Shown one piece after another: positions 1 to 64,000 of a DNA stretch of 64,000 nucleotides (position 1 is the first letter of the stretch; each line of letters begins with the position of its first letter). The stretch is from Aphrocallistes beatrix (Eukaryota > Porifera > Hexactinellida > Sceptrulophora > Aphrocallistidae): the NCBI GenBank assembly GCA_963281255.1, contig OY725493.1:3317857-3381856 (forward strand), in the 5' to 3' direction. A model generated the notes under the pieces. It ran no database searches. It was not told the DNA's origin and saw only the letters and a list, made by a program, of their open reading frames with translations. A program made the translations under genes and the position numbers.

Positions 1-4
1 AATA

Positions 5-978
5 ATGCAGAAACAACGTAGAGAAGATGTGGCTAAGCCCATTGAAACTTCAAAACTTCCAATGAAGGACATTGCTTCTATGTGCGGTGTCACCCTGAAG
101 ACGACCTATAATGTTAAGCAACGAATTTGAGCGGGCGAAAGCATTGAGCACAGGGGTGGAGATGGGCCTAAAAGGTGCCTCAACAAAGGAGACAGGATCT
201 CACTCTCTAAATATTAAAAACAATCCCCGAATTTCTTTGCGGACTATGCAGAGTAGTCTAAAGGTTTCACGAGGAGTTGATGTGTCGTATTCAACGGTGA
301 GGAGATGCATCAAATAGATGTCCTATTCCAAGAAAACTACCATCAAAGGACCAAATATTACTCCCTCCCATGAAGCATTGAGAGTTTTATGGGCTAAGAG
401 ACACAAGTTCATCAATTGGAACAAGGTTTCTTTACGGATGAGTGCTCCATTTGGCTTTGTGGCGGGAAAGTACAGAGTGGACCAAGGGTACTCAAAAGCC
501 CGTCATCAACATTTCGAGACATTCACCCAAGATCCATATTTGGGGATGGATATCTACTCGAGGAACTACTCCTGTGCATATTTTTAGAGAGAATTTCAAT
601 TCTATCGCATATTGTAATGTGATAAATGAATGTTTGACAGAGACAGCAGACCTACTCTATCCAGATGGATGGAAACTCCAGGAGGATAATTCATGTATCC
701 ATAAACCCAAGCTCTCTGTCTCATACAAAGAGGATCGCGCCATTAGATGCATAGATTGACCATCCTGCAGCCCTGATTTGAATCCTATGGAGAATTTATG
801 GGCTGTTCCGAAGAAAAGGATTCTAAACAGGGCTCCTAAGACGTTCGAAGATGTAAAAAACTATGTCGATATAGAGTGGGGAACCTTTGATCCAGAATTC
901 ATTGGAAACTTCACAAAATATATACGTAAGCGGTGCGATCTTGTGATTGCTGCTCAAGGCAAAAAGATTAACTATTAA
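5..978 (+). pseudogene. Decayed Tc1/mariner-type transposase
   Basis: A broken transposase reading frame runs from an ATG at 5 to a TAA at 978 through several stops and frameshifts. The first part (5-127) encodes a helix-turn-helix-like stretch (KDIASMCGVTLKTTYNV). The middle holds a frame with the first catalytic block (FTDECSIW, near 428), then VHIWGW, and the third block is CSPDLNPMENLW near 772-801. The second block is reduced to QEDNSCIHKP. The E in PMEN suggests a DDE, Tc1-like lineage. No clear terminal repeats were found, so only the gene body is called. It is certainly non-functional. Confidence 0.8.
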
Positions 979-1191
979 ACCATATCCTATTTAATTGTTA
1001 ATAAGGGGCCATAGAACCAAAATAAAACTTGAATGAGTGTATATCAACTTGAGTTATCAAGTTGCATTGGGTATAATAATTGTAAATAATTATGAAACAT
1101 ACTGTACATGAGACAATTTTAACATATTGTGCCGTTTCAGTTTTTTTCACAATCTTGATTTTAAAATTTATTATCCATTTCACACTATATA

Positions 1192-1669
1192 CAGTACCCG
1201 GACAAAAGTATTCGGCCACCACAGGACCCGCCATACAAATAGTATTAAAGTGGGTTTATTCATAAAGGAATATGTACTCAAACTGTAAGGAATACTCTAT
1301 TTTTTATTTCAAATTCGTAAACTACACATTCTAATTACTCATAATTGATAGCATCAGCTTAATTACTAACTCCCAAGTTAATAAATATCAACATTTGATA
1401 CTTGATGCTACTTGTCCCAAGTCACAGCCATTATATATAATGGCGTTTAGTGACACAAAGTGGCATAGGTTGATAATTTTATACATAAGAATAAGTAATT
1501 AAGTTGAAGCTCTCAATTATGAGTAATTAGAATGTGCAGATTACGAATTTGAAATAAAAAATAGAGTATTTTCTACTGTTTAAGGACATGTTCCTTTTTT
1601 AATAGATCTAATTTAATACTATTTGTATGGAAGTATTCGTGGTGGTCGAATACTTTTGTCCGGGTAGTG
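1192..1669. repeat. Tc1/mariner-type MITE, family A (copy 1)
   Basis: This is a 478-bp non-coding element with terminal inverted repeats of about 24 bp (left CAGTACCCGGACAAAAGTAT, right complement CACTACCCGGACAAAAGTAT), flanked by TA on both sides (1190-1191 and 1670-1671). The sub-terminal parts are also inverted: the ACACATTCTAATTACTCATA stretch at 1323 is mirrored near 1520. A 5'-truncated relative lies at 29110-29494. TA duplication and a CA start are typical of elements mobilised by Tc1/mariner transposases. The open frame at 998-1234 overlaps it and is not a gene. Confidence 0.85.
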
Positions 1670-2526
1670 TATTTAGATTAAATTTCAATTTTTCTGGATT
1701 TAACACCCGTTACCAGAAGCTATTGTGAAATTTGAGATCGTGAGAGAGCTTAATTTTAATATTTAACTATACTTTTTCATTGATTCGAGTACGCAACGAT
1801 TAAGGTTGGTATTTCCTTCCAGAACTAACTCAAAAAATTATTTTCTCCTGAAATTTTTTGTGGAAACTGTTCTCAATGAGTTATCTGCAAAAATACTTGT
1901 TTTTTTCCCAAATCACCTAATTTTTAGAAGACATTCAAGGAAACTTCAATGGCTTATGCCTCTTTTACTCAATTATTCTTGCAAGAAATGGTTGAATAAA
2001 TAAAATAATAGGATTATAATTTTAAATTTTTCTTCCCAATTTCGTTGCTACAATATTTAGAAGCAGATTTTCGTGAGGAAAAATATTTAAACGTTTTTCT
2101 AAAGTAGAATATCGAAAATCTGTCTCTATCATTTTGTTCTACGTGACGAGATCTTTCTAATACCGTCGAGTGTTTTACTCTACGACCTTTGTAACTAAAT
2201 AATCTTCCTTTGTAAAATTGATTTTTTTAAGTGCTAAAAACAGGCTACAAAGCAATTTTCTTCTGAAAGGCTTGATTTCCATTAGTTTTTACATCCAAAC
2301 ATCCTAAATCAACAACTTATAGTAGTACTTAACTTCAAAATATGGCATATCAAATATTTTCACATCATGACACCTTCAAAGGTGTGAAAAAGTTGTCAGT
2401 TATGACTGGGGACCCAAAAAGGACTCCGCCGAAATCCCATATCTATAACTTTATTTGACTATGCCAGGTTGTTGTTTTAATACTGAATTCGTGCTCTGCA
2501 CTAAATTTCCTGCAATTTAATATATA

Positions 2527-3192
2527 CAAGCGCGCTGCGCAGCTGGTGGACACTTTGTATCCGCCGGAGGCACCCTTTGGCCGCCTATGGTCACCACTGA
2601 TTAATTACATGGGAGATAACATCTCTAAATACGTCTGTCCTACTGTTATAATCGATATCACAGGAAAAATCACCAAAATTGTCAATTTTTCAATTTTTGA
2701 TGCGTAATGATGACGCCATAACAGGGTGATGCGCCATCCTTTTTTGATGATAGTTGCATCATATGTGAGGTATGTTGGTATACAAATTCTATTAAAAATT
2801 CAGGCTTCTATCTCCTATAATGGCTGAGCTATGCTTGAATAACCGTATTGCTTAACTTTTAATAATGTGACAATGATGTCATAATTCCATGATGAGTCGA
2901 CATTTTGGTCTGTGTTCAGAACTTACTGGAGCCATAGCCAAAAGACTCCCACATGCCAAAAATCAGCTTTCTGCGCTTTGCAGTTTCTTCAATCAATTCG
3001 TTACAGATACAGTCGACTCCGCTTAATAGGGCCACTGTTTAATCGGGTCAGCCGCTTAATCGGGCCACTTTTGGCAGGACCGGAATAGCTCTCACACATA
3101 GAAGCTAATACAAAATATTTTCGGTTAATAGGGTCATCCGCTTAATCGGGGCAAAATGTCCTCTGACCGATGTGACCCTATTAAGCGGAGTC

Positions 3193-3253
<61 letters not shown>

Positions 3254-3287
3254 CATAAATATGCATTAATCGAGTTTTAAGTAAGGA
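2527..3287 (-). mobile_element. Non-autonomous Helitron, copy A
   Basis: This is one of eleven copies in the window. Read on the - strand it starts TCCTTAC-type (here TCCTTACTTAAAACTCG), carries a (TA)n microsatellite close to that end, and ends in GC-rich hairpins and CTTG. A strong hairpin, GGCGGACAC-TTT-GTGTCCGCC in better copies, lies about 50 bp from the CTTG end. It sits between host A and T with no duplication, as the uninterrupted copy of the host element at 37882-39059 shows. The microsatellite is split by a small MITE (3010-3196). No Rep/helicase gene is present. Helitron is inferred from ends, hairpin and AT insertion; CTTG rather than CTRR is a variant. Confidence 0.75.
3010..3196. 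repeat. pogo-like MITE inside a (TA)n microsatellite
   Basis: About 187 bp with inverted ends (CAGTCGACTCCGCTTAATAG at the left, the mirror CTATTAAGCGGAGTCGACT at the right), flanked by TA. Internally the CGCTTAATCGGG motif recurs in both orientations. It has split the microsatellite of Helitron copy A; the remaining TA run lies at 3197-3249. CAGT starts and TA duplication fit the pogo/Tigger branch of Tc1/mariner. Confidence 0.8.
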
Positions 3288-3778
3288 TATTGACCATATT
3301 TGGAGAATATTTTTGTTGCCTTTTCCTAGCAACGGTCAGGAATGTGAAAAATTTCCTGGCCGTTGCTAGGCACGGTCAAACAAAAATGTTTCCAAATATG
3401 GTCAATATATATATTAAATTGCTGGAAATCTACTTCTGAGCATGAATTTAGCATTAAAAAGTTGATCTGGCACTGTTAAAAGAAGCTATAGCTGTGGGAC
3501 ATTTCGCATTTAAAATGTGTCGTTTTTAGAGCGACACCAGGTGATACAAGTTGTTCAAAGTGGCGAAATTTTGGGGCTGGAGTTATAAAAATCTGAATGA
3601 ATGTTTAGAACCCCTATATGGATCTAAAAATGATAAAAAATCAATTTGGGCACATTTTTGGTAAAAAACAAGTATCCCATGGGAAACACCAACCTTAAGA
3701 GCCAGCAGCCGTATTCACTAAGATCTTAAGCACTAAGATCGATTATAAGATCGAACTTAAAAATAACGTTAATGTTAA

Positions 3779-5717
3779 GGATACCGCCCTCGAAAAAACA
3801 TATGATTTGCATTACAGCATACGATGAAAGTAGAGCTATAAGAGATGTTAAGCGTGGGGAGGTATCTCCATCAAGAAATACTAGCACATTCCAAACCGTT
3901 TTTGAATCTCAATTCTAGATTTTGAGATACAGTGTCTCAAAGTCTGTTTTTTTAATTTTCCGCTAGCACATCTTAATGGTAGAAATTTAGGCACTCAATG
4001 AATTGTTTAGGACATACCAAGGAATCAAACGCTTCCAAAATCGAATCATAGATAGTCTACCTAATTTGCAACTTCATAGGACCAGAAGAAAGTTAAAATG
4101 ACAAATATTGTAAATTTTATCGGTGTCCGAAAAAAAAGGGCCAAAAAAAGGCGAAAAATGTCTGTTTTTTTGGGGAAATCATGAATTAAATCACCGAGTT
4201 AGAATATATCCAAAAAATGGTGGTCCTACGTTCATCGCCTAATGATATGAAACAACTCTTGAAATTTTCAAACTTCTATCTCAAACCAAATTTGAGAAAT
4301 AATTCTGTAAAGACGGTCAATTTTGAAATTTTAAAGTCCCGAGATAGAGAGATTTTAAGTTTAGGTGTTAAGAAGAATGTAAAATGAGTTATTAATAATG
4401 CACATAAGCATCCACAGACATTTATTCGCATCCATACTGCTGATTTAGGTATATTAAAGCCAAATATTTACCAAAAATAGCAAAAGTACCCTGAAAATCC
4501 ACAAATTTCCTTGAGGCCCCTAACTCCGAATATTTTGAGATAATTGTAGATAATATTTCATATTCCTGGCACTGCGAAGTATAATCTATCAGTTTAGAAT
4601 GAATAAAAAGCTTCCAAAAAGTATATTAGGAAGTTAGAGCGAAAGTCTACGACTTTTAGTTTCGAAGTTAGGATTTTCGAAAAATGCTACGTCATCATAT
4701 GACAAAAATCTCAAACTTAACATTCCATAGGGTGTAGTGCAATTATTATCAAAGAATCATATATGTACACTCGTAAAAAGTATATTAGGAAGTGAGAACT
4801 AAGAATTTGGACTTGTATTTACAAAGATAGAGAGAGATATCTTTTTGGACCCTAAATGGGGGTTTTTGACCGAATCTGCGAGGTCCAAGGCCATAACTTT
4901 CAAAATAATTATCAAAAGTTCTCCAATTTTTCTGTACATATTATTAACGGCAATTGTATTCACTATTTAGCATAATAGCTAAATTTGGACACATATTTAA
5001 TGATTAGATTCGCCATTTTCTAATAGATTCAAAGTTCTCTATTGAATTTGTATTACAATTAAATCAATGATAAGTCGAGAATTATTTATTTTTTGACAAA
5101 GGAATGTTCGAGGAACCTATATATTTTCACATATATCCTTTTATTTAAGGATATAATATATTATATATCTACAATAGTTTTTAAGATATGACATCAGCCT
5201 CTTTCGGGAACTTAGAGGGATATTATGGCCGAACTTTACCTATAATATGCGATATCTCAAGAACAAATGGTCGGATCCGAACAAATTTTTTTTGAAACGA
5301 TCAGAATTCTATTTCTGACCCAGTGATCGCTAAATATCTGAGATCAAACTTGCGATTTCCCGAGGATTATATAAATGAACTCCCTTATAGAGCTATTTTG
5401 TTTGGATTTTATTTGCCCATTCTTTTAAATCTTTGTGTTTTATAATCTCCAAAGGTGCTAATACAATGTTAAGGTTCATATCATTAAAAAAATATCAAAT
5501 AAGTTAAAAACTAATTGGTAAATGAGTTAAAATCCTCTAATAATTTTTCAATTTTTATTAACGCTAAACTTTAGGGGGTTATTTCGCAAAAAATATAAAA
5601 AAATGCCGTCCAAATAGTGCTATCAGATGGTAGACCGATCAGTAATCCAATGAAATTAGCAATAAATCATTTTGCAGTTTTTTTTACGCCAGGCAAGATT
5701 TTTCGAGGGCGGTATCC
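3779..5717. mobile_element. Non-coding TTAA element nested in Harbinger
   Basis: Its ends are an almost perfect 19-20 bp inverted repeat, GGATACCGCCCTCGAAAAA at the left and its complement at the right, each flanked by TTAA (3775-3778 and 5718-5721). The 1.94-kb interior has no convincing reading frame. TTAA duplication fits piggyBac or Kolobok; the GG start is not the usual piggyBac CCC, so Kolobok-like is a little more likely. It is younger than the Harbinger element that it interrupts. Confidence 0.8.
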
Positions 5718-6124
5718 TTAATATGGTTAGAATATAGCATTATACTAATCAAATACACAGCTGAAGTATAATATTAGTAATGGTAAGTTGTCATTTATTA
5801 TTGATCTAGTAAAAATAAACTATATTTCTTCTTTTTGAGCAAAATTGAGGCAATTAATGTCAATAATACGAGCAAGGAAGATTGATTAACCCACTCCTGT
5901 AAGACATAGCTTCTATCTATTGTATCCCTGGAATGCCTGGTGAGTCTCTTATCTGTGGTGAAATTTTGTTTTGACTTGATTGGATTCTAAACTGAAAATT
6001 CAATGTTTTATGTATGTAATCTATAATTATTCTACACTAGTCAATATCAAAGGAAGACAAGGAATCTTTATGGCAACCAACACATCTTTGTATGTGATTA
6101 GGAATGTACATTGCAAAACTTATA

Positions 6125-6585
6125 CACTGCCTGGAAAAAAGTATTCGTACACCCCAAAATTTACTGTACAAATAGTTATAATACTAAGTTATTTAGCGAG
6201 CCAAGGGCATTTAATTTGTAAGAGATACGCTTAATTTAACTTCAAATTCGAATTACTCATTTTATAATCTTTCCACTCGATTAATCTCCCGCAAGGTTAA
6301 ATATTTTCAATCTGTGTCACCTCGTCCCACTAATGCCATCATATACAATGGTGATAACCCGTGATATGCCATGGGGCAGCAAATGCCGAAAATACTATAT
6401 CTTGAAGGAGAGTAAATAAGTTGAAAGTTTATAAAGTGAGTGATTTGAATGTGGAGGAAATAATTTTAAGCAAGATTTAGTGTATCTGTTACTGATTAGA
6501 TGTTATTGACTTCAAAAATTGCTTAGTATTTTAACAATTTGGGGGGAAAATATTGAGGTGTACGAATACTTTTGTACAGGGAGTG
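6125..6585. repeat. Tc1/mariner-type MITE, family B (copy 1)
   Basis: This 461-bp element has inverted ends CACTGCCTGGAAAAAAGTAT (left) and CACTCCCTGTACAAAAGTAT (right complement), both followed by TCGTACACC, and flanking TA (6123-6124, 6586-6587). It is related in plan to the copy at 41719-42221. It is inserted in the Harbinger element. The frame at 5980-6234 overlaps its left end by chance. Confidence 0.85.
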
Positions 6586-6689
6586 TACTAGTGGAATACC
6601 AGTGTGATCTTACTTGCACTCTGATGAAATTTACTCGAGTATTATTAGGTTTATAACGAAAGAAATATGTCCATTTTTTCATTTGGCAA

Positions 6690-7250
6690 TGGCAGAGCTG
6701 TAGAGGATATCCGAAAAAAAGACCAACCTAAAGCTAAATGCAAAGTCCAAAGTTGATGCAAGCTTTAGGGAAGCCAGAAAGAATAGATGGGGTACAAACA
6801 CTGCTGGACAGGTAGAATACGAGGATATGCAAATTCTATCAGCAGATAGAAGTATTTTTGCTGACTCTGTTGATCGGGTAACAGAGATGTTTCAAAACAC
6901 CCCTGCTTTTAGTGGAATTTCAGGTGTTGCTGATCTTTTTCAAGCACCAGCAATAGCATCAACAGTATCAGCTGAGGTCCCGATGAATTTGAAGGTACTC
7001 CAATTTTAGAGTCTCCAGAAATTGAAATCCCGACAACATATAAGGCATCAAGGAAAAGTCGGAAGAGAAGACGAACTGTTGTTGAGCAAGATGATTCGGT
7101 CGAACTCTTGAAGGTTGCAGACTTACTTCCATTACAGCAGGAAGTTTGTTCCAACAGATGGCTGTATTCTCAGCACAGCTACAGTTGATAGAAGAACAGA
7201 GGGACTATTATATATTGAAACGTCAGAGACTGTTGGAAAAATCATTGTAA
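6690..7250 (+). pseudogene. Myb/SANT-like Harbinger accessory protein, remnant
   Basis: Two overlapping frames give the C-terminal half of a protein. The first (about 6747-7006) reads DASFREARKNRWGTNTAGQV and onward. The second (about 6983-7186) holds a basic patch KASRKSRKRRRTVVEQDD followed by leucine-rich text. A third piece ends in LIEEQRDYYILKRQRLLEK before a stop. Basic patch plus terminal coiled coil is the usual C-terminus of the Myb/SANT (MSANTD-like) proteins of Harbinger transposons, which bind the element ends and help import the transposase. The DNA-binding N-terminus was not found. The call rests on location and C-terminal style only. Confidence 0.55.
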
Positions 7251-7703
7251 ATAGGAAAATAGGATCAAAGTGATTATTATCAGTCATGTGAATCAATATA
7301 TAAAGCCTGTCTCTAATTATGCATGTTAGAATGCGTGTAAGATTACATCATCAAAGAATGTATGTTTGTTTACTCATACAAACCCAAGAAGAATTTGCCA
7401 CGAATTATAGCATGTGATACATGTTGCGATGTTACACACAATACGCGTAAGAGAAATGTTTTAAAAATATTTGAAAAGTCTAATATTAATCAAGGTAGAT
7501 TCAATGTTCGATAGAAGTAAGTTTGAACAACATTTCTGGAGTAATTAGTGAAAATCGAATTAATTACAATACTTAAGACACCTTCCTAGGTTCCTTAAAG
7601 TTCGGTCTTAAGATCGAACTTATATCTTAGCGAATACCAATCTTAGTGAATACGACTTAAGATCTTAAGTTAGATCTTAAGTTCTTAGTGAATACGGCCC
7701 CAG

Positions 7704-8335
7704 TTTAGACTAGTAGTCCAGTCAATTTACGAAAAACCTTTGGTCCAGTTGAAACAAATTGCCACATAATTTATTGCAATGATAAATGAACGAGGTAAAG
7801 TATTTAAATAACATACTAAAAATCCCTTCCGTGGAACTTCTCTAAAATACCACTTCTAGTGCCACATTCAGACATTTTTTAAGGTGTTAAAATGCATATG
7901 ACCTCTACAATTTTAACTATTCTAATTTGTATTACGTTTTACGATATTCGTAATCATCATAGAATTTCCCTTCGTTTAAGTGGTCACATGCCCATATTTG
8001 GTATATTTCTGAGTTTTGAGGGACGATTCCAAATATACTCATAGTGTAAAACTTTTACTACATTATGTGATTATTAGCGCATGAATGATCATAATTTAAA
8101 GTATTGGAAATAGCCGAAATGTTATTGCTATATAACGCCAATTATAACCGAAAATAACCGAGGAAACGGTAATACGTGAACAGCGAGGGCTGCCTATATA
8201 GCAAAAATAAACCATAAACTGAGAGCGAAAGTACTATATCTCTGGTTGTTATAGTAATTACGCTACAAGCAGCATAGACTGCAGTTTAGAGTATAGCGAA
8301 CTATTCCTATTAATTTGAAAGAAAATGACAGCGTA
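7704..8335. other. Unassigned non-coding stretch
   Basis: AT-rich sequence between the Harbinger element and the Tc1 transposon. No coding frame, terminal repeat or RNA gene was seen. Confidence 0.5.
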
Positions 8336-8337
8336 TA

Positions 8338-9684
8338 CAGGGTGTAACAAAAGTGTTGTCACCTTTGAATACAAGCTCTAATTCAATAATAAATACGCAA
8401 AATTGATGTTTTTATTTATTTATATATTTGCCTTCTCTTTCTAAAAGTATTCTAATTCGTTGAGGCATACTGGAAACTAAATTTTCTAAAATTTCTGGAC
8501 TAATGGTCTCCCATGCTAATTTTAGAGTTTGTATTAACTCTTCCCGATTATTTATTTGGCCTTTCTCGTTAACTCGTTCTTTCACTATTGCCCATAGGTT
8601 TTCGATTGGGTTTAGATCTGGTGAGTTACCAGGCCAATCCGCTTTCTTCCAAAATGATTGGAGGTTCTCTTGGCACCATTGTTGAGTTGCTTTAGCTGTG
8701 TGAGCGGGGGCTCCATCTTGCATGAATATGAATTTGGACATCTTTTCTAACATTGGCCGCTCTAAAATGGATGTTGAAATGCTAGTACGATTGATTGCAT
8801 CTTTACAAGTCTTTTCCAAAATTTCATTCCTATAGTAAGAAGAATTTATTGACTGACCCTGTGGGATTATGTGGAGTTGTGATAGAGCTTGGTGGGACAT
8901 TAACCCCCAAACATGAATTTTAGTTGGAAATTTAACAGAAATTAATGGTGGAACATCCATGGTAGACTTGGCCCAAACACGATCGTTGTGCCTATTCGGG
9001 GTAGAAAAGAGTTCGAAGGGAGATTCATCTGACCAGAGAACTTGTTTCCAATCATTGACAGTCCACTGCTGATATTTTCTAGCAAAATCAAGCCGATCTC
9101 GGATATTTTTAAGGGATAAATGGGGAATTTTTTGCCTTTTAAATGCCGTTGCACCGATGGTATCCTTTAGATGGCGATAAATTGTCATGTGAGACACTGG
9201 AGTACCTTTATTCTTTAGTTTCTGCGCAATCTTTCTGGTTGATTTCCTCTGTTTACCAAGAGACTTCGATATTACTATTTTATTGGCCCGATTCAAAATT
9301 GGCGTTCTCCCAGAACGACTCTTGGTTTCAAGACTCTGGGCTTTTTTATGAGCACTCCACCATCTTTTTACCGATCGAAGGCTAACGTTTAATTCATGTG
9401 CAACGTCTTTCTTTGCGATAGAACCTTCTAGCATCCCAATAGCACGAGATCGGAGTGCAATACCATGATCACGGACATTCATCTTAGTCAAATCTAATAG
9501 GTGAACAAAAATTTGATAATAGGAAAGGAAAATTGTATTTCACACATGGTGTGATGTCACAAAATATAGTAATGCGTAATAGCTAACGATGGACTAAGAG
9601 TTTTGTATTTGATTACTATTGGTTCGATATCAATCAAGCATAATGATGAATAATCTAGGGTGACAACACTTTTGTTACACCCTG
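8338..9684 (-). mobile_element. Complete Tc1-type transposon with intact transposase
   Basis: The element is 1,347 bp. Its terminal inverted repeats are identical for 26 bp, starting CAGGGTGTAACAAAAGTGTT, and TA is duplicated at 8336-8337 and 9685-9686. The single gene fills most of it, leaving about 74 bp on the 3' side and 193 bp on the 5' side. No break was seen in ends or gene. Size, ends and TA target are typical of a short-TIR Tc1 element. The perfect ends and uninterrupted frame imply recent insertion. Confidence 0.95.
8412..9491 (-). CDS. Tc1-type transposase, 359 aa, DD37E spacing, apparently intact
   Basis: The enzyme would bind the element ends and perform cut-and-paste transposition into TA sites. 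Residues about 1-110 hold paired helix-turn-helix domains (KDVAHELNVSLRSVKRWW, then STRKIAQKLKNKGTPVSHMT), with a GRTP-type AT-hook-like GRTPILNR between them. The DDE catalytic core shows WSDESPFEL (first Asp), HVWGLMS, QDGAPAHTAKAT (second Asp) and WPGNSPDLNPIENLW (Glu). Counting the printed protein gives 37 residues between the second Asp and the Glu; classic Tc1/Sleeping Beauty has 34. The length fits the family and the ATG at 9491 gives a natural N-terminus. It is the only full transposase in this window without a stop. Confidence 0.95.
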   Translation of the reverse strand: MTKMNVRDHGIALRSRAIGMLEGSIAKKDVAHELNVSLRSVKRWWSAHKKAQSLETKSRSGRTPILNRANKIVISKSLGKQRKSTRKIAQKLKNKGTPVSHMTIYRHLKDTIGATAFKRQKIPHLSLKNIRDRLDFARKYQQWTVNDWKQVLWSDESPFELFSTPNRHNDRVWAKSTMDVPPLISVKFPTKIHVWGLMSHQALSQLHIIPQGQSINSSYYRNEILEKTCKDAINRTSISTSILERPMLEKMSKFIFMQDGAPAHTAKATQQWCQENLQSFWKKADWPGNSPDLNPIENLWAIVKERVNEKGQINNREELIQTLKLAWETISPEILENLVSSMPQRIRILLEREGKYINK

Positions 9685-9686
9685 TA

Positions 9687-11148
9687 TTCAACAAAAGTAT
9701 GGATATTAATCTTTAAAATCAATAATAATGAGCTTTAACATCAATAATAAAACGCCACAATACATTTTCGAACCTTAGACGTTTATTTTGACTTATTTTT
9801 TATTTTTTGATAAATTTCAAAAAAATCACTCTAATTTCGGCGATCTTCTGCTTTTGGCAAGGGCTATCTCATAATCAATAGGTTTTTGCTCTAAATATAG
9901 TATTATCAAATTATAGGAAACTGCTGTTCCTGCAGTTTTTAATCACTCAAGCTAAGCTCTAACATTTATAGTTTGGTATTTCAACAGACCTCTAAATGGA
10001 GAAATTTTGACCGTATTGCGCAATCTTTTGGTCATAACATTTCAACGGATTATCCGATTTGGAAAATCTTTTTTTCTATTTATATATCGAGTCCTACTTG
10101 ACATTTTATTAGAATAGAATATCTCTAATTAGTTAATATCACCAATTCTAAACAATTCCAAAGAGAATTGTATCAAGAATCGGATTTTGGACATCGGAGG
10201 TCAAAAATTTGTCTTCCGAAACTTGGACTTTCTTGGACTTTTGATATGTGTCAAAGTTTTTTTGCCAACTTCACTGATATTTTGGTCCTGTTCGGAATTT
10301 CTTTTGTTTCGTTTTCGACGATTACTCCTGAACTAACGATGATACATCAAAATCACCTCAAAAATATCAGAATTTTCACACCTCGAGTAGTGTTAAAATT
10401 GGAATAACTAGCAAACGAGAAGAGATAGAGATTAGGTTACTTGAGATGAATTGTTCAGTAGGCATTGCAACACCTTTCTAGAATTTTAATGATCAGGAGA
10501 AAATAACATCAATAATTCTATCATTAAAAAATTATCAAGATTCCCCAGTTTGCTTCCACCTTAATCAAGCATTCGCCAGCCAGAGATCTGCTTTCAAGTG
10601 AGTATTGCTCAAATTAGTCCCACTCTGCCAGGCTATACTCACCTGATATCCGGCTCTATTGTGGGTCTGCACAATCAAAGTTGAGGAAAACTGGGGTATT
10701 ATACATTCTTAAGGTTTATTCAGCATGCTTAACGATTTAGTATAATCCTGTATTTATTCAATCGGCTTCGACCGCATCACTGGTCCATATTTACCATTTT
10801 ACTATAAGACCTGATTTGAGTATGCTATAGCATAACTAACTTTCGAATCTAAGAATTCAAATAAATCAGAATTTGAATCAGGATTTGACCTTAACAATTT
10901 GGAAAATTGAGGATATTATATTTATCCTTTGCTCTTGTTATTACAGATATTCTTCCAAAATTACTGCTACAGCTAGTTTCATGTCATCGTTTGAAATATA
11001 TTGTGTAATCATACAGAATACAAGGCTCATAAGTACTGTGACAATTTTTCGAACCGATTAATTTTAATTTTAATTTGGATAATAAGACAGTTAATCAAAT
11101 TTATTTTAGCACTAGATATTCAACATCAGTTTTTCATTATGTAGCTAA
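9687..11148. other. Non-coding; contains inverted copy of repeat R2 (about 9835-10100)
   Basis: The part from about 9835 to 10100 matches 46160-46870 in inverted orientation. Shared text includes GATTAAAAAC, ATATTTAGAGC, AAAAGCAGAA and AATCCGTT with similar spacing. The rest has no coding signal that I trust. Around 10697-10760 there is a weak inverted match to the repeat at 51040 and 62450. Confidence 0.5.
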
Positions 11149-12038
11149 CGGAGATTGATCGATTGGCTGTAGTTGCATTATTTCAAGCGAAGCATATACC
11201 GAATGAATTTTCCAAAATGCTCAAAATGCCCAGGGGAAGAAGAATTTTTTTGCTAGAGCCATTAAGGGATATCTGGAGACTGGGAATGTTGAGGATAGTG
11301 CCAGGAGCGGTCAGTGTACTGTTGTGACTCCAAAGGTCCGCAAGACGGTGCGGGATCAAATTCGAAGAAATCCCCGGCGATCTATGCGTAAAATGGCATC
11401 AGTCATTAAAATATCTCGCCGATCTGTTCAAAGGATCGTTAGAGACCATTTAGGAATGAAATCATTCAAAAGGAAGAAGGTGCACTTCCTTACTGACAAG
11501 ATCAAGGGAAAGAGCCTGGTTAAGAGCTAGGGTCTGTTAATGCGGCACGCTATTCATGGAATGAACAACATTCTTTTTTCTGTTGGTCGAACATGGTTTT
11601 GTTCCACCAGGAGCTAAAATCAATTCAATCTCGTCTCGCGAGCTTATATTAGAGCCTGTACTGAAATATCCAACCCAGTCCATGTTCTCTGGGGAGTCTT
11701 TTTTATTTAAACAGGATGGTACACTTGCCCACACCTCCAAACTAACCCAGGCATGGTTAAAGGAGAATATCCCCGATTTTATTACCAAGGAGGAATGCCG
11801 CCCCCCCCTACAGCCCCGATTTGAATCCAATGGATTACTCGATCTGGTCTATTTTGGAGACAAAGGCGGAGAGAATGGGATAAAATATCTCAGGAAACAC
11901 TGCGTGCTGCAGTAGAGGACTTTCTAGCATATTATTAGCATATACTGTAAGTCTAGTTCAAATAGCAAGTAGGACCAGTGTATTTTAAATATATAAATGG
12001 GTTAATATAAATGTCACAGAACTTATGAACCACCCTGT
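11149..12038 (+). pseudogene. mariner-like (DD37D-type) transposase remnant, internally deleted
   Basis: The frame at 11324-11530 encodes a helix-turn-helix region (VRKTVRDQIRRNPRRSMRKM, then ISRRSVQRIVRDHLGMKSFK). It jumps to a catalytic-core frame at 11583-11915 with ELILEPVLKYPTQSMFSGES and QDGTLAHTSKLTQAWLKENI. After a frameshift in a C-run (about 11800) the last block reads YSPDLNPMDYSIWSIL, so the third acidic residue is Asp. The first catalytic block is missing. The text GAACTTATGAACCACCCTG at about 12020-12038 looks like a mariner right end; no left end was seen. It is related to the fragments at 45551-46050 and 53818-54130. Confidence 0.8.
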
Positions 12039-12479
12039 AGACTGGACACTATTGATTTCTTTCTCCAAAGGTGTTAAATGAATTCAATTACTTACCAATC
12101 GTTAAATTTGGAGCCAGTATTCAAGAATATAAGACATGTTTGGGGGTAATCTTTATAGCTACACTGTAATGGCTTAAGGACAATTTTCTTTGTTTCTAAG
12201 CGAGAAGAATTAGCTCTCTACAGTACTGACCAAAACCTCAAGGTCTATTCCTTGTGATCGATCGAGTATCAAATATTTGAAGTGGTAACAATGTAAGGAG
12301 TGGAAATTCCCAAAATGCTGCTTTTGAGTCCTTGCCTGGTAAAATCAAACGTGTGATACAAAACAAGTTGGTGGTACAATAACTATCAATAGCAAGCAAC
12401 ATTTAGATTTCAAAATACTATTATTTATGCATTGGTCTTGACTTAAAACCGAACCTATGACAGTATATGCAAACTATTC

Positions 12480-13020
12480 GTCAGCTCCACACATGATAAT
12501 TGACTATATAAAGTCTAGCCGACATAGGCCCAAACAATCAGTTCCTGAGGTTCATATGTAACTTCTTCTGGGCTTTTTACAGAGAGATTGCCAATATTTC
12601 ATTTGTGCATTGGTCGCTTCTTGGATAGTGAATATTTTCTGATCTGAAAATCATCTCATTCAGATTTTAAATAGTTTTCTAGCCATTCTTTGCTCTATAA
12701 CTAATTGAGTGTACTTTCTCTTTTTTGTTCTAATCCCTAAGTCTATTTTTACAACTGTGGTGAGTAAAGCTATCTGTTCACATTCTTGTCTAAAGATATG
12801 TTCCTTATTGAACGTCTAGCATTTCACCGAATTCGCTATTTACCAATAAAATAAGGCTAGTCTTGCTTACTGATTAAGGATGGCTTGACCTCCCCCTATC
12901 TACAAACTTGCCAGTATCTTTATATCGTCTAATAGTTCGAATCACAAATTTCCTTTGGTTTGTAGGAAATTTCATGGAATTCAAAATTTCTCCTTATTAA
13001 TGACCTTTTTTAGAAATTGT
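12480..13020 (-). pseudogene. Decayed mariner/Tc1-type transposase, minus strand
   Basis: No long frame survives, but the - strand holds recognisable pieces in the right order. Near 12970-12870 it reads RTIRRYKDTGKFVDRGRSSH, a typical N-terminal helix-turn-helix and linker. Near 12670-12600 another frame reads IFTIQEATNAQ, like the SDEKIFT...N.QNDR block around the first catalytic Asp, and EEVTYEPQELIVWAYVG follows like the VMVWGA block. Frames shift many times and the gene is dead. Confidence 0.6.
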
Positions 13021-13423
13021 AAATCAAAATGACGGAGATTTATGATAAAACTAGTATTAGGAAGATCGTAATGTCCACAGATTTTTATTCCAATCGGAAG
13101 CCTTTAAAACTCTATTACAGCTCAATAGAGCAATGATTTTTGAATAAATATTTGTGTTGCTATGCTGTTACCAAAATTCGTAATGTTATAAATGCAATTT
13201 AAGCCTTGGTCATAGCATTCTATACATAAGGCAATGGCAGTCACTATTTTCTTTGGACCAGGGATTGCTTAGTATATTCAAATTTACATTCATCCTTTAT
13301 ACGTTATATATGATTAATTAAGCATTTTAAGTGACCCCACTCACAAATATGACCATTAATTGTCAAGACATATTTGATCTTTGTAATTATTTTTATTCTA
13401 GAGAAAACAAATATGATATAATA

Positions 13424-13611
13424 CAGTAGAACTCGGTTAGTACGTACCCCTCCGGGAAGCGGGCAAAAGTACGTACTATCCGTAAGTACGTACTTACCGA
13501 GTTGATATTACATAGGAATCTATATAATAAATGAATTCTGGGAAAGAGAAATGAGTACGTACTAAGCCGAAGTACGTTGTATCCCAAGTACGTACTAACC
13601 GAGTTCTACTG
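13424..13611. repeat. pogo-like MITE, 188 bp
   Basis: The inverted ends read CAGTAGAACTCGGTTAGTAC (left) and the same in complement at the right, with TA on each side (13422-13423 and 13612-13613). The GTACGTAC motif is repeated inside. CAGTAGAAC starts and TA duplication fit pogo/Tigger-derived MITEs. Confidence 0.85.
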
Positions 13612-13698
13612 TATAAATATTAAGCTCATAAATACAAAAAAACATTGGATTTCGAGAAGTACTAATGAGACGGACTTCTACTTCTTGATAGCAGACTA

Positions 13699-13990
13699 TG
13701 GCTTGACTTAGCTTGAGAGATATACTTGACTTAGCTTAGCTTGAGAGACAGACTTGACTTAGCTTGAGAGACAGACTTGGCTTCGCTTGAGGATAGACTT
13801 GACTTAGCTTGAGGGACAGACTTGACTTACCTTGAGGGTAGACTTGGCTTCGCTTGAGAGACAGACTTGACTTACCTTGAGGATAGACTTGACTTAACTT
13901 GAGACAGACTTGATTTAGCTTGAGGATAGACTTGACTTTGCTTGAGGATAGACTTGGCTTCGCGTGAGAGACAGACCTGACCTGAGACGT
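13699..13990. repeat. Minisatellite, irregular 23-28 bp units
   Basis: About a dozen imperfect tandem units of the type ACTTGACTTAGCTTGAGAGA followed by CAG or TAG. Two unit variants (GACTTAGCTTGAG and GGCTTCGCTTGAG) alternate irregularly. The - strand frame at 13736-14065 is only the translation of these units (SLSLKLSQVYPQ repeats) and is not called as a gene. It lies inside the P-type element. Confidence 0.85.
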
Positions 13991-14699
13991 CATAAGGGAA
14001 CAATATACTTCTACGAGTAATAAGGAACAATCACACACCCTGACCTTCCAATAGGATATAGTCACACATTTCGGACCTCTACAGCATGATGAAGTTAACT
14101 AAATAAACAAATAATATTATTAAATTAGTTCTTGAATTTAGTAAGTTTATTTCACTATAATCATGATTCAATACAACGGTAGTGTATTATTTAGAAATCT
14201 TAACTATATTACTTGTAGATAATGAACAGTTGAATACAATAAAAAAAGTTTTGGTAGAATGTCAAACCGTGACGTACTTCATGTACAAAATACCTCAGTA
14301 TACAATGTTCTAATTCCAGAGTAGCACATGCCAAATGAATAAGATTAGAATGGGAAGAGCCAGAATAAAGCTTTAAAATTTCTGCTGTAGATACATCGTC
14401 GTTAAAACGACTATTCTTCTCTACCTAATTCACATTGAACATTGAAACATTACATCATTGATGAATTTCAAGAACTTAAGTTGTTTTTTCCATGTTATAA
14501 GCTAACTGTTCGACAGAAGTTGACTCATGGGAAACCTTAAGGGGGCAAATTTATATTTTGCCTTTCCATACTGACAGCCAGCAGGCTTTCAATGTTAATT
14601 AGGGGCACTTTTAAATAAATTGCATTTATCCAAATTAAATAAGGTTCTTATTCACATGTTTTTGGAGTAACGAGGATTGCATTCACTAAATTGGGGGTA

Positions 14700-15075
14700 G
14701 GGCTGGGGTTGGTTAACCGATATTCGGGATCGTTTTTTTTTTGTTTCCTCCAGGACGGTTAACCGGTTAACCGATGTCAATATTAATTGATAGAAATATG
14801 GATTTTTCGACTTTTTTGACCTTAACATATTTAACCTTATGTTAAAAAAATTAAAATTTTCAATTATCTCAAAATATACTATTTGGTTAAGAAAATAGAA
14901 ATAATATTGTAAATCAAATTTTAGAAGTAATATTCATGAATCTCCATCTGAAAACAATAAATTAGTCTATTTATTTAGAAAATAAAGCAGATTGGTTAAC
15001 CGATCCAAGATTTTTTTAACTGTTAACCGTGATTTACGGCGGTTAGCCGGTTAACCGGTTAACTGAATCCAGCCT
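14700..15075. repeat. GGTTAACC-rich TIR element, copy 1
   Basis: The ends are inverted (GGGCTGGGGTTGGTTAACC at the left; complement AGGCTGGATTCAGTTAACC at the right) and filled with GGTTAACCGG palindromes. The interior matches 50022-50698 in the opposite orientation, for example GATTCATGAATATTA-type text. Non-coding; superfamily unknown. Confidence 0.75.
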
Positions 15076-15691
15076 TGTTGGGGGAAAGTAAACACTTCGT
15101 AATCTTTTAAATTCAGTCAATTGTTTCTAACAAACTTGAGTATATGCATGATTCTAGAATAATTACAAATACTTAAGAGTCTTAAGAAACCACTCACCTC
15201 TGGAATCTTGTGCTTGTTGTTTTAGTAGTCATCACAGGTCTTGGAATGGTAAATATACATATTGTGGTTACATAATATTTTCAAAATGAATATTTAATCA
15301 ACCCATGAACACAAAATATGTAATAATTATATAGTTAATAATAACAGTATTAATTTAGCGGTTTTCGGATTGAATATACTAACAAATCCATGGTACTAAT
15401 TTTTTTTTGACTGCCATTGCCTTATGTATAGAATGCTATGCCTTGGTTTTAATGCTTCTATTGATTTAATTGATGAATTGCTCAATTTTTTGTGCTCTTT
15501 CAAATGCTAGAAACAGTTTATCATGATTTTTATTCAAATCGAATTACGATGCGATTGTTAGTCACAGCTTCTCAACCGTAAAATATGATGGTTTGATATT
15601 TTATACAACGTAAAAGTATTAATGCGTTGTGACTTGTGTTGCTTGCTCTGACAGTTAAAATTTAGTTTTTAATCTATAATTTAATATTTTA

Positions 15692-16152
15692 CAAGCGCGC
15701 TTCGCTTGCTTGCGCTGCGGAGCTGGTGGACACTTCGTGTCCGCCGGAGGCTCCCTTCGGTCGCCTTGAGGTGACATTAGTTAATTATATATCATATCGA
15801 ATATCGAATCATATCATATCGAAAAAACACCAATTTTTTAAATTTTGATGCATAATGATGACGTCATAACAGGGTGATGAGTCATCATTTTTTTATGATA
15901 GTTGTGCCATATGTGAGATGTATTAATATACATAATCTATTAAAATTTCAGTCTTCTATCTCCTATAATGGCTGAGTTATGCTCAAATAACTGTATTGCT
16001 TAACTTTTACAAATGTGACAATGACGTCATAATTCCATGATGAGTCGACATTTTCGTTTGAGCTCAGAACTTACTGGAGGCATAGCTAAAATACTCCCAC
16101 ATGTCAAAAATCAGCTTTCTGTGACTGGCAGTTTCTTCAATCAATTCGTTAC

Positions 16153-16195
<43 letters not shown>

Positions 16196-16230
16196 TATAA
16201 ATATACATTAATCGAGTTTTAATAGTAAGA
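15692..16230 (-). mobile_element. Non-autonomous Helitron, copy B
   Basis: On the - strand it starts TCTTACTATTAAAACTCG and ends in the GC-rich hairpin block and CTTG; the (TA)n run is at 16155-16200. It carries the hairpin GGACACTTCGTGTCC. The TGACGTCA motif at about 15862 and the second at about 16025 are conserved with other copies. Copy C follows within 90 bp in the same orientation. Confidence 0.75.
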
Positions 16231-16315
16231 ATTGAGATTTTTATCCCAAAAATAACAGACATTTAAACTAGTTTTATGATAAGACGTAATCAAAATCATT
16301 TAGATTTAGTTATCA

Positions 16316-16808
16316 CAAGCGCGCTTCGCTTGCTTGCGTTGCGCGGCTGGTGGACACTTTGTGTCCGCCTGAGGCGCCCTTCAGTGGCATGGAGGTGACA
16401 TTGGTTAATTATAAGGGAGATATCATCTCTAAATACGTCTGCACTACTGTTATAATCGGTATTGCACGAAAAATCACCAAAATTATCAATTTTGAAAATT
16501 TTGATGAGTAATGATGACGTCATAACAAAGTGATGAGTCATCATTTTTTGATGATAGTTGCATCATATGTGAGATATGTTAGTATACAGATTCTATTAAA
16601 ATTTCAGCCTGCTATCTCCTATAATGGCTGAGTTATGCCCGAATAACTGTGTTACTTAACTTTTAAAAATGTGACAATGACGTCATAATTCCATGATGAG
16701 TCCACATTTTGGTCTGAACTCAGAAATTACTGGAGCCATAGCCAAAATACTCTCACATGCCAAAAATCAGCTTTCTCCGCCCTGCAGTTTCTTCAATCAT
16801 TTCGTTAC

Positions 16809-16842
<34 letters not shown>

Positions 16843-16865
16843 TAATCGAGTTTTAATAGTAAGGA
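16316..16865 (-). mobile_element. Non-autonomous Helitron, copy C
   Basis: Full-length copy: TCCTTACTATTAAAACTCGA start on the - strand, (TA)n at about 16808-16840, hairpin block at 16330-16390 and CTTG end. It sits between A (16315) and T (16866). The - strand frame at 16296-16544 (MMTHHFVMTSS...) recurs in other copies only because the repeat is shared. Confidence 0.8.
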
Positions 16866-16866
16866 T

Positions 16867-18486
16867 AGATGGATAACAAAAAGGCGATTGAAATATTTAC
16901 TCTAATGAATCGATCTACTTGGGTGGTGTTGTTAGGGCGTTTGAACACCATGCTTAGTCACGGGTCTAAGCTCACCCTAGCCATTTGTATTTTGCTCTCA
17001 ATTACATTGCTTCAGCAATGTAATCTGACCCTACCTTGATTAACTGAAAACTCTAAGGATGTTATCTCGTTTAAAGTTAAAGTTAGGTGCTATATTTCTT
17101 GCCTACTGATGGTTGTGCTCTGTACACGCATCATCATATACACACACAATATGCTGCATACGTCTCACTCATCTACTATCAGTAGGTTTATCACCTCACC
17201 CAGATTGCTAACCCCTGAGGAAATATCAGTATGGATTCGAAGGTATGTAAATCTGTACTACTTTACTCTTTTTAACATCCAATGAGATATTATTTTACAG
17301 CTAATAAATGCAAATATATAGAACATAGAACACATAAACTATTAACGTATTTCCATTAGACAAAATCCTCCCTGCTGGATAGTATTATTGAGATTGGTCT
17401 GTGTAAAAATGCAGAAATGCATCGTTATGATTTAAGCTGGTGAACGATTTGTATTACATTCAGCATCACAAATACTAAGCGCCAATAGGTCTAACCTTTG
17501 TAGGCTGTAAGGATTCATTAGAGGTGACACTCCCTAAATTTACTAACTTGTTATTTATTTTTGGGTAAGTGCGGATTTATTCTATTTTGTTATGATAGCA
17601 AATTCAAAACAACACACTTGATATATATTGAAGATATTTTAATAAATGAATACTAAATGGTGAGAATGTAATATAGTTGCACAGTGATTAATTTGTAATT
17701 ATGAAATCTAAATAACACAATGATTGATAGTGTTTTAATGTGTTAAACTAAAGTTAGTTTGTGATTAACTAAGAGAGAATAGTTTCTTTCTGCCAATAAC
17801 TGAAACAATTGGTCCATAACGATAGTAATCATTGTGGAGATAGATATTTAGAGGACTTGAAAAGTTCTGCCTTTGATTCATTGAAGACATAGATGTCTAT
17901 TTCTAACCAAATTGTGCAAGAGAATAATTCTAGGTCAATACCTCAAACAGCTGTTTTTGACATGTTCCTCGTTGAAATATATTCACTCATCTTCTGTCAT
18001 ATAATACCTCATTTTGGGTTGAGGTATTACCAAATCTACTCCCTTATTGGCATTGATAGAAGAAACTTAATATTCGTTCAAAATATATTCTGACCTTGAG
18101 AAATTTATCAACTCTGGAGAGAATGGAAATGTACAAACTTTCTAATTTTGAAAACTGCACTTTTATACCATCCCTGCTTGAATCTGAATAGATCTCATTA
18201 TTGAGTTCGGAATGTTCTTCCTTGCGTTTCTTCAAACACTTGAAATTTCTTTGCATGATTTAAAGTGGAATAACATTTCCAGGGGAATATTATTTTTTAT
18301 CTTCATTTGTTGATTGTAATTAAATTTTAACATCTGGTAAGAGCAGTAACGAGTGTTTTTACACGAAAAAATCCGTTCTTCACATCTATGAGCTATTGAA
18401 AGCTCCATATTTTCCAATAGTTTGCTAAAATACATTCCATCATCATCTTGTATCCTGTTACGATACCAGATTTGTAAAATTCCTAG
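16867..18486. other. Mostly unassigned, single-copy-looking stretch
   Basis: No transposon ends were recognised between copy C and the P element. Small frames at 17893-18093 (+) and 18044-18435 (-) match nothing that I recognise. The only gene-like signal is the ATG plus donor at 17231 (listed separately). This may be a piece of original intron. Confidence 0.4.
17231..17242 (+). other. Possible tiny first coding exon (Met-Asp-Ser-Lys) of the kinase
   Basis: ATG GAT TCG AAG is followed at once by a good donor, GTATGT. An in-frame TGA lies 15 bases upstream. The exon would join in phase 0 to the kinase exon at 26357 and give M-D-S-K-V-H-K-A. The protein would then lack the glycine-rich loop of the kinase, so this would be an alternative start or a coincidence. 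Low confidence. Confidence 0.15.
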
Positions 18487-18493
18487 ATATTCT

Positions 18494-21400
18494 CATAGCC
18501 TACTACATACAGGCCGTTTCACTACTTTAGACCAGGGATAAGATAAAGTCGAGTTTTTCATACAATGAAATTTAACACAATATCATTTTGATATATTTAA
18601 TATCATGTAATTATACATCCTCTACCCCACAATAATGATATTACTGACTGCTGGCATAATTTAGTTGACGGACAAGGAATACTACATAAATATATAGGTG
18701 TATATATACGTACATATATTAATTAGATGTAAGTTTAAGTATCTTCCTTTGAGTATCTTTGGGACAAGCGGTGGTAGAAGTAATATTCTTGGCCATGTTG
18801 TTGAGTAAACAATTACCTGAAATCATTAAAATACAACGTAGCATATCTTTTCCGTCAATACAGCAATCAGCACACTCAAAAGCCCAATCCTCACATTCTT
18901 CATCCTCAATTTTTAGAATAGCCAACTGAACCAAAATGGATTTAGCATCGGACTTGATAAACAGTTTGAGGAGATCTGGTGAATTTTCTATCCCAACGAA
19001 TACTTTCCAAACAGTAAATATAGCATTGAGAACTTGATTTGAAGGCCACTTTAGTCTTCCTCGATCTAATAGCTGAATTAGAACTAAACTAGAATCAAAG
19101 TCTTCTATTTCAAGATATTTGTCTTGAATTAGTGCTGAAGTACATTCTGGACACAAACTTCCGTCTCTAGATATTTTTTTCAGTAGAGAATACGCGCATA
19201 ACCTCCAATAAATGCCAAAGCTTGGCGTGTTTCTGAACTCGGAGTTATACTTTCGTTAGTAAATACAGAAGTGTAGAGAGTTAAGTCAACATTGTCAGCT
19301 GTCTCATAATCTTGATCAGTTTCTGGTTCAGATTCGAAAGTAGTAAGAAATTGCTTGAAAGAAGCTTTATCTTTGCGGATAACACTCTGCGGGTTATACA
19401 GTTTGAGAACCTTAGATAATTTCAGGGCCCTTTCACTCTCAAGTACTTGACAAACTGAGACGTTATAATTAGACCCCGACATCTGTCTGTATAACCCAAA
19501 ATGATGTTCAATAGGGTCATTTTGTAAGAATGAGGAAAGAACGTAAGAAAATCCACAATCACCAGTCAAATAATTAACAAGTTTTGGTATTGCTAAACAT
19601 GTATGTCGAAAACTTGTGAAAGTTTGAGCTGTCAACTTTCCATGAGTATTGGGCAAACTCCTCCAGTATTCTAACCAACGAGCAACTGTAGATATTATTT
19701 GAAATCTTGAATCATTTTGTATCAGGGGTGAGCTATCTTGGTCATTTAGGCGACATCCCATTGCAGGGCTTTTGACATTAAATGTTTTCCAAACACGACA
19801 AATCAAAGACAGAAAATCACATGTTTGGTTCTTATACATGCTATTTCTCGTTTATTGCTGTTGAATGACAAGAGCGGCTACATTTATTTCATCGAAAATA
19901 CGAAGAGCAAGATTCACATTCTGTCTTTCAAATGTAGATGGCCAACATGATTTGAATGATAACCTTGGTGCCAATTTGGCCACAGAAAATCGTTCAGATG
20001 TATACTGAAGCCTCAAGTCCTAAAAATTGTCGTATAATTAGATATTCAAGGTTATAATTACAAGACAAAATAAGGAAAGGGAAGAATTACCTGAAACGCG
20101 GCCTTTGATAACCTCACAGGATAGTTATAATGTAGGATGTCTTCGAAGTTTGGAAATATATAAGTGCAATGAGAATCTTTTTGATTAATCCAATTATTCC
20201 TCAGTGTCTTCATTATGTGCACGAAATCGAAAATCAAGTATACAGACCGTTCACTATCATTTGGGTGTGGCACCCAAGGAATAAGTTGCTTTCCATCCCC
20301 AAGCAATTTGAATAGATGCACATTGAGCGGATAATTGTCTGAGACAATCACATCAATGAAAAGACCACAGTTTTCAATATCTCTGATAACTTGACGAGTG
20401 ATGGGAAGTAAATCTGAAGCTTTTGGATTTGCTAACGGGAGCAAGCGAACTACCGTAGACCACTTTTTACATAGGCTGGTTACCATAAAACAAAGAATAC
20501 TCTTCGCAGGTTCTATAGCGTCAGAGGTGGTTGAGCTACATTCAGCAGTACCAAAAAACTTCCCACCTAAGTAATATAGGTACAGTGATAACATGGTTTA
20601 TATAAAATAACATGTAAACTTACTTTTATAAGTAATGCCGGATTTCACATGAATTTCGTCCATATTAAGAGAGAGATGTCGTTCAAATCGATTAAATCCA
20701 CTTGTCTCAGATTTGAGGAAAGGTATAAATTCGGTGTCCAACCCAAAACTACTATATAGTCGACGCAGTGATGATTCATGAGGTAAAGAGACACTGTCCA
20801 TTCGTCTAAGCTGTTTATAGCAAGCTGAAGACGAGAGATGAGACTTTAGTGATAAGATCATGGTTATCATATTATACCTTCTACAGGTTTTCTTTACACT
20901 AGCGTTCTCAAGTTGGCCCAAGATAAAGTAAAGCTTAGGTAGTAATTCACTTGTATTACTAGAATCTGATGGCATTTCTTCAAGTATTATAATAGCTTGT
21001 TTCAATGCAGAAATGCTTCGTCTAACCTCTACAAAAATAAAAAGTATCAGACGATGGGTAATCTTATTGTCTTACAACATATAATATAACTAACCATTTA
21101 GAACTGGATCAATTCTGTAATTATCTAGCTCCTGAATCAATGTGCTAATCTGACGAGTGTCATTAATAGAGCTGATTGAGAGAGTAACTGGTGTTCCATG
21201 ATGGTAAGCTTTCAACTCAAGAGTAGTGTCAATAGTGAAATAATAGTGAACTGATATGCTAGTTGTGTTGTTGAGATTTACAACATTCATTTGAGTGGCG
21301 TTAGGTTGCCAAATAATCCATTCACTAGGAAGATCTATGGTAGATGATTTAGCGATCAAATCAGAGAATGTCGAAATAGAGAATTTTCTTTGTTCTTCTT

Positions 21401-22296
21401 CGTATACTTTTTCACTTAGCCTTATCGCCTAAAGAAATACATTGCTCACAATAAAACATGTATCTGATGAATAAACAATTGTTTGTTGAACACATGAAAA
21501 TGTATAATTTATAAAGCAATTATACACATACTTGAATTTGTAGATCACACTCAATTCTGGTTTTATCTAAACGCTGAGGTTTTACTGACTTCTCGCTGAG
21601 GTAATCTGGGCAATCAGGGAGGTATTTTGGTATTGCACCTTTCTTTAAAGTGGCCTTTGTCTTACGAGTTTTGTATGTACCGTCTATGTCTAAATATGTT
21701 TGTGTATTCAGGATGTCTTCAGGATCAAAATGTTTTGCGCACAGATGTATGTTTTTAAGTTCATCTGTACCTAACAGATAATTAGATTAATTAATTAATA
21801 AATAAAATTTATTATTTTCATTAACGAAATGCATGCGAGTTTGTTGAGTACTAAAGTTATAGTATCTAAGAAACAAAATTACCTTCTCTGTGCAAAAAAC
21901 GTTTCCATTTATGAACGGATCCCTCAGAACAGGGCATCTGAATCCCGCTATGATCATTATAATAACCTGTTTGGCATCTTGGAGCAGAACAAGAGTTTGG
22001 CATCTTACGTTTCTACCAAGTTGTATAGAAACAGTTGAGAGCTAACATTCAAGAACAAATACAACGTAAAAGTAAAAAGGAACCATATAGCAGAGAAAGA
22101 AAATAGCCATAACATTGATATATAATTTATTGGAACGTAGACTAGTTTCATTTAGTTATGCATCAAACAAATGATGAATTAGATTTGGAAAAAAATTATT
22201 TATTCATATTGTGGGTGCACAAGAAAATCCACTTTATCTTATCCCTGGTACCATGGAAAATTGTTCAGTGAAACGGCCTGTATGTAGCAGGCTATG
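18494..22296 (-). mobile_element. P-superfamily transposon with THAP transposase gene, 3.8 kb
   Basis: The 30-bp terminal inverted repeats differ at one base (left CATAGCCTACTACATACAGG, right complement CATAGCCTGCTACATACAGG, then CCGTTTCACT). A 19-bp sub-terminal inverted repeat, ACCAGGGATAAGATAAAGT, follows on both sides. ATATTCT flanks both ends (18487-18493 and 22297-22303). The multi-exon THAP-type transposase gene fills the interior. Ends and gene are far better preserved than most elements here, so the insertion is fairly young. Confidence 0.9.
18719..22003 (-). pseudogene. P-element-type (THAP) transposase, six exons, two lesions
   Basis: Exons as I read them: 22003-21883, 21770-21532, 21428-21095, about 21026-20624, 20566-20091 and 20019-18719, with GT-AG borders. 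Exons 1-2 encode a THAP zinc-finger DNA-binding domain: MPNSCSAPRCQTGYY, then KWKRFLHREG, LCAKHFDPEDIL and LKKGAIPKYLPDCP (C-x-C, C-x-H ligands and AVP-like box). Exon 4 ends in LSLNMDEIHVKSGITYK, and exon 5 has IVSDNYPLNVHLFKLL, AYL-like IFDFVHIMKTLRNNW and NYPVRLSKAAFQ, matching the RNase H-like core of P transposases and THAP9. Exon 6 has the conserved QNDPIEHHFGLYRQMSGSNY block. Lesions: a TAA after VIQQQ near 19853 and a frameshift near 19190 that separates the last 145 residues. Confidence 0.9.
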
Positions 22297-22439
22297 ATAT
22301 TCTTTAAATCCTCGATGGATTAGATATTTTCAGTTTAAGTAGATTAGAATTATAATAGTCTACACAAACTTCGAAAAACAGGTCATAAATAACTTCGGAT
22401 AGTAGTTCTTGATAGAATATCATTTCGTTTTCTCCATTT

Positions 22440-24490
22440 TCAGAATTATCTCTTCTAAATTAACGATGATCACGCTCCATCAAAAAGTATGGTGATTGTA
22501 TCTCGTCGGCGAGTTCCTTGGTTCACGAAAGCAATCAAACGGGCCAAGCAGATCAAACGGAAGGCCAAACGTAGATGCCGCAAAATATTTAAGCCTGATG
22601 ACCTGGCGGATTTCAAAATGAAGAGGAACCTTGCGACGTCTCTGATGAAACGTGAGCGTTGCAATAACTACTCAGATTGGGTCAGTCAGAGTAGCCATGA
22701 TCAGCGCCTACTGTTCAGAAAGGCTACCACTCTGCTTGGCTTAATGAATCAGTCTCCTCTGCCATCTCACTCCAACATCAGTGCGTTAACTGAGGAATTC
22801 GCTGAGTTCTTCACTATGAACGTCGACAATATTAGGGCCACCATCGATTCCTCTTCCTCTTCTTTGGACATACCATCACCTTTTGAAACTGAACGATCTC
22901 TCCACTCTTTCCTTCAGTTTAGTGAACTATCTGACAGAGATATTAGGGATCTTGTCGGCTCGGCATCCAATAAAACTTGTGTCTTCGATCCCATACCATC
23001 CTCGCTGATAAAGTCCTCGATCCTTATTGTCGCTCCTGTACTAAACAAGTTGATCAATGCCTCTCTCTCATCTGCTTATTTTAGTCCTGCATGGAAACGT
23101 GCCATCACCTGTCCAAAGCTGAAAAAGACCAATCTCGAACCGATCTTGAAGAACTATCGTCCAATCAGTAACCTCTCTTCTCTAAGCTAACAGAGAAATC
23201 AGTCGCTGCACAGGTAGTAGTTGGTCATTTGAATTCTCATAATCTCTTCCCCAGGACGCAGTCTGCTTATCGTAAACATCATAGTACTGAGACATCGCTC
23301 CTGAAGGTTAAAAACGACATCCTCTGGAACATGAACAAACAGCACATCACTCTTCTTGTTTCTTGATCTTGGCTCAGCTTTCGATACCGTCGACCATTCT
23401 ATCCTCCTAGATCGTCTTCTCTCATTTTGGCATCTGTGACTCGTCCTTATCTTGGTTTAAATCCTACCTCTCAGATAGAAAACAGTCAGTCTCTATCCAA
23501 GGTCATGCTTCCTCCGATCATCCTCTCAATTACGGCGTTCCACAGGGTTCATGTCTTGGTCCCCTTCTTTTCACTCTTTTCATCAAATCCCATCTTCTGT
23601 TCAGTCCTGTATCTCTTCCATCCGATCCTGGCTCCTCACCAACAAACTCAAGATCAATGACAACAAAACGAAGTTCAAATAATCGGTACTCGTCAGCAGT
23701 TGGCAAAGGTTGATATCTCTCACATCTCGGTTTGCAATGCTTCGATCCCCACATCTAATGAAGTGAAGAATCTTGGCTCTTGGTTCGATAGCCACCTTTC
23801 GATTTCTTCCCATGTGACCAAAAGAGCTTCTACTTGTTACTACTTCATCTACAACATATGTCGGATCAGGAGATCTCTAACTCGGAACACCTGTGAAACT
23901 CTCATGAATGCTCTTGTCACTTCTCGCTTGGATTATTGCAATCGTCTTATTTTTGGACATCCGCCTACTCTTCTTGTACGTCTCCAACGTGTCCAGAACA
24001 GTACAGCTCTCTACAAAACATCCTGATTATCGTCAACATCTCCTCTTCTCGATAAACTCCACTGGCTGCCTGTTGAATATCGATACAAAATCCTGATCAT
24101 CACTTATAAAGCCATCAACTTTCTTGCCCCTGATTACATTAAGTCCATATCAAACGACCACTCTCCTCCCTGAGGAGCACAGATGAAATTATTCTAGAAC
24201 ATCCTTCTATCAAATCCTCTCAAACTCTTTGAAATTGTTCTTTCTCTGTTGCTGCTCCTTTCGAATGGAATCGCCTCCCTCCCAAAATCAGAAAATCGCA
24301 GTCTCTAGATATCTTTAAAAAGCTCTTGAAGACTCACCTCTTCTCGATAGCATTTGAAGCACACACACGCACATGAACGCACGAACATGAACACATGCAC
24401 AAACATTCAAGACACAACCTTCTTGTACAGCGCATTTGAACATGCTTGTATGGAATTTGCGCTTAATAAATGTATTTTATTATTATTAAT
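22440..24490 (+). mobile_element. 5'-truncated CR1/L2-type LINE with decayed reverse transcriptase
   Basis: The frame at 22489-23190 holds the linker before the reverse transcriptase and its first blocks: FDPIPSSLIKSSI, then FSPAWKRAITCPKLKK and LKNYRPISNLS. Other frames continue with TQSAYRKHHSTETSLLKVKN, LGSAFDTVDHSILLDRLL and YGVPQGSCLGPLLFTLF. The FADD/YADD catalytic box is missing, removed by a deletion near 23580. The C-terminus is EVKNLGSWFDSHLSISSH, TSRLDYCNRLIFG and FEWNRLPPKIRKSQSL. No endonuclease domain remains. The 3' end carries GCGCTTAATAAATG and an ATT-rich microsatellite tail as in L2-like elements. Confidence 0.9.
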
Positions 24491-24849
24491 ATTACTTTAT
24501 TCCATCCAAATTCATAGGAAAAGAGGAAATTATATAATCTTTAACAATTGTCCTTCATTTCTACCGTTTTTTCCATTCCCAAATTTGAGAAGATCATACA
24601 CACGTTTAATATCGTTTGTTAAGTTAATGAATTTAACAAAGCATTGAATTGATGTGTCGAATTAATTTTCAATATTTAAATATTTGATTTCGCGCATGTA
24701 TGCAATAAGGTTCTATACTAATAGTAAATAGTTGTCATCACATTTCTACCCTAGTATAATCAACACTCTTTCTTACAAGATGTACACTTTTCAAACCTAA
24801 CTTATTGAATGAAGTATTTGATCTAGCGCATTGTACTAAATACGCAACA

Positions 24850-25130
24850 ACATGAACTAACTGACCTAACCGGACTGCTAATAAAAGGTGGTCCGGTTAA
24901 CCGGACCTAACCGGACCACTATTAAAAGTGGTCCAGTTTACCAGACCACTTTAACTTTTTCTTAAAAGTGGTCCGGTGAAAACCGGACCGGTGTCGCCGG
25001 CGCAGTATGCTGCTTATGGATGTATGAAATATCAACTGAAGTTCGGACCTACGAGTGAGGGGGCAGTCAGGGCACTGCCCCGGAGCCCATAGGCTGAGGA
25101 GAGCTAGACTGAAGTCAGAAAGAAGCATAA
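24850..25130. repeat. Inverted and direct GGTCCGGTTAACCGG units and a GC-rich hairpin
   Basis: Between 24862 and 24990 the motif AAAAGTGGTCCGGT and its mirror ACCGGACCACTT recur several times. A GC-rich hairpin (GGGGCAGTCAGGGCACTGCCCC type) is at about 25058-25082. It is non-coding and probably the end or remnant of a TIR element; partners were not found. Confidence 0.5.
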
Positions 25131-25148
25131 ATTGGATGCATAAACAGA

Positions 25149-25325
25149 CAGTAGAACCTCTTTAAGTGGGGTCTCTATATTTGGGGATCCTCATTATGTG
25201 GGCCAAATTTAGGCCATATTTTTTCATTTCCATACAAATGAACCTCTTGGGAAGTGGGGAGAGAAAAATTAAGAAAATATTTTTCCATTAAAATATCCTC
25301 TTTAATTGGAGTATACTACTGGACA
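25149..25325. repeat. pogo-like MITE, decayed
   Basis: Starts CAGTAGAACCTCTTTAAGTG and ends with a poor mirror (CTCTTTAATTGGAGTATACTACTG). About 180 bp. The interior has AGTGGGG motifs in direct repeat. The right edge is uncertain. Confidence 0.5.
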
Positions 25326-25439
25326 CAATTAGCAGGTAGTTTTAAGTTTGTGTCTTAACTTTCTTGGAACCCCTGACAGAAGTTAGCAATATGATTTACG
25401 TAAATTGAATATTTTGAGGTGTACGAATTCATTTGGTAG

Positions 25440-25690
25440 GGGGAAATAATCACTTGATAGGAAGTTGTCAATTGCCGTTCAAATCGGGTTAAATTTGAAT
25501 TCCTGGTTATTGCGGTTTTCAAGATATGACACCAACTGGCCAAAATAAGTTTCCATATCAATGCTTGCAATGTAGCATTTTCGCATCAACCTATTCACAC
25601 AGATCAGTTAGATGCGACAACTTTAGATTAATTACAAACTCTTAGAAGTGTTCTTAAATTGCCTCTGAAAACCTGCAAATTTGTCATATA
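25440..25690. repeat. Repeat R5, copy 1
   Basis: This matches 61850-62345 in the same order and 51040-51350 in inverted order: AAATTTGAATTCCTGGTTAT, the GACACCAACTG run, and AGAAGTGTTCTTAAA are shared in diverged form. A MITE-B-like end (GGTGTACGAATTCATTTGGT) just before it at 25417 may belong to another fragment. Confidence 0.55.
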
Positions 25691-25815
25691 TACCGGGTGG
25701 TTCAAAAAGAGCAAACGTATTTTTGAATTCCTATAGCCCCGCTATTTTTTGTCCAAAGTCAATAAAACTAATTATAAATTTCTAACAAACTACTTAAAGT
25801 ATTCAAAGCATAATC
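25691..25815. repeat. Solo mariner-type terminal fragment
   Basis: TATACCGGGTGGTTCAAAAAG is the style of a mariner/Tc1 left end and follows TA. No opposite end or transposase was found before the next Helitron. Confidence 0.4.
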
Positions 25816-25822
25816 ATTCTAA

Positions 25823-26237
25823 CAAGCGCGCTTGGTTTGTTTGCGCTGCGCGGCTGGCGGATACTCTATGTCCACCGGAGGCGCCCTATGGGCGCCTTGG
25901 TTCACATTGATTAATTATAAGGGAGATAACATCTCTAAATGGGTCTGTCCTACTGTTATAATTATCGATATTGCACTAAAAAATCACCAAATTTGTCAAT
26001 TTTTAAAATTTTGATGCGTAATGATGACGTCATAACAGGGTGATGAGCCATCTTTTTATGATAGTTGTATCATATGTGAGATATATTAATGTACATATTC
26101 TATTAAAATTTCAGCCTTCTATCACTTAAAATGACTGAGTTATGGTCGAAAAACTGAAATTTCTCATTATAAAAGGTGACAATGACGTCATAATTCCATG
26201 ATGAGTCGACATTTTCGTCTGAGCTCTGCACTTAATA
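25823..26237 (-). mobile_element. Helitron copy D, lacking the microsatellite end
   Basis: It begins on the + strand with CAAGCGCGC and the GGCGGA hairpin region and matches the other copies to about 26237 (GAGCTCTGCACTTA). The last 130 bp, including (TA)n and the TCCTTAC end, are gone. It lies only 120 bp upstream of the kinase exon at 26357. It keeps both TGACGTCA motifs (about 26024 and 26184). Confidence 0.7.
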
Positions 26238-26356
26238 TTATTTGACGAAATTTGAGTAACTCATAAACCCTCTCTCCTATTTTCAATTGTTTGCTGCAAT
26301 ATACTATACTATATGACTCAATATTATGTACATTCTCTTTAGTGTTATTTTTCTAG

Positions 26357-26818
26357 GTACATAAAGCTCAATCCAAATCAGACGATCAAATATTTTCTGC
26401 TGCCAAAGTAATTGAACTTCAAGACGATTCTGAATTATCGGCATTCATTGTTGAAATAAATATTCTTCGCCAGTGTAATCATGATTATATTCTTAAGCTA
26501 TTTGAAGCATACTTATATGATCGCAAATTATGGTATTTTCTCGAATTTTGTCCTGGTGGAGCTTTAGACGATATAATGATCGAATTGGATCACGGTCTAA
26601 ATGAAATTCAAATTGCCTGCGTTGCACAACAAATGTTTGAAGCTTTAAGTTATTTACATCCTAAGAAAATTTTGCATCGTGATTTAAAGGCTGGCAATCT
26701 TTTGTTGTGTGCAGATGGTACAATTCGTTTGGCAGATTTTGGTGTATCATGTATTAATAAAAGAACTAACCAAAGACATGATACCTTTATTGGAACTCCT
26801 TACTGGATGGCGCCGGAG
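26357..26818 (+). CDS. Slik: SLK/STK10-like Ser/Thr kinase, exon with N-lobe to APE
   Basis: This 462-bp exon encodes 154 residues in phase 0 between an AG acceptor (26355-26356) and a GT donor (26819). The translation starts [19 protein letters not shown]; the lysine in AAKVI (residue 17) is the ATP-binding Lys. Then come the helix-C Glu ([10 protein letters not shown]), hinge [12 protein letters not shown], the catalytic loop HRDLKAGN (His at 107), DFG at 127-129 and GTPYWMAPE at the end. The text closely follows vertebrate SLK and STK10, STE20-family kinases acting on ERM proteins at the cell cortex. The glycine loop is missing from this exon and must come from an upstream exon. Exon limits and phases are clear. 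Confidence 0.95.
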
Positions 26819-27469
26819 GTTTGTTAGAATCCCATATATTTAGTTCAGTTTTTCCTGAGTTGTTTAATACAGTATTACCTAAAATAATGTTGATACCTAT
26901 TATACGTGTTACGGTATCTATTTGGCCCTATTATACGCCGAATAAATAATATGAAACTTGCAGTTTTATACAAATACTATTCAAATTTTAATCTTTGATA
27001 CTTATTACTAATATTCCCTCATTTTCTGATGCAATAATCTGAAAGTTTAACAATTCAAATTTGCAAAAATGTACTCATTACCAATTGACAACCTGGAAAA
27101 ACCTGTTTTCATTTCATTTGATATTATAATATAATGATTATCTTATATATTTGACCTCATTGCCTCACTATAATAGACTGTCTGTCATATTTCTTAATGC
27201 TTCAGAGTAGCAAAATTCCCGCAAATTTTCAAATGTGGAAACTTTCCGGGAATATTCCCGGGAATTTATAAGACCTGGAAATTTCTACATAGTGTTTAAA
27301 TAAATCTGATTGTTCCCGAGGCATTTCTCTGAGGTAAATAAATTGAATTCAATTAAACCTTTCTTTATTTGCCTCTAAATACTCAAAAAATAAAGGAAAA
27401 ATTTAAAAAAATGTAAATTATACTACCAGTGCCGAACTGATTCAAGATGGATCAATAATAAATGTAATA

Positions 27470-28238
27470 CATAGGGCATTCCAAAAGTTCTCGTCCCAAA
27501 TCTGTATTTCAAATGAGAGTGAAAATAGGATATTTTCAATTTGTCCATTGTATTCCTTAGGGGATCAGCTTCCAATTTATATATTGGTTTCTTTTAAAAG
27601 GACAATTATTGTGGTTCCTATATTAGATTTTTGTGCATCGGTTTAGGGCACTGCCTTTGAACGTGATTTTTGGGGTTCCCTTTGATATATTTCAGTTCTG
27701 AGCAGATTTAGATTAAAACTGATCCAGCCATCCAATTCTACACATCAACTAACATATATGTAGATTGAATTCTCTGAAGTATTATAGTTTGAGGCTGAGG
27801 GAATAATTGTGTTTTGAAGTGGTTTACTACCATTTTTGTCCCACTTTTTGAGTGGCGAAAATTGACAAAAAATCCACTAAAAGTGGCATGATATTTTTTC
27901 AACACGAGCAATACTATTGAACACCTCCCGATTACTTTTTCACATTGGTCTTAATTATTTTACCTTTTAATGACCTTATTCTACGATTTTCACAACTTTT
28001 ATTCTCCAAATTTAGTTTTAAGCCATTTTCAATGGGAAGATTCCAACTTTTCGACACTACCCTAAACCGATGCATAAAAATCTAATATAGGAACCACAAT
28101 AATTGTCCTCTTAAAATAAACCAATATACAAATTGGAAGCTGATCCCTTAAGGAATACAATGGACAGATCGAAAATATCCTATTTTCACTCTCATTTGAG
28201 ATACAGATTTGGGACGAGAACTTTTGGAATGCCCTATG
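27470..28238. repeat. MITE with 175-bp terminal inverted repeats
   Basis: The left arm (27470-27647) and right arm (28062-28238) are near-identical inverted copies (CATAGGGCATTCCAAAAGTT at each tip), with a spacer of about 410 bp. TA flanks both ends (27468-27469, 28239-28240). Non-coding; the frame at 28062-28331 is the arm read on the - strand. Long arms could fold into a very long hairpin when transcribed in the kinase intron. Confidence 0.9.
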
Positions 28239-28430
28239 TACAAAATCGAATACTAGTTGTAAGTATAAGTTATCCGATTCTTCTATATACGTACATATAA
28301 CAATCGAGAAACCTATCAAATAGTCTAACAATACGTTTCTGACTAGTCATTACGTATTAAGTTAAAACTGATATGAGATAAACAGAAGCTAATAGCTTAT
28401 AATCATATATTGGCTACCCTCTAGTCAATA

Positions 28431-28618
28431 CAGGGTGGCCGAACAAAATTGAGACAAATATGCTTGCTTTAAAATAGCCCTTAAATTTTGTCAGGTCCTT
28501 AATTTTTTTAGTTACTATAGACGTATCAACTATATTAGCTATATAATTGAGAACATTGTCATTGTTTGAACAATAATGAATGAATTGGAGAAGAGAAAAG
28601 TTGTTGAGACCTAGTAAA
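28431..28618 (+). repeat. 5' end of a DD37D element (relative of 42800-44463)
   Basis: CAGGGTGGCCGAACAAAATT and the following 180 bp match the left end of the element at 42800, including the start codon text ATGAATGAATTGGAGAAGAG. The match stops after GAGACC. It lacks the Harbinger-type MITE found in the other copy and so shows the empty target (TTTGTCAGGTCC). Confidence 0.85.
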
Positions 28619-28789
28619 CAAAAGTAAACAAATAATTTATCATATAGATCTGAAAGTATGATATTCGAAATCTACACCCCTGAAAACCCCAAGTCGCCCG
28701 TTGGAAGCTAGTCCTGGAGTTATTAAAAGTTATTTTTAAAATTCATCAAATGGTGTGAAAATATGTATATAAAGGTGTGAAAATATGCA

Positions 28790-29040
28790 GATAATCTTTG
28801 TTATAGCCATACACTATAATGCATTTAAGATATCAAACTTAAGTTGTGGCTTTGAAGTATTAATAACAATGACGATCTATTGTTGTGTCGTACAATGATT
28901 ACTATTGTGATAGTGTAGTCCTATATTTAGTATAGAAAAGGTGTGAAAAATTGTTTTCCATTTTTTTGCAGAGGTGTGAATATTTCGCTTAGATCTTAGA
29001 ACTTAATCGTAGTCATATCATTTGACACCTACATGCCAAT
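28790..29040. repeat. Repeat R3, copy 1
   Basis: This matches 54190-54420 in inverted orientation (GATTAAGTTC, AAGATCTA.GCGAAAT and TTGTACGACAC... are shared). A shorter related piece is at 33640-33700 (GTTCGAAGATCTAAGCGAAA). Non-coding, no ends defined. The stretch 28640-28790 has nothing recognisable. Confidence 0.5.
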
Positions 29041-29109
29041 TTTTACATCTATATGACTTCCCAATTCTTCAATCAATTCGGACAAACACACACACAAAAG
29101 AAAATAAAA

Positions 29110-29494
29110 ATCCTAGCGTACTCTATTTTTGATTTCTAATTCCTAATCTACACATTCTAATTACACATAATTGAGATCCTCAGCTCAATTACTAACTCCC
29201 AAAATTATAAATATCTACCTTTGATACTTGATGCTACTTGTCTCGAGTCACCACCATTATATATGATGGCGATTAGTGACGCAAAGTGGCAGATGCTGAT
29301 AATTTTCCACATGAGAATAAGTATTTATATTGAAAGTCTTAAAATTAGTAATTCGGATGTGTAGTTTACGAATCTGAAATCAAAAATCTAATATTTCTTA
29401 CTGTTTGAATATATATTCCTTTATGAATAGAGTCACTTTAATACTATTTATATGGAGATTTTCGTGTTGGTCGAATATTGTTATCTGGGTAGTG
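29110..29494. repeat. MITE family A, copy 2, left end lost
   Basis: It matches 1290-1669: ACTCTATTTTTGATTTC, ACACATTCTAATTACACATA and the central ATGGCGATTAGTGACGCAAA. It ends with the diverged right terminus ATCTGGGTAGTG and TA. The left TIR is missing. Confidence 0.75.
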
Positions 29495-29495
29495 T

Positions 29496-29853
29496 ATATG
29501 TCATGGGGAAGCTTCAAATTTGGTGGAATTTGAAGTTCCCCCAGGGGAAATTCAAATTGGAGTTTCCACTGGGGAGAATTTCAATTGGAGTTTCCCCTAG
29601 TGGAAATTTAAATTCCCCTAGTGGGAACTCCAATTTGAATTTGCCCTGGGGGAATTTAAATTTCTAAAGACTAGATTTTGCCGTACAAATAATTGGAGTT
29701 TCCCCTAGTGGAAATTTAAATTCCCCTAGGGAAATTTAAATTTCCACTAGAGAAAACTCCAATTGAAATTCCCCCCAGTGGAAACTCCAATTTTAATTTC
29801 CACTAGGGGAATTTAAAATTCCACCAAATTTGAAGCTTCCCCATGACATATAT
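29496..29853. repeat. Palindromic repeat built of CCCCTAGTGGAAATTTAAA modules
   Basis: The outer 30 bp are an inverted repeat (TATATGTCATGGGGAAGCTT with its mirror at 29838-29852). Inside, the modules GTTTCCCCTAGTGGAAATTT and CCACTAGGGGAA occur about ten times in both orientations. A short unique spacer (about 29667-29693) separates two halves. The + frame 29452-29667 is repeat translation, not a gene. It is wedged between MITE A copy 2 and Helitron E. Confidence 0.8.
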
Positions 29854-29861
29854 ATCTGCAA

Positions 29862-30334
29862 CGAATTGATTGAAGAAACTGCAAGGCGCAGAAAGCTGAT
29901 TTTTAGTATATTGTAGACTTTTGGCTATGGCTCTACTAAGTTCTGACCTCAGACGAAAATGTTGACCCATCATGAAATTATAGCGTCATTGTCACCTTTT
30001 TATAATTAGAAAATTTAGTTTTTCGACTAATGGTTCCGCCGTTTTAATATATATGACTGAAATTTAATATAATGTGTATATTAATATATCTCATATGATA
30101 CAGCTCACATTAAAGAATGATTACTCATCACTGTTATGATGTATTCATATTGCATCTAAAATGAAAATTTTTGTGATTTTTCGAGTGATATTGATGATAA
30201 AAGTTAGACAGACGTCTTTATAGATGCAATCTACCTAATAATTAATCAATGTGAGCCTTGGCGCCAAAAGGGCACCTCCAGCGGACACAAAACGTCCGCT
30301 AACCGCACAGCATAATCAAGCGAAGCACACTTGT
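29862..30334 (+). mobile_element. Helitron copy E, lacking the microsatellite end
   Basis: It matches the other copies in the opposite orientation, from CAACGAATTGATTGAAGAAA to GCGAAGCACACTTG. The TCC start and (TA)n are replaced by the palindromic repeat. Hairpin bases are partly mutated (GCGGACACAAAACGTCCGC). Confidence 0.7.
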
Positions 30335-30448
30335 TTTCTTTAATATTGATTGTTTCTAGATATGTTTCGGTTTTGGAATATAATTGTTACAAGCTTACTC
30401 CATGAAATCTTCCCAACCTGCGAAGAAAAAATTGACGACCTAAAGATC

Positions 30449-30511
30449 TTGATCAAGAGCAGGCATTCTTCAGTTGTGTGCATATCCTGAAGAATGCCTG
30501 CTCTTGATCAA
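30449..30511. other. Perfect 25-bp inverted repeat with 13-base loop
   Basis: Arms 30449-30473 and 30487-30511 (TTGATCAAGAGCAGGCATTC plus TTCAG and its exact complement) are separated by 13 bases. The size resembles an animal miRNA precursor, but perfect pairing is more like a recent inverted duplication. The rest of 30335-30790 shows nothing else. Confidence 0.7.
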
Positions 30512-30789
30512 TATTTATAGCCCTTTCAGATTTTCTTCGTTTTGCGTCAGTTGCGACTCGATATTGCAGCGATGCATCATAACAATTGCGGGGATTGATA
30601 CAGAGTGACAAATAAATACTGATGCCTTTTTTATTAGCTATTGAATCCAAAGACTTTTCTGATTCTGTTTTTATAATATTCACTCACATATACTCCCTTT
30701 AATGAATACAATAGAAGTTAGTGAACGAGTCGACACTAGCACGCACGTGATTTTCGCGAATTTATCCCCATTCTAGGGTCAAAGCTATC

Positions 30790-31480
30790 TTTAGCTCATG
30801 CTCACACTTGTATGTTTTAGACCAAAGCTTTTCTTCCAATATTGACCAAATTGAATAATCTATTGTGTTTAAATCAGGGAACAATGAGGCCACTCACTTA
30901 GAGGAAATGAACTCGGGAAAATTCAGGTCTTTAAAAATAGTCTCCCTAACTGCTCATGGTTGTTTTTTATTCCTTTGGAGATGAATACTAAAGATGTCGG
31001 ATCCGTTGAAGTCACCCCTGCCCAAACCAAACCACCGATAAAGCTTGTTTGCTAGTTGCTAAAATCCTCTTATTTTGCTTATTTGCAAGCTCCTCAACCG
31101 TGAATAATTTTTCATCAGAATAAACGATTTGATTATACTACCCTTTAGTGAAATGAAAAGTATAACTTTTCATCTTTCAAGTTTATTTTTTTATATTTTG
31201 AGCGTTGGGAAGCTGCCGTTTTTGAATTTATGCATTCAATATGCTTTCATACCTAGATCCTCACTTACGAGCAACTTCATTGATTCCCTGTTAGTTCTAA
31301 TTTTCATGAGCCATTTTTCAGATACTCCTGGCAGGATTAATTGTCCTGACAGACCTTAGCAGACCAGGCTTGGGCCTGTCAGTATTGTCTCCTGTTTGGT
31401 AAAACGATATCGAATTCGTAACACAAACATCTTGTTCGTATTTAGTAATTTAACAATTTTAGCTTTGCCTTGTCCAGCAT
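30790..31480 (-). pseudogene. Decayed mariner/Tc1-type (DDD) transposase, minus strand
   Basis: Reading the complement downward from 31470, fragments appear in transposase order: TINPAR-like text and KWLMKI (helix-turn-helix), VSEDLGMKAY, YSDEKLFTVEELANKQNKRI (first catalytic block, near 31105-31045), a WFGQG/VWAGV-like stretch and LFPDLN-T-IDYSIWSILEEKL (near 30890-30830). The last acidic residue would be Asp. Frames are broken throughout. No ends were identified. Confidence 0.7.
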
Positions 31481-31635
31481 TGTACAGTTCAACAACTAGC
31501 GATCGCTTTGACTCCATTTTCAAGGGTACAAGTTAATAGGAATAGAAAAAAATATGATTCGAAAGTTAGAATATAATTATAAGCGATGGAATTATATTCT
31601 GAATCAATACTGTTACTATTCATGATAAACAGAAA

Positions 31636-32200
31636 AAACCCCTTACTAGAAGTGTGCTTCCAAATTCCTGGGATGACATGTATTGTGGCTTCATCCAAGG
31701 AATGTGGAAGCACACTTCTAGTCCGTATGTGAGGGCTTTTTTTCTGGGGGGCAAGCCCCCCAGATCCCCCGATTATTTTGAAGTCAAATATAACTTTGTC
31801 AAATTTTCATTATGTGCTCTTTTTCGCCTATAAAAAGATTTAACCGGAATTAGTAACAATTAAAGTTTGTAGGATGAAAATTGTGGATGTGAATTTTGGC
31901 TTTGTCATCATGATGACGTCAGCATAATTAATTAGCATAGTTTGTATAGTCATCTACACTGAACACTTTCTACAACATATTTTTATTTTTATTTCCTATC
32001 ATTTTAACTCTATTAGCCGTTTATAATTATTGCTGTGTCATCATGATGACGTCAACATAATTAATTAACATAATTTTGTAGAGTCATCTATTCTGAACAC
32101 CTTATATAATATATGTTTATTTCTATCTCATATCATTTACTTCTATTAATCATTCATCATTATTGCTCTGTCATCTTAAAAATGTACTATATCCAATACT
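31636..32200. repeat. Hairpin-headed repeat R6, copy 1
   Basis: It starts with two mirrored arms (31639-31676 and 31691-31736, TAGAAGTGTGCTTCCAAATT type) and continues with the GTCATCATGATGACGTCAGC module, which occurs twice (about 31907 and 32037). Copy 2 is at 60505-60890. A G-run hairpin (GGGGGGCAAGCCCCCC) at about 31746 is present only in this copy. Confidence 0.75.
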
Positions 32201-32224
32201 TTTAAAATCATATTCCCATTTCTA

Positions 32225-33545
32225 CTTAGGTCATTTCAAAAGTACTGATCACCCCCCACCAATTTGATATTAAGCAACGACTGATGTGTTATTTAATTAC
32301 ATATTCTCGAAATAGTCTCCCTTGACGCGAATACACTCCTTTAGACGGTCTACCCAGCAGCGAAATGTCTTTTTATACTCCGTCTGTGGGATCGATTTCA
32401 GGTACTTATGAACGGCGATTCCGATCTCCATTCGGCTAGTGAACTACTTATCAGAGAGATGACTTTTCAGCTTTGAAAACAACCAGAAGTCACAAGGACT
32501 TAGGTCAGGGGAATAGGGAGGGTGATTCAGTGTTTTCATCCCTATATCCTTGATGTATGCGGCGACTTGTTTAGTTTTATGACTACTGGCATTATCATGT
32601 AGAAGTTGTATTCCACGAGGACCAGTTCTCGGCCGACGCTCTGTGTAGTGTTTACTGATTTCTGCGAGCACATTAGTGTAATAAAAGTATCCAGTAACAT
32701 CCTGGCCCTTCGGAACGCAAACTTGAGCAACTGGGCCGTAGGCGTCAAATGCAAATGCGTACATTACCTTCTTGGCACGGAAATCTGGACGCGGTCTTTT
32801 AGGTCGGGGTTCGCCCGGATGCAGCCAACACTTAGATTTTTCCTTGGATTTAGGTTGTGAATAGTAAATCCAAGTTTAATCTATGGTTACTATCTCATAG
32901 TGTCGCCTTGCATCAAATTTTTCGTAATGTAGAAGATTTTCACAACATTCTACCCTCTGTTTCATCCGGGCCTCTGACAGCAAATACGGCACCCGCCGAG
33001 CGCAAACCTTCCTTACTCCGAGATCTTCCTTCAGAATGCGGTAAATACTTCCCGTTGAGATATCCGTATACTAAGAAATCTCTTCAATAGAGCAGCAAGG
33101 GTCATTTCGAAGAAATTCACCAACTAACTCAATTGAGGGTTCACAGGTTGCAGATTTAGGCCTACCAGTCCGAGGCTCATCTTCAATGCTGTCTCATAGT
33201 CGAGCCCATCTTCTAACAGTGGAATAAGCAAGTGCTTGATCTCCACAAACTTCCACGAGATCATTGTGGATGTACCTGTTCGAATCTTTTAGCAGTGAAT
33301 GAAACTTGATATACGCCCTTTGCTCTTGCTCAATAATTGACGATTTTGAAGCCATAAATGTATAAGTAGCCAAAACTGACGAGATTGAAATGATGATTGT
33401 AAGAAAAATACTTATGCTATCTTAAAAATTCTTTTAGATATTAGGAGAGAATGGGTAATGCTATCTGGATTATATTAATTGGTACATTCGATATACACTA
33501 GCTGTCTAAAATCAATAGTGACCAGTACTTTTGAAATGACCTAAG
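32225..33545 (-). mobile_element. mariner (DD34D) transposon, 1.3 kb
   Basis: Terminal inverted repeats CTTAGGTCATTTCAAAAGTA with mirrored text at 33526-33545, and TA at 32223-32224 and 33546-33547. The transposase gene occupies 32297-33355 on the - strand. Length and layout are those of an almost complete mariner. A 165-bp left-end relative is inserted in the mariner at 54472-55492. Confidence 0.9.
32297..33355 (-). pseudogene. mariner transposase, near full length with stops
   Basis: The start MASKSSIIEQEQRAYIKF is followed by the helix-turn-helix (STVRRWARL; IEEIS, then a stop) and ILKEDLGVRKV. The first catalytic block reads VTID*TWIYY with a stop inside it. A continuous frame (32444-32764) holds FAFDAYGPVAQVCVPKGQ, LLHDNASSHKTKQVAAYI and YSPDLSPCDFWLFSKLKSHL, then a stop. 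There are 34 residues between the last two Asp, the mariner signature. The end reads GDYFENM. At least three nonsense changes are present; the gene is dead but recent. Confidence 0.9.
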
Positions 33546-33878
33546 TATTTGCAACTGTTGATTGGCAAAAACTATAGGCCATTTACTTTTCCAAAACCAA
33601 ATATAAACGTGAAATTTGGTACTTATGTTAGTAATAATGAAACTAGAAGGGAGTTCGAAGATCTAAGCGAAATGTTACACCTCCCCGAGATAGGTGACAT
33701 TATGTGCTAACCAATCAAATTCGATTATTTTATAATGCAAATACATTAGGATCAAACAGTAGTGACTTATGCATACAATCAAAAGGACTATTTGTGATTG
33801 AAATTCATTAATTCCTGTGAGAACCAATCAATTATCAGACTTTTATAATGCAAAACACACAATTCTATTTTATATAAA

Positions 33879-34438
33879 CAAGCGCGCTTCGCTTGCTTCC
33901 GCTCCGCGGCTGGCGGACACTTTGTGTCCGCCGGAGGCTCCCATCGGTCGCCTGGGGTCATATTGGTTAATTATAAGGGAGTTAGCATCTCTAAATATGT
34001 CTGTCTTACTTTTATATTCGATATTACTTGAAATATCACCAAATTTGTCAATTTTAAAATTTTTGATGCGTAATGATGACGTCATAACAAAGTGATGAGT
34101 CATCATTTTTTGATGATAGTTACATCATATGTGAGGTATGTTAGTATACATATTCTATTAAATTTTCAGCCTTCTATCTCCTATAATGGCTGAGTTATGC
34201 TCGAATAGTTGTGTTGCTTAACTTTTAAAAATGTGACAATGACGTCATAATTCCATGATGAGTCGACATTTACTCTGAGCTCAGAACTTACTGGAGCCAT
34301 AGCCAAAGGACTCCCACATGCCCAAAATTAGCTTTCTGCGCCCGGCAGTTTCTTCAATCAATTCGTTACAGATATATATAGATATATAGATATATATAAA
34401 TAAATAAATATACATTAATCGAGTTTTAATATTAAGGA
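33879..34438 (-). mobile_element. Non-autonomous Helitron, copy F
   Basis: Full-length: - strand start TCCTTAATATTAAAACTCGA, microsatellite at about 34372-34415, both TGACGTCA motifs, a perfect GGCGGACACTTTGTGTCCGCC region (33912-33932) and CTTG end. It is set between A (33878) and T (34439). The region just before it (33548-33878) holds only the short R3 piece and plain sequence. Confidence 0.8.
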
Positions 34439-34819
34439 TGATTGAATATGATTATTTTGAGTTTATATTTGATTGTTAAAAGTTATTTTATGATCGAATT
34501 GATTGATCATAACATATAACACACTATAATGGCGCCTATTTTGATGTTCACACCTTCCATATATGGTAATACTACTTAAAACTCGAATTTGGCTCTAACT
34601 ACACATGGCAAATGTACTATCTTTGAATAGGAAATCATATGAGCTGATTTGGAAGGCAATACTCAATTTAACTAAATCTTACTGGTTTTTGAGTTTTGCG
34701 GTTTTAACACCATTCCATATATGGTAATGCTGTTTAAAGCTCGCATTTGGTTCTAATTAGATAAAACCAATGTACTAATAACTTGGACAAAGATAATTGA
34801 AGAATATCTTGAATAAATC

Positions 34820-36986
34820 CTAGTCCTGACAATCTCCTGAACAGGCACACAGTGCAGTGCATTTTAACATAGCTTTAACACATTTGCATTGACCACGGCA
34901 TCCCTTCTTACAGCCACAATGTATCAGCTCATAACATGACTTAGAAGCTTCTGGAAGAGTAGTCCAGAAAGGTTGCCACTCAGAATATTGCTTGGTCCAT
35001 CCCCAGTCAGAAGGATTTGGCAATTGTGGATTGGAAGACAAACATAAATTCCAGCAATAGCACTGAAAACGGCCACGCTTTATGTGTTGTTCCAATGCAG
35101 CCTGTGTAGGTGGAATATTCTCCAGCATACGAGATGACTGGGCAAACAGTTGTTTTCTGGCATCGTTGACCCTGCTTAGCTCGCTAGTTCTGCAATACAT
35201 TTAAACAACAAATCGTTCTAATTTTTCCATTGAAATATCACTAATTCCTTCTGTCATGATCGCTAACTGTTCAAATGCTCCAGTGACCTCGGGATAGGCA
35301 TTCCAAGTTGACCAGGCAGTCTTCTTCCCTATGCCAGCAAATGAAGACACAGTGTCACAGCCTGTAAGTGCATGGAACATTGGAAGGGTAGAAGATTTCC
35401 TAGGTCCCAAGGCTGCAGCTACTTCATGGATTGCGATGACCCGGAAATTTCCACCAGTACCAAACGCCACCCAGAGTTCATCTGGCTCTATTTTACTTAG
35501 TGTCGCTATTGCAATAACCACGACATCTGTATCAACTGTACGCAGTAACAATCTCTTATGTCCCTTCTTGACGGCATCTGCCATATGTAAAAATAGACGC
35601 ATGTCGGCTTCCTCGTGACTGCATGGAACCAATCCTGCCAGGTCAGCTTGATTAAAAGAGCAATTCACATTTGGTCCATCAGTTGCATACACTTCCCTGC
35701 CTTTTATTTGTAAAAGGGAGACCTGGCGTGATAGGAAGTTAAAAAGTTCTGTTTTATTTTCGTCCACTCTTAAGAAATCTTTCCAGTTCTTTGGCATCGC
35801 TGCAGTGGGAACTACTCGTCTACGTATACCTTTTCCCCTATTTAGTCTGGCAGCACCCTTGAGGCTATTAGGTTGATAGACATCCCAAACAATGTCAACG
35901 CGTGTGGCATTCTCAAGTTGTGATGATACATATGGCACAAATACTTGGTCTACATACTCCAAAAATGTTTTCGCTGTTCCGGGATTCAACATCTGGACAA
36001 CAGCTGAGCCATCTAGAAATATCGCATCGACCATTGGGAATTCTTTCGATGATGTTGTCTCTGCTTCAAGGCAAGGCATTAGATCTGCCTTTGTGCCAAA
36101 CCGAAGATTTCCTCCCATTGACAAAGATGGTGGACAAGCATGGTTTTCATGACAGAAGAACTGGTCCACATCACCATCTCTTGACTGACAAGCTAGATAT
36201 AATCTTGAGAATAAATAACAATCACTCTTCACTGATTTTAGCTGTAGCTTTCCTTTTAAAGGAACTTTGACTGATGGACGGCTGAAGAGTGATAGTTTGT
36301 TTTTGGATATTGTATCTGTAACAGGCTTCACACATTTGGACAGCCGTTCTTCAACAAACTTGTTGTACTGATCCTGACCAAGGGTTTCCACTTTTCTGAC
36401 TGTTTCAGCAAGTTGATCATTCATGATATCTTTGGTATCTAGAACCTAACGATCGTTGTTCTCCTCCATGAAGGGGTTACCCATTTCTTGAAACGTAGCT
36501 GTGAGCGACTGGACATCTTTAAGAAAGGAAGACTGCACTCCAGGTTGCTGGTCATGATGTAGACCACTGAGGTTTTGTTTAGTTCCACATATCATCATAT
36601 CGACTTCAAATTCTTCACTCAGTCTCGATACTTCAGGTCCTGCCACAGTCCAGCGCCTCAATTGTCTGTCAATCCAACCGCCCCACCTGAACCTTTGACC
36701 ATGGCATTTTTCTGCTCGTGACATTGGCCGATTGCCATTGCTGAAAACTTGTTGCTAGTTTTGTAGACTACAAATTTTCCCTGCCTGAATTCTGTAAGGA
36801 TGTTTGAATGCTTTAATGACAGAGTCATCATGTCACGTATGTGAACTGACAACCACCGGGCATAGGATTGCCATTATCTTTCTGGCACAATACACACAGC
36901 TCCCAGTTAGTGGTGGATGTAATAGTCTTGGGCTGCTTTGACCTGCTTAAATGAGCAGGATCTATCAGCATGAAACGCTTAGCCAT
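34820..36986 (-). pseudogene. FEN1/XPG-like nuclease with C-terminal CXC-like domain, broken
   Basis: An ATG at 36986 opens MAKRFMLIDPAHLS with a CVLCQ motif. After a jump comes FSAMAIGQCHEQKNAMVKG, a frameshift, then WTVAGPEVSRL. The 407-codon frame (35201-36424) has an Asp in AIFLDGSAVVQML, HEEADMRLFLHM, LRTVDTDVVVIA and LTGCDTVSSFAGIGKKTAW. These align in order with the acidic clusters of FEN1 (EAEA, DxD, GSDY) and its helix-turn-helix GIGPKRA. The tail (34820-35200) reads CGCKKGCRGQCKCVKAMLKC, a tesmin-like cysteine cluster. Lesions: TAG after ENNDR, TAA after RFVV, one frameshift near 36670. Relatives that I recall from invertebrates and fish are much longer in the middle, so an internal deletion is likely. 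Molecular role in transposition is inference. Confidence 0.8.
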
Positions 36987-37292
36987 TAAATAAAAAATAA
37001 CAGGAGAGAGATATTCAATAGTTACAATTAAATACTAGGCTAAACTCGACCTGATAAAGGATAAAATGTTGTATAGATAATGTTTGTCAAGTATACAAAC
37101 TAAAACCAATACGATGAAATATAAAATATCAACAATTTCAGTATAAATAGAATGGTGAAAACCTAACAAAAGCAGTGAAATTTTAATATATCCATTCGAG
37201 CCTTTCAACTATATATGATTTCATATTCAACGATAACATAATTGCTATGTGCAACCAACCGACCAAATACGAGTTGATAAATTGATCCAATA

Positions 37293-37470
37293 CAGTGGAA
37301 CCTGTTAATGACGTCCACCCAACTTCACCCAAGGGCCTGCCAAAAATGACCGTTTTACGATGGTGGCCGTTATACGCAGGTCACTTGTCATTAAAGTACA
37401 TGTCAAGGATAAAGTGCCGTTGTAGACAGGTGCCCGCTATATAGAGTGGCTGTTATAGCAGGTTCTAATG
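37293..37470. repeat. pogo-like MITE inside the nuclease element
   Basis: CAGTGGAACCTGTTAATGAC at the left and a mirrored TAACAGCAGGTTCTAATG-like right end; about 178 bp. The interior is made of GTTATA.GCAGGT-like inverted motifs. It splits the right sub-terminal repeats of the nuclease element, so it came later. Confidence 0.7.
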
Positions 37471-37881
37471 CACATGACTTCCTATTCAACGATAACATAC
37501 TTGTTATATGTAACCAACCAAATGGAGCTTTAAACAGCATTACCATATATGGAATGGTGTTAAAACCGCAAAACTCAAAAACCAGTAAGATTTAGTTAAA
37601 TTGAGTATAGCCTTTCAAATCAGCTTATATGATTTCCTATTCAAAGATAGTACATTTGCCATGTCTAATTAGAGCCAAATTCGAGTTTTAAGCAGTATTG
37701 CCATATATGGAAGGTGTGAACATCAAAATAGGCGCCAAAGTCGAAATACGCACTTTTCAAAATGGGTCCTGATCTTTAAATGAACCTTATGCTGTATAGA
37801 ATCATTGTACCAAAATTCATGCTTGTACCATAAAATGCACAATTCCTTTTATTATTTTAGCTTATCTGCTACACTAATGGG

Positions 37882-39059
37882 ATACTTACCAAATTGCTTT
37901 TTTATCATTTTTAGATCCTTATATGGGTTCTAAACAATAATTCCGATTTTTATAACTCCAGCCCCAATATTTCGCCACTTTGAGCCACTTGTATCACCTG
38001 GTGTCGCTCTAAAAACGATACATTTTAAATGCGAAATGTCCCACAGCTATAACTTCTTTTAACAGTGCCAGAGCATCTTTTTAATACTGAATTCATGCTC
38101 AGCACTGGATTTCCAGCAATTTGATATATATTTTGACCATATTTGGAAAAATTTTTGTTTGCCCGTGCCTAGCAACGGACAGGAATTTTTTCACATTCCT
38201 GACCGTTGCTAGGAAAAGGCAACCAAAATATTCTCCAAATATGGTCAATATATATATCAAATTGCTGGAAATCTAGTGCTGAGTACGAATTTAGTGTTAA
38301 AATAGCGACCTGGCATAGTCAAATAAAGTTATAGATGTGGGATTTCGGCGGATACTATCGGACAAGGTCATTTTTGGATCCTCAGTCATAACTGACAACT
38401 TTTTTACACTTTTGAAGGTGTCATGATGTGAAAATATTTGATATGCCTTATTTTGAATTTAAGTACTACTATAAGTTGTTGATTTAGGATGTTTAGATGT
38501 TATTTAATACTAGGACACAGTAAAAAATAATGGAAATCAAGCCTTTCCGAAGAAAATTGCTTTGTAGCCTGTTTTTAGCACTCAAAAAATCCATTTTACA
38601 ACGGAGGAATCTCTAGTTACTAAAGTCGTAGAATAAAAAACTCGACGGTTTGGAAAGATCTCGTCACGTAGAACAAAATGATAGAGACATATTTTCGATA
38701 TTCTACTTTAGAAAAGAGTTAAAATATTTTTCTTTACGAAAATCTGCCTTTAAATATTGTAGCAACGAAATTTGAAAGAAAAAATTATTTAGGTTAAAAT
38801 TGAAAATTCTATTCCTATTATTTTCTTTATTCAACCATTTCGTGCAGGAATAATTGAGTAAAAGAGACATAAGCCATTGAAGTTTCCTTGAATGTCCTCT
38901 ATAAATTAGGTGATTTGAGGAAAAAAAATTTTTTTCTTGCTTCTTTAGCTTCCGAAAAGTGTATTTTTGCAGATAACTCATCGAGAATAGTTTCCACAAA
39001 AACTTTCAGGAGAAAATAATGAAAACTTTAAAATTTAGTTCTGGAAGGAAACACCACCC
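37882..39059. mobile_element. TTAA-type element, copy 2 (truncated, inverted)
   Basis: It matches 1804-3694 in the opposite orientation and ends with GGAAACACCACCC before TTAA (39060-39063). The left end is lost at about 37882 (ATGGGATACTT). It has no Helitron and gives the empty site for copy A at the GATATATATATT palindrome. The frame 38703-38999 is not a gene. Between 37737 and 37882 nothing was recognised. Confidence 0.75.
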
Positions 39060-39304
39060 TTAAAGACATGGACTGAAATGGGTTGATTATTCAAGTATTA
39101 ATAATCTTTAGTAATGTGAACATTCTGGTTTCAAATTGGCCTTACATTCAGGATTAGTTGACTTAATACGATGTAAATTCTATTTATCACGAATCTAAAT
39201 TTTCTGCTACAGTTCTGATTTCATTTGTTTAACTGCAGACAAATGACAATTCAGCTCACTTAGTAGAGAACAAGAAAGCGACGTATTGTTTCTCTATTAT
39301 CCCC

Positions 39305-39378
39305 AAGCGCCCACTGGGTAGCTCGGCGGACACACAGTGTCCGCAAGCCGCGCAGTTCAAGTATGCGAAGCGCGCTTG
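39305..39378 (+). mobile_element. Helitron copy G, 3' hairpin end only
   Basis: Only the hairpin region and the CTTG end remain (CGGACACACAGTGTCCG to GCGAAGCGCGCTTG). It is followed by host T. From 39064 to 39305 there is nothing recognisable. Confidence 0.6.
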
Positions 39379-39394
39379 TTTATATCTATATATA

Positions 39395-40350
39395 TACCCG
39401 GTGATTAAAAAAAAACAGGCCTGCGTCTATTTTTATCTTTTCTTGATCTTTTTTTTTTAATTCTAAGTCTGTTTTCTCATTAAAGGATGGCAGGAGTAAT
39501 CCTACGAAGATATCTCTGCCAAATTGGAATTTGGTGCACCGTGTATTCTGCATAGAATTCTACAAACAGGGCTCGTTTAAGTAGGTCAATGATCTATTTC
39601 GTGTAAAGTTCGAGACAGCTTCTTCGCCCTGTAGGAGCGTGATACAAGGTTGGGTTAACCATTTAAGACATATGGGACAGTGCTAAACCCAAATGAAAAG
39701 AATGACAAGCGACCGACTCATTCTGGGAAACCTAGGAAGAGAACTATTGATGTTATTGAAGATGTCAGGGAGGGAGTTGCTAACAGCTCCAAAAAGTCAA
39801 TCCGGAAAGAGGAGTCAGTCTCTTGGTATCACGCCTACCACTCTCTGGAGAGTCCTGAAACATGATTTATGTGTTTTCCCATATAGAATACAAACTGGTC
39901 AGAAGTTAACCAATGTAGATATGGGCAAAAGGCTGGCGATGGCTGAGAAATTGGTCGCCAAAGTTGAAAGTTGTGACTCATTTCTTGGGCATCTTTTCAC
40001 ATCGGTTGAGGCTCATTTTTCCGAAAGATGCACTGTATGGGCTGCTATTGGGGAGAAAGGTATTATCTGACCTATTTTTATCTAAGAAAATGGTCGAAAT
40101 GTGACTGTGACTAAGGAATGCTACGTCAAGGTGCTTGAGGAGTTCTTGAAGGAATTGGAATCACTCTACCCCACTTTACTATCCAGTTTATGGCTCCAGC
40201 AGGATAGTGCACCTGCCCACACTTCAATAATAGCTAGGGAATGGCTCAAAAAGCATTTTGGAACCCGAGTCATCAGTCGACTGACCCCCTTTGAGTGGCC
40301 CTCAAAGGGGGCACTCAAATACTTCGATCATAGTAGAAGCAGCTAGGGCT
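39395..40350 (+). pseudogene. Decayed IS630/Tc1/mariner-type transposase, separate lineage
   Basis: A TACCCGGTGATTAAAAAAAA-like left end at about 39398 precedes broken frames. Recognisable are SLGITPTTLWRVLKHDLCVF (helix-turn-helix), YRIQTGQKLTNVDMGKRLAM, TVWAAIGEKGII, LLSSLWLQQDSAPAHTSI and HFGTRVISRLTPFEWP. The SPDLNP block is destroyed, and the block with the first Asp is absent. It differs clearly from the other transposases here. Confidence 0.75.
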
Positions 40351-40429
40351 TGTCTTTATATTTTTAATAGTTCTAAATAATTTCTTCCCACGGTCAGTGT
40401 CAACATTTTCATCACTATTATCTCTCATT

Positions 40430-40690
40430 TCACTCACTATATAGGCAGCCTTTTGTTTTTGGCACTCTCTCCAGCTGCTCATTGTTAAACACATTTCTGC
40501 ATGATTTATGCCATTTAGCCTGATTTTCTATTATTAAATGTGTAAGGTCTTCGTTTTTCTTAAGCAATCTATTGATTTCAAGATATGCTGATAAAATTGT
40601 CTGATGTTGTAACAAAGCATTTCATTCCAAAAATATGCATATTTTTGCTTGAATCAAGTGTACATGAGCTTTTCTGGTGTAAATATTTTG
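40430..40690 (-). pseudogene. Fragment possibly from the N-terminal region of the nuclease family
   Basis: The 61-codon frame (40430-40615) encodes INRLLKKNEDLTHLIIENQA followed by KWHKSCRNVFNNEQLER. A KxHKSCRxxFNN motif after an N-terminal zinc-binding CxLC motif is something that I associate with the long invertebrate relatives of the 34820-36986 protein. The link is from memory and unproven. Confidence 0.3.
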
Positions 40691-40970
40691 CACAAGAGCC
40701 ATTTGCCCCATTTCACACTATAATCCGAACATGTTTCCGCCATTTATTGCTAATAACTTAGAAAACTGCTTGATTAGAATTTAGTGAAAAGGTTCGCTAT
40801 TTTTTTATCGAAATGTTAAGTGGATAATTGGTGTTAAAATGATGGATTGAAATAACTATATTTACTTAAATTCTCATGCAGAAAGAGGGAACAGTTTATA
40901 CTTTTTCCCGACAAGTGAATTTTTGGGCTTGATATATAGGTTTAACTTGTAACCATTATTCTAAAATTTT

Positions 40971-41214
40971 GATTTTTGATTTGTATATCAATATACCTCA
41001 CATATGATGTAACTATCATCAAAAAATGACTCATCACTCTGTTATTACGTCATCATTACGCATCAAAATTTTAAAAATTGACAAATTTAGTTATTTTGTA
41101 GTGCGATATCGATTATAACAATAGGACAGACGTATTTAGAGATGTGACCCTTATAATTAACCAATGTGACCTCAGGCGACCGAAGGGAGCCTCCGGCGGA
41201 CACAAAATGTCTTT
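40971..41214 (+). mobile_element. Helitron copy H, internal fragment
   Basis: Matches the region from TATCAATATACCTCACATAT to CGGCGGACACAAAATGTC; both ends are missing. One CRE-like site has decayed to TTACGTCA. It lies 135 bp upstream of the kinase exon at 41349, much as copy D lies upstream of the exon at 26357. Confidence 0.65.
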
Positions 41215-41348
41215 AACAGGTTAGGTTTTTATATATATTTTTTACTTTATCATATTAGTTTACACGATCGTTACCTTTCTTTTCTTTATACATGATTTTT
41301 TCTTTATATCTACGAGTTGTATTTATTCTAATGATCTATTCTATTTAG

Positions 41349-41600
41349 GTTGTTATATGTGAAACATCTAAAGACGAACCTTATTCCTACCCAGCAGATA
41401 TATGGTCCGCAGGGATTACTTTATTAGAATTGGCTGAAATGAATCCTCCTTATCATGAAATGAACCCAATGAGAGTTTTGTTTCGGATTCCAAAAGCCGA
41501 ACCACCGAAATTGAATAATAGGAAAAAATGGTCCAATAATTTCCATTGTTTTCTTGATTTGTGTTTGCTAAAGGATCCTTTGGGAAGAGCTTCCGCATCT
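41349..41600 (+). CDS. Slik: SLK/STK10-like kinase, C-lobe exon
   Basis: A 252-bp, 84-codon exon in phase 0, bounded by TATTTAG and GTAAGT. It begins VVICETSKDEPYSYPADIWS, continues GITLLELAEMNPPYHEMNPM, and ends DPLGRASAS. The ADIWS Asp of subdomain IX and the GRAS Arg of subdomain XI are present. The order matches the region after APE in SLK/STK10. The serine in WSAG replaces nothing essential. No frameshift; constraint appears intact. Confidence 0.95.
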
Positions 41601-41718
41601 GTAAGTTAATGCCTACTATTTCAATTTCTTGAGATATGATATCAAAATACGCTTGGAAATTTATCGATCAATCTTTGAGACCAGAGGATAGTCTGCGTAA
41701 AATGTGCCGTGATATATA

Positions 41719-42221
41719 CACTGCCCTACCAAAAGTATTCGTATACCCCAATAATACCCATACAAATTGTATAAATCGTATCTATTTTGGGAGTCAATAT
41801 TAATAAATCAGTAACAGTTTGACTAAATTTAACTTAAAATTCATATTCTACACACTCGATTTACTCATTGTATAGTCTTTCAACTCAATTACTCTACTTT
41901 CAACTCAATTACTCTACTTTCAACATAAATATTTGAACATTTACTTCATTGTGCCACATACCATAAATTAATGCCACTATATAAGATGGCGTTAGTGGCA
42001 CTAGGTGTCGCGAATTGAAATATTTTAGCTTTAAAATAGAGTAATTGATTTGAAAGACTATAAAATGAGTAAATGTAGTAAAGAGTGTGTAGAATTTGAA
42101 TTTTGAGGCAAATTTAGTCAAACTGTTACTGATTTATCACTATTGACTCCAAAAATAGATGCGATTTATACAATTTGTATGGGAATTATTGAGGTGTACG
42201 AATACTTTTGGTAGGGCAGTG
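41719..42221. repeat. Tc1/mariner-type MITE, family B (copy 2), 503 bp
   Basis: Ends CACTGCCCTACCAAAAGTAT on both sides, followed by TCGTAYACC, with TA at 41717-41718 and 42222-42223. Inner arms continue as inverted repeats for about 60 bp (ATACAAATTGTATAAATCG). It has more precise ends than copy 1. The frames at 41909 and 42140 are MITE sequence. Confidence 0.9.
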
Positions 42222-42863
42222 TATATAACTTTAATTCCATTCTTTTTAGTCGTTACAATTAATTTATAAACATTAAGTTTGGTGATGAGGACGCATCTAT
42301 TTTTCTGAGCGAGTAAATCCTTCGGCCACCTATCTACAAGTGCAACCTTTGATATAAATATTGATTTAGCAATGATTTCATTTGACACTTTGTAATTAAC
42401 ATTTGTAATCAGTTATATATTGAGCGAGAGGACCAGGGGAACACTGTTCCCCCATTTTTTAGAGAAGATGCTTCCAAAACATATTTTCGGAAGGAAACGC
42501 ATTTCCTTTTCTTCTTCAATACTCATGGTCATTTAGTCCTCCAACCTTTATGGAAGCTTCCTCGCATCTAATAGTTGCCTATAAATATAACTCATAATTA
42601 ATTAAATTAAAAAGTATTTATATCCGTAGTTATACTTGAAGCGCAATCCATGGATCCACGTTCGTGTATCTCACTGAGAATGCTAGTTTTAACACAATTT
42701 AAAGTTTAATTATACCGATGAATCTAAAACCGTATACGATAGACCTTTGAAGTGTATTATTACCATCTGCAAACATCATATCAAGGTAAAAGGCTTATAC
42801 AGGGTGGCCGAACGAAATTGAGACAAATATGCTCGCTTTAAAACAACCCTTAAACTTTGTCAG

Positions 42864-43253
42864 GGGCCTTATTCACTAAGAAAACTTAAGATTTGCTTAA
42901 CTTTGGAATCTTCAAAATGAGAAGAGATTTTTAAAGAATTCAAATAGGTTGCATACTCTATTAATTTTAAGTGGTACAATTGAAATGCTTGACAAATTTT
43001 GACTCATTTGTTAAACTTTTCAGAAAGTTACGTATTATTTTAAGTTAAGTATGACGTCATAATACTTAAGTATGACATCACGAATATTTCGAGAATGACT
43101 TGGAATATTTCCAGTATTTAGGTAGTTTATATTTCTATTGGTATCATTGAACATCTACTATTTACCCAAATCGTAATGCAACTCTTCAAAATTTCCACTA
43201 TATAAAGTTATATAAAGTTAAGCAAATCTTAAGTTTTCTTAAGAATAAGGCCC
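42864..43253. repeat. Harbinger-type MITE, 390 bp
   Basis: Its ends mirror each other (GGGCCTTATTCACTAAGAAA; complement GGGCCTTATTCTTAAGAAAA), with sub-terminal AACTTAAGATTTGCTTAACT also inverted. The flanks are CAG (42861-42863) and CTG (43254-43256), one mismatch from a 3-bp duplication. The fragment at 28431-28618 has the uninterrupted site TTTGTCAGGTCC. Confidence 0.85.
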
Positions 43254-43337
43254 CTGGTCCTTAATTTTTTTAGATACTATAGACGTATCAACTATATTAG
43301 CTATAGAATTGAGAACATTGTCATTGTTTGAACAATA

Positions 43338-44362
43338 ATGAATGAATTAGAGAAGAGAAAAGTTGTTGAGACCTATTTTCACAATGGACATGGTGCGTCT
43401 CAAATCTGGAAGCTTGTAAAAGATCTCGGAATATCACGAGCCACAGTCTACAGGCTCGTTAAAAAGTTCCAAAATGGCGGAAGTAGCGACAGGAAATCGG
43501 GTTCTTGGGGTGAACTGTCAAATAAGAACCATAGTGCGAGGAGAAAGATTGCTGATCGTCTGCGCCGGAATCCAGCTCAGTCAGTCAGAAAAATCGCGAG
43601 AGAGATCGGAATTCCAAAGTCCACGGCTCAAGATATTGTCAGAAGGGACTTGAAACTGAGAGCAAGGAAGAAGGAAAAGAAACAAGCGCTCACAAGTCCC
43701 CGAAGGCAAAAAGAGAGACAAGATCCAGAACTCTTCGTCGATCGTTGGACAGCTACTCGCACAGACAAGTTCTCTTTAGCGATGAAAAATATTTCCTGAT
43801 GGATCAGCCCCTTAATCGCCAAAACGATCGTGTCTACATCAAAGAAGGGACAAAGAAGCCTCTGAGTAAGAAAACGATCGTGGAAAAGAATAAATTTAGC
43901 CGAAAACTCATGGTCTGGGCAGGGGTAGCCTATAACCTAAAAACTGATCTGGTTCTCTTCAGGCAAGGAGAGACTGTGAATGCGGATCGGTACCAAAGTG
44001 CAATTTTAGCTCCTTTGTCGTCAGCACAACCTCGTTTTCCAACAGGACTCCGCCCCTTGCCACACGGCAACCAAATTCGCAGAATTTTTGATGACGGAAA
44101 ATATCGATTTTTGGACGAAAGAAGATTGGCCGCCAAACTCCCCCTGATCTCAATCCCCTTGACTACGGTATATGGGGTATGCTGGAGCAGGAGATGTACC
44201 GTAAGCCACCAAAGAATTTGCAGGACCTGGAGAACAAAATTCGACGAGCTTGGGATAATTTGGATCTGTCCAAAGTTAACCGGTGCATTGATCGATTCAA
44301 GGGACGATTGCGACAATGTGAAGATGCAAAAGGCAGCCATTTCGAATGAAAATGTTTTGTAG
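43338..44362 (+). pseudogene. DD37D transposase, two frameshifts
   Basis: The first frame (43338-43799) gives MNELEKRKVVETYFHNGHGA, a helix-turn-helix (RATVYRLVKKFQNGG) and a second one (SVRKIAREIGIPKSTAQDIV). The frame shifts near 43790 into LFSDEKYFLMDQPLNRQNDR and LMVWAGVAYNLKTDLV. A second shift leads to QDSAPCHTATKFAEFL and WPPNSP; one extra C in a run near 44146 then separates DLNPLDYGIWGMLEQEMY. There are 37 residues between the last two Asp. The tail ends CEDAKGSHFE. A small number of lesions suggests a fairly young element. Confidence 0.9.
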
Positions 44363-44489
44363 TAACCCATAGAACTAGTTTTTGTTATGAGTCTAAACTC
44401 TGCTTATCAATTTATGAAAATACGTTATTTTTAAATTTGTCTCAATTTCGTTCGGCCACCTTGTATGTCATCATGTGATTGCGCAATAT

Positions 44490-44797
44490 TGGGTAATTCC
44501 ATGGCACACCAGCCAATGGTTTAACCAACCTTCTCCGATTTGGTTGAAACTGCACATTAAGAGTACCACTAGGCTATCAAGACCTACTTAGAGCAAATAC
44601 TTTAATCATGCCATGCAACAAATTATATATGATATCTATTCCGTTCTCTGTAAATTGAATTCAATACACCTTCACTTAAGAGAGTGATTAGATTGATTAA
44701 TTAAGCACACGAACATACTATAATGTGCAAATTTTCAGCCAAATCGTAGAAGGTTGCTTAAATCATTTGGCTGGTTTGCCATGAAATTACACAATAG
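44490..44797. repeat. MITE-like inverted repeat, arms of about 70 bp
   Basis: GTAATTCCATGGCACACCAG at about 44492 is mirrored by the complement near 44770-44790. The arms continue with CCAATGGTTTAACCAACCTT versus its diverged mirror. Non-coding; no clear target duplication. Confidence 0.7.
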
Positions 44798-45277
44798 CTC
44801 TTTCTAGAGCGAAAAACTGCTGCAGGTCTGTCTCATTTGAAACATCATCTGCATTTCCAATTTTTTATTTTTTGATTGAACAACAATAGGAAGGACTTAA
44901 TCCAAAAAATCTGAAAATGTTTATTGGAATGTCCTTGCATTCGTCAGTTGATATGGGAACAAAAACTCGTGATGTCATTGCTTGCTTTTTGAATGGTGTA
45001 ATTTCTATACTTTTTGCGTTAAGGTTGAAAGATTTTTTAATAGTAACTGAGGAGTGCATGGATATTAGAGCGTTTCAAAAAATTCAAAAGTTTGAATCTT
45101 TAAATGCTTTCTTCAAATAGTTTACTTTGATCAGCAAATGTTGCCATAAAAATTTTAAGCAATTTGGAGATGATTTATTGGTCGCACAGGGTAGGTTTCT
45201 CCAAGTTCAGATTTATAATGTTTTTTCCCTTTATGGATGAAATTGCAAAAAGAGTTCTCTTGATATATGTAAAGGAT

Positions 45278-45531
45278 CTAGAAACTTTGTATTGATATCT
45301 GGAGGTGGTTTTATATCAGCTAATAATACATTTTGATAGGCTAAAATCTACCGATTTGGCGATATTGGCGAAATGAGTTGGAGCCATTGATATTTACAAG
45401 TACGATGACTAGTTTCAAACGATTTCACCAATATCTCCAAACCGGTAGATTTTGGACAATCAAAATGTATTTTAGCTGACTTAAAGCCACCCCCAAATAT
45501 CTCAATACAAAGTTTCACGTAGATCAATCTG
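45278..45531. repeat. Long inverted repeat, arms of about 105 bp
   Basis: Left arm text (AACTTTGTATTGATATCTGG ... AATACATTTTGATAG ... AAATCTACCGATTTGG) is mirrored at 45425-45530. The loop is about 40 bp. It lies just in front of the mariner remnant at 45551. The stretch 45060-45180 is related to 52820-53000 (TTCAAAAGTTTGAATCTTTA). Confidence 0.75.
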
Positions 45532-45550
45532 ACGTGTTGTCGAAAATGAC

Positions 45551-46050
45551 TTGGAGATGCGCTCTTTCAAGCGTAAGAAAGTAGATCACCTCTCGACCCT
45601 AGTGAAGGCAAATAGAATATCGAGAATCAAGCGACTGCTTAAGAGACACTCTATCCATGGTCTCGAAGTGTTCCTGTTCTCAGATGTGAAATTATTCACC
45701 ATTGAGGAGTCAACAAACCCTCAAAATGATCGTATCATCTCAGCTTTCATCCATTCCAGAAAATCTTCGATAATTAGTCGTATACAAAACCACTCTCAGT
45801 CATGGTTTGGGTGGGAATATCATCAATTGGTCGGACACCACTCATATTCGTGCCTGCTGGCGTGAAAATCTACACACAAACCTATCGAGAGCTTATATTA
45901 GAGCCTGTTGTAAAAGACCTGTCCCAAACCATGTTTTCTGGAAAGCCTTTTGTGTTCCAACAAGATGGTGCCCCAGCCCACACAGCTAATGCCACTCAGG
46001 CCTGGCTTCGGAGCAATAATCCAGATTTAGATATGCTTTCTATATTATAA
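45551..46050 (+). pseudogene. mariner-like (DD37D-type) transposase, partial
   Basis: The frame at 45551 begins inside the protein (MRSFKRKKVDHLSTLVKANR), has FLFSDVKLFTIEESTNPQND (first catalytic block), then shifts at about 45795 to MVWVGISSIGRTPLIFVPAG and QDGAPAHTANATQAWLRSNN. It stops where Helitron copy I begins, so the last catalytic block is lost. It is close to the remnant at 11149-12038. Confidence 0.85.
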
Positions 46051-46141
46051 TCAATCATCATGAGCCCAGGCGCTCAAAAGTCACCTCCGGTGGACACAAG
46101 TTTCCGCCAGCCGCACAGCGTAAACAATCGAAGCGTGCTTG
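46050..46141 (+). mobile_element. Helitron copy I, 3' end only
   Basis: TAATCAATCATCATGAGCCC to GAAGCGTGCTTG, followed by host T. It cuts off the mariner gene at 45551. Confidence 0.6.
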
Positions 46142-46159
46142 TGCCATTAAAATGTCAAA

Positions 46160-46870
46160 CAGGACTTATAAAATTAATAAGAGAAAGGATTTTTCAAATC
46201 GGGTAATCCGTTCAAAGTTATAACCCAAGATTGCACAGTACAGACCATTTTTGTGCAGCTCCTAGTATAGGAGATGCCTTATGACATGATCGGCGTGCTA
46301 CGTGCGTACATATGTCTGCTCGCTCCTGGAAATTCTATTGCACCAAATTGCACTAAATTTTGACGATATCTTCCTTATGTTGGAGATTTGAACCTGGGTC
46401 CAAATTTTGGAAAATTTTCGCTCATTTTCACGAAAAGTTTCATAATGTATAGCAATCAGAAGGCAGAGATTGAACATTACAGTTCGCTTTTATTTTTTTG
46501 ACTAATAGCGATTATATCTGACTTAATAAAAGAATTACAATGACTCTCTAAATTTGAAATCTGATTGGGTTGACTTAGAGAAAATTGTGTAAAACGTAAT
46601 TAAGGATGTATATTGTGCAAATACTCTTCAAGTCAAGTTACTTATTGAAGCTGCACTATCAGTATGTCGACTGACATTTTTTTCGCTTTATCGACCACTT
46701 AAAATACCATAACTATATAACTTTAAGTGTTAGAGTTTAGCTTTGCGATTAAAAACAGCAGCTAACTATTGGTTGAGAAAGCAATATTTAGAGCTAAGAC
46801 CTATAGGTAATGAGATCTCCTTTCCAAAAGCAGAAACTCTCCAAAATTGGGGAAATTTTTGAAATTTTAG
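46160..46870. repeat. Repeat R2, copy 1
   Basis: Pieces of this stretch match 9835-10100 in inverted order (AAATCGGGTAATCCGTT, GATTGCACAGTA, GATTAAAAACAGCAG, CAATATTTAGAGCTAA). There are no ends and no coding. From 46871 to 47369 it is mostly plain, except repeat R4 at about 46955-47060 (ATGGCTTCCCCATTGAAAAT, GGCTTAAACCGGAAATGA), which recurs at 58285-58960 and 61690-61800. Confidence 0.5.
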
Positions 46871-47369
46871 TTTTTTCAGAATCGAGTCAAAACAAGCATC
46901 ATAAGTTCGCAAATAGTCTTTTGAGTTTGATTATTAATGTAAATTAACCCTTGAAAGCACTTGGGATTTTTCTATTTATGGTAGTAACCCCAAACTTGTA
47001 TGGCTTCCCCATTGAAAATGGCTTAAACCGGAAATGACACAACACATTCCTGTGGCAAGCATGGGTTAAAGCTTATTATTGTTGATTTTTAGATTAAAAT
47101 CCACATTTATTGCTGATACGATGTAATTTTTGTGTCTATTAACCTAAGACTACCGAAATTTACCACAGTGGTACAACTTTATGGCTTCTTTCCCATTGAA
47201 AATGACTGGAGACATCCGCGATATCGCGAGTTTTCGATAATCTAGGGTTAATAGGGATGTTTCTCGCAAGTTTTTGTATTCCTACTTGACTCACATAAAT
47301 TGGAATAATTTGATGTTATGAAATTATTACTTACCGCTCCGCGAAATTGGAATTACACATTGACATGTA

Positions 47370-47686
47370 CTCTAGGGGTCCGAATAAACGAGGGGGTGGA
47401 AAATTCTCAATAATTAATAAGCGGGGGTCATGCTAATAGAATTTAATTATTAAAATCAACCTAAAGAAATTTGAGTATATATTTACGCCTACGTGATTAG
47501 AATAAAGTACAATATTATAGTAGAGAATTCTAACTGATTCAGAACATCAAGTCAGAAACTATGGTTTGGTAAAAATTCAAGTTTCAATTAGTATAAAATT
47601 TAATAAACGGGGGGGTTGGAATAGGCGGGTGAAATTTTTTTCAAAAATTAATAAGCGGGGGGGCCCGTTTATTCGGACCCCGAGAG
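47370..47686. repeat. pogo-like MITE with G-rich ends, 317 bp
   Basis: Ends CTCTAGGGGTCCGAATAAAC and complement CTCTCGGGGTCCGAATAAAC, with TA at 47368-47369 and 47687-47688. Sub-terminal AATTAATAAGCGGGGG occurs at both sides. The wording 'AATAAACGGG' and GC tips resemble pogo/Tigger-derived MITEs. Confidence 0.85.
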
Positions 47687-48149
47687 TATTTATTCTCAAT
47701 CTATTTTGTACATAGTAGCAATATCATGGCTACATACGTAGAGTACGGGAACAAATTTATTTTTTTGTTCAAGAAATATTCTATATAAAACTATACTTTT
47801 ATAACGGGACTATTTACACAGGATTTTGATCGAAACATTGAAATTTTTTACCCGATCATTTCATTCGTTACACATTGAAATTTCTCAGTTTTAGATATTT
47901 AAACTTGGATAATACTTTTTAGGCTTGAAATTATTAACTTTGTGTCACTAATCACCATCCTATGTACTAATTATAGTAAATGACAATCAATATTAGGTTG
48001 CACATGAATATATTTACATGGAAATAAAGAATCGAGTTAAAATTCAATGCAGAGTAATTTTGAATCCATAAATGACGAATTTAAATATATAGTTTCTATA
48101 CACTTTACTGCATGAATTCTCTAACGATTTCTCCATCTCTAGTCTCTCG

Positions 48150-48660
48150 CTTTCTAAACCTTCTCTTTCCTTTCAGGAGGTTACCTATCTTTCCAAATCT
48201 ATCCTGATCATCTTGAGGAACTTATAGCATCAACTCAATCTTCCATATATGATCAACACGCTCCGCTTCGAACCAAAACCACCATCACCCGTCCCCGAGT
48301 TCCTTGATAGACCAGTAGGTAGCATCAAGCAGGCCAAGCAGGCGAGAAGGAAAGCTGAACAGAAGTGGCGTCAGTCTAATGATCTTGCTCATCTCGATGA
48401 ATTCAACCATCAGAGAAATCTTGAGACTGACCTGATGAACATAAGGCTGCTTTTTCTCAGGAACTCGCCAATTTTTTTGTTCTTAAAGTAGACAACATCC
48501 GATCCACCATCGATTCAATTGCATCGTCTTCCGTTGCCCCCTCAGATAATTCATGGATATACATACATCTATTATTATTGTACAGCGCACTTGAACATAT
48601 TAATATCGAATCTGCGCTATATAAATGTATATTATTATTCTTATTATGTACAATTGTGCA
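48150..48660 (+). mobile_element. Internally deleted LINE fragment (relative of 22440-24490)
   Basis: A short ORF2 linker (SIKQAKQARRKAEQKWRQSN, then FNHQRNLETDLMN) matches KAIKRAKQIKRKAKRRCRK of the larger copy. The text then jumps to the 3' end (GCGCACTTGAACATATTAAT, GCGCTATATAAATG and an ATT-rich tail). The entire reverse transcriptase is missing. Confidence 0.8.
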
Positions 48661-48910
48661 TCGAAGAAAATACAAAACAGTAGCGTTGTGTTCAATGGCG
48701 GACCAGGGCATCCCAAAAAATTTCTTCGGGCTCCCCCAGATATCAACAATTGGGCTAGAATCATAAATGATTATTTTCAGGTTCAAGTGTGGCAGTACTT
48801 GTTATAGTATAAATTGCTATGATCCTTTTTTATTTTGCATCATACCTTCGCTGATTCAAACATGATTCAAATGGTTACTTTACGCTTTTATAAAACTTAT
48901 ATTCCTATAG

Positions 48911-49122
48911 ATTTTACTCTCTCATATTTTTATATGTAATGTTACTGATTTTTCCCCACTGCTTGCTCTTTATGCCGAAATTCATGCTGAAGTAATTGTG
49001 ACAGTTCAAGATTTGCCTGAGTTCGTTGATAAGTCAGGTGTTGAGTGTCCAGAACAATCCACTAATCCTGAAGCACTCTCACCACCGGATTTGAATAAAA
49101 ATTCAAATTTTGATAACTCTGT
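48911..49122 (+). CDS. Slik: SLK/STK10-like kinase, end of kinase domain and start of linker
   Basis: A 212-bp exon that begins in phase 0 (ILLSHIFICNVTDFSPLLAL) and ends with two bases of a codon before GTAAGT. The text YAEIHAEVIVTVQDL matches the ELVAEAKAEVMEEIEDG region that closes the kinase domain in SLK and STK10. The next residues (PEFVDKSGVECPEQSTNPEA...) are a serine/proline-rich linker. The exon is less conserved than its neighbours, but frame and splice sites fit on both sides. Confidence 0.8.
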
Positions 49123-50021
49123 GTAAGTTTGATTGAATTGATAATTAATTCCACTTGTTTTTATGGGGCATATTTACTTTTATTATCGCTGATCCAATGC
49201 CACTTTCTGATCTGTACACTACTCTATTCTATTATTTGAAAGGATTTATTTAATCAAAATTTTAAATACTAATCAGGACAGCGTACTAAATCCTTTCGTA
49301 TTTTGTCTGGTATGCATTTTTAAAAATTGATGAAATTTACCAATTACCTGAATGCTTGCACATAGTTTTCATTTCTGCATTAGTTTATATAACAAATTTG
49401 GTGTTTTTTTCCGAGCCAGTTTGGGTGCTCTTTTTTAAATCCAAATTTCTCCCATAGAACAGAGCTGCGAATGGGTTGTTGCGAAAAACGATTTTTTCTT
49501 GCAATGTCGATACATTCCAACTTTACTATGGCCAGGCAATCCAATTGCATCATTGATTTAAATGATTTGATTTATATTTTATTTTGTTTTTTATAATTAA
49601 AATCTAAATGATTTTGAGACAATTTGACGAATTTTGATTTAATTTGCCTGATATTTAGTTGATTTATCAATTATTTCAGTCATTTTCATTGAATTTAAAA
49701 CGATCTCAAAATGATTTAAAATAATTTAAAATTCTAAAACTTAAAGTCAAAATCAAATCAATTTATGTCAATTTAACAATTTTATGAGATTAATTTTAAG
49801 CAGGGATGTATTGATTTCAATTTGATTTGTAATGGTGAAAATATTTGTGTAGATCTTTCTAGAAGTTCTATAAATTTAGTGCAGGTTTATCTCGGTTGAT
49901 CATGCAATTTATTTGAAACACAGGAATTCTGCTTTTCATTAATTGGAACAACAGACCTTTATTAAAAGTTGTAAAAAGCTAGTTTTCACAATAGTCTTGA
50001 TGAAATTGCTTAATGTCAATC

Positions 50022-50698
50022 AAGGCTGGATTCGGTTAACCGGTTAACCGGCTAACCGCCGTCAATCTCGGTTAGCCCAGTGTTTCCTATCCTTTCTCTT
50101 TGTAACACCCCCTAAAGTGCTTGAAACTTTCAGAAGGCCCCCATACTTCATTGATTATTAAGTCAGAGTATAATCCTTTTTTATAATTCCTTGCTAAGAA
50201 GCCATCTGTAACTGTTGATCTAAAACTGAGACATAATACATTGACTATATTCTGATTGATGAATAATTTTCTTGTGGGCAGCATGTAATTAAGCAACACA
50301 ACAATGTTACAATGATATTTACATATATAACAATAAATTCTCATTCAGTGCCCCCTTCTCAACGTTCCCCACAACGCTCCCTTGGGGGAGGTAGACCCCC
50401 CGTTGGGAACCACTGGGTTAGCCGATCTGCTTTATATTATAAATATTTGCACTAATTTCATTGTTTTTGACAGAGATTCATGAATATTATTTCTAAAATT
50501 TTGATAATCAGTGTAATTCCTATTTTTCTAATCATATAGTTATATTTTGAGACCATTGAAAATTATATAATTTATAATATCAGTTTAAAGATTAGTCCAA
50601 AAATTCATATTTTACTAATTAATATTTACATCGGTTAACCGGTAACCGCCCTGGAAGAAACCAAAACCGAACCATAAAATTGATTAACCAACCCCAAC
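50022..50698. repeat. GGTTAACC-rich TIR element, copy 2, with nested hAT MITE
   Basis: AAGGCTGGATTCGGTTAACC at the left and the mirror at the right (CGGTTAACCGGTAACC, ending AACCAACCCCAAC). It matches 14700-15075 in inverted order. The hAT-type MITE at 50078-50415 splits the TCTCGGTTAGCC region; both halves align to the uninterrupted copy. Confidence 0.8.
50078..50415. repeat. hAT-type MITE, 338 bp, perfect 8-bp target duplication
   Basis: Starts CAGTGTTTCCTATCC and ends GTTGGGAACCACTG, the CAGTGGTTCCCAA-type terminus of Charlie-like hAT elements. GGTTAGCC is present at 50070-50077 and again at 50416-50423. An internal GGGGGAGGTAGACCCCCC hairpin is near the right end. The 85-codon frame on the - strand here is not a gene. 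Confidence 0.95.
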
Positions 50699-50971
50699 TT
50701 AATTTTATTTCATTTCATTTTCAAAGATTCATGGAGATACCACACTGTTGTACTTATGCCTCTTAGACAGATTCTAATATTCCAGCTAAAAATAATCAAT
50801 GCTTGAAGAATCACTTGAAGAAGTAGTAGTGTTTATTCAAGCAATAGTATTTTTAAGTCTCTAACTTTAACATGTATCTGCACGTTTTCTATCTTTTTAA
50901 TATGGTTTTCATGAATGTGATTGAAAGAAATTAAATTTTGTTGAAAAATTATTTCACATATCTATAGAATC

Positions 50972-51530
50972 ATAGCCTACTACATATAAGGCCGTACGAT
51001 AATTTGCGGATTTTGGACTAGGGATGTGGTAGAAGATGGTTGAGCAGAATAAAGCTTAGGAATGTATTACCAGCATATTTAAAAATGGTGTCAAAGCACC
51101 CATATTCATTGCTAAAATTTTGATTAGTCATTATATAATTGTGCGATATGTTATATTTGTGACGAATTTAGTGATTTTCAGAGCCGGTTCAAGGACACTT
51201 CTAAGTGCTTTTAATATATAGCTTTCGTATATATTTGAGCAGTGAATAGTTTGTTGCGAAAAATTTGGATTTTACACGGAATGTTGCTAAATTCCAGCAT
51301 ACCTTGAAAACCACAATATTGAGGTATTCAAATTTAACCCCATTTGATAGCCAATAGACTAATTCCTATTAAGCAATTATTTAATTCTATGTCTAAATTC
51401 AATGGTTTACGAGTTATTCGACAAATTATCAAATGTGATCCGTATGATAAATTGTCTAATAATTCGTATAACTCGTAAACCAATGAATTTAGACGTTTTA
51501 AGAAAGGACATGGGTACTCAGACAGCATAT
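50972..51530. repeat. P-type terminus followed by repeat R5 (copy 2)
   Basis: CATAGCCTACTACATATAAG at 50972 with GGACTAGGGATG 40 bp further reproduces the terminal and sub-terminal motifs of the P element at 18494. The following stretch (51040-51520) matches 61850-62470 in inverted order (GCTTAGGAATGTATTACCAG). It is probably a non-autonomous P-type element; the opposite end was not found. Confidence 0.5.
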
Positions 51531-51539
51531 TTATATACA

Positions 51540-51720
51540 CAGACACCCGCGCTTCCGTTGCTTTCGGTGCGTGGCTGGCGGGCACAAAGTGTCAGCCTGA
51601 GGCTTCCTTCGGAAGCCTAGGATCATGCTGATTAATCATAGAGTAGATAACATCTCTAAATACGTCTGTTTTACTGTTACGTATAATCGATATCACTCGA
51701 AAAATCACAAAATTCAGTCA
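51540..51720 (-). mobile_element. Helitron copy J, 3' hairpin half
   Basis: From CCGCGCTTCCGTTGCTTTCG to the ATCGATATCACTCGAAAAAT region. Hairpin stems are mutated (GGCGGGCACAAAGTGTCAGC). It is cut off by the Tc1 remnant that begins at 51731. Confidence 0.6.
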
Positions 51721-51730
51721 GTGTTAGATT

Positions 51731-52680
51731 TTGCTTATGCCTAAAAATCGAGAGGTTTTCGTGGGTTCACGTGAAACTATAATTGGTTTACTCGTTGGTA
51801 AACATGGTATTCGCGAAATCACAAGAATGTTAAGCCTCCTACACTCAACTGTTTCCTATATTGTGAGGAAGTGGCGGAGACTTGGAACAACCGAAAATCT
51901 AAAGAGAAGTGGCCATCCTAGCCATGTCACAGATAGGGATTTGGAGAATTTATCAGAACCTCTGGAGCGGATTAGTCCTCTTTTCAATCAAAATAGAGAT
52001 GATCCTCTATCAATGAAGACAATCAGCCGCAAGATGCACAGCATTCAGAGCTCGGGCAGCTTGCAAAAAACCCTGATCAGTGCAAAAAATCGGAAAAAAA
52101 GGTTAGCATAGTACCATAAATATAAAAGCATTGGAAGAAGGGTATATTTACTGTTGAATCCAAATTCAATCTTATTACTAGTGATGGTCGTGTTACAATT
52201 TGGAGGCGAAAGGGTGAGCTATTTACCAAGTTGTACGATGAAAACGATTCAGGGAGGTGGAGGAAATATAATGTTTTGGGGTTGCATATCCTATAAGGAC
52301 AAAGGGCTATTACTCGAATTAACTAATTCCTTAAATGCTAATGGATATATTTCTGTTATTTTAGTACGATTCCACCGATTCCAAGTTTTCTGCAGAAAGT
52401 TTAAGAAAAAAACACGGAGCCCAATTTTCATGCAGGACAATGCGCCCTGCCAAAAGGCCAAATGTGTAATGAATTGGTTTCGACGGAAAAAACCAAAACT
52501 CTGGATTGGCCCCCACTATCCCCCGATCAAAACGTTATGGAACACATTTGGGAAATATTGATGCGAAAGGTCCGCATGAACAACAGAAACTTAACATTGT
52601 TATCCGAATTGAAATAATCGATCATCGCAGAGTGTGTGGGACGACATAAATGAAAAGATACTCTACACAAATTGAAATTG
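51731..52680 (+). pseudogene. Decayed Tc1-type transposase
   Basis: The frame 51731-52111 encodes REITRMLSLLHSTVSYIVRK (helix-turn-helix), then LKRSGHPSHVTDRD. Later frames give GGNIMFWGCISYKDKG, SPIFMQDNAPCQKAKCVMNW and (shifted) a WPPLSPDQN-like stretch near 52505 followed by MEHIWEILMRKV, so the third acid would be Glu. There are several frameshifts. Terminal repeats were not identified. Confidence 0.8.
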
Positions 52681-52814
52681 AACATTACGAAAATGAAGTT
52701 AGACTAGTATATTCGAATATATACATTTTCTTTATATTCTATTTTAGAATTATTGTGCTTTTAGAAGCACAACTTATAATCACTTGTGCAAATATTTTTG
52801 TCCACTTACTGTAT

Positions 52815-53040
52815 ATACACACTAGTGTTTCAAAAAATTCAAAAGTTTAAATCTTTAGGTACTTACCCTTTAAAAAGTTTACTTTGATCACCAAATGTTC
52901 ACCATTAAATTTCAACCAATTTGGACTTTGAGTGGTCACGCAAGGTAATCTTCGTGATCAAAGTAGACTATTTGAAAGGTGAGCATCTAAAGATGCAAAC
53001 TTAATATACACATTATTCGAGTTTTAATAGTGACGATGCA
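52815..53040. repeat. Inverted-repeat fragment plus a stray Helitron end
   Basis: TCAAAAGTTTAAATCTTTAG at 52838 is mirrored near 52970-52990 (CATCTAAAGATGCAAACTT). The same sequence type occurs at 45065-45180. At about 53008-53035 the text ATTCGAGTTTTAATAGTGA is a remnant of the Helitron TCCTTAC end. From 53041 to 53470 nothing else was seen. Confidence 0.5.
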
Positions 53041-53474
53041 AGTTACTGTGAGGCTTTATGTATAGTTTGCCATGATAAAATCAATTTTTGAAAATAAATA
53101 AGCTCAGAATCCATCTTTTTTTCTTTCTACATTTATTGAACTTGGATGGATGAATTGGTAACTGTCTTCTTGGAGAATCCGACCACTAAACCTTAAAAAA
53201 TACTCATTCAGTACACCAACATGCATCCTGGAATTAAATGAACTGAATTATCAATTGAGATGTATCACCTTTTGTTGACCTACTCACTACTTTTTTTACT
53301 TGCTGCCTATTTTTTGACCGGCATATAGTTGGGGTAGGCTGAAGAAATTATTGATCGTGTAGGGAAGACCGAAATGAGTGTGCATCGAGCGATTTGTAAA
53401 ATATTTGAGTATTTCAGAATCAGAATTTTCTTAATGTTAGTTACCATGTCCAATTTCTCAAGGTCCTCGAAATT

Positions 53475-53586
53475 TACTTGCTACTTTTTTTTCTCGTCAT
53501 CCAAATCATTTACTTACCACCTTTTTTTCCTGCAAAAAATGAAAAGGTGGTAAGTTGCAATTTAAAAAATGTAGCAAGTAAATTCT
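53475..53586. repeat. Small palindromic MITE
   Basis: GAAATTTACTTGCTACTTTT at the left and the mirror AAAATGTAGCAAGTAAATTC at the right; inner TTACTTACCACCTTTTTTTC mirrored by AAAAGGTGGTAAG. About 110 bp. A related half-unit lies at 53280-53310. Confidence 0.65.
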
Positions 53587-53817
53587 TTATCACAACAGAT
53601 TTTATGGATGTAATTGTAAAAGTGCAGTATATGACATATGGCGATTAATTTTCATGCTAGGGAGGAAGGAACATATTACCCCCCTTCCCTATTCTATGTA
53701 TATATTGACTCATACACTCTTTCCCACAGATAAAAGATCACAATAACGTACATATTATTAGGATGGTAATAATAGGTCATGCTTATTAAATGTACTTAGC
53801 CTTTTGTTAATTACAGC

Positions 53818-54130
53818 CCTTGTCGTGTAAGAATAGCTTCCACTGTGATTCGCAAGGTTTCTTGGGGGGATTTCACACCAAGCACGTATTAAAGATCGCT
53901 TCAGAGATTTTTTATGGACAAGCCTTTGTTTTCAATATGAACCAGAGTGAAAGATCTAAATGGTTAATCTCCGGACTTGATGGGACTATCCTCTTTGCAA
54001 ATAATGTCGGGGATTTCGAGACGAAGCCAGGCTTTAGTTGTATTGGCTGTATGAGCAGAGGCACCGTCCGGTTAGACCAGAAGAGTTTATCATTAAACAT
54101 CGACTTGATAAGTCAGAGCATTTATTTTGA
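53818..54130 (-). pseudogene. mariner-like (DD37D-type) transposase, C-terminal fragment
   Basis: On the - strand, one frame reads PDGASAHTANTTKAWLRLEI and then PDIICKED, shifting to PSSPEINHLDLSLWFILKTK. These are the second and third catalytic blocks, with Asp in HLD. The tail WNPPKKPCESQWKLF follows in broken frame. It belongs with 11149-12038 and 45551-46050. The + strand frame 53820-54152 is its shadow. Confidence 0.75.
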
Positions 54131-54189
54131 CCCCCGATCGGATATAAACTGAAAGACTCAGGCCAAGTGAAGATATTCCAGCCAAAATC

Positions 54190-54420
54190 ATTACTGAAAG
54201 TGTTTCTGTATTCTTTTAACGTATCTACTATACTTAAAAGTTGGCATGTAGATGTCAAAGTATGTGTCTATGATTAAGTTCGAAGATCTATGCGAAATTT
54301 TCATAACTCGATTATTCGCACCTTTTCTGTACAAAATATATGGCTTCATCCTGGCAATAAAAAAATTGTACGACACTATAATAGACTATCATTGTTTTTT
54401 CTTCAAAGCACTAACTCATT
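54190..54420. repeat. Repeat R3, copy 2
   Basis: Inverted match to 28790-29040 (TTGGCATGTAGATGTCAAAG, CGAAGATCTATGCGAAATTT, TTGTACGACACTATAATAGA). No ends, non-coding. Confidence 0.5.
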
Positions 54421-54471
54421 AGATATCTTAATTTTATTATAGTGTGTAGCAATAAAATGGTTATGTATATA

Positions 54472-55492
54472 CTACGGGCGTTCAATAAGTTCTGATCATT
54501 ATTAGATAACATGACTAGATAGAATTCGCTCATAGAATATGTTTATTTTATCAATTACCTAAAAGCCAGTTTTTATTTCATCTTGATATTCCATATACTT
54601 ATTGATTTACAGATAATTTTGTAAAACCTATTTTGCATACTAATCAATTATGGCATCATCAAAGAAGAATTCTAATATTGAGCAGAGATGATTCGTTATG
54701 ATTCGTACTCTGCTCGGGAAATCTGCGTACGATATACATGCTGACTTGGTGCAAGTCTATTGTATAAAAGGTGCTCTATCTTATCCTGGAGTCAGACGAT
54801 GGGCCCATCGCTTTAGAGTAGGTATGGAAGATGACCCTTGGGCTAGAGCACCTGTTACGGCGGTTGTTCCCGAAAATATTCCAGTGCTATTAAGGAACTC
54901 GTTGATTCAGATCCTCATATCACTGTTACTTAGGTCATTTCAAAAGTACTAATCACTTGATTTTTGACAGCTAGTGTATATCTAATGCACCCATTAATAT
55001 AATCAGATAGCATTACCCATTCCCTCCTAATATCTAAAAGAAATTTTAAGATAGCTTAAATATTACAATCACCATTTCAATCTTGTCAGTTTTGGGACTC
55101 GAGGATTGAGATTATTGCATGATAATGCCCGACCCCACAAGACCAAGCTGGGAAGGGAAAAGTTGGAAAGTCTGAGAGTTGTAGAGCTAGATCCTCCTCC
55201 CTACTCACCAGACCTCGCTCCATGCGACTTTTGGCTCTTCCCTAAGCTGAAGAAACACCTGTCAGGGAGGGAATTCGAAAGTCGGCCTCACCTCGGATCG
55301 GCGATTTTACAGTATATGAAAGGTATACCGCGAGAAGACTTCAAAAAAGTTTTTTGGATTGGATTAAGAGGCTAATACTAGTTATACAGCATCAAGGAGA
55401 GTAGTTCGAGAAATTGCACCATTGAAATTAATTATATTACTAGTTTAGGGGAAAGTATACCTTGATAACGACTACTTATTGAATGCCCGTAG
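54472..55492 (+). mobile_element. mariner transposon, second lineage, interrupted
   Basis: Ends CTACGGGCGTTCAATAAGTT and complement CTACGGGCATTCAATAAGTA, with TA at 54470-54471 and 55493-55494. The transposase begins ATGGCATCATCAAAGAAG at about 54650; a frame from 54698 has HADLVQVYCIKGALSYPGVR (helix-turn-helix). After the insertion (54929-55093), the gene resumes with RLLHDNARPHKTKLGREKL and YSPDLAPCDFWLFPKLKKHL, the last two catalytic blocks. The central part with the first Asp is deleted. Confidence 0.9.
54929..55093. repeat. 165-bp mariner end inserted in another mariner
   Basis: CTTAGGTCATTTCAAAAGTA at a TA (54927-54928), followed by about 140 bp matching 33380-33545 read in reverse (ACAGCTAGTGTATATC, GATAGCATTACCCATTC). 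It runs to GTCAGTTTTGG and then changes to the host mariner gene. Only one end of the guest is present. Confidence 0.85.
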
Positions 55493-55494
55493 TA

Positions 55495-56464
55495 CGAATG
55501 CATATGATTAAATATTTATTTACTTTTTTTACGATGGATATTTATAGTTAACAAATCTTAAAAATGTAATTGATTCTACCTTTCAACCGTTAAACTTTGT
55601 TTTTAAGTTGGAGATTCCAAAATGTGAGTTATACTCTTCACATATTTAAGAATCTGGCGATATTCTTACCTGTTTTAATCACATTTAATGCGTTATTAAT
55701 GCGTGCTTTTCTGAGAAAAACCTTGTGGGTGCTTGTTGATCGAAAAAATGTTCTAACAAAATGTTGTCACATTCGGACCCTTATTTTTACCTTTTGCGTC
55801 TATATCTTGAAAACTGTTATGGTTTGACATCCAAATTTGACTACTTTCTATTAGCTCTCCTCCTACAGTATGTCTCATAATTATTGAACTATAGAGTGTT
55901 ATTGAAGATTACGATCCCAAACACACTTCTAGTTTTCAGGATTTAATATCAAATGGTGAAAATAAATGTCCGAATATAACAACCTTCCATTGAAAAATTT
56001 AAAATTCAACCCGTCCTCACCTTGATTTTCTCTGAAATTCACACCTTAATAACGCTTAAAAGTGTTCTAAAAACACGTCAGAATATAGCCAAAATTTTAC
56101 TTAAATCTGTGATAATCAGGCGTGAAAAGCACATAACTCCACACTCCACGCATAGTTGATGTAAGTCAACATGACTAATAGACTCCAAAATTACAATTTG
56201 AACTATATTAAATTAATTTAGAACATCAAGTGAATGATTATTATTCTCATTCAGGCGAAGGGAATTATTCAATATTTCCCAACAATGATCCATGTTTGGA
56301 CAGAATTTTGTCGATAATATATTTGAGTAAATTCCATGTTTGAGTTCACTGGATATGACTGACAACATCAATTTCAAATTTTAACAGGCTTACTTGTATA
56401 TTTATTATTTGTACATCAATTCCCTATTATATGATATTATGATTCGTTTCTAATGTCATCCGGG
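55495..56464. other. Unassigned AT-rich stretch
   Basis: No coding, ends or repeats recognised. Small frames (55597-55827) look random. Confidence 0.5.
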
Positions 56465-56662
56465 TTTGCACCAGTGTACACGCGTGAACACCAGCTAGTT
56501 GGTGTACACGCGTTCACACTGGTGTACACGCGTGTACACCAATCTCGCGTTTGCACTGCAACATTTACACCAGTGTACACGCGTGAACACCAGCTAGTTG
56601 GTGTACACGCGTTCACACTGGTGTACACGCGTGTACACCAATCTCGCGTTTGCACTGCAACA
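56465..56662. repeat. Two near-identical 99-bp tandem units rich in TGTACACGCGTGTACA palindromes
   Basis: Units 56465-56563 and 56564-56662 differ by about one base. Each holds three ACACGCGT motifs, the perfect palindrome GTGTACACGCGTGTACAC and the near-palindrome CACCAGCTAGTTGGTG. CpG-rich in an AT-rich region. The period is a multiple of three, which keeps frames open on both strands (56453-56767 + and 56437-56688 -), but these are repeat translations. Confidence 0.9.
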
Positions 56663-57869
56663 TCATGCTTCATTTCATCATTACACAACGATGTGCAGTT
56701 AAATGAAAAAGCAGTGATATTACAAGTAAGTAAAATTAATTTTTTATTATGTTATACACCTACTTAGTATCAATAGGTACTATCTAAGAGGCGCGTGGCA
56801 ATGAAAATGTTAATTAACACTAGTGCTGAAATGAATATATCGAATATTCTTTCGATTCAGAATTAATATTCATTTGGGTTAAATGGGAATACTATGCAAT
56901 TAAAAGGGGCATTGTTGGGTTCTTGGTTTGGGAAAAGAACTTTTATTAGAACTTTAGATTTTATCTTGAGGATAATTTGAACCTATATGATTCTTAATAA
57001 TAGATTTAAGATTATTGTTTATTGCTTGAAAACTAAGATTGGTGCAGGTGCACGATGTAGCCAAAGAAAATCGGTACGTTATCTAAACGAACGAATATTC
57101 GAATTTTTATTCAAAATATTAGTTTCTGGCCTAATTAATAGTAAAGGCCCTTACCAACAGATCTAAATAATACCAATAAATAAAGCATTGTGATAAGGAA
57201 TTTAAAATCTTCATTCAAACTCACATTAGAAACGGAATGAAATAAATTTGCACATTATGATTATACACACCACATTAATAGCTATGAACAATAAGTCCGA
57301 ATAATCCATTTTATCACAGTTTTATTATTGAATCAAATGCAGAAAAAAAAGGAATTTTGAAATATTTTTATAAAAAGGGATTATTCAATATGAATCTTTT
57401 TAATCTGGATGTTTTTACTATTGATTATATGATTTATATAACAGAAAGGATTTTCGATTAGGAAATATTTGCAAATTTTATTTGTAAGGACTTTGGTTTA
57501 AAAAAGCTTCCCAAATGCTTTTGGGAAGCTTTTTGTTACAGAAGACAAATTTGGACATCATTTCTGCCCAAGGTGGCATTTTTAGAATTTTTCTATTTTG
57601 ACCTCAGTTGTTTAATTTACATTAAAGACAGGGTTGCATTTAGCCCCCCTGAACATATTTTGGACGGGGTACCGAGTATTCGGTAAACGACATTTCGGTA
57701 CGGACAATTCTGTTAATGGACTATTTGGTACACGACAATTCGGTACATTACTATTCAGTATGGAGTAAACAGAAACTTTATAGAAAAGGCTTCTATTTTC
57801 AAAATACATGTTGATTATTTGAACCCTGGGTGAGAATCTGTAGATAGGAACTAATTAGCTCCTTGTTGA
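56663..57869. other. Mostly unassigned; contains a small hairpin and a TACCGAAT repeat
   Basis: 57501-57534 is a perfect 15-bp hairpin with 4-base loop (AAAAAGCTTCCCAAA and mirror). 57665-57765 has irregular repeats of ACGACAATTCGGTAC-type units, possibly a MITE remnant. No coding was seen. Confidence 0.5.
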
Positions 57870-58215
57870 CGTGTTTACATGCAAACCTCAAATGCCCGAA
57901 CTATTTGCAAATGTTGTCCAACAACTCCCTATGCCCGCCGCACAAGGTCTGGTCCTATATTTTGAACGAACTGATGTAAAACGCACTCTACCATGTGGTA
58001 CTTTCGTGAGCCTCTCTTCCCAGTGGAATTTTGGAATCACGACCTTGAAGCAGCACTTGGATTTCGAAAAACAACCAATTCCGTTGAAGCAATGGCACCA
58101 ATGCCACTCTCAGTTTCCATCATACAATGCCACTCTCAGTTTCCATCATCCAAACATATGGAAATTCATTACTACTCTAAAGAAAAAACAAGGAGTTTTT
58201 GAAGTTTTGGGGTGA
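57870..58215 (+). pseudogene. MULE-type transposase C-terminal fragment
   Basis: Two overlapping frames together give PMPAAQGLVLYFERT (near 57930), then FREPLFPVEFWNHDLEAALG and FRKTTNSVEAM, then CHHPNIWKFI-like text and TTLKKKQGVFEV. The ...YFERT...FP+ELWN...RTNNSVEGWHR order is the conserved C-terminal part of MULE transposases found next to FLYWCH zinc fingers in animals. A small tandem duplication (CAATGCCACTCTCAGTTTCC) at about 58100-58145 broke the frame. No ends or catalytic core are present. Confidence 0.7.
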
Positions 58216-58329
58216 GAAGCTCATCAAATAGGAGTGGAAACACATTTAACTAAATTCGATGTTATACGTAATTCCATATCATGAATACAAATAATTGACC
58301 CTTAGAAGCATTTGGGATTTTCATTTTTA

Positions 58330-58870
58330 CAAGCGCGCTTCGCTTGCTTGCGCTGCGCGGCTGGCGGACACTTCGTGTCCGCCAGAGGCTCCCTTCGGTC
58401 GCCTGGAGGTGACATTGGTTAATTATGAGGGAGATAACATCTCTAAATATGTCCATCTTAGTGATAAAACCGATTTCACTCAAAAATCACCAGATTTGTC
58501 AATTTTAAAATTTTTGATGCGTAATGATGACGTTATAACAAAGTGATGAGTCATCATTTTTTGATGAAAGTCGCATCATATGTGAGGTATGTTAGTATAC
58601 AGATTCTCTTAAAATTTCAGCCTTCTACCTCCTATAATGGCTGAGTTATGCCCGAATAACTGTGTTGCTTAACTTTTTAAAATGTGACAATGACGTCATA
58701 ATTCCATGATGAGTCGACATTTTGCTCTGAACTCAGAACTTACTGGAGCCATAGCCAAAAGACTCCCACATGCCAAAAATCAGCCTTCTGCGCACGGCAG
58801 TTTCTTCAATCAATTCGTTACAGAGATATATATATATATATATACAATCATCGAGTTTTAATAGTAAGGA
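58330..58870 (-). mobile_element. Non-autonomous Helitron, copy K
   Basis: Full-length, - strand start TCCTTACTATTAAAACTCGA, (TA)n at about 58826-58843, perfect GGCGGACACTTCGTGTCCGCC (58362-58382) and CTTG end. It lies between A (58329) and T (58871), inside repeat R4; uninterrupted R4 copies near 46955 and 61790 show no duplicated bases. Confidence 0.8.
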
Positions 58871-59262
58871 TGATACTAGTATCCCCAAACTTATATAGCT
58901 TCCCTTGAAAATGGCTTAAACCGGAAATGATGTAACATATTCCTGTGGCAAGCGTAGGTTAACATAATTTTGACATTTCAACGATATAACCAAATAATAG
59001 ATTCCTGTGACTGTATAATTCCACTTTTAATGCATTTATTAACTTTTAAATGAACTATAAATAACCCTTGGTTGTTGAGAAAAAATAGGAACCTGGTTGC
59101 TATTTTAAATACTATCATATCAATAATATCCAATTTGAGAAATATATTTGGTAGGACAGTCAAATTTCGTCTTGTGGTCTTTTAAGCGAAATATTTCTAT
59201 TTACCCCTTTCCATGACCAAATTTACCCTGGTTGATGTAATTAGGCCTTTATCTAACAGAGC
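58871..59262. repeat. Repeat R4 (copy 2, right part) and plain sequence
   Basis: 58880-58960 matches 46990-47060 and, inverted, 61690-61770 (GAAAATGGCTTAAACCGGAA, TTCCTGTGGCAAGC). The remainder is plain AT-rich sequence. Confidence 0.5.
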
Positions 59263-59315
59263 CATAGCCTTCTGTATATAAGGCCTGCCATTTAAATTTT
59301 CAAAAATGACTCCAG
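59263..59315. repeat. P-type terminus, solo
   Basis: CATAGCCTTCTGTATATAAG plus GCCTGCC and, 30 bp on, CTCCAGGGG resembles the terminal and sub-terminal motifs at 13211 and 18494. The Harbinger element at 59316 has inserted right behind it. The matching opposite end was not found. Confidence 0.4.
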
Positions 59316-59699
59316 GGGCCTTTTTCACTGAACTTCTTAAGCTTAGACTTAAACTTAGTATACTTAAACTAAGTAAATACTTAGTTTACAAAAAATTATG
59401 TTTAAAACTTAGTTTTACTTAGTTTTTCACAAAACTAAGTATCATACTTAGTTTTATTAAAGTCTAATTATTTATACTTAACCTTTTACTTAGTTTTCAA
59501 CAAAAACTAAGTACGTAGTTTTACTTAGTTTTAAGTAAAACTAAGTAATAATACTTAGTTTTTGTCTTGATTCATGATAAACTAAGTATTATTTATTTCT
59601 CAATTATGCTGTAAATAATTTCGTTATAATAATAATAATAAGTGATTATTTTATTTTGTAAGAGTACTTAGATAACAACATAATTAAACATTTATTTAG

Positions 59700-60185
59700 T
59701 TTGGTCTTTATCCTGCTGGTAAAATGGATGTAAGGTTGGGAAATATTGCTGCTGATATGCATGCGGTATTTGAGCTGCATAAGATTGGAAAGTATGTAGT
59801 GGATTCGTTTGCATCCCTGAAGGTGTGTTTCCTATCATCGCAATCAGTCTACTCTGATTGGAGATTTATATATCCAAATTATCTGCAATACGATCTATTT
59901 TAAACTCGATTGCCTTGAGATTCTCAACCTTTTTCACTTCATTCTCCATAATGTTTTTCTTGACATTATCGGTCCCAGGACCACTTAGCTTTATCTTCTC
60001 ACCACGAGGGCTATTAGATGACCTCGTGAAATAGTACGAGCAGTATCCTCCCAGAATGCTTCTTTGTCACTTGAGGCTAGTTTCGAACTGAAAGCACCAA
60101 ATAGTTTTGACTTATTTTCTAATGCTAAATCGACTAAGGTAGAGTTTCTTCGTTTGAAAAGTTCTTGGCTCGAGTTTTAATTGTA
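59700..60185 (-). pseudogene. Myb/SANT-like Harbinger accessory protein, remnant
   Basis: On the - strand: STLVDLALENKSKLFGAFSS, KLASSDKEAFWEDTARTIS, then (after a frameshift) SPRGEKIKLSGPGTDN and ENEVKKVENLKAIEFKIDRI before a TAA. The LV-LA-ENK-LFG-F---DK---W--IA pattern is the Myb_DNA-bind_5-like domain of proteins partnered with Harbinger transposases. A helical C-terminal tail follows. N-terminal basic residues and the start are lost. Confidence 0.7.
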
Positions 60186-60504
60186 GACTCGTGATTCGTG
60201 ATAGTCTTTTGATATTATTCTAACATATTAAATTAGCTTACGGTGTCAAGAATTTATACTATTTTCTGTTTATATATTTAGTAATTGTAATACTATAAGC
60301 AATTGTAGTTATTTAATCATAATTTAATAATATCTTTGTTAATCAAATCATCTTTGAATTTACGTAAACCTATCAGTATCACATGTTACTGTACTGAATG
60401 CGTAATTCGAGTGTTCGGAATAATAAAAAGAAACTAAATGTTTTAATACTTAGTAGTTATGACCATGAGTGTTACGTTCAAGCAGAAATACCAAGTCCAA
60501 AATA

Positions 60505-60890
60505 AAAAAGCCCCTCACAGACGGGCCAGAAGTGTGCTTCCACATTCCTTGGATGATGACACAATACATCCAAGGAATTTGGAAGCACGCTTCTACCCCG
60601 TCTGTGAGGTGTTTTTCTTACTTCAATTAAAGTTTGTAGGATTAAAATTGTGGATGTAAATTTTGGCTGGTCATCATGATGACATCAGCATAATTAATTA
60701 GTATAGTTTTGTATAGTCATCTACACTGAACACTTTCTACAACATATGTTTATTTCTATTTCTTATCATTTTTACTCTATTAGCCATTTATAATTATTGC
60801 AGTGTCACCATGATGACTTAAGCATAATTAATTAAGATCATTTTGTTGAGACATCTATATTGAACACTTTATTGAACAATTGTTTATCTC
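60505..60890. repeat. Hairpin-headed repeat R6, copy 2
   Basis: Arms 60512-60554 and 60566-60610 pair almost completely (CCCTCACAGACGGG and AGAAGTGTGCTTCCACATTC with mirrors), with a 11-base loop. Then GGTCATCATGATGACATCAG and the AATTAATTAG... module, as in copy 1 at 31636. The + frame 60459-60659 is the hairpin translation. It interrupts the Harbinger element. Confidence 0.75.
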
Positions 60891-61689
60891 AAACTGTTAA
60901 AATTTGAGTTCTAATACGCATTACCATTAAAATTAGGCGGTGATGACGCGACAAAGTTTTAACCGCAAATTGCTCAGAGGTCCTATGTACGATGGATGTA
61001 GGAATGAAATAGGTTTGAGGGCCTCATACTTCACCAGTGTTGCCAATCTCAAGTTTCTAGCTCTTCTAGTTTTTGTGCAATAAGCAAAAGAGTGAAATCA
61101 CACAATGCTACGTAATGATTATGATTTAGCATATATTGAAAGTCGTATGAGTAGGTGTACATCTACATATATGTTCGCAGCTTCACAAAAGATTTCAGGA
61201 TATCTTTTAAACTCTGGTTTGTGCACCACTTACGGCCGGCCTGCCCTATACCAGCACTCATTTTAGTACTGTGCTACTATATTATTATGTTGGATCATAG
61301 ATCCAATATAATAATATAGGAATCACACTAAAAATATTAAGCAAACATTATTTACATTGTTTTTGAAGTTAAGTCTTCTCAGACTTCGAATTAAAAAAAT
61401 ACTTAAATTTATATGAAAACCAAATATATAACAAAGTATTCTGCTAACTTAGGAAAACTAAGTATTTTTACTTAGTTTGGCATCGTGAATGCCAACTTGG
61501 TATTGAAAATACTTAGTTTGATACTTAGTTTTGTACTTAGTTTTACCCAAAACTAAGTATTGTACTTAGTTTATGCTTATTTTCTCTGTAAAAAGTATTT
61601 ACTTAGCTTAAGTATAAGTTTAAGTTTAAGATGTTTAGTGAATAAGGCCCAGGTATGCGGTTTCGCATATATCCGAGCTATGATTAATA

Positions 61690-62470
61690 ACCCACGCTTG
61701 CCACAGGAATGTGTTGCGTTATTTCCGGTTTAAGCCATTTTTAATGGGGAAGCCATATAAGTTTGAGGTTTTTACTATAGATAGAAAAATCCATCGAAGG
61801 GTTTAATTAATGCGGAAAATCTTTTAATTGATTGTTGCTACATTCCGATGTTGCTATGAAAACTGATTTTGGTCATTTGGGGTCTTATCTTGAAAACAGC
61901 AATATTTATGCATTCAAATTTGATCTTTCATGATAGCTAATGGACTACTTTCCTATTAAGCAATAATATAATTTTCACTTCTATATCATGGTTTTCGGGT
62001 TATTTGATAAATTACCATATGTGACTAATATGATAAACTATTTAATAACGAGTAAACCATTAAATTTAGACGTGTAAATTTATTTAATTGCTTAATAGGA
62101 CGTAGTCTATTTGCTATTAAATAATATCAAATTTGAATGCCTAGTTATTGTCATTGTCAAGATAAGACCCCAACTGATCAAAATGCGGTTCCATAGCAAC
62201 GCTGGTTTGTTGTAACATTCCATGACTAAATCCCAGTTTTTTGCATTAACCCATTCACAGCTTGGTTCTATACAAAAATTATTTTAAAATCGCTCAGAAG
62301 TGTCCTTAAACCGGTCCTGAAAATCTCTAAATTCGACATAAATAAAACCTATCATGCAATCTTATGATGACAAATCAAATTGTAAAAACAAATATACGTA
62401 CTTTGGAATCATATTTATATATGCTGGTAATACATTCCTAAGCTCTATTCTGCATGATTAATGGTTTTCA
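61690..62470. repeat. Repeat R4 (copy 3) followed by repeat R5 (copy 3)
   Basis: 61690-61805 is R4, inverted to the copy at 46955. From 61850 on, R5 text matches 25440-25690 and, inverted, 51040-51520. Inside it, 61900-62130 is itself an inverted repeat (AATTTGATCTTTCATGATAG versus CTATTAAATAATATCAAATT). Confidence 0.55.
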
Positions 62471-63126
62471 TACATTAGTTAAACCATCTTCGGCCGCATT
62501 CATGTTGTAATTTAAGGGCCATGACAGAGCTTGTGAAACTTAAGTCATATCCATTGTTGTACAAACTCTCTCGGAACATTAATTATAGCTAATTAGCATA
62601 TGAAATTCATTAAATAATTGATCTTGGGTATTATTTTTTAGGGATCATAGTTTATCAGTGCTTGAAGTCATAGTTCATGTCTGACTTTTATATAATTGCT
62701 GCAATTATAGCTCCACTTTTGCTTTGAAACTTTCTTACTTTATTTCGATTCTAATTCTATTCCTATTATCTATCATTGTTAAGTAATGTGTCAGTATATT
62801 TATGCTTAATAATATTTGACTAGATTCGGTTAATTTTGTTGATTTGGGAAATTTTCATAAAATATTTTTGATACAAAGCACTAATTAAACTTTGCGATTT
62901 ACTACCTAGAGGCTTTTTGAAATGCATGTGATGAGTACTTTCGGAATCCAAAGTAGGCAATATCTCAGCTGAATTATTATGAATTGATAATCTTATTTCT
63001 AAGACTTCATACAAGGAGCTAGTGTCATTTAATGCGATTTATTTTCTAATAATTTTATTTACTTTTGCTTTGTGCTATTTTTGAAATTTGAAGAAATTCG
63101 ATTTTTGATTTTTATAAAATATATAT
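62471..63126. other. Plain intron before the last exon
   Basis: AT-rich, no repeat ends or coding recognised; probably original intron sequence. Confidence 0.5.
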
Positions 63127-63134
63127 TTGTTTAG

Positions 63135-63620
63135 GAAAATCAAAGAGGATATACGTGAATGCATCAAATCTCCAAATGATGATATAACTTTTGAAACACA
63201 TTCTCGGGATGAAAATAGTCTAGTTAATGATATTAAATCAAATAGTATCGAACCTACGATTACTACATTAGATGAGATTTCAGAAGTTGACTACAAATCC
63301 CAACAAAAGCACCTTGTTCCAATCAATGAATTCAAATATCAAACTTTATCAAGGATGCGGACCTTTGAAGTGGATGGACAAGTAATTACAACTAGAACCA
63401 CCAGGATTATTGATATTCATAATGCAGATCCTACGACAGGTTCCTTTGAAGATTCTGAAAGCAAAAAACTCAAAGATCTCAGGAAGACACAAGCTCGTGA
63501 ACTTAAACAATTGCAACGCGCCGAGCAAAAAGACTGCTTGATACTTATTGATCACATAAGACAAGAAAGGGAAAATAAGGATATTCTTCATTCTCAAGAA
63601 AAATATGAATTGGGAAAAAG
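63135..63620 (+). CDS. Slik: SLK/STK10-like kinase, linker and start of PKK coiled-coil domain
   Basis: A 486-bp exon after TTTAG, whose first base completes the codon left open by the exon ending at 49122. It encodes about 160 residues: an acidic, serine-rich linker (KEDIRECIKSPNDDITFE...), then LSRMRTFEVDGQVITTRTTR, the strongly conserved entry to the PKK region of SLK/STK10. A charged coiled coil follows (KKLKDLRKTQARELKQLQRA, then IRQERENKDILHSQEKYELG). The donor is GTTTTA, weak but in the right place; the frame runs on only 30 codons to a stop. The coiled coil normally mediates dimerisation and continues in exons beyond the window. Confidence 0.9.
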
Positions 63621-64000
63621 GTTTTATTTATATTATATTTTATGAATTGGTCTAGCATTGGTTTAGTGCTCATGGGAGATGAGAGAGAATAGTGAGATAT
63701 TCTCCCTTACATTTCTCCACAATGAATACGAACTAAAGATGAGAAATAGCAAAAAAAGTTTGTCTCGATGAATGGCGGAAAATTCGTTGCTATCTTATCT
63801 AAGGATAAATAGGAATATACCCGGCATCCACTGTATTTCCATTTTCAGATAATTTCGAGTCATAGCGGTTAAAAATCATAGCATCTAGACAGTGCAAGCT
63901 TTTACATAAGTTTCGACTGTAGTGCAAAATCCCATGATTACATTATTATGCGTCTAAAATGCCTTTATAATACGACTACTTTAATTCTTCAAGTCAAAAG
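63621..64000. other. Start of next kinase intron
   Basis: Begins GT after ...KYELGK. No coding or repeats were recognised to the window end. Confidence 0.5.

Follow-up and report, generated by a model that had tools for sequence, protein, structure and literature searches.

Academ is an established group of mobile elements in animals, the nuclease of Academ and AcademX elements is of XPG type, and the AcademX lineage is said to go back to Kojima in 2020. EnSpm elements, which also come into question here, start with CACTA. According to PMC10045372, AcademH elements make target duplications of 9 or 10 bp and AcademX elements of 3 or 4 bp, a difference tied to helicase versus nuclease; the word used there is nuclease. 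A mean Academ length of 5565 bp is given for a curated bivalve set in PMC10294476, and C(2)C and H(3-4)H motifs are described for the EnSpm group in PMC12730594.

In this study, we analysed a nuclease-bearing repeat in a window of 64,000 nucleotides (the whole stretch of DNA considered) and searched the 100.5-Mb genome (28 contigs) for its copies. With a probability of about 0.87, the window locus belongs to a cut-and-paste DNA transposon of AcademX type, as a decayed, non-autonomous and internally deleted copy. AcademX is the best filing because of the nuclease, the 3-bp duplication, the transposase-type region joined to the nuclease, and the length of 5.1-5.3 kb; this most likely assignment compares published features of the lineage with the genes as read in the sequence.

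The nuclease and its Cys-rich tail

The features of the window element are as follows, in window coordinates.

36861..36986, minus strand: N-terminal coding piece (MAKRFMLIDPAH...NWELCVLCQ...), matching the first part of the L065 protein at 49% identity (E 4e-8)
36861..36867: deletion junction between the N-terminal piece and the end of the transposase-type region, seen as the overlap of two protein matches to L065
36661..36867, minus strand: what is left of the 3'-terminal part of the putative DDE-type transposase region (SYARW...GQCHEQKNA...VKGSGGAVGLTDN), with matches to L065 at E 5e-14 and 6e-4
36173..36661, minus strand: linker from the transposase-type region to the nuclease, 46% identity to L065
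35201..36424, minus strand: predicted FEN1/XPG-type nuclease ORF, 407 aa, from motifs and profile comparison, ending at the in-frame TAA 35201-35203
36008-36022, 35882-35896, 35603-35617, 35522-35533 and 35354-35365, minus strand: acidic motifs of the nuclease ORF, from the sequence
35312-35335, minus strand: GIGKKTAW of the nuclease ORF, from the sequence
34820..35200, minus strand: C-terminal region with CXC-like Cys cluster, in the same frame as the nuclease after one TAA
34530..34742, plus strand: left terminal inverted repeat, truncated to its inner part, the outer 140 bp of other copies missing
37525..37876, minus strand: right terminal inverted repeat, extending as far as the terminus ...CTACACTA, from arm comparison across copies

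Within the 407-aa frame of the window, IFLDG, DIVWD, HEEAD, DTDV, TGCD and GIGKKTAW occur in this order, and we take the ordered acidic motifs to be FEN1-like. Profiles of element proteins from this genome (14-row and 9-row alignments) were compared with host-like EXO1, GEN1 and XPG frames, whose names were given by eye. The hhalign comparison of element and host-like profiles yielded E-values of 8.8e-5 and 9.2e-6, the probabilities being a moderate 59.7 and 82.9. Restricted to the window's columns, the comparison scored 48.5 and 52.0 (probability 76.9 and 85.0, again moderate); column shuffling, 150 times each, reached at most 22.3 and 23.6, and the reversed controls gave 14.9 and 12.9. Because the profile scores exceed both the shuffled and the reversed controls, they support homology of the predicted nuclease core to the FEN1/XPG family, which the original prediction had proposed from the order of the motifs; the alignments span residues 177-390 and 294-392 and leave IFLDG, the first acidic motif, uncovered. 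This span and the moderate probabilities count against the AcademX reading.

No Pfam model matched the window ORFs or the element frames above cut-off, with weak sub-threshold matches only, and this counts against the AcademX reading. Across the genome, Pfam XPG_I gave five matches at four loci, all of them other host-like genes and none at element copies, which likewise counts against that reading. A PDB sequence search with the element proteins returned nothing credible (best E 0.12 and 0.91), two scans of the virus collection found no relatives, and the AlphaFold2 single-sequence model of the window protein, at pLDDT 34, was too low for a fold reading.

The Cys cluster expected behind the nuclease is present in the frame 34820-35200 of the minus strand, and the spacing of its cysteines turned up a single time in the real window, against 0 times in 20 mononucleotide-shuffled windows. 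Among the element copies and loci examined, two copies of family A, the window's family, have the complete pattern, namely those of the window and of C2; family B (L065) has only its start, before a frame break, and no such cluster was seen in the frames of family C (L088, L089). A literature search for tesmin/CXC together with transposase or transposon found nothing relevant among the papers listed.

Elsewhere in the window, a Tc1/mariner-like transposase (DDE_3, HTH_Tnp_Tc3_2) occupies 8412-9491, a TNP-like RNase H fragment 20058-20594, and an HTH frame resembling the N-terminus of a Tc1-type transposase 43338-43799.

Termini, target duplication and empty sites

The nuclease gene is flanked by inverted arms at 34530-34742 and 37525-37737, each of 213 nt, 97% complementary and built of direct sub-repeats 158 bp apart, an arrangement far beyond chance and one that had been recognised beforehand. 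Genome-wide, the arm sequence is matched at least 60 times (with 40 of 128 candidates scored), and the outer arm alone has 40 (40 of 40 scored). GGCGCC had been taken for the tips of the element, but when 21 arm ends drawn from 30 arm loci were examined outward, 20 ran past GGCGCC with outer-arm scores above the best of 100 shuffles each; these include the window's own right arm (L007) and L011, which extends just 35 bp. Only the left arm of the window copy has no outer sequence. Elsewhere the arms extend up to 140 bp past GGCGCC, to TAGTG...CACTA, and 13 of the 21 ends, the window's right arm among them, reach the terminus TAGTG. Thus, GGCGCC is internal, and we rejected it as a tip. The window copy ends on the right at 37876 (...CTACACTA), followed at 37877-37879 by ATG in the place expected for one half of a duplication, whereas on the left the copy breaks off at 34530 and has no terminus.

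Gene copies lacking arms, or arms lacking the gene, had been named as observations that would speak against a mobile element, and both were encountered in part. At the DNA level the gene has four matches in the genome, three of which (window, C2 and C4) lie between arms, while the fourth, C19, has none of the listed arm matches nearby. Arms without the nuclease are present in short, internally deleted copies, and the arm sub-repeats are also found in another long-arm family. That family (L085 and L086 on C12, L087 on C19) carries the sub-repeats of the window element at ~75% identity and differs in its ends, CATAGACTCC, and in duplication length, with 8-bp flanking repeats of which one is exact (AGTATAGC) and two match at 7 of 8 positions (by eye). 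Just past the right end of the window element, at 38039-38342, lies an imperfect palindrome of 148 nt (82% complementary, 8-nt loop).

Termini were fixed by conservation and by eye ahead of the duplication count, which was made on eight two-ended copies: five of family A, one of family B and two of family C. Of nine family A copies inspected at both ends, C6, C7b, C11c and C20 were dropped for an eroded or missing end. An exact 3-bp duplication was found in six of the eight copies (TAC, AAG, GTT, GTA, GTA and CAA), with no other exact length among 2 to 10, and the dropped C6, its right terminus eroded, has GTT on both sides by eye. C11b and C4 have both termini intact and no duplication, which counts against the AcademX reading. 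With a chance of 0.020 for a 3-mer match by base composition, six or more of eight has a binomial P of ~2e-9, a value somewhat favourable because the termini had been set by conservation and eye beforehand. A duplication of GCGC or GGCGCC, among the options named beforehand, is not supported; in the window copy the duplication is not visible because the left end is missing.

For the empty-site search, the flanks of six copies were joined minus one duplicate and compared with part of the genome sequence. Matches across the junction were obtained for four of them, two inexact (C2 of family A, C12 of family C) and two base-exact within the same genome. One base-exact paralogous site is that of the family B copy on C12, seen in comparison with window position 6121 and with two C9 stretches, and the other is that of the family A copy on C9, seen in comparison with L019; the repeat at 6121-6313 of the window is itself a paralogous empty site for the former insertion. 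The exact duplications and the base-exact empty sites indicate that the elements insert precisely and duplicate 3 bp, and the predicted mobility is thus borne out by related copies. Exact ends and a 3-bp duplication are now given for three families in one genome, and base-exact empty sites for two.

The terminal letters TAGTG...CACTA and the short 3-bp duplication resemble those of CACTA/EnSpm elements, and an EnSpm element with a captured nuclease gene would account for both. We consider this very unlikely, since EnSpm elements run 5'-CACTA...TAGTG-3' and the polarity here is reversed, family C ends in TAGACA...TGTCTA with the same gene plan, and no Pfam model of an EnSpm-type transposase matched the frames scanned.

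Better-preserved relatives and the deletion in the window copy

Longer relatives carry the nuclease together with a transposase-type region. L065 (C12, element 2249531-2254818, 5288 bp, duplication GTA), although broken by stops and frameshifts, has in colinear order the N-terminal piece, the transposase-type region, the nuclease and the first part of the Cys tail. In L088 (C12, 3325555-3330694, 5140 bp, duplication CAA), an uninterrupted 626-aa frame contains GGFH and the 3'-terminal part of the transposase-type region and continues into the first acidic motif of the nuclease, the remainder of which lies in an overlapping frame. L089 (C2:1342865-1347444) is 98.3% and 97.7% identical to L088 over 2490 and 1411 bp and lacks L088 3543-4763, the core of the transposase-type region, around which it keeps uninterrupted frames of 665 aa and 509 aa, the latter being the nuclease. 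L088 and L089 thus represent a further family with the nuclease, in a better state of preservation, whose ends are TAGACAGGGC and whose duplications are of 3 bp. The VDNID, GG.H...GDWL and HEQ-like motifs of the transposase-type region are conserved between families, with HKR in L065 where the others have HEQ, and by these motifs the region would be of DDE type. In a third copy, L073 (C13:583000-589500), transposase/nuclease remnants adjoin dynein heavy chain-like frames (by eye only).

Protein matches of the window copy to L065 are colinear, in the order N-terminal piece, end of the transposase-type region with HEQ, linker, nuclease and tail, and ~2.4 kb of L065 (5312-7717) has no counterpart; VDNID and GG.H...GDWL fall within the deletion. 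The frame is also broken by a frameshift near 36661, TAG at 36446-36448 and TAA at 35201-35203. Because ~2.4 kb with most of the transposase region has been lost, the frame carries a frameshift and two in-frame stops, and the left outer end is gone, the window copy is probably immobile or dead. The C2 copy of family A has a different deletion, with 35911 joined to 37027, and since the two deletions differ, they point to independent losses from a longer parent. The apparent absence of a transposase in the window copy is thus a deletion. That no DDE core is visible, as stated earlier, is true of this copy only, since 36867-36661 keeps the end of the region with HEQ and the relatives keep more of it. 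The nuclease gene is the back half of a transposon protein.

Could the nuclease itself move the element, as a nuclease-only transposon without a DDE enzyme? The long frames of the window code for just the nuclease and tail, and the 509-aa nuclease frame of L089 is uninterrupted despite the deleted transposase core. Furthermore, two transposase pieces of L065 matched the genome at 2 and 4 places, none of them at a family A copy among those listed from the arm searches; that these pieces found no transposase core in family A counts against the AcademX reading as well. We regard movement by the nuclease alone as more unlikely still than EnSpm kinship. The window retains the end of the transposase-type region at the deletion junction, L065 and L088 carry this region with the nuclease (colinear in the former, in frame in the latter), and copies without the nuclease (C1 and C9) have also inserted, as expected if they were mobilised in trans. 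Duplications of fixed short length are, moreover, typical of DDE enzymes. The window element is most likely not a nuclease-driven element. Least likely of all is a host repair nuclease or domesticated gene caught between repeats by chance, for which the arm-less C19 match could be cited, since all 85 candidates for the protein were scored and gave 42 genomic places, with the match interrupted by stops in 22, separate host-like EXO1, GEN1 and XPG genes (named by eye) exist, the other three DNA-level gene matches lie inside arms, and related copies have empty sites.

Taken together, the original prediction stands in its observation of the nuclease ORF, the Cys tail and the inverted arms and in its reading of a mobile FEN1/XPG-type nuclease gene with Academ kinship. 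It does not stand on GGCGCC as tips or duplication, nor on a nuclease that moves the element in place of a DDE core.

Proposed mechanism and comparison with known systems

In the AcademX-type parent, the gene would open with a Cys-bearing N-terminal piece, followed by the DDE-type transposase region, then the FEN1/XPG-type nuclease, and last, at the C-terminus, the CXC-like Cys cluster. Cutting at the TAGTG...CACTA ends and joining to a target opened with a 3-bp stagger would be the task of the transposase region, where the duplication is observed and the enzyme is what we infer. During excision or integration, the nuclease probably acts on flaps or on the uncut strand, the Cys tail probably binds DNA, and the shorter sister copies were probably mobilised in trans by an autonomous relative. 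The available part of PMC10045372 ties the nuclease to the short duplication and reports no test of its role; copies like L088, with transposase-type and nuclease parts in one frame, would make this role testable. A bolder suggestion, to which we give a small chance, is that the core-less copies keeping the nuclease (the window copy, and L089 with its 509-aa frame) still have a function: as a free flap-type enzyme, their nuclease would act in trans, helping or repressing full-length AcademX elements, and the geometry of the nuclease, rather than the DDE region, would set the 3-bp stagger.

With FEN1, EXO1, GEN1 and XPG proteins (host-like L075-L077), the element nuclease shares the profile homology of its core, the order of acidic motifs and GCD...G.GKK.A, but it is repeat-borne, very divergent and unmatched by Pfam XPG_I. 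AcademH has the superfamily name in common and was rejected, since a helicase and duplications of 9 or 10 bp are expected there (PMC10045372), whereas a nuclease and 3 bp are found here; no Pfam helicase model matched the frames scanned of the window element and its relatives. The window copy differs from AcademX in having no transposase core, in its stops and in its missing left end, and its CXC-like tail goes unmentioned in the available parts of published Academ descriptions. Like AcademX, the elements have a FEN1/XPG-type nuclease, as judged from profile scores and motif order, and 3-bp duplications in six of eight two-ended copies, supported by the empty sites, which agrees with the 3 or 4 bp reported in PMC10045372 and favours the Academ kinship proposed at the outset. 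The longer relatives have a transposase-type region joined to the nuclease and are ~5 kb in length, L065 at 5288 bp and L088 at 5140 bp fitting the published Academ mean. The window element most likely adds a member to the nuclease lineage of Academ.
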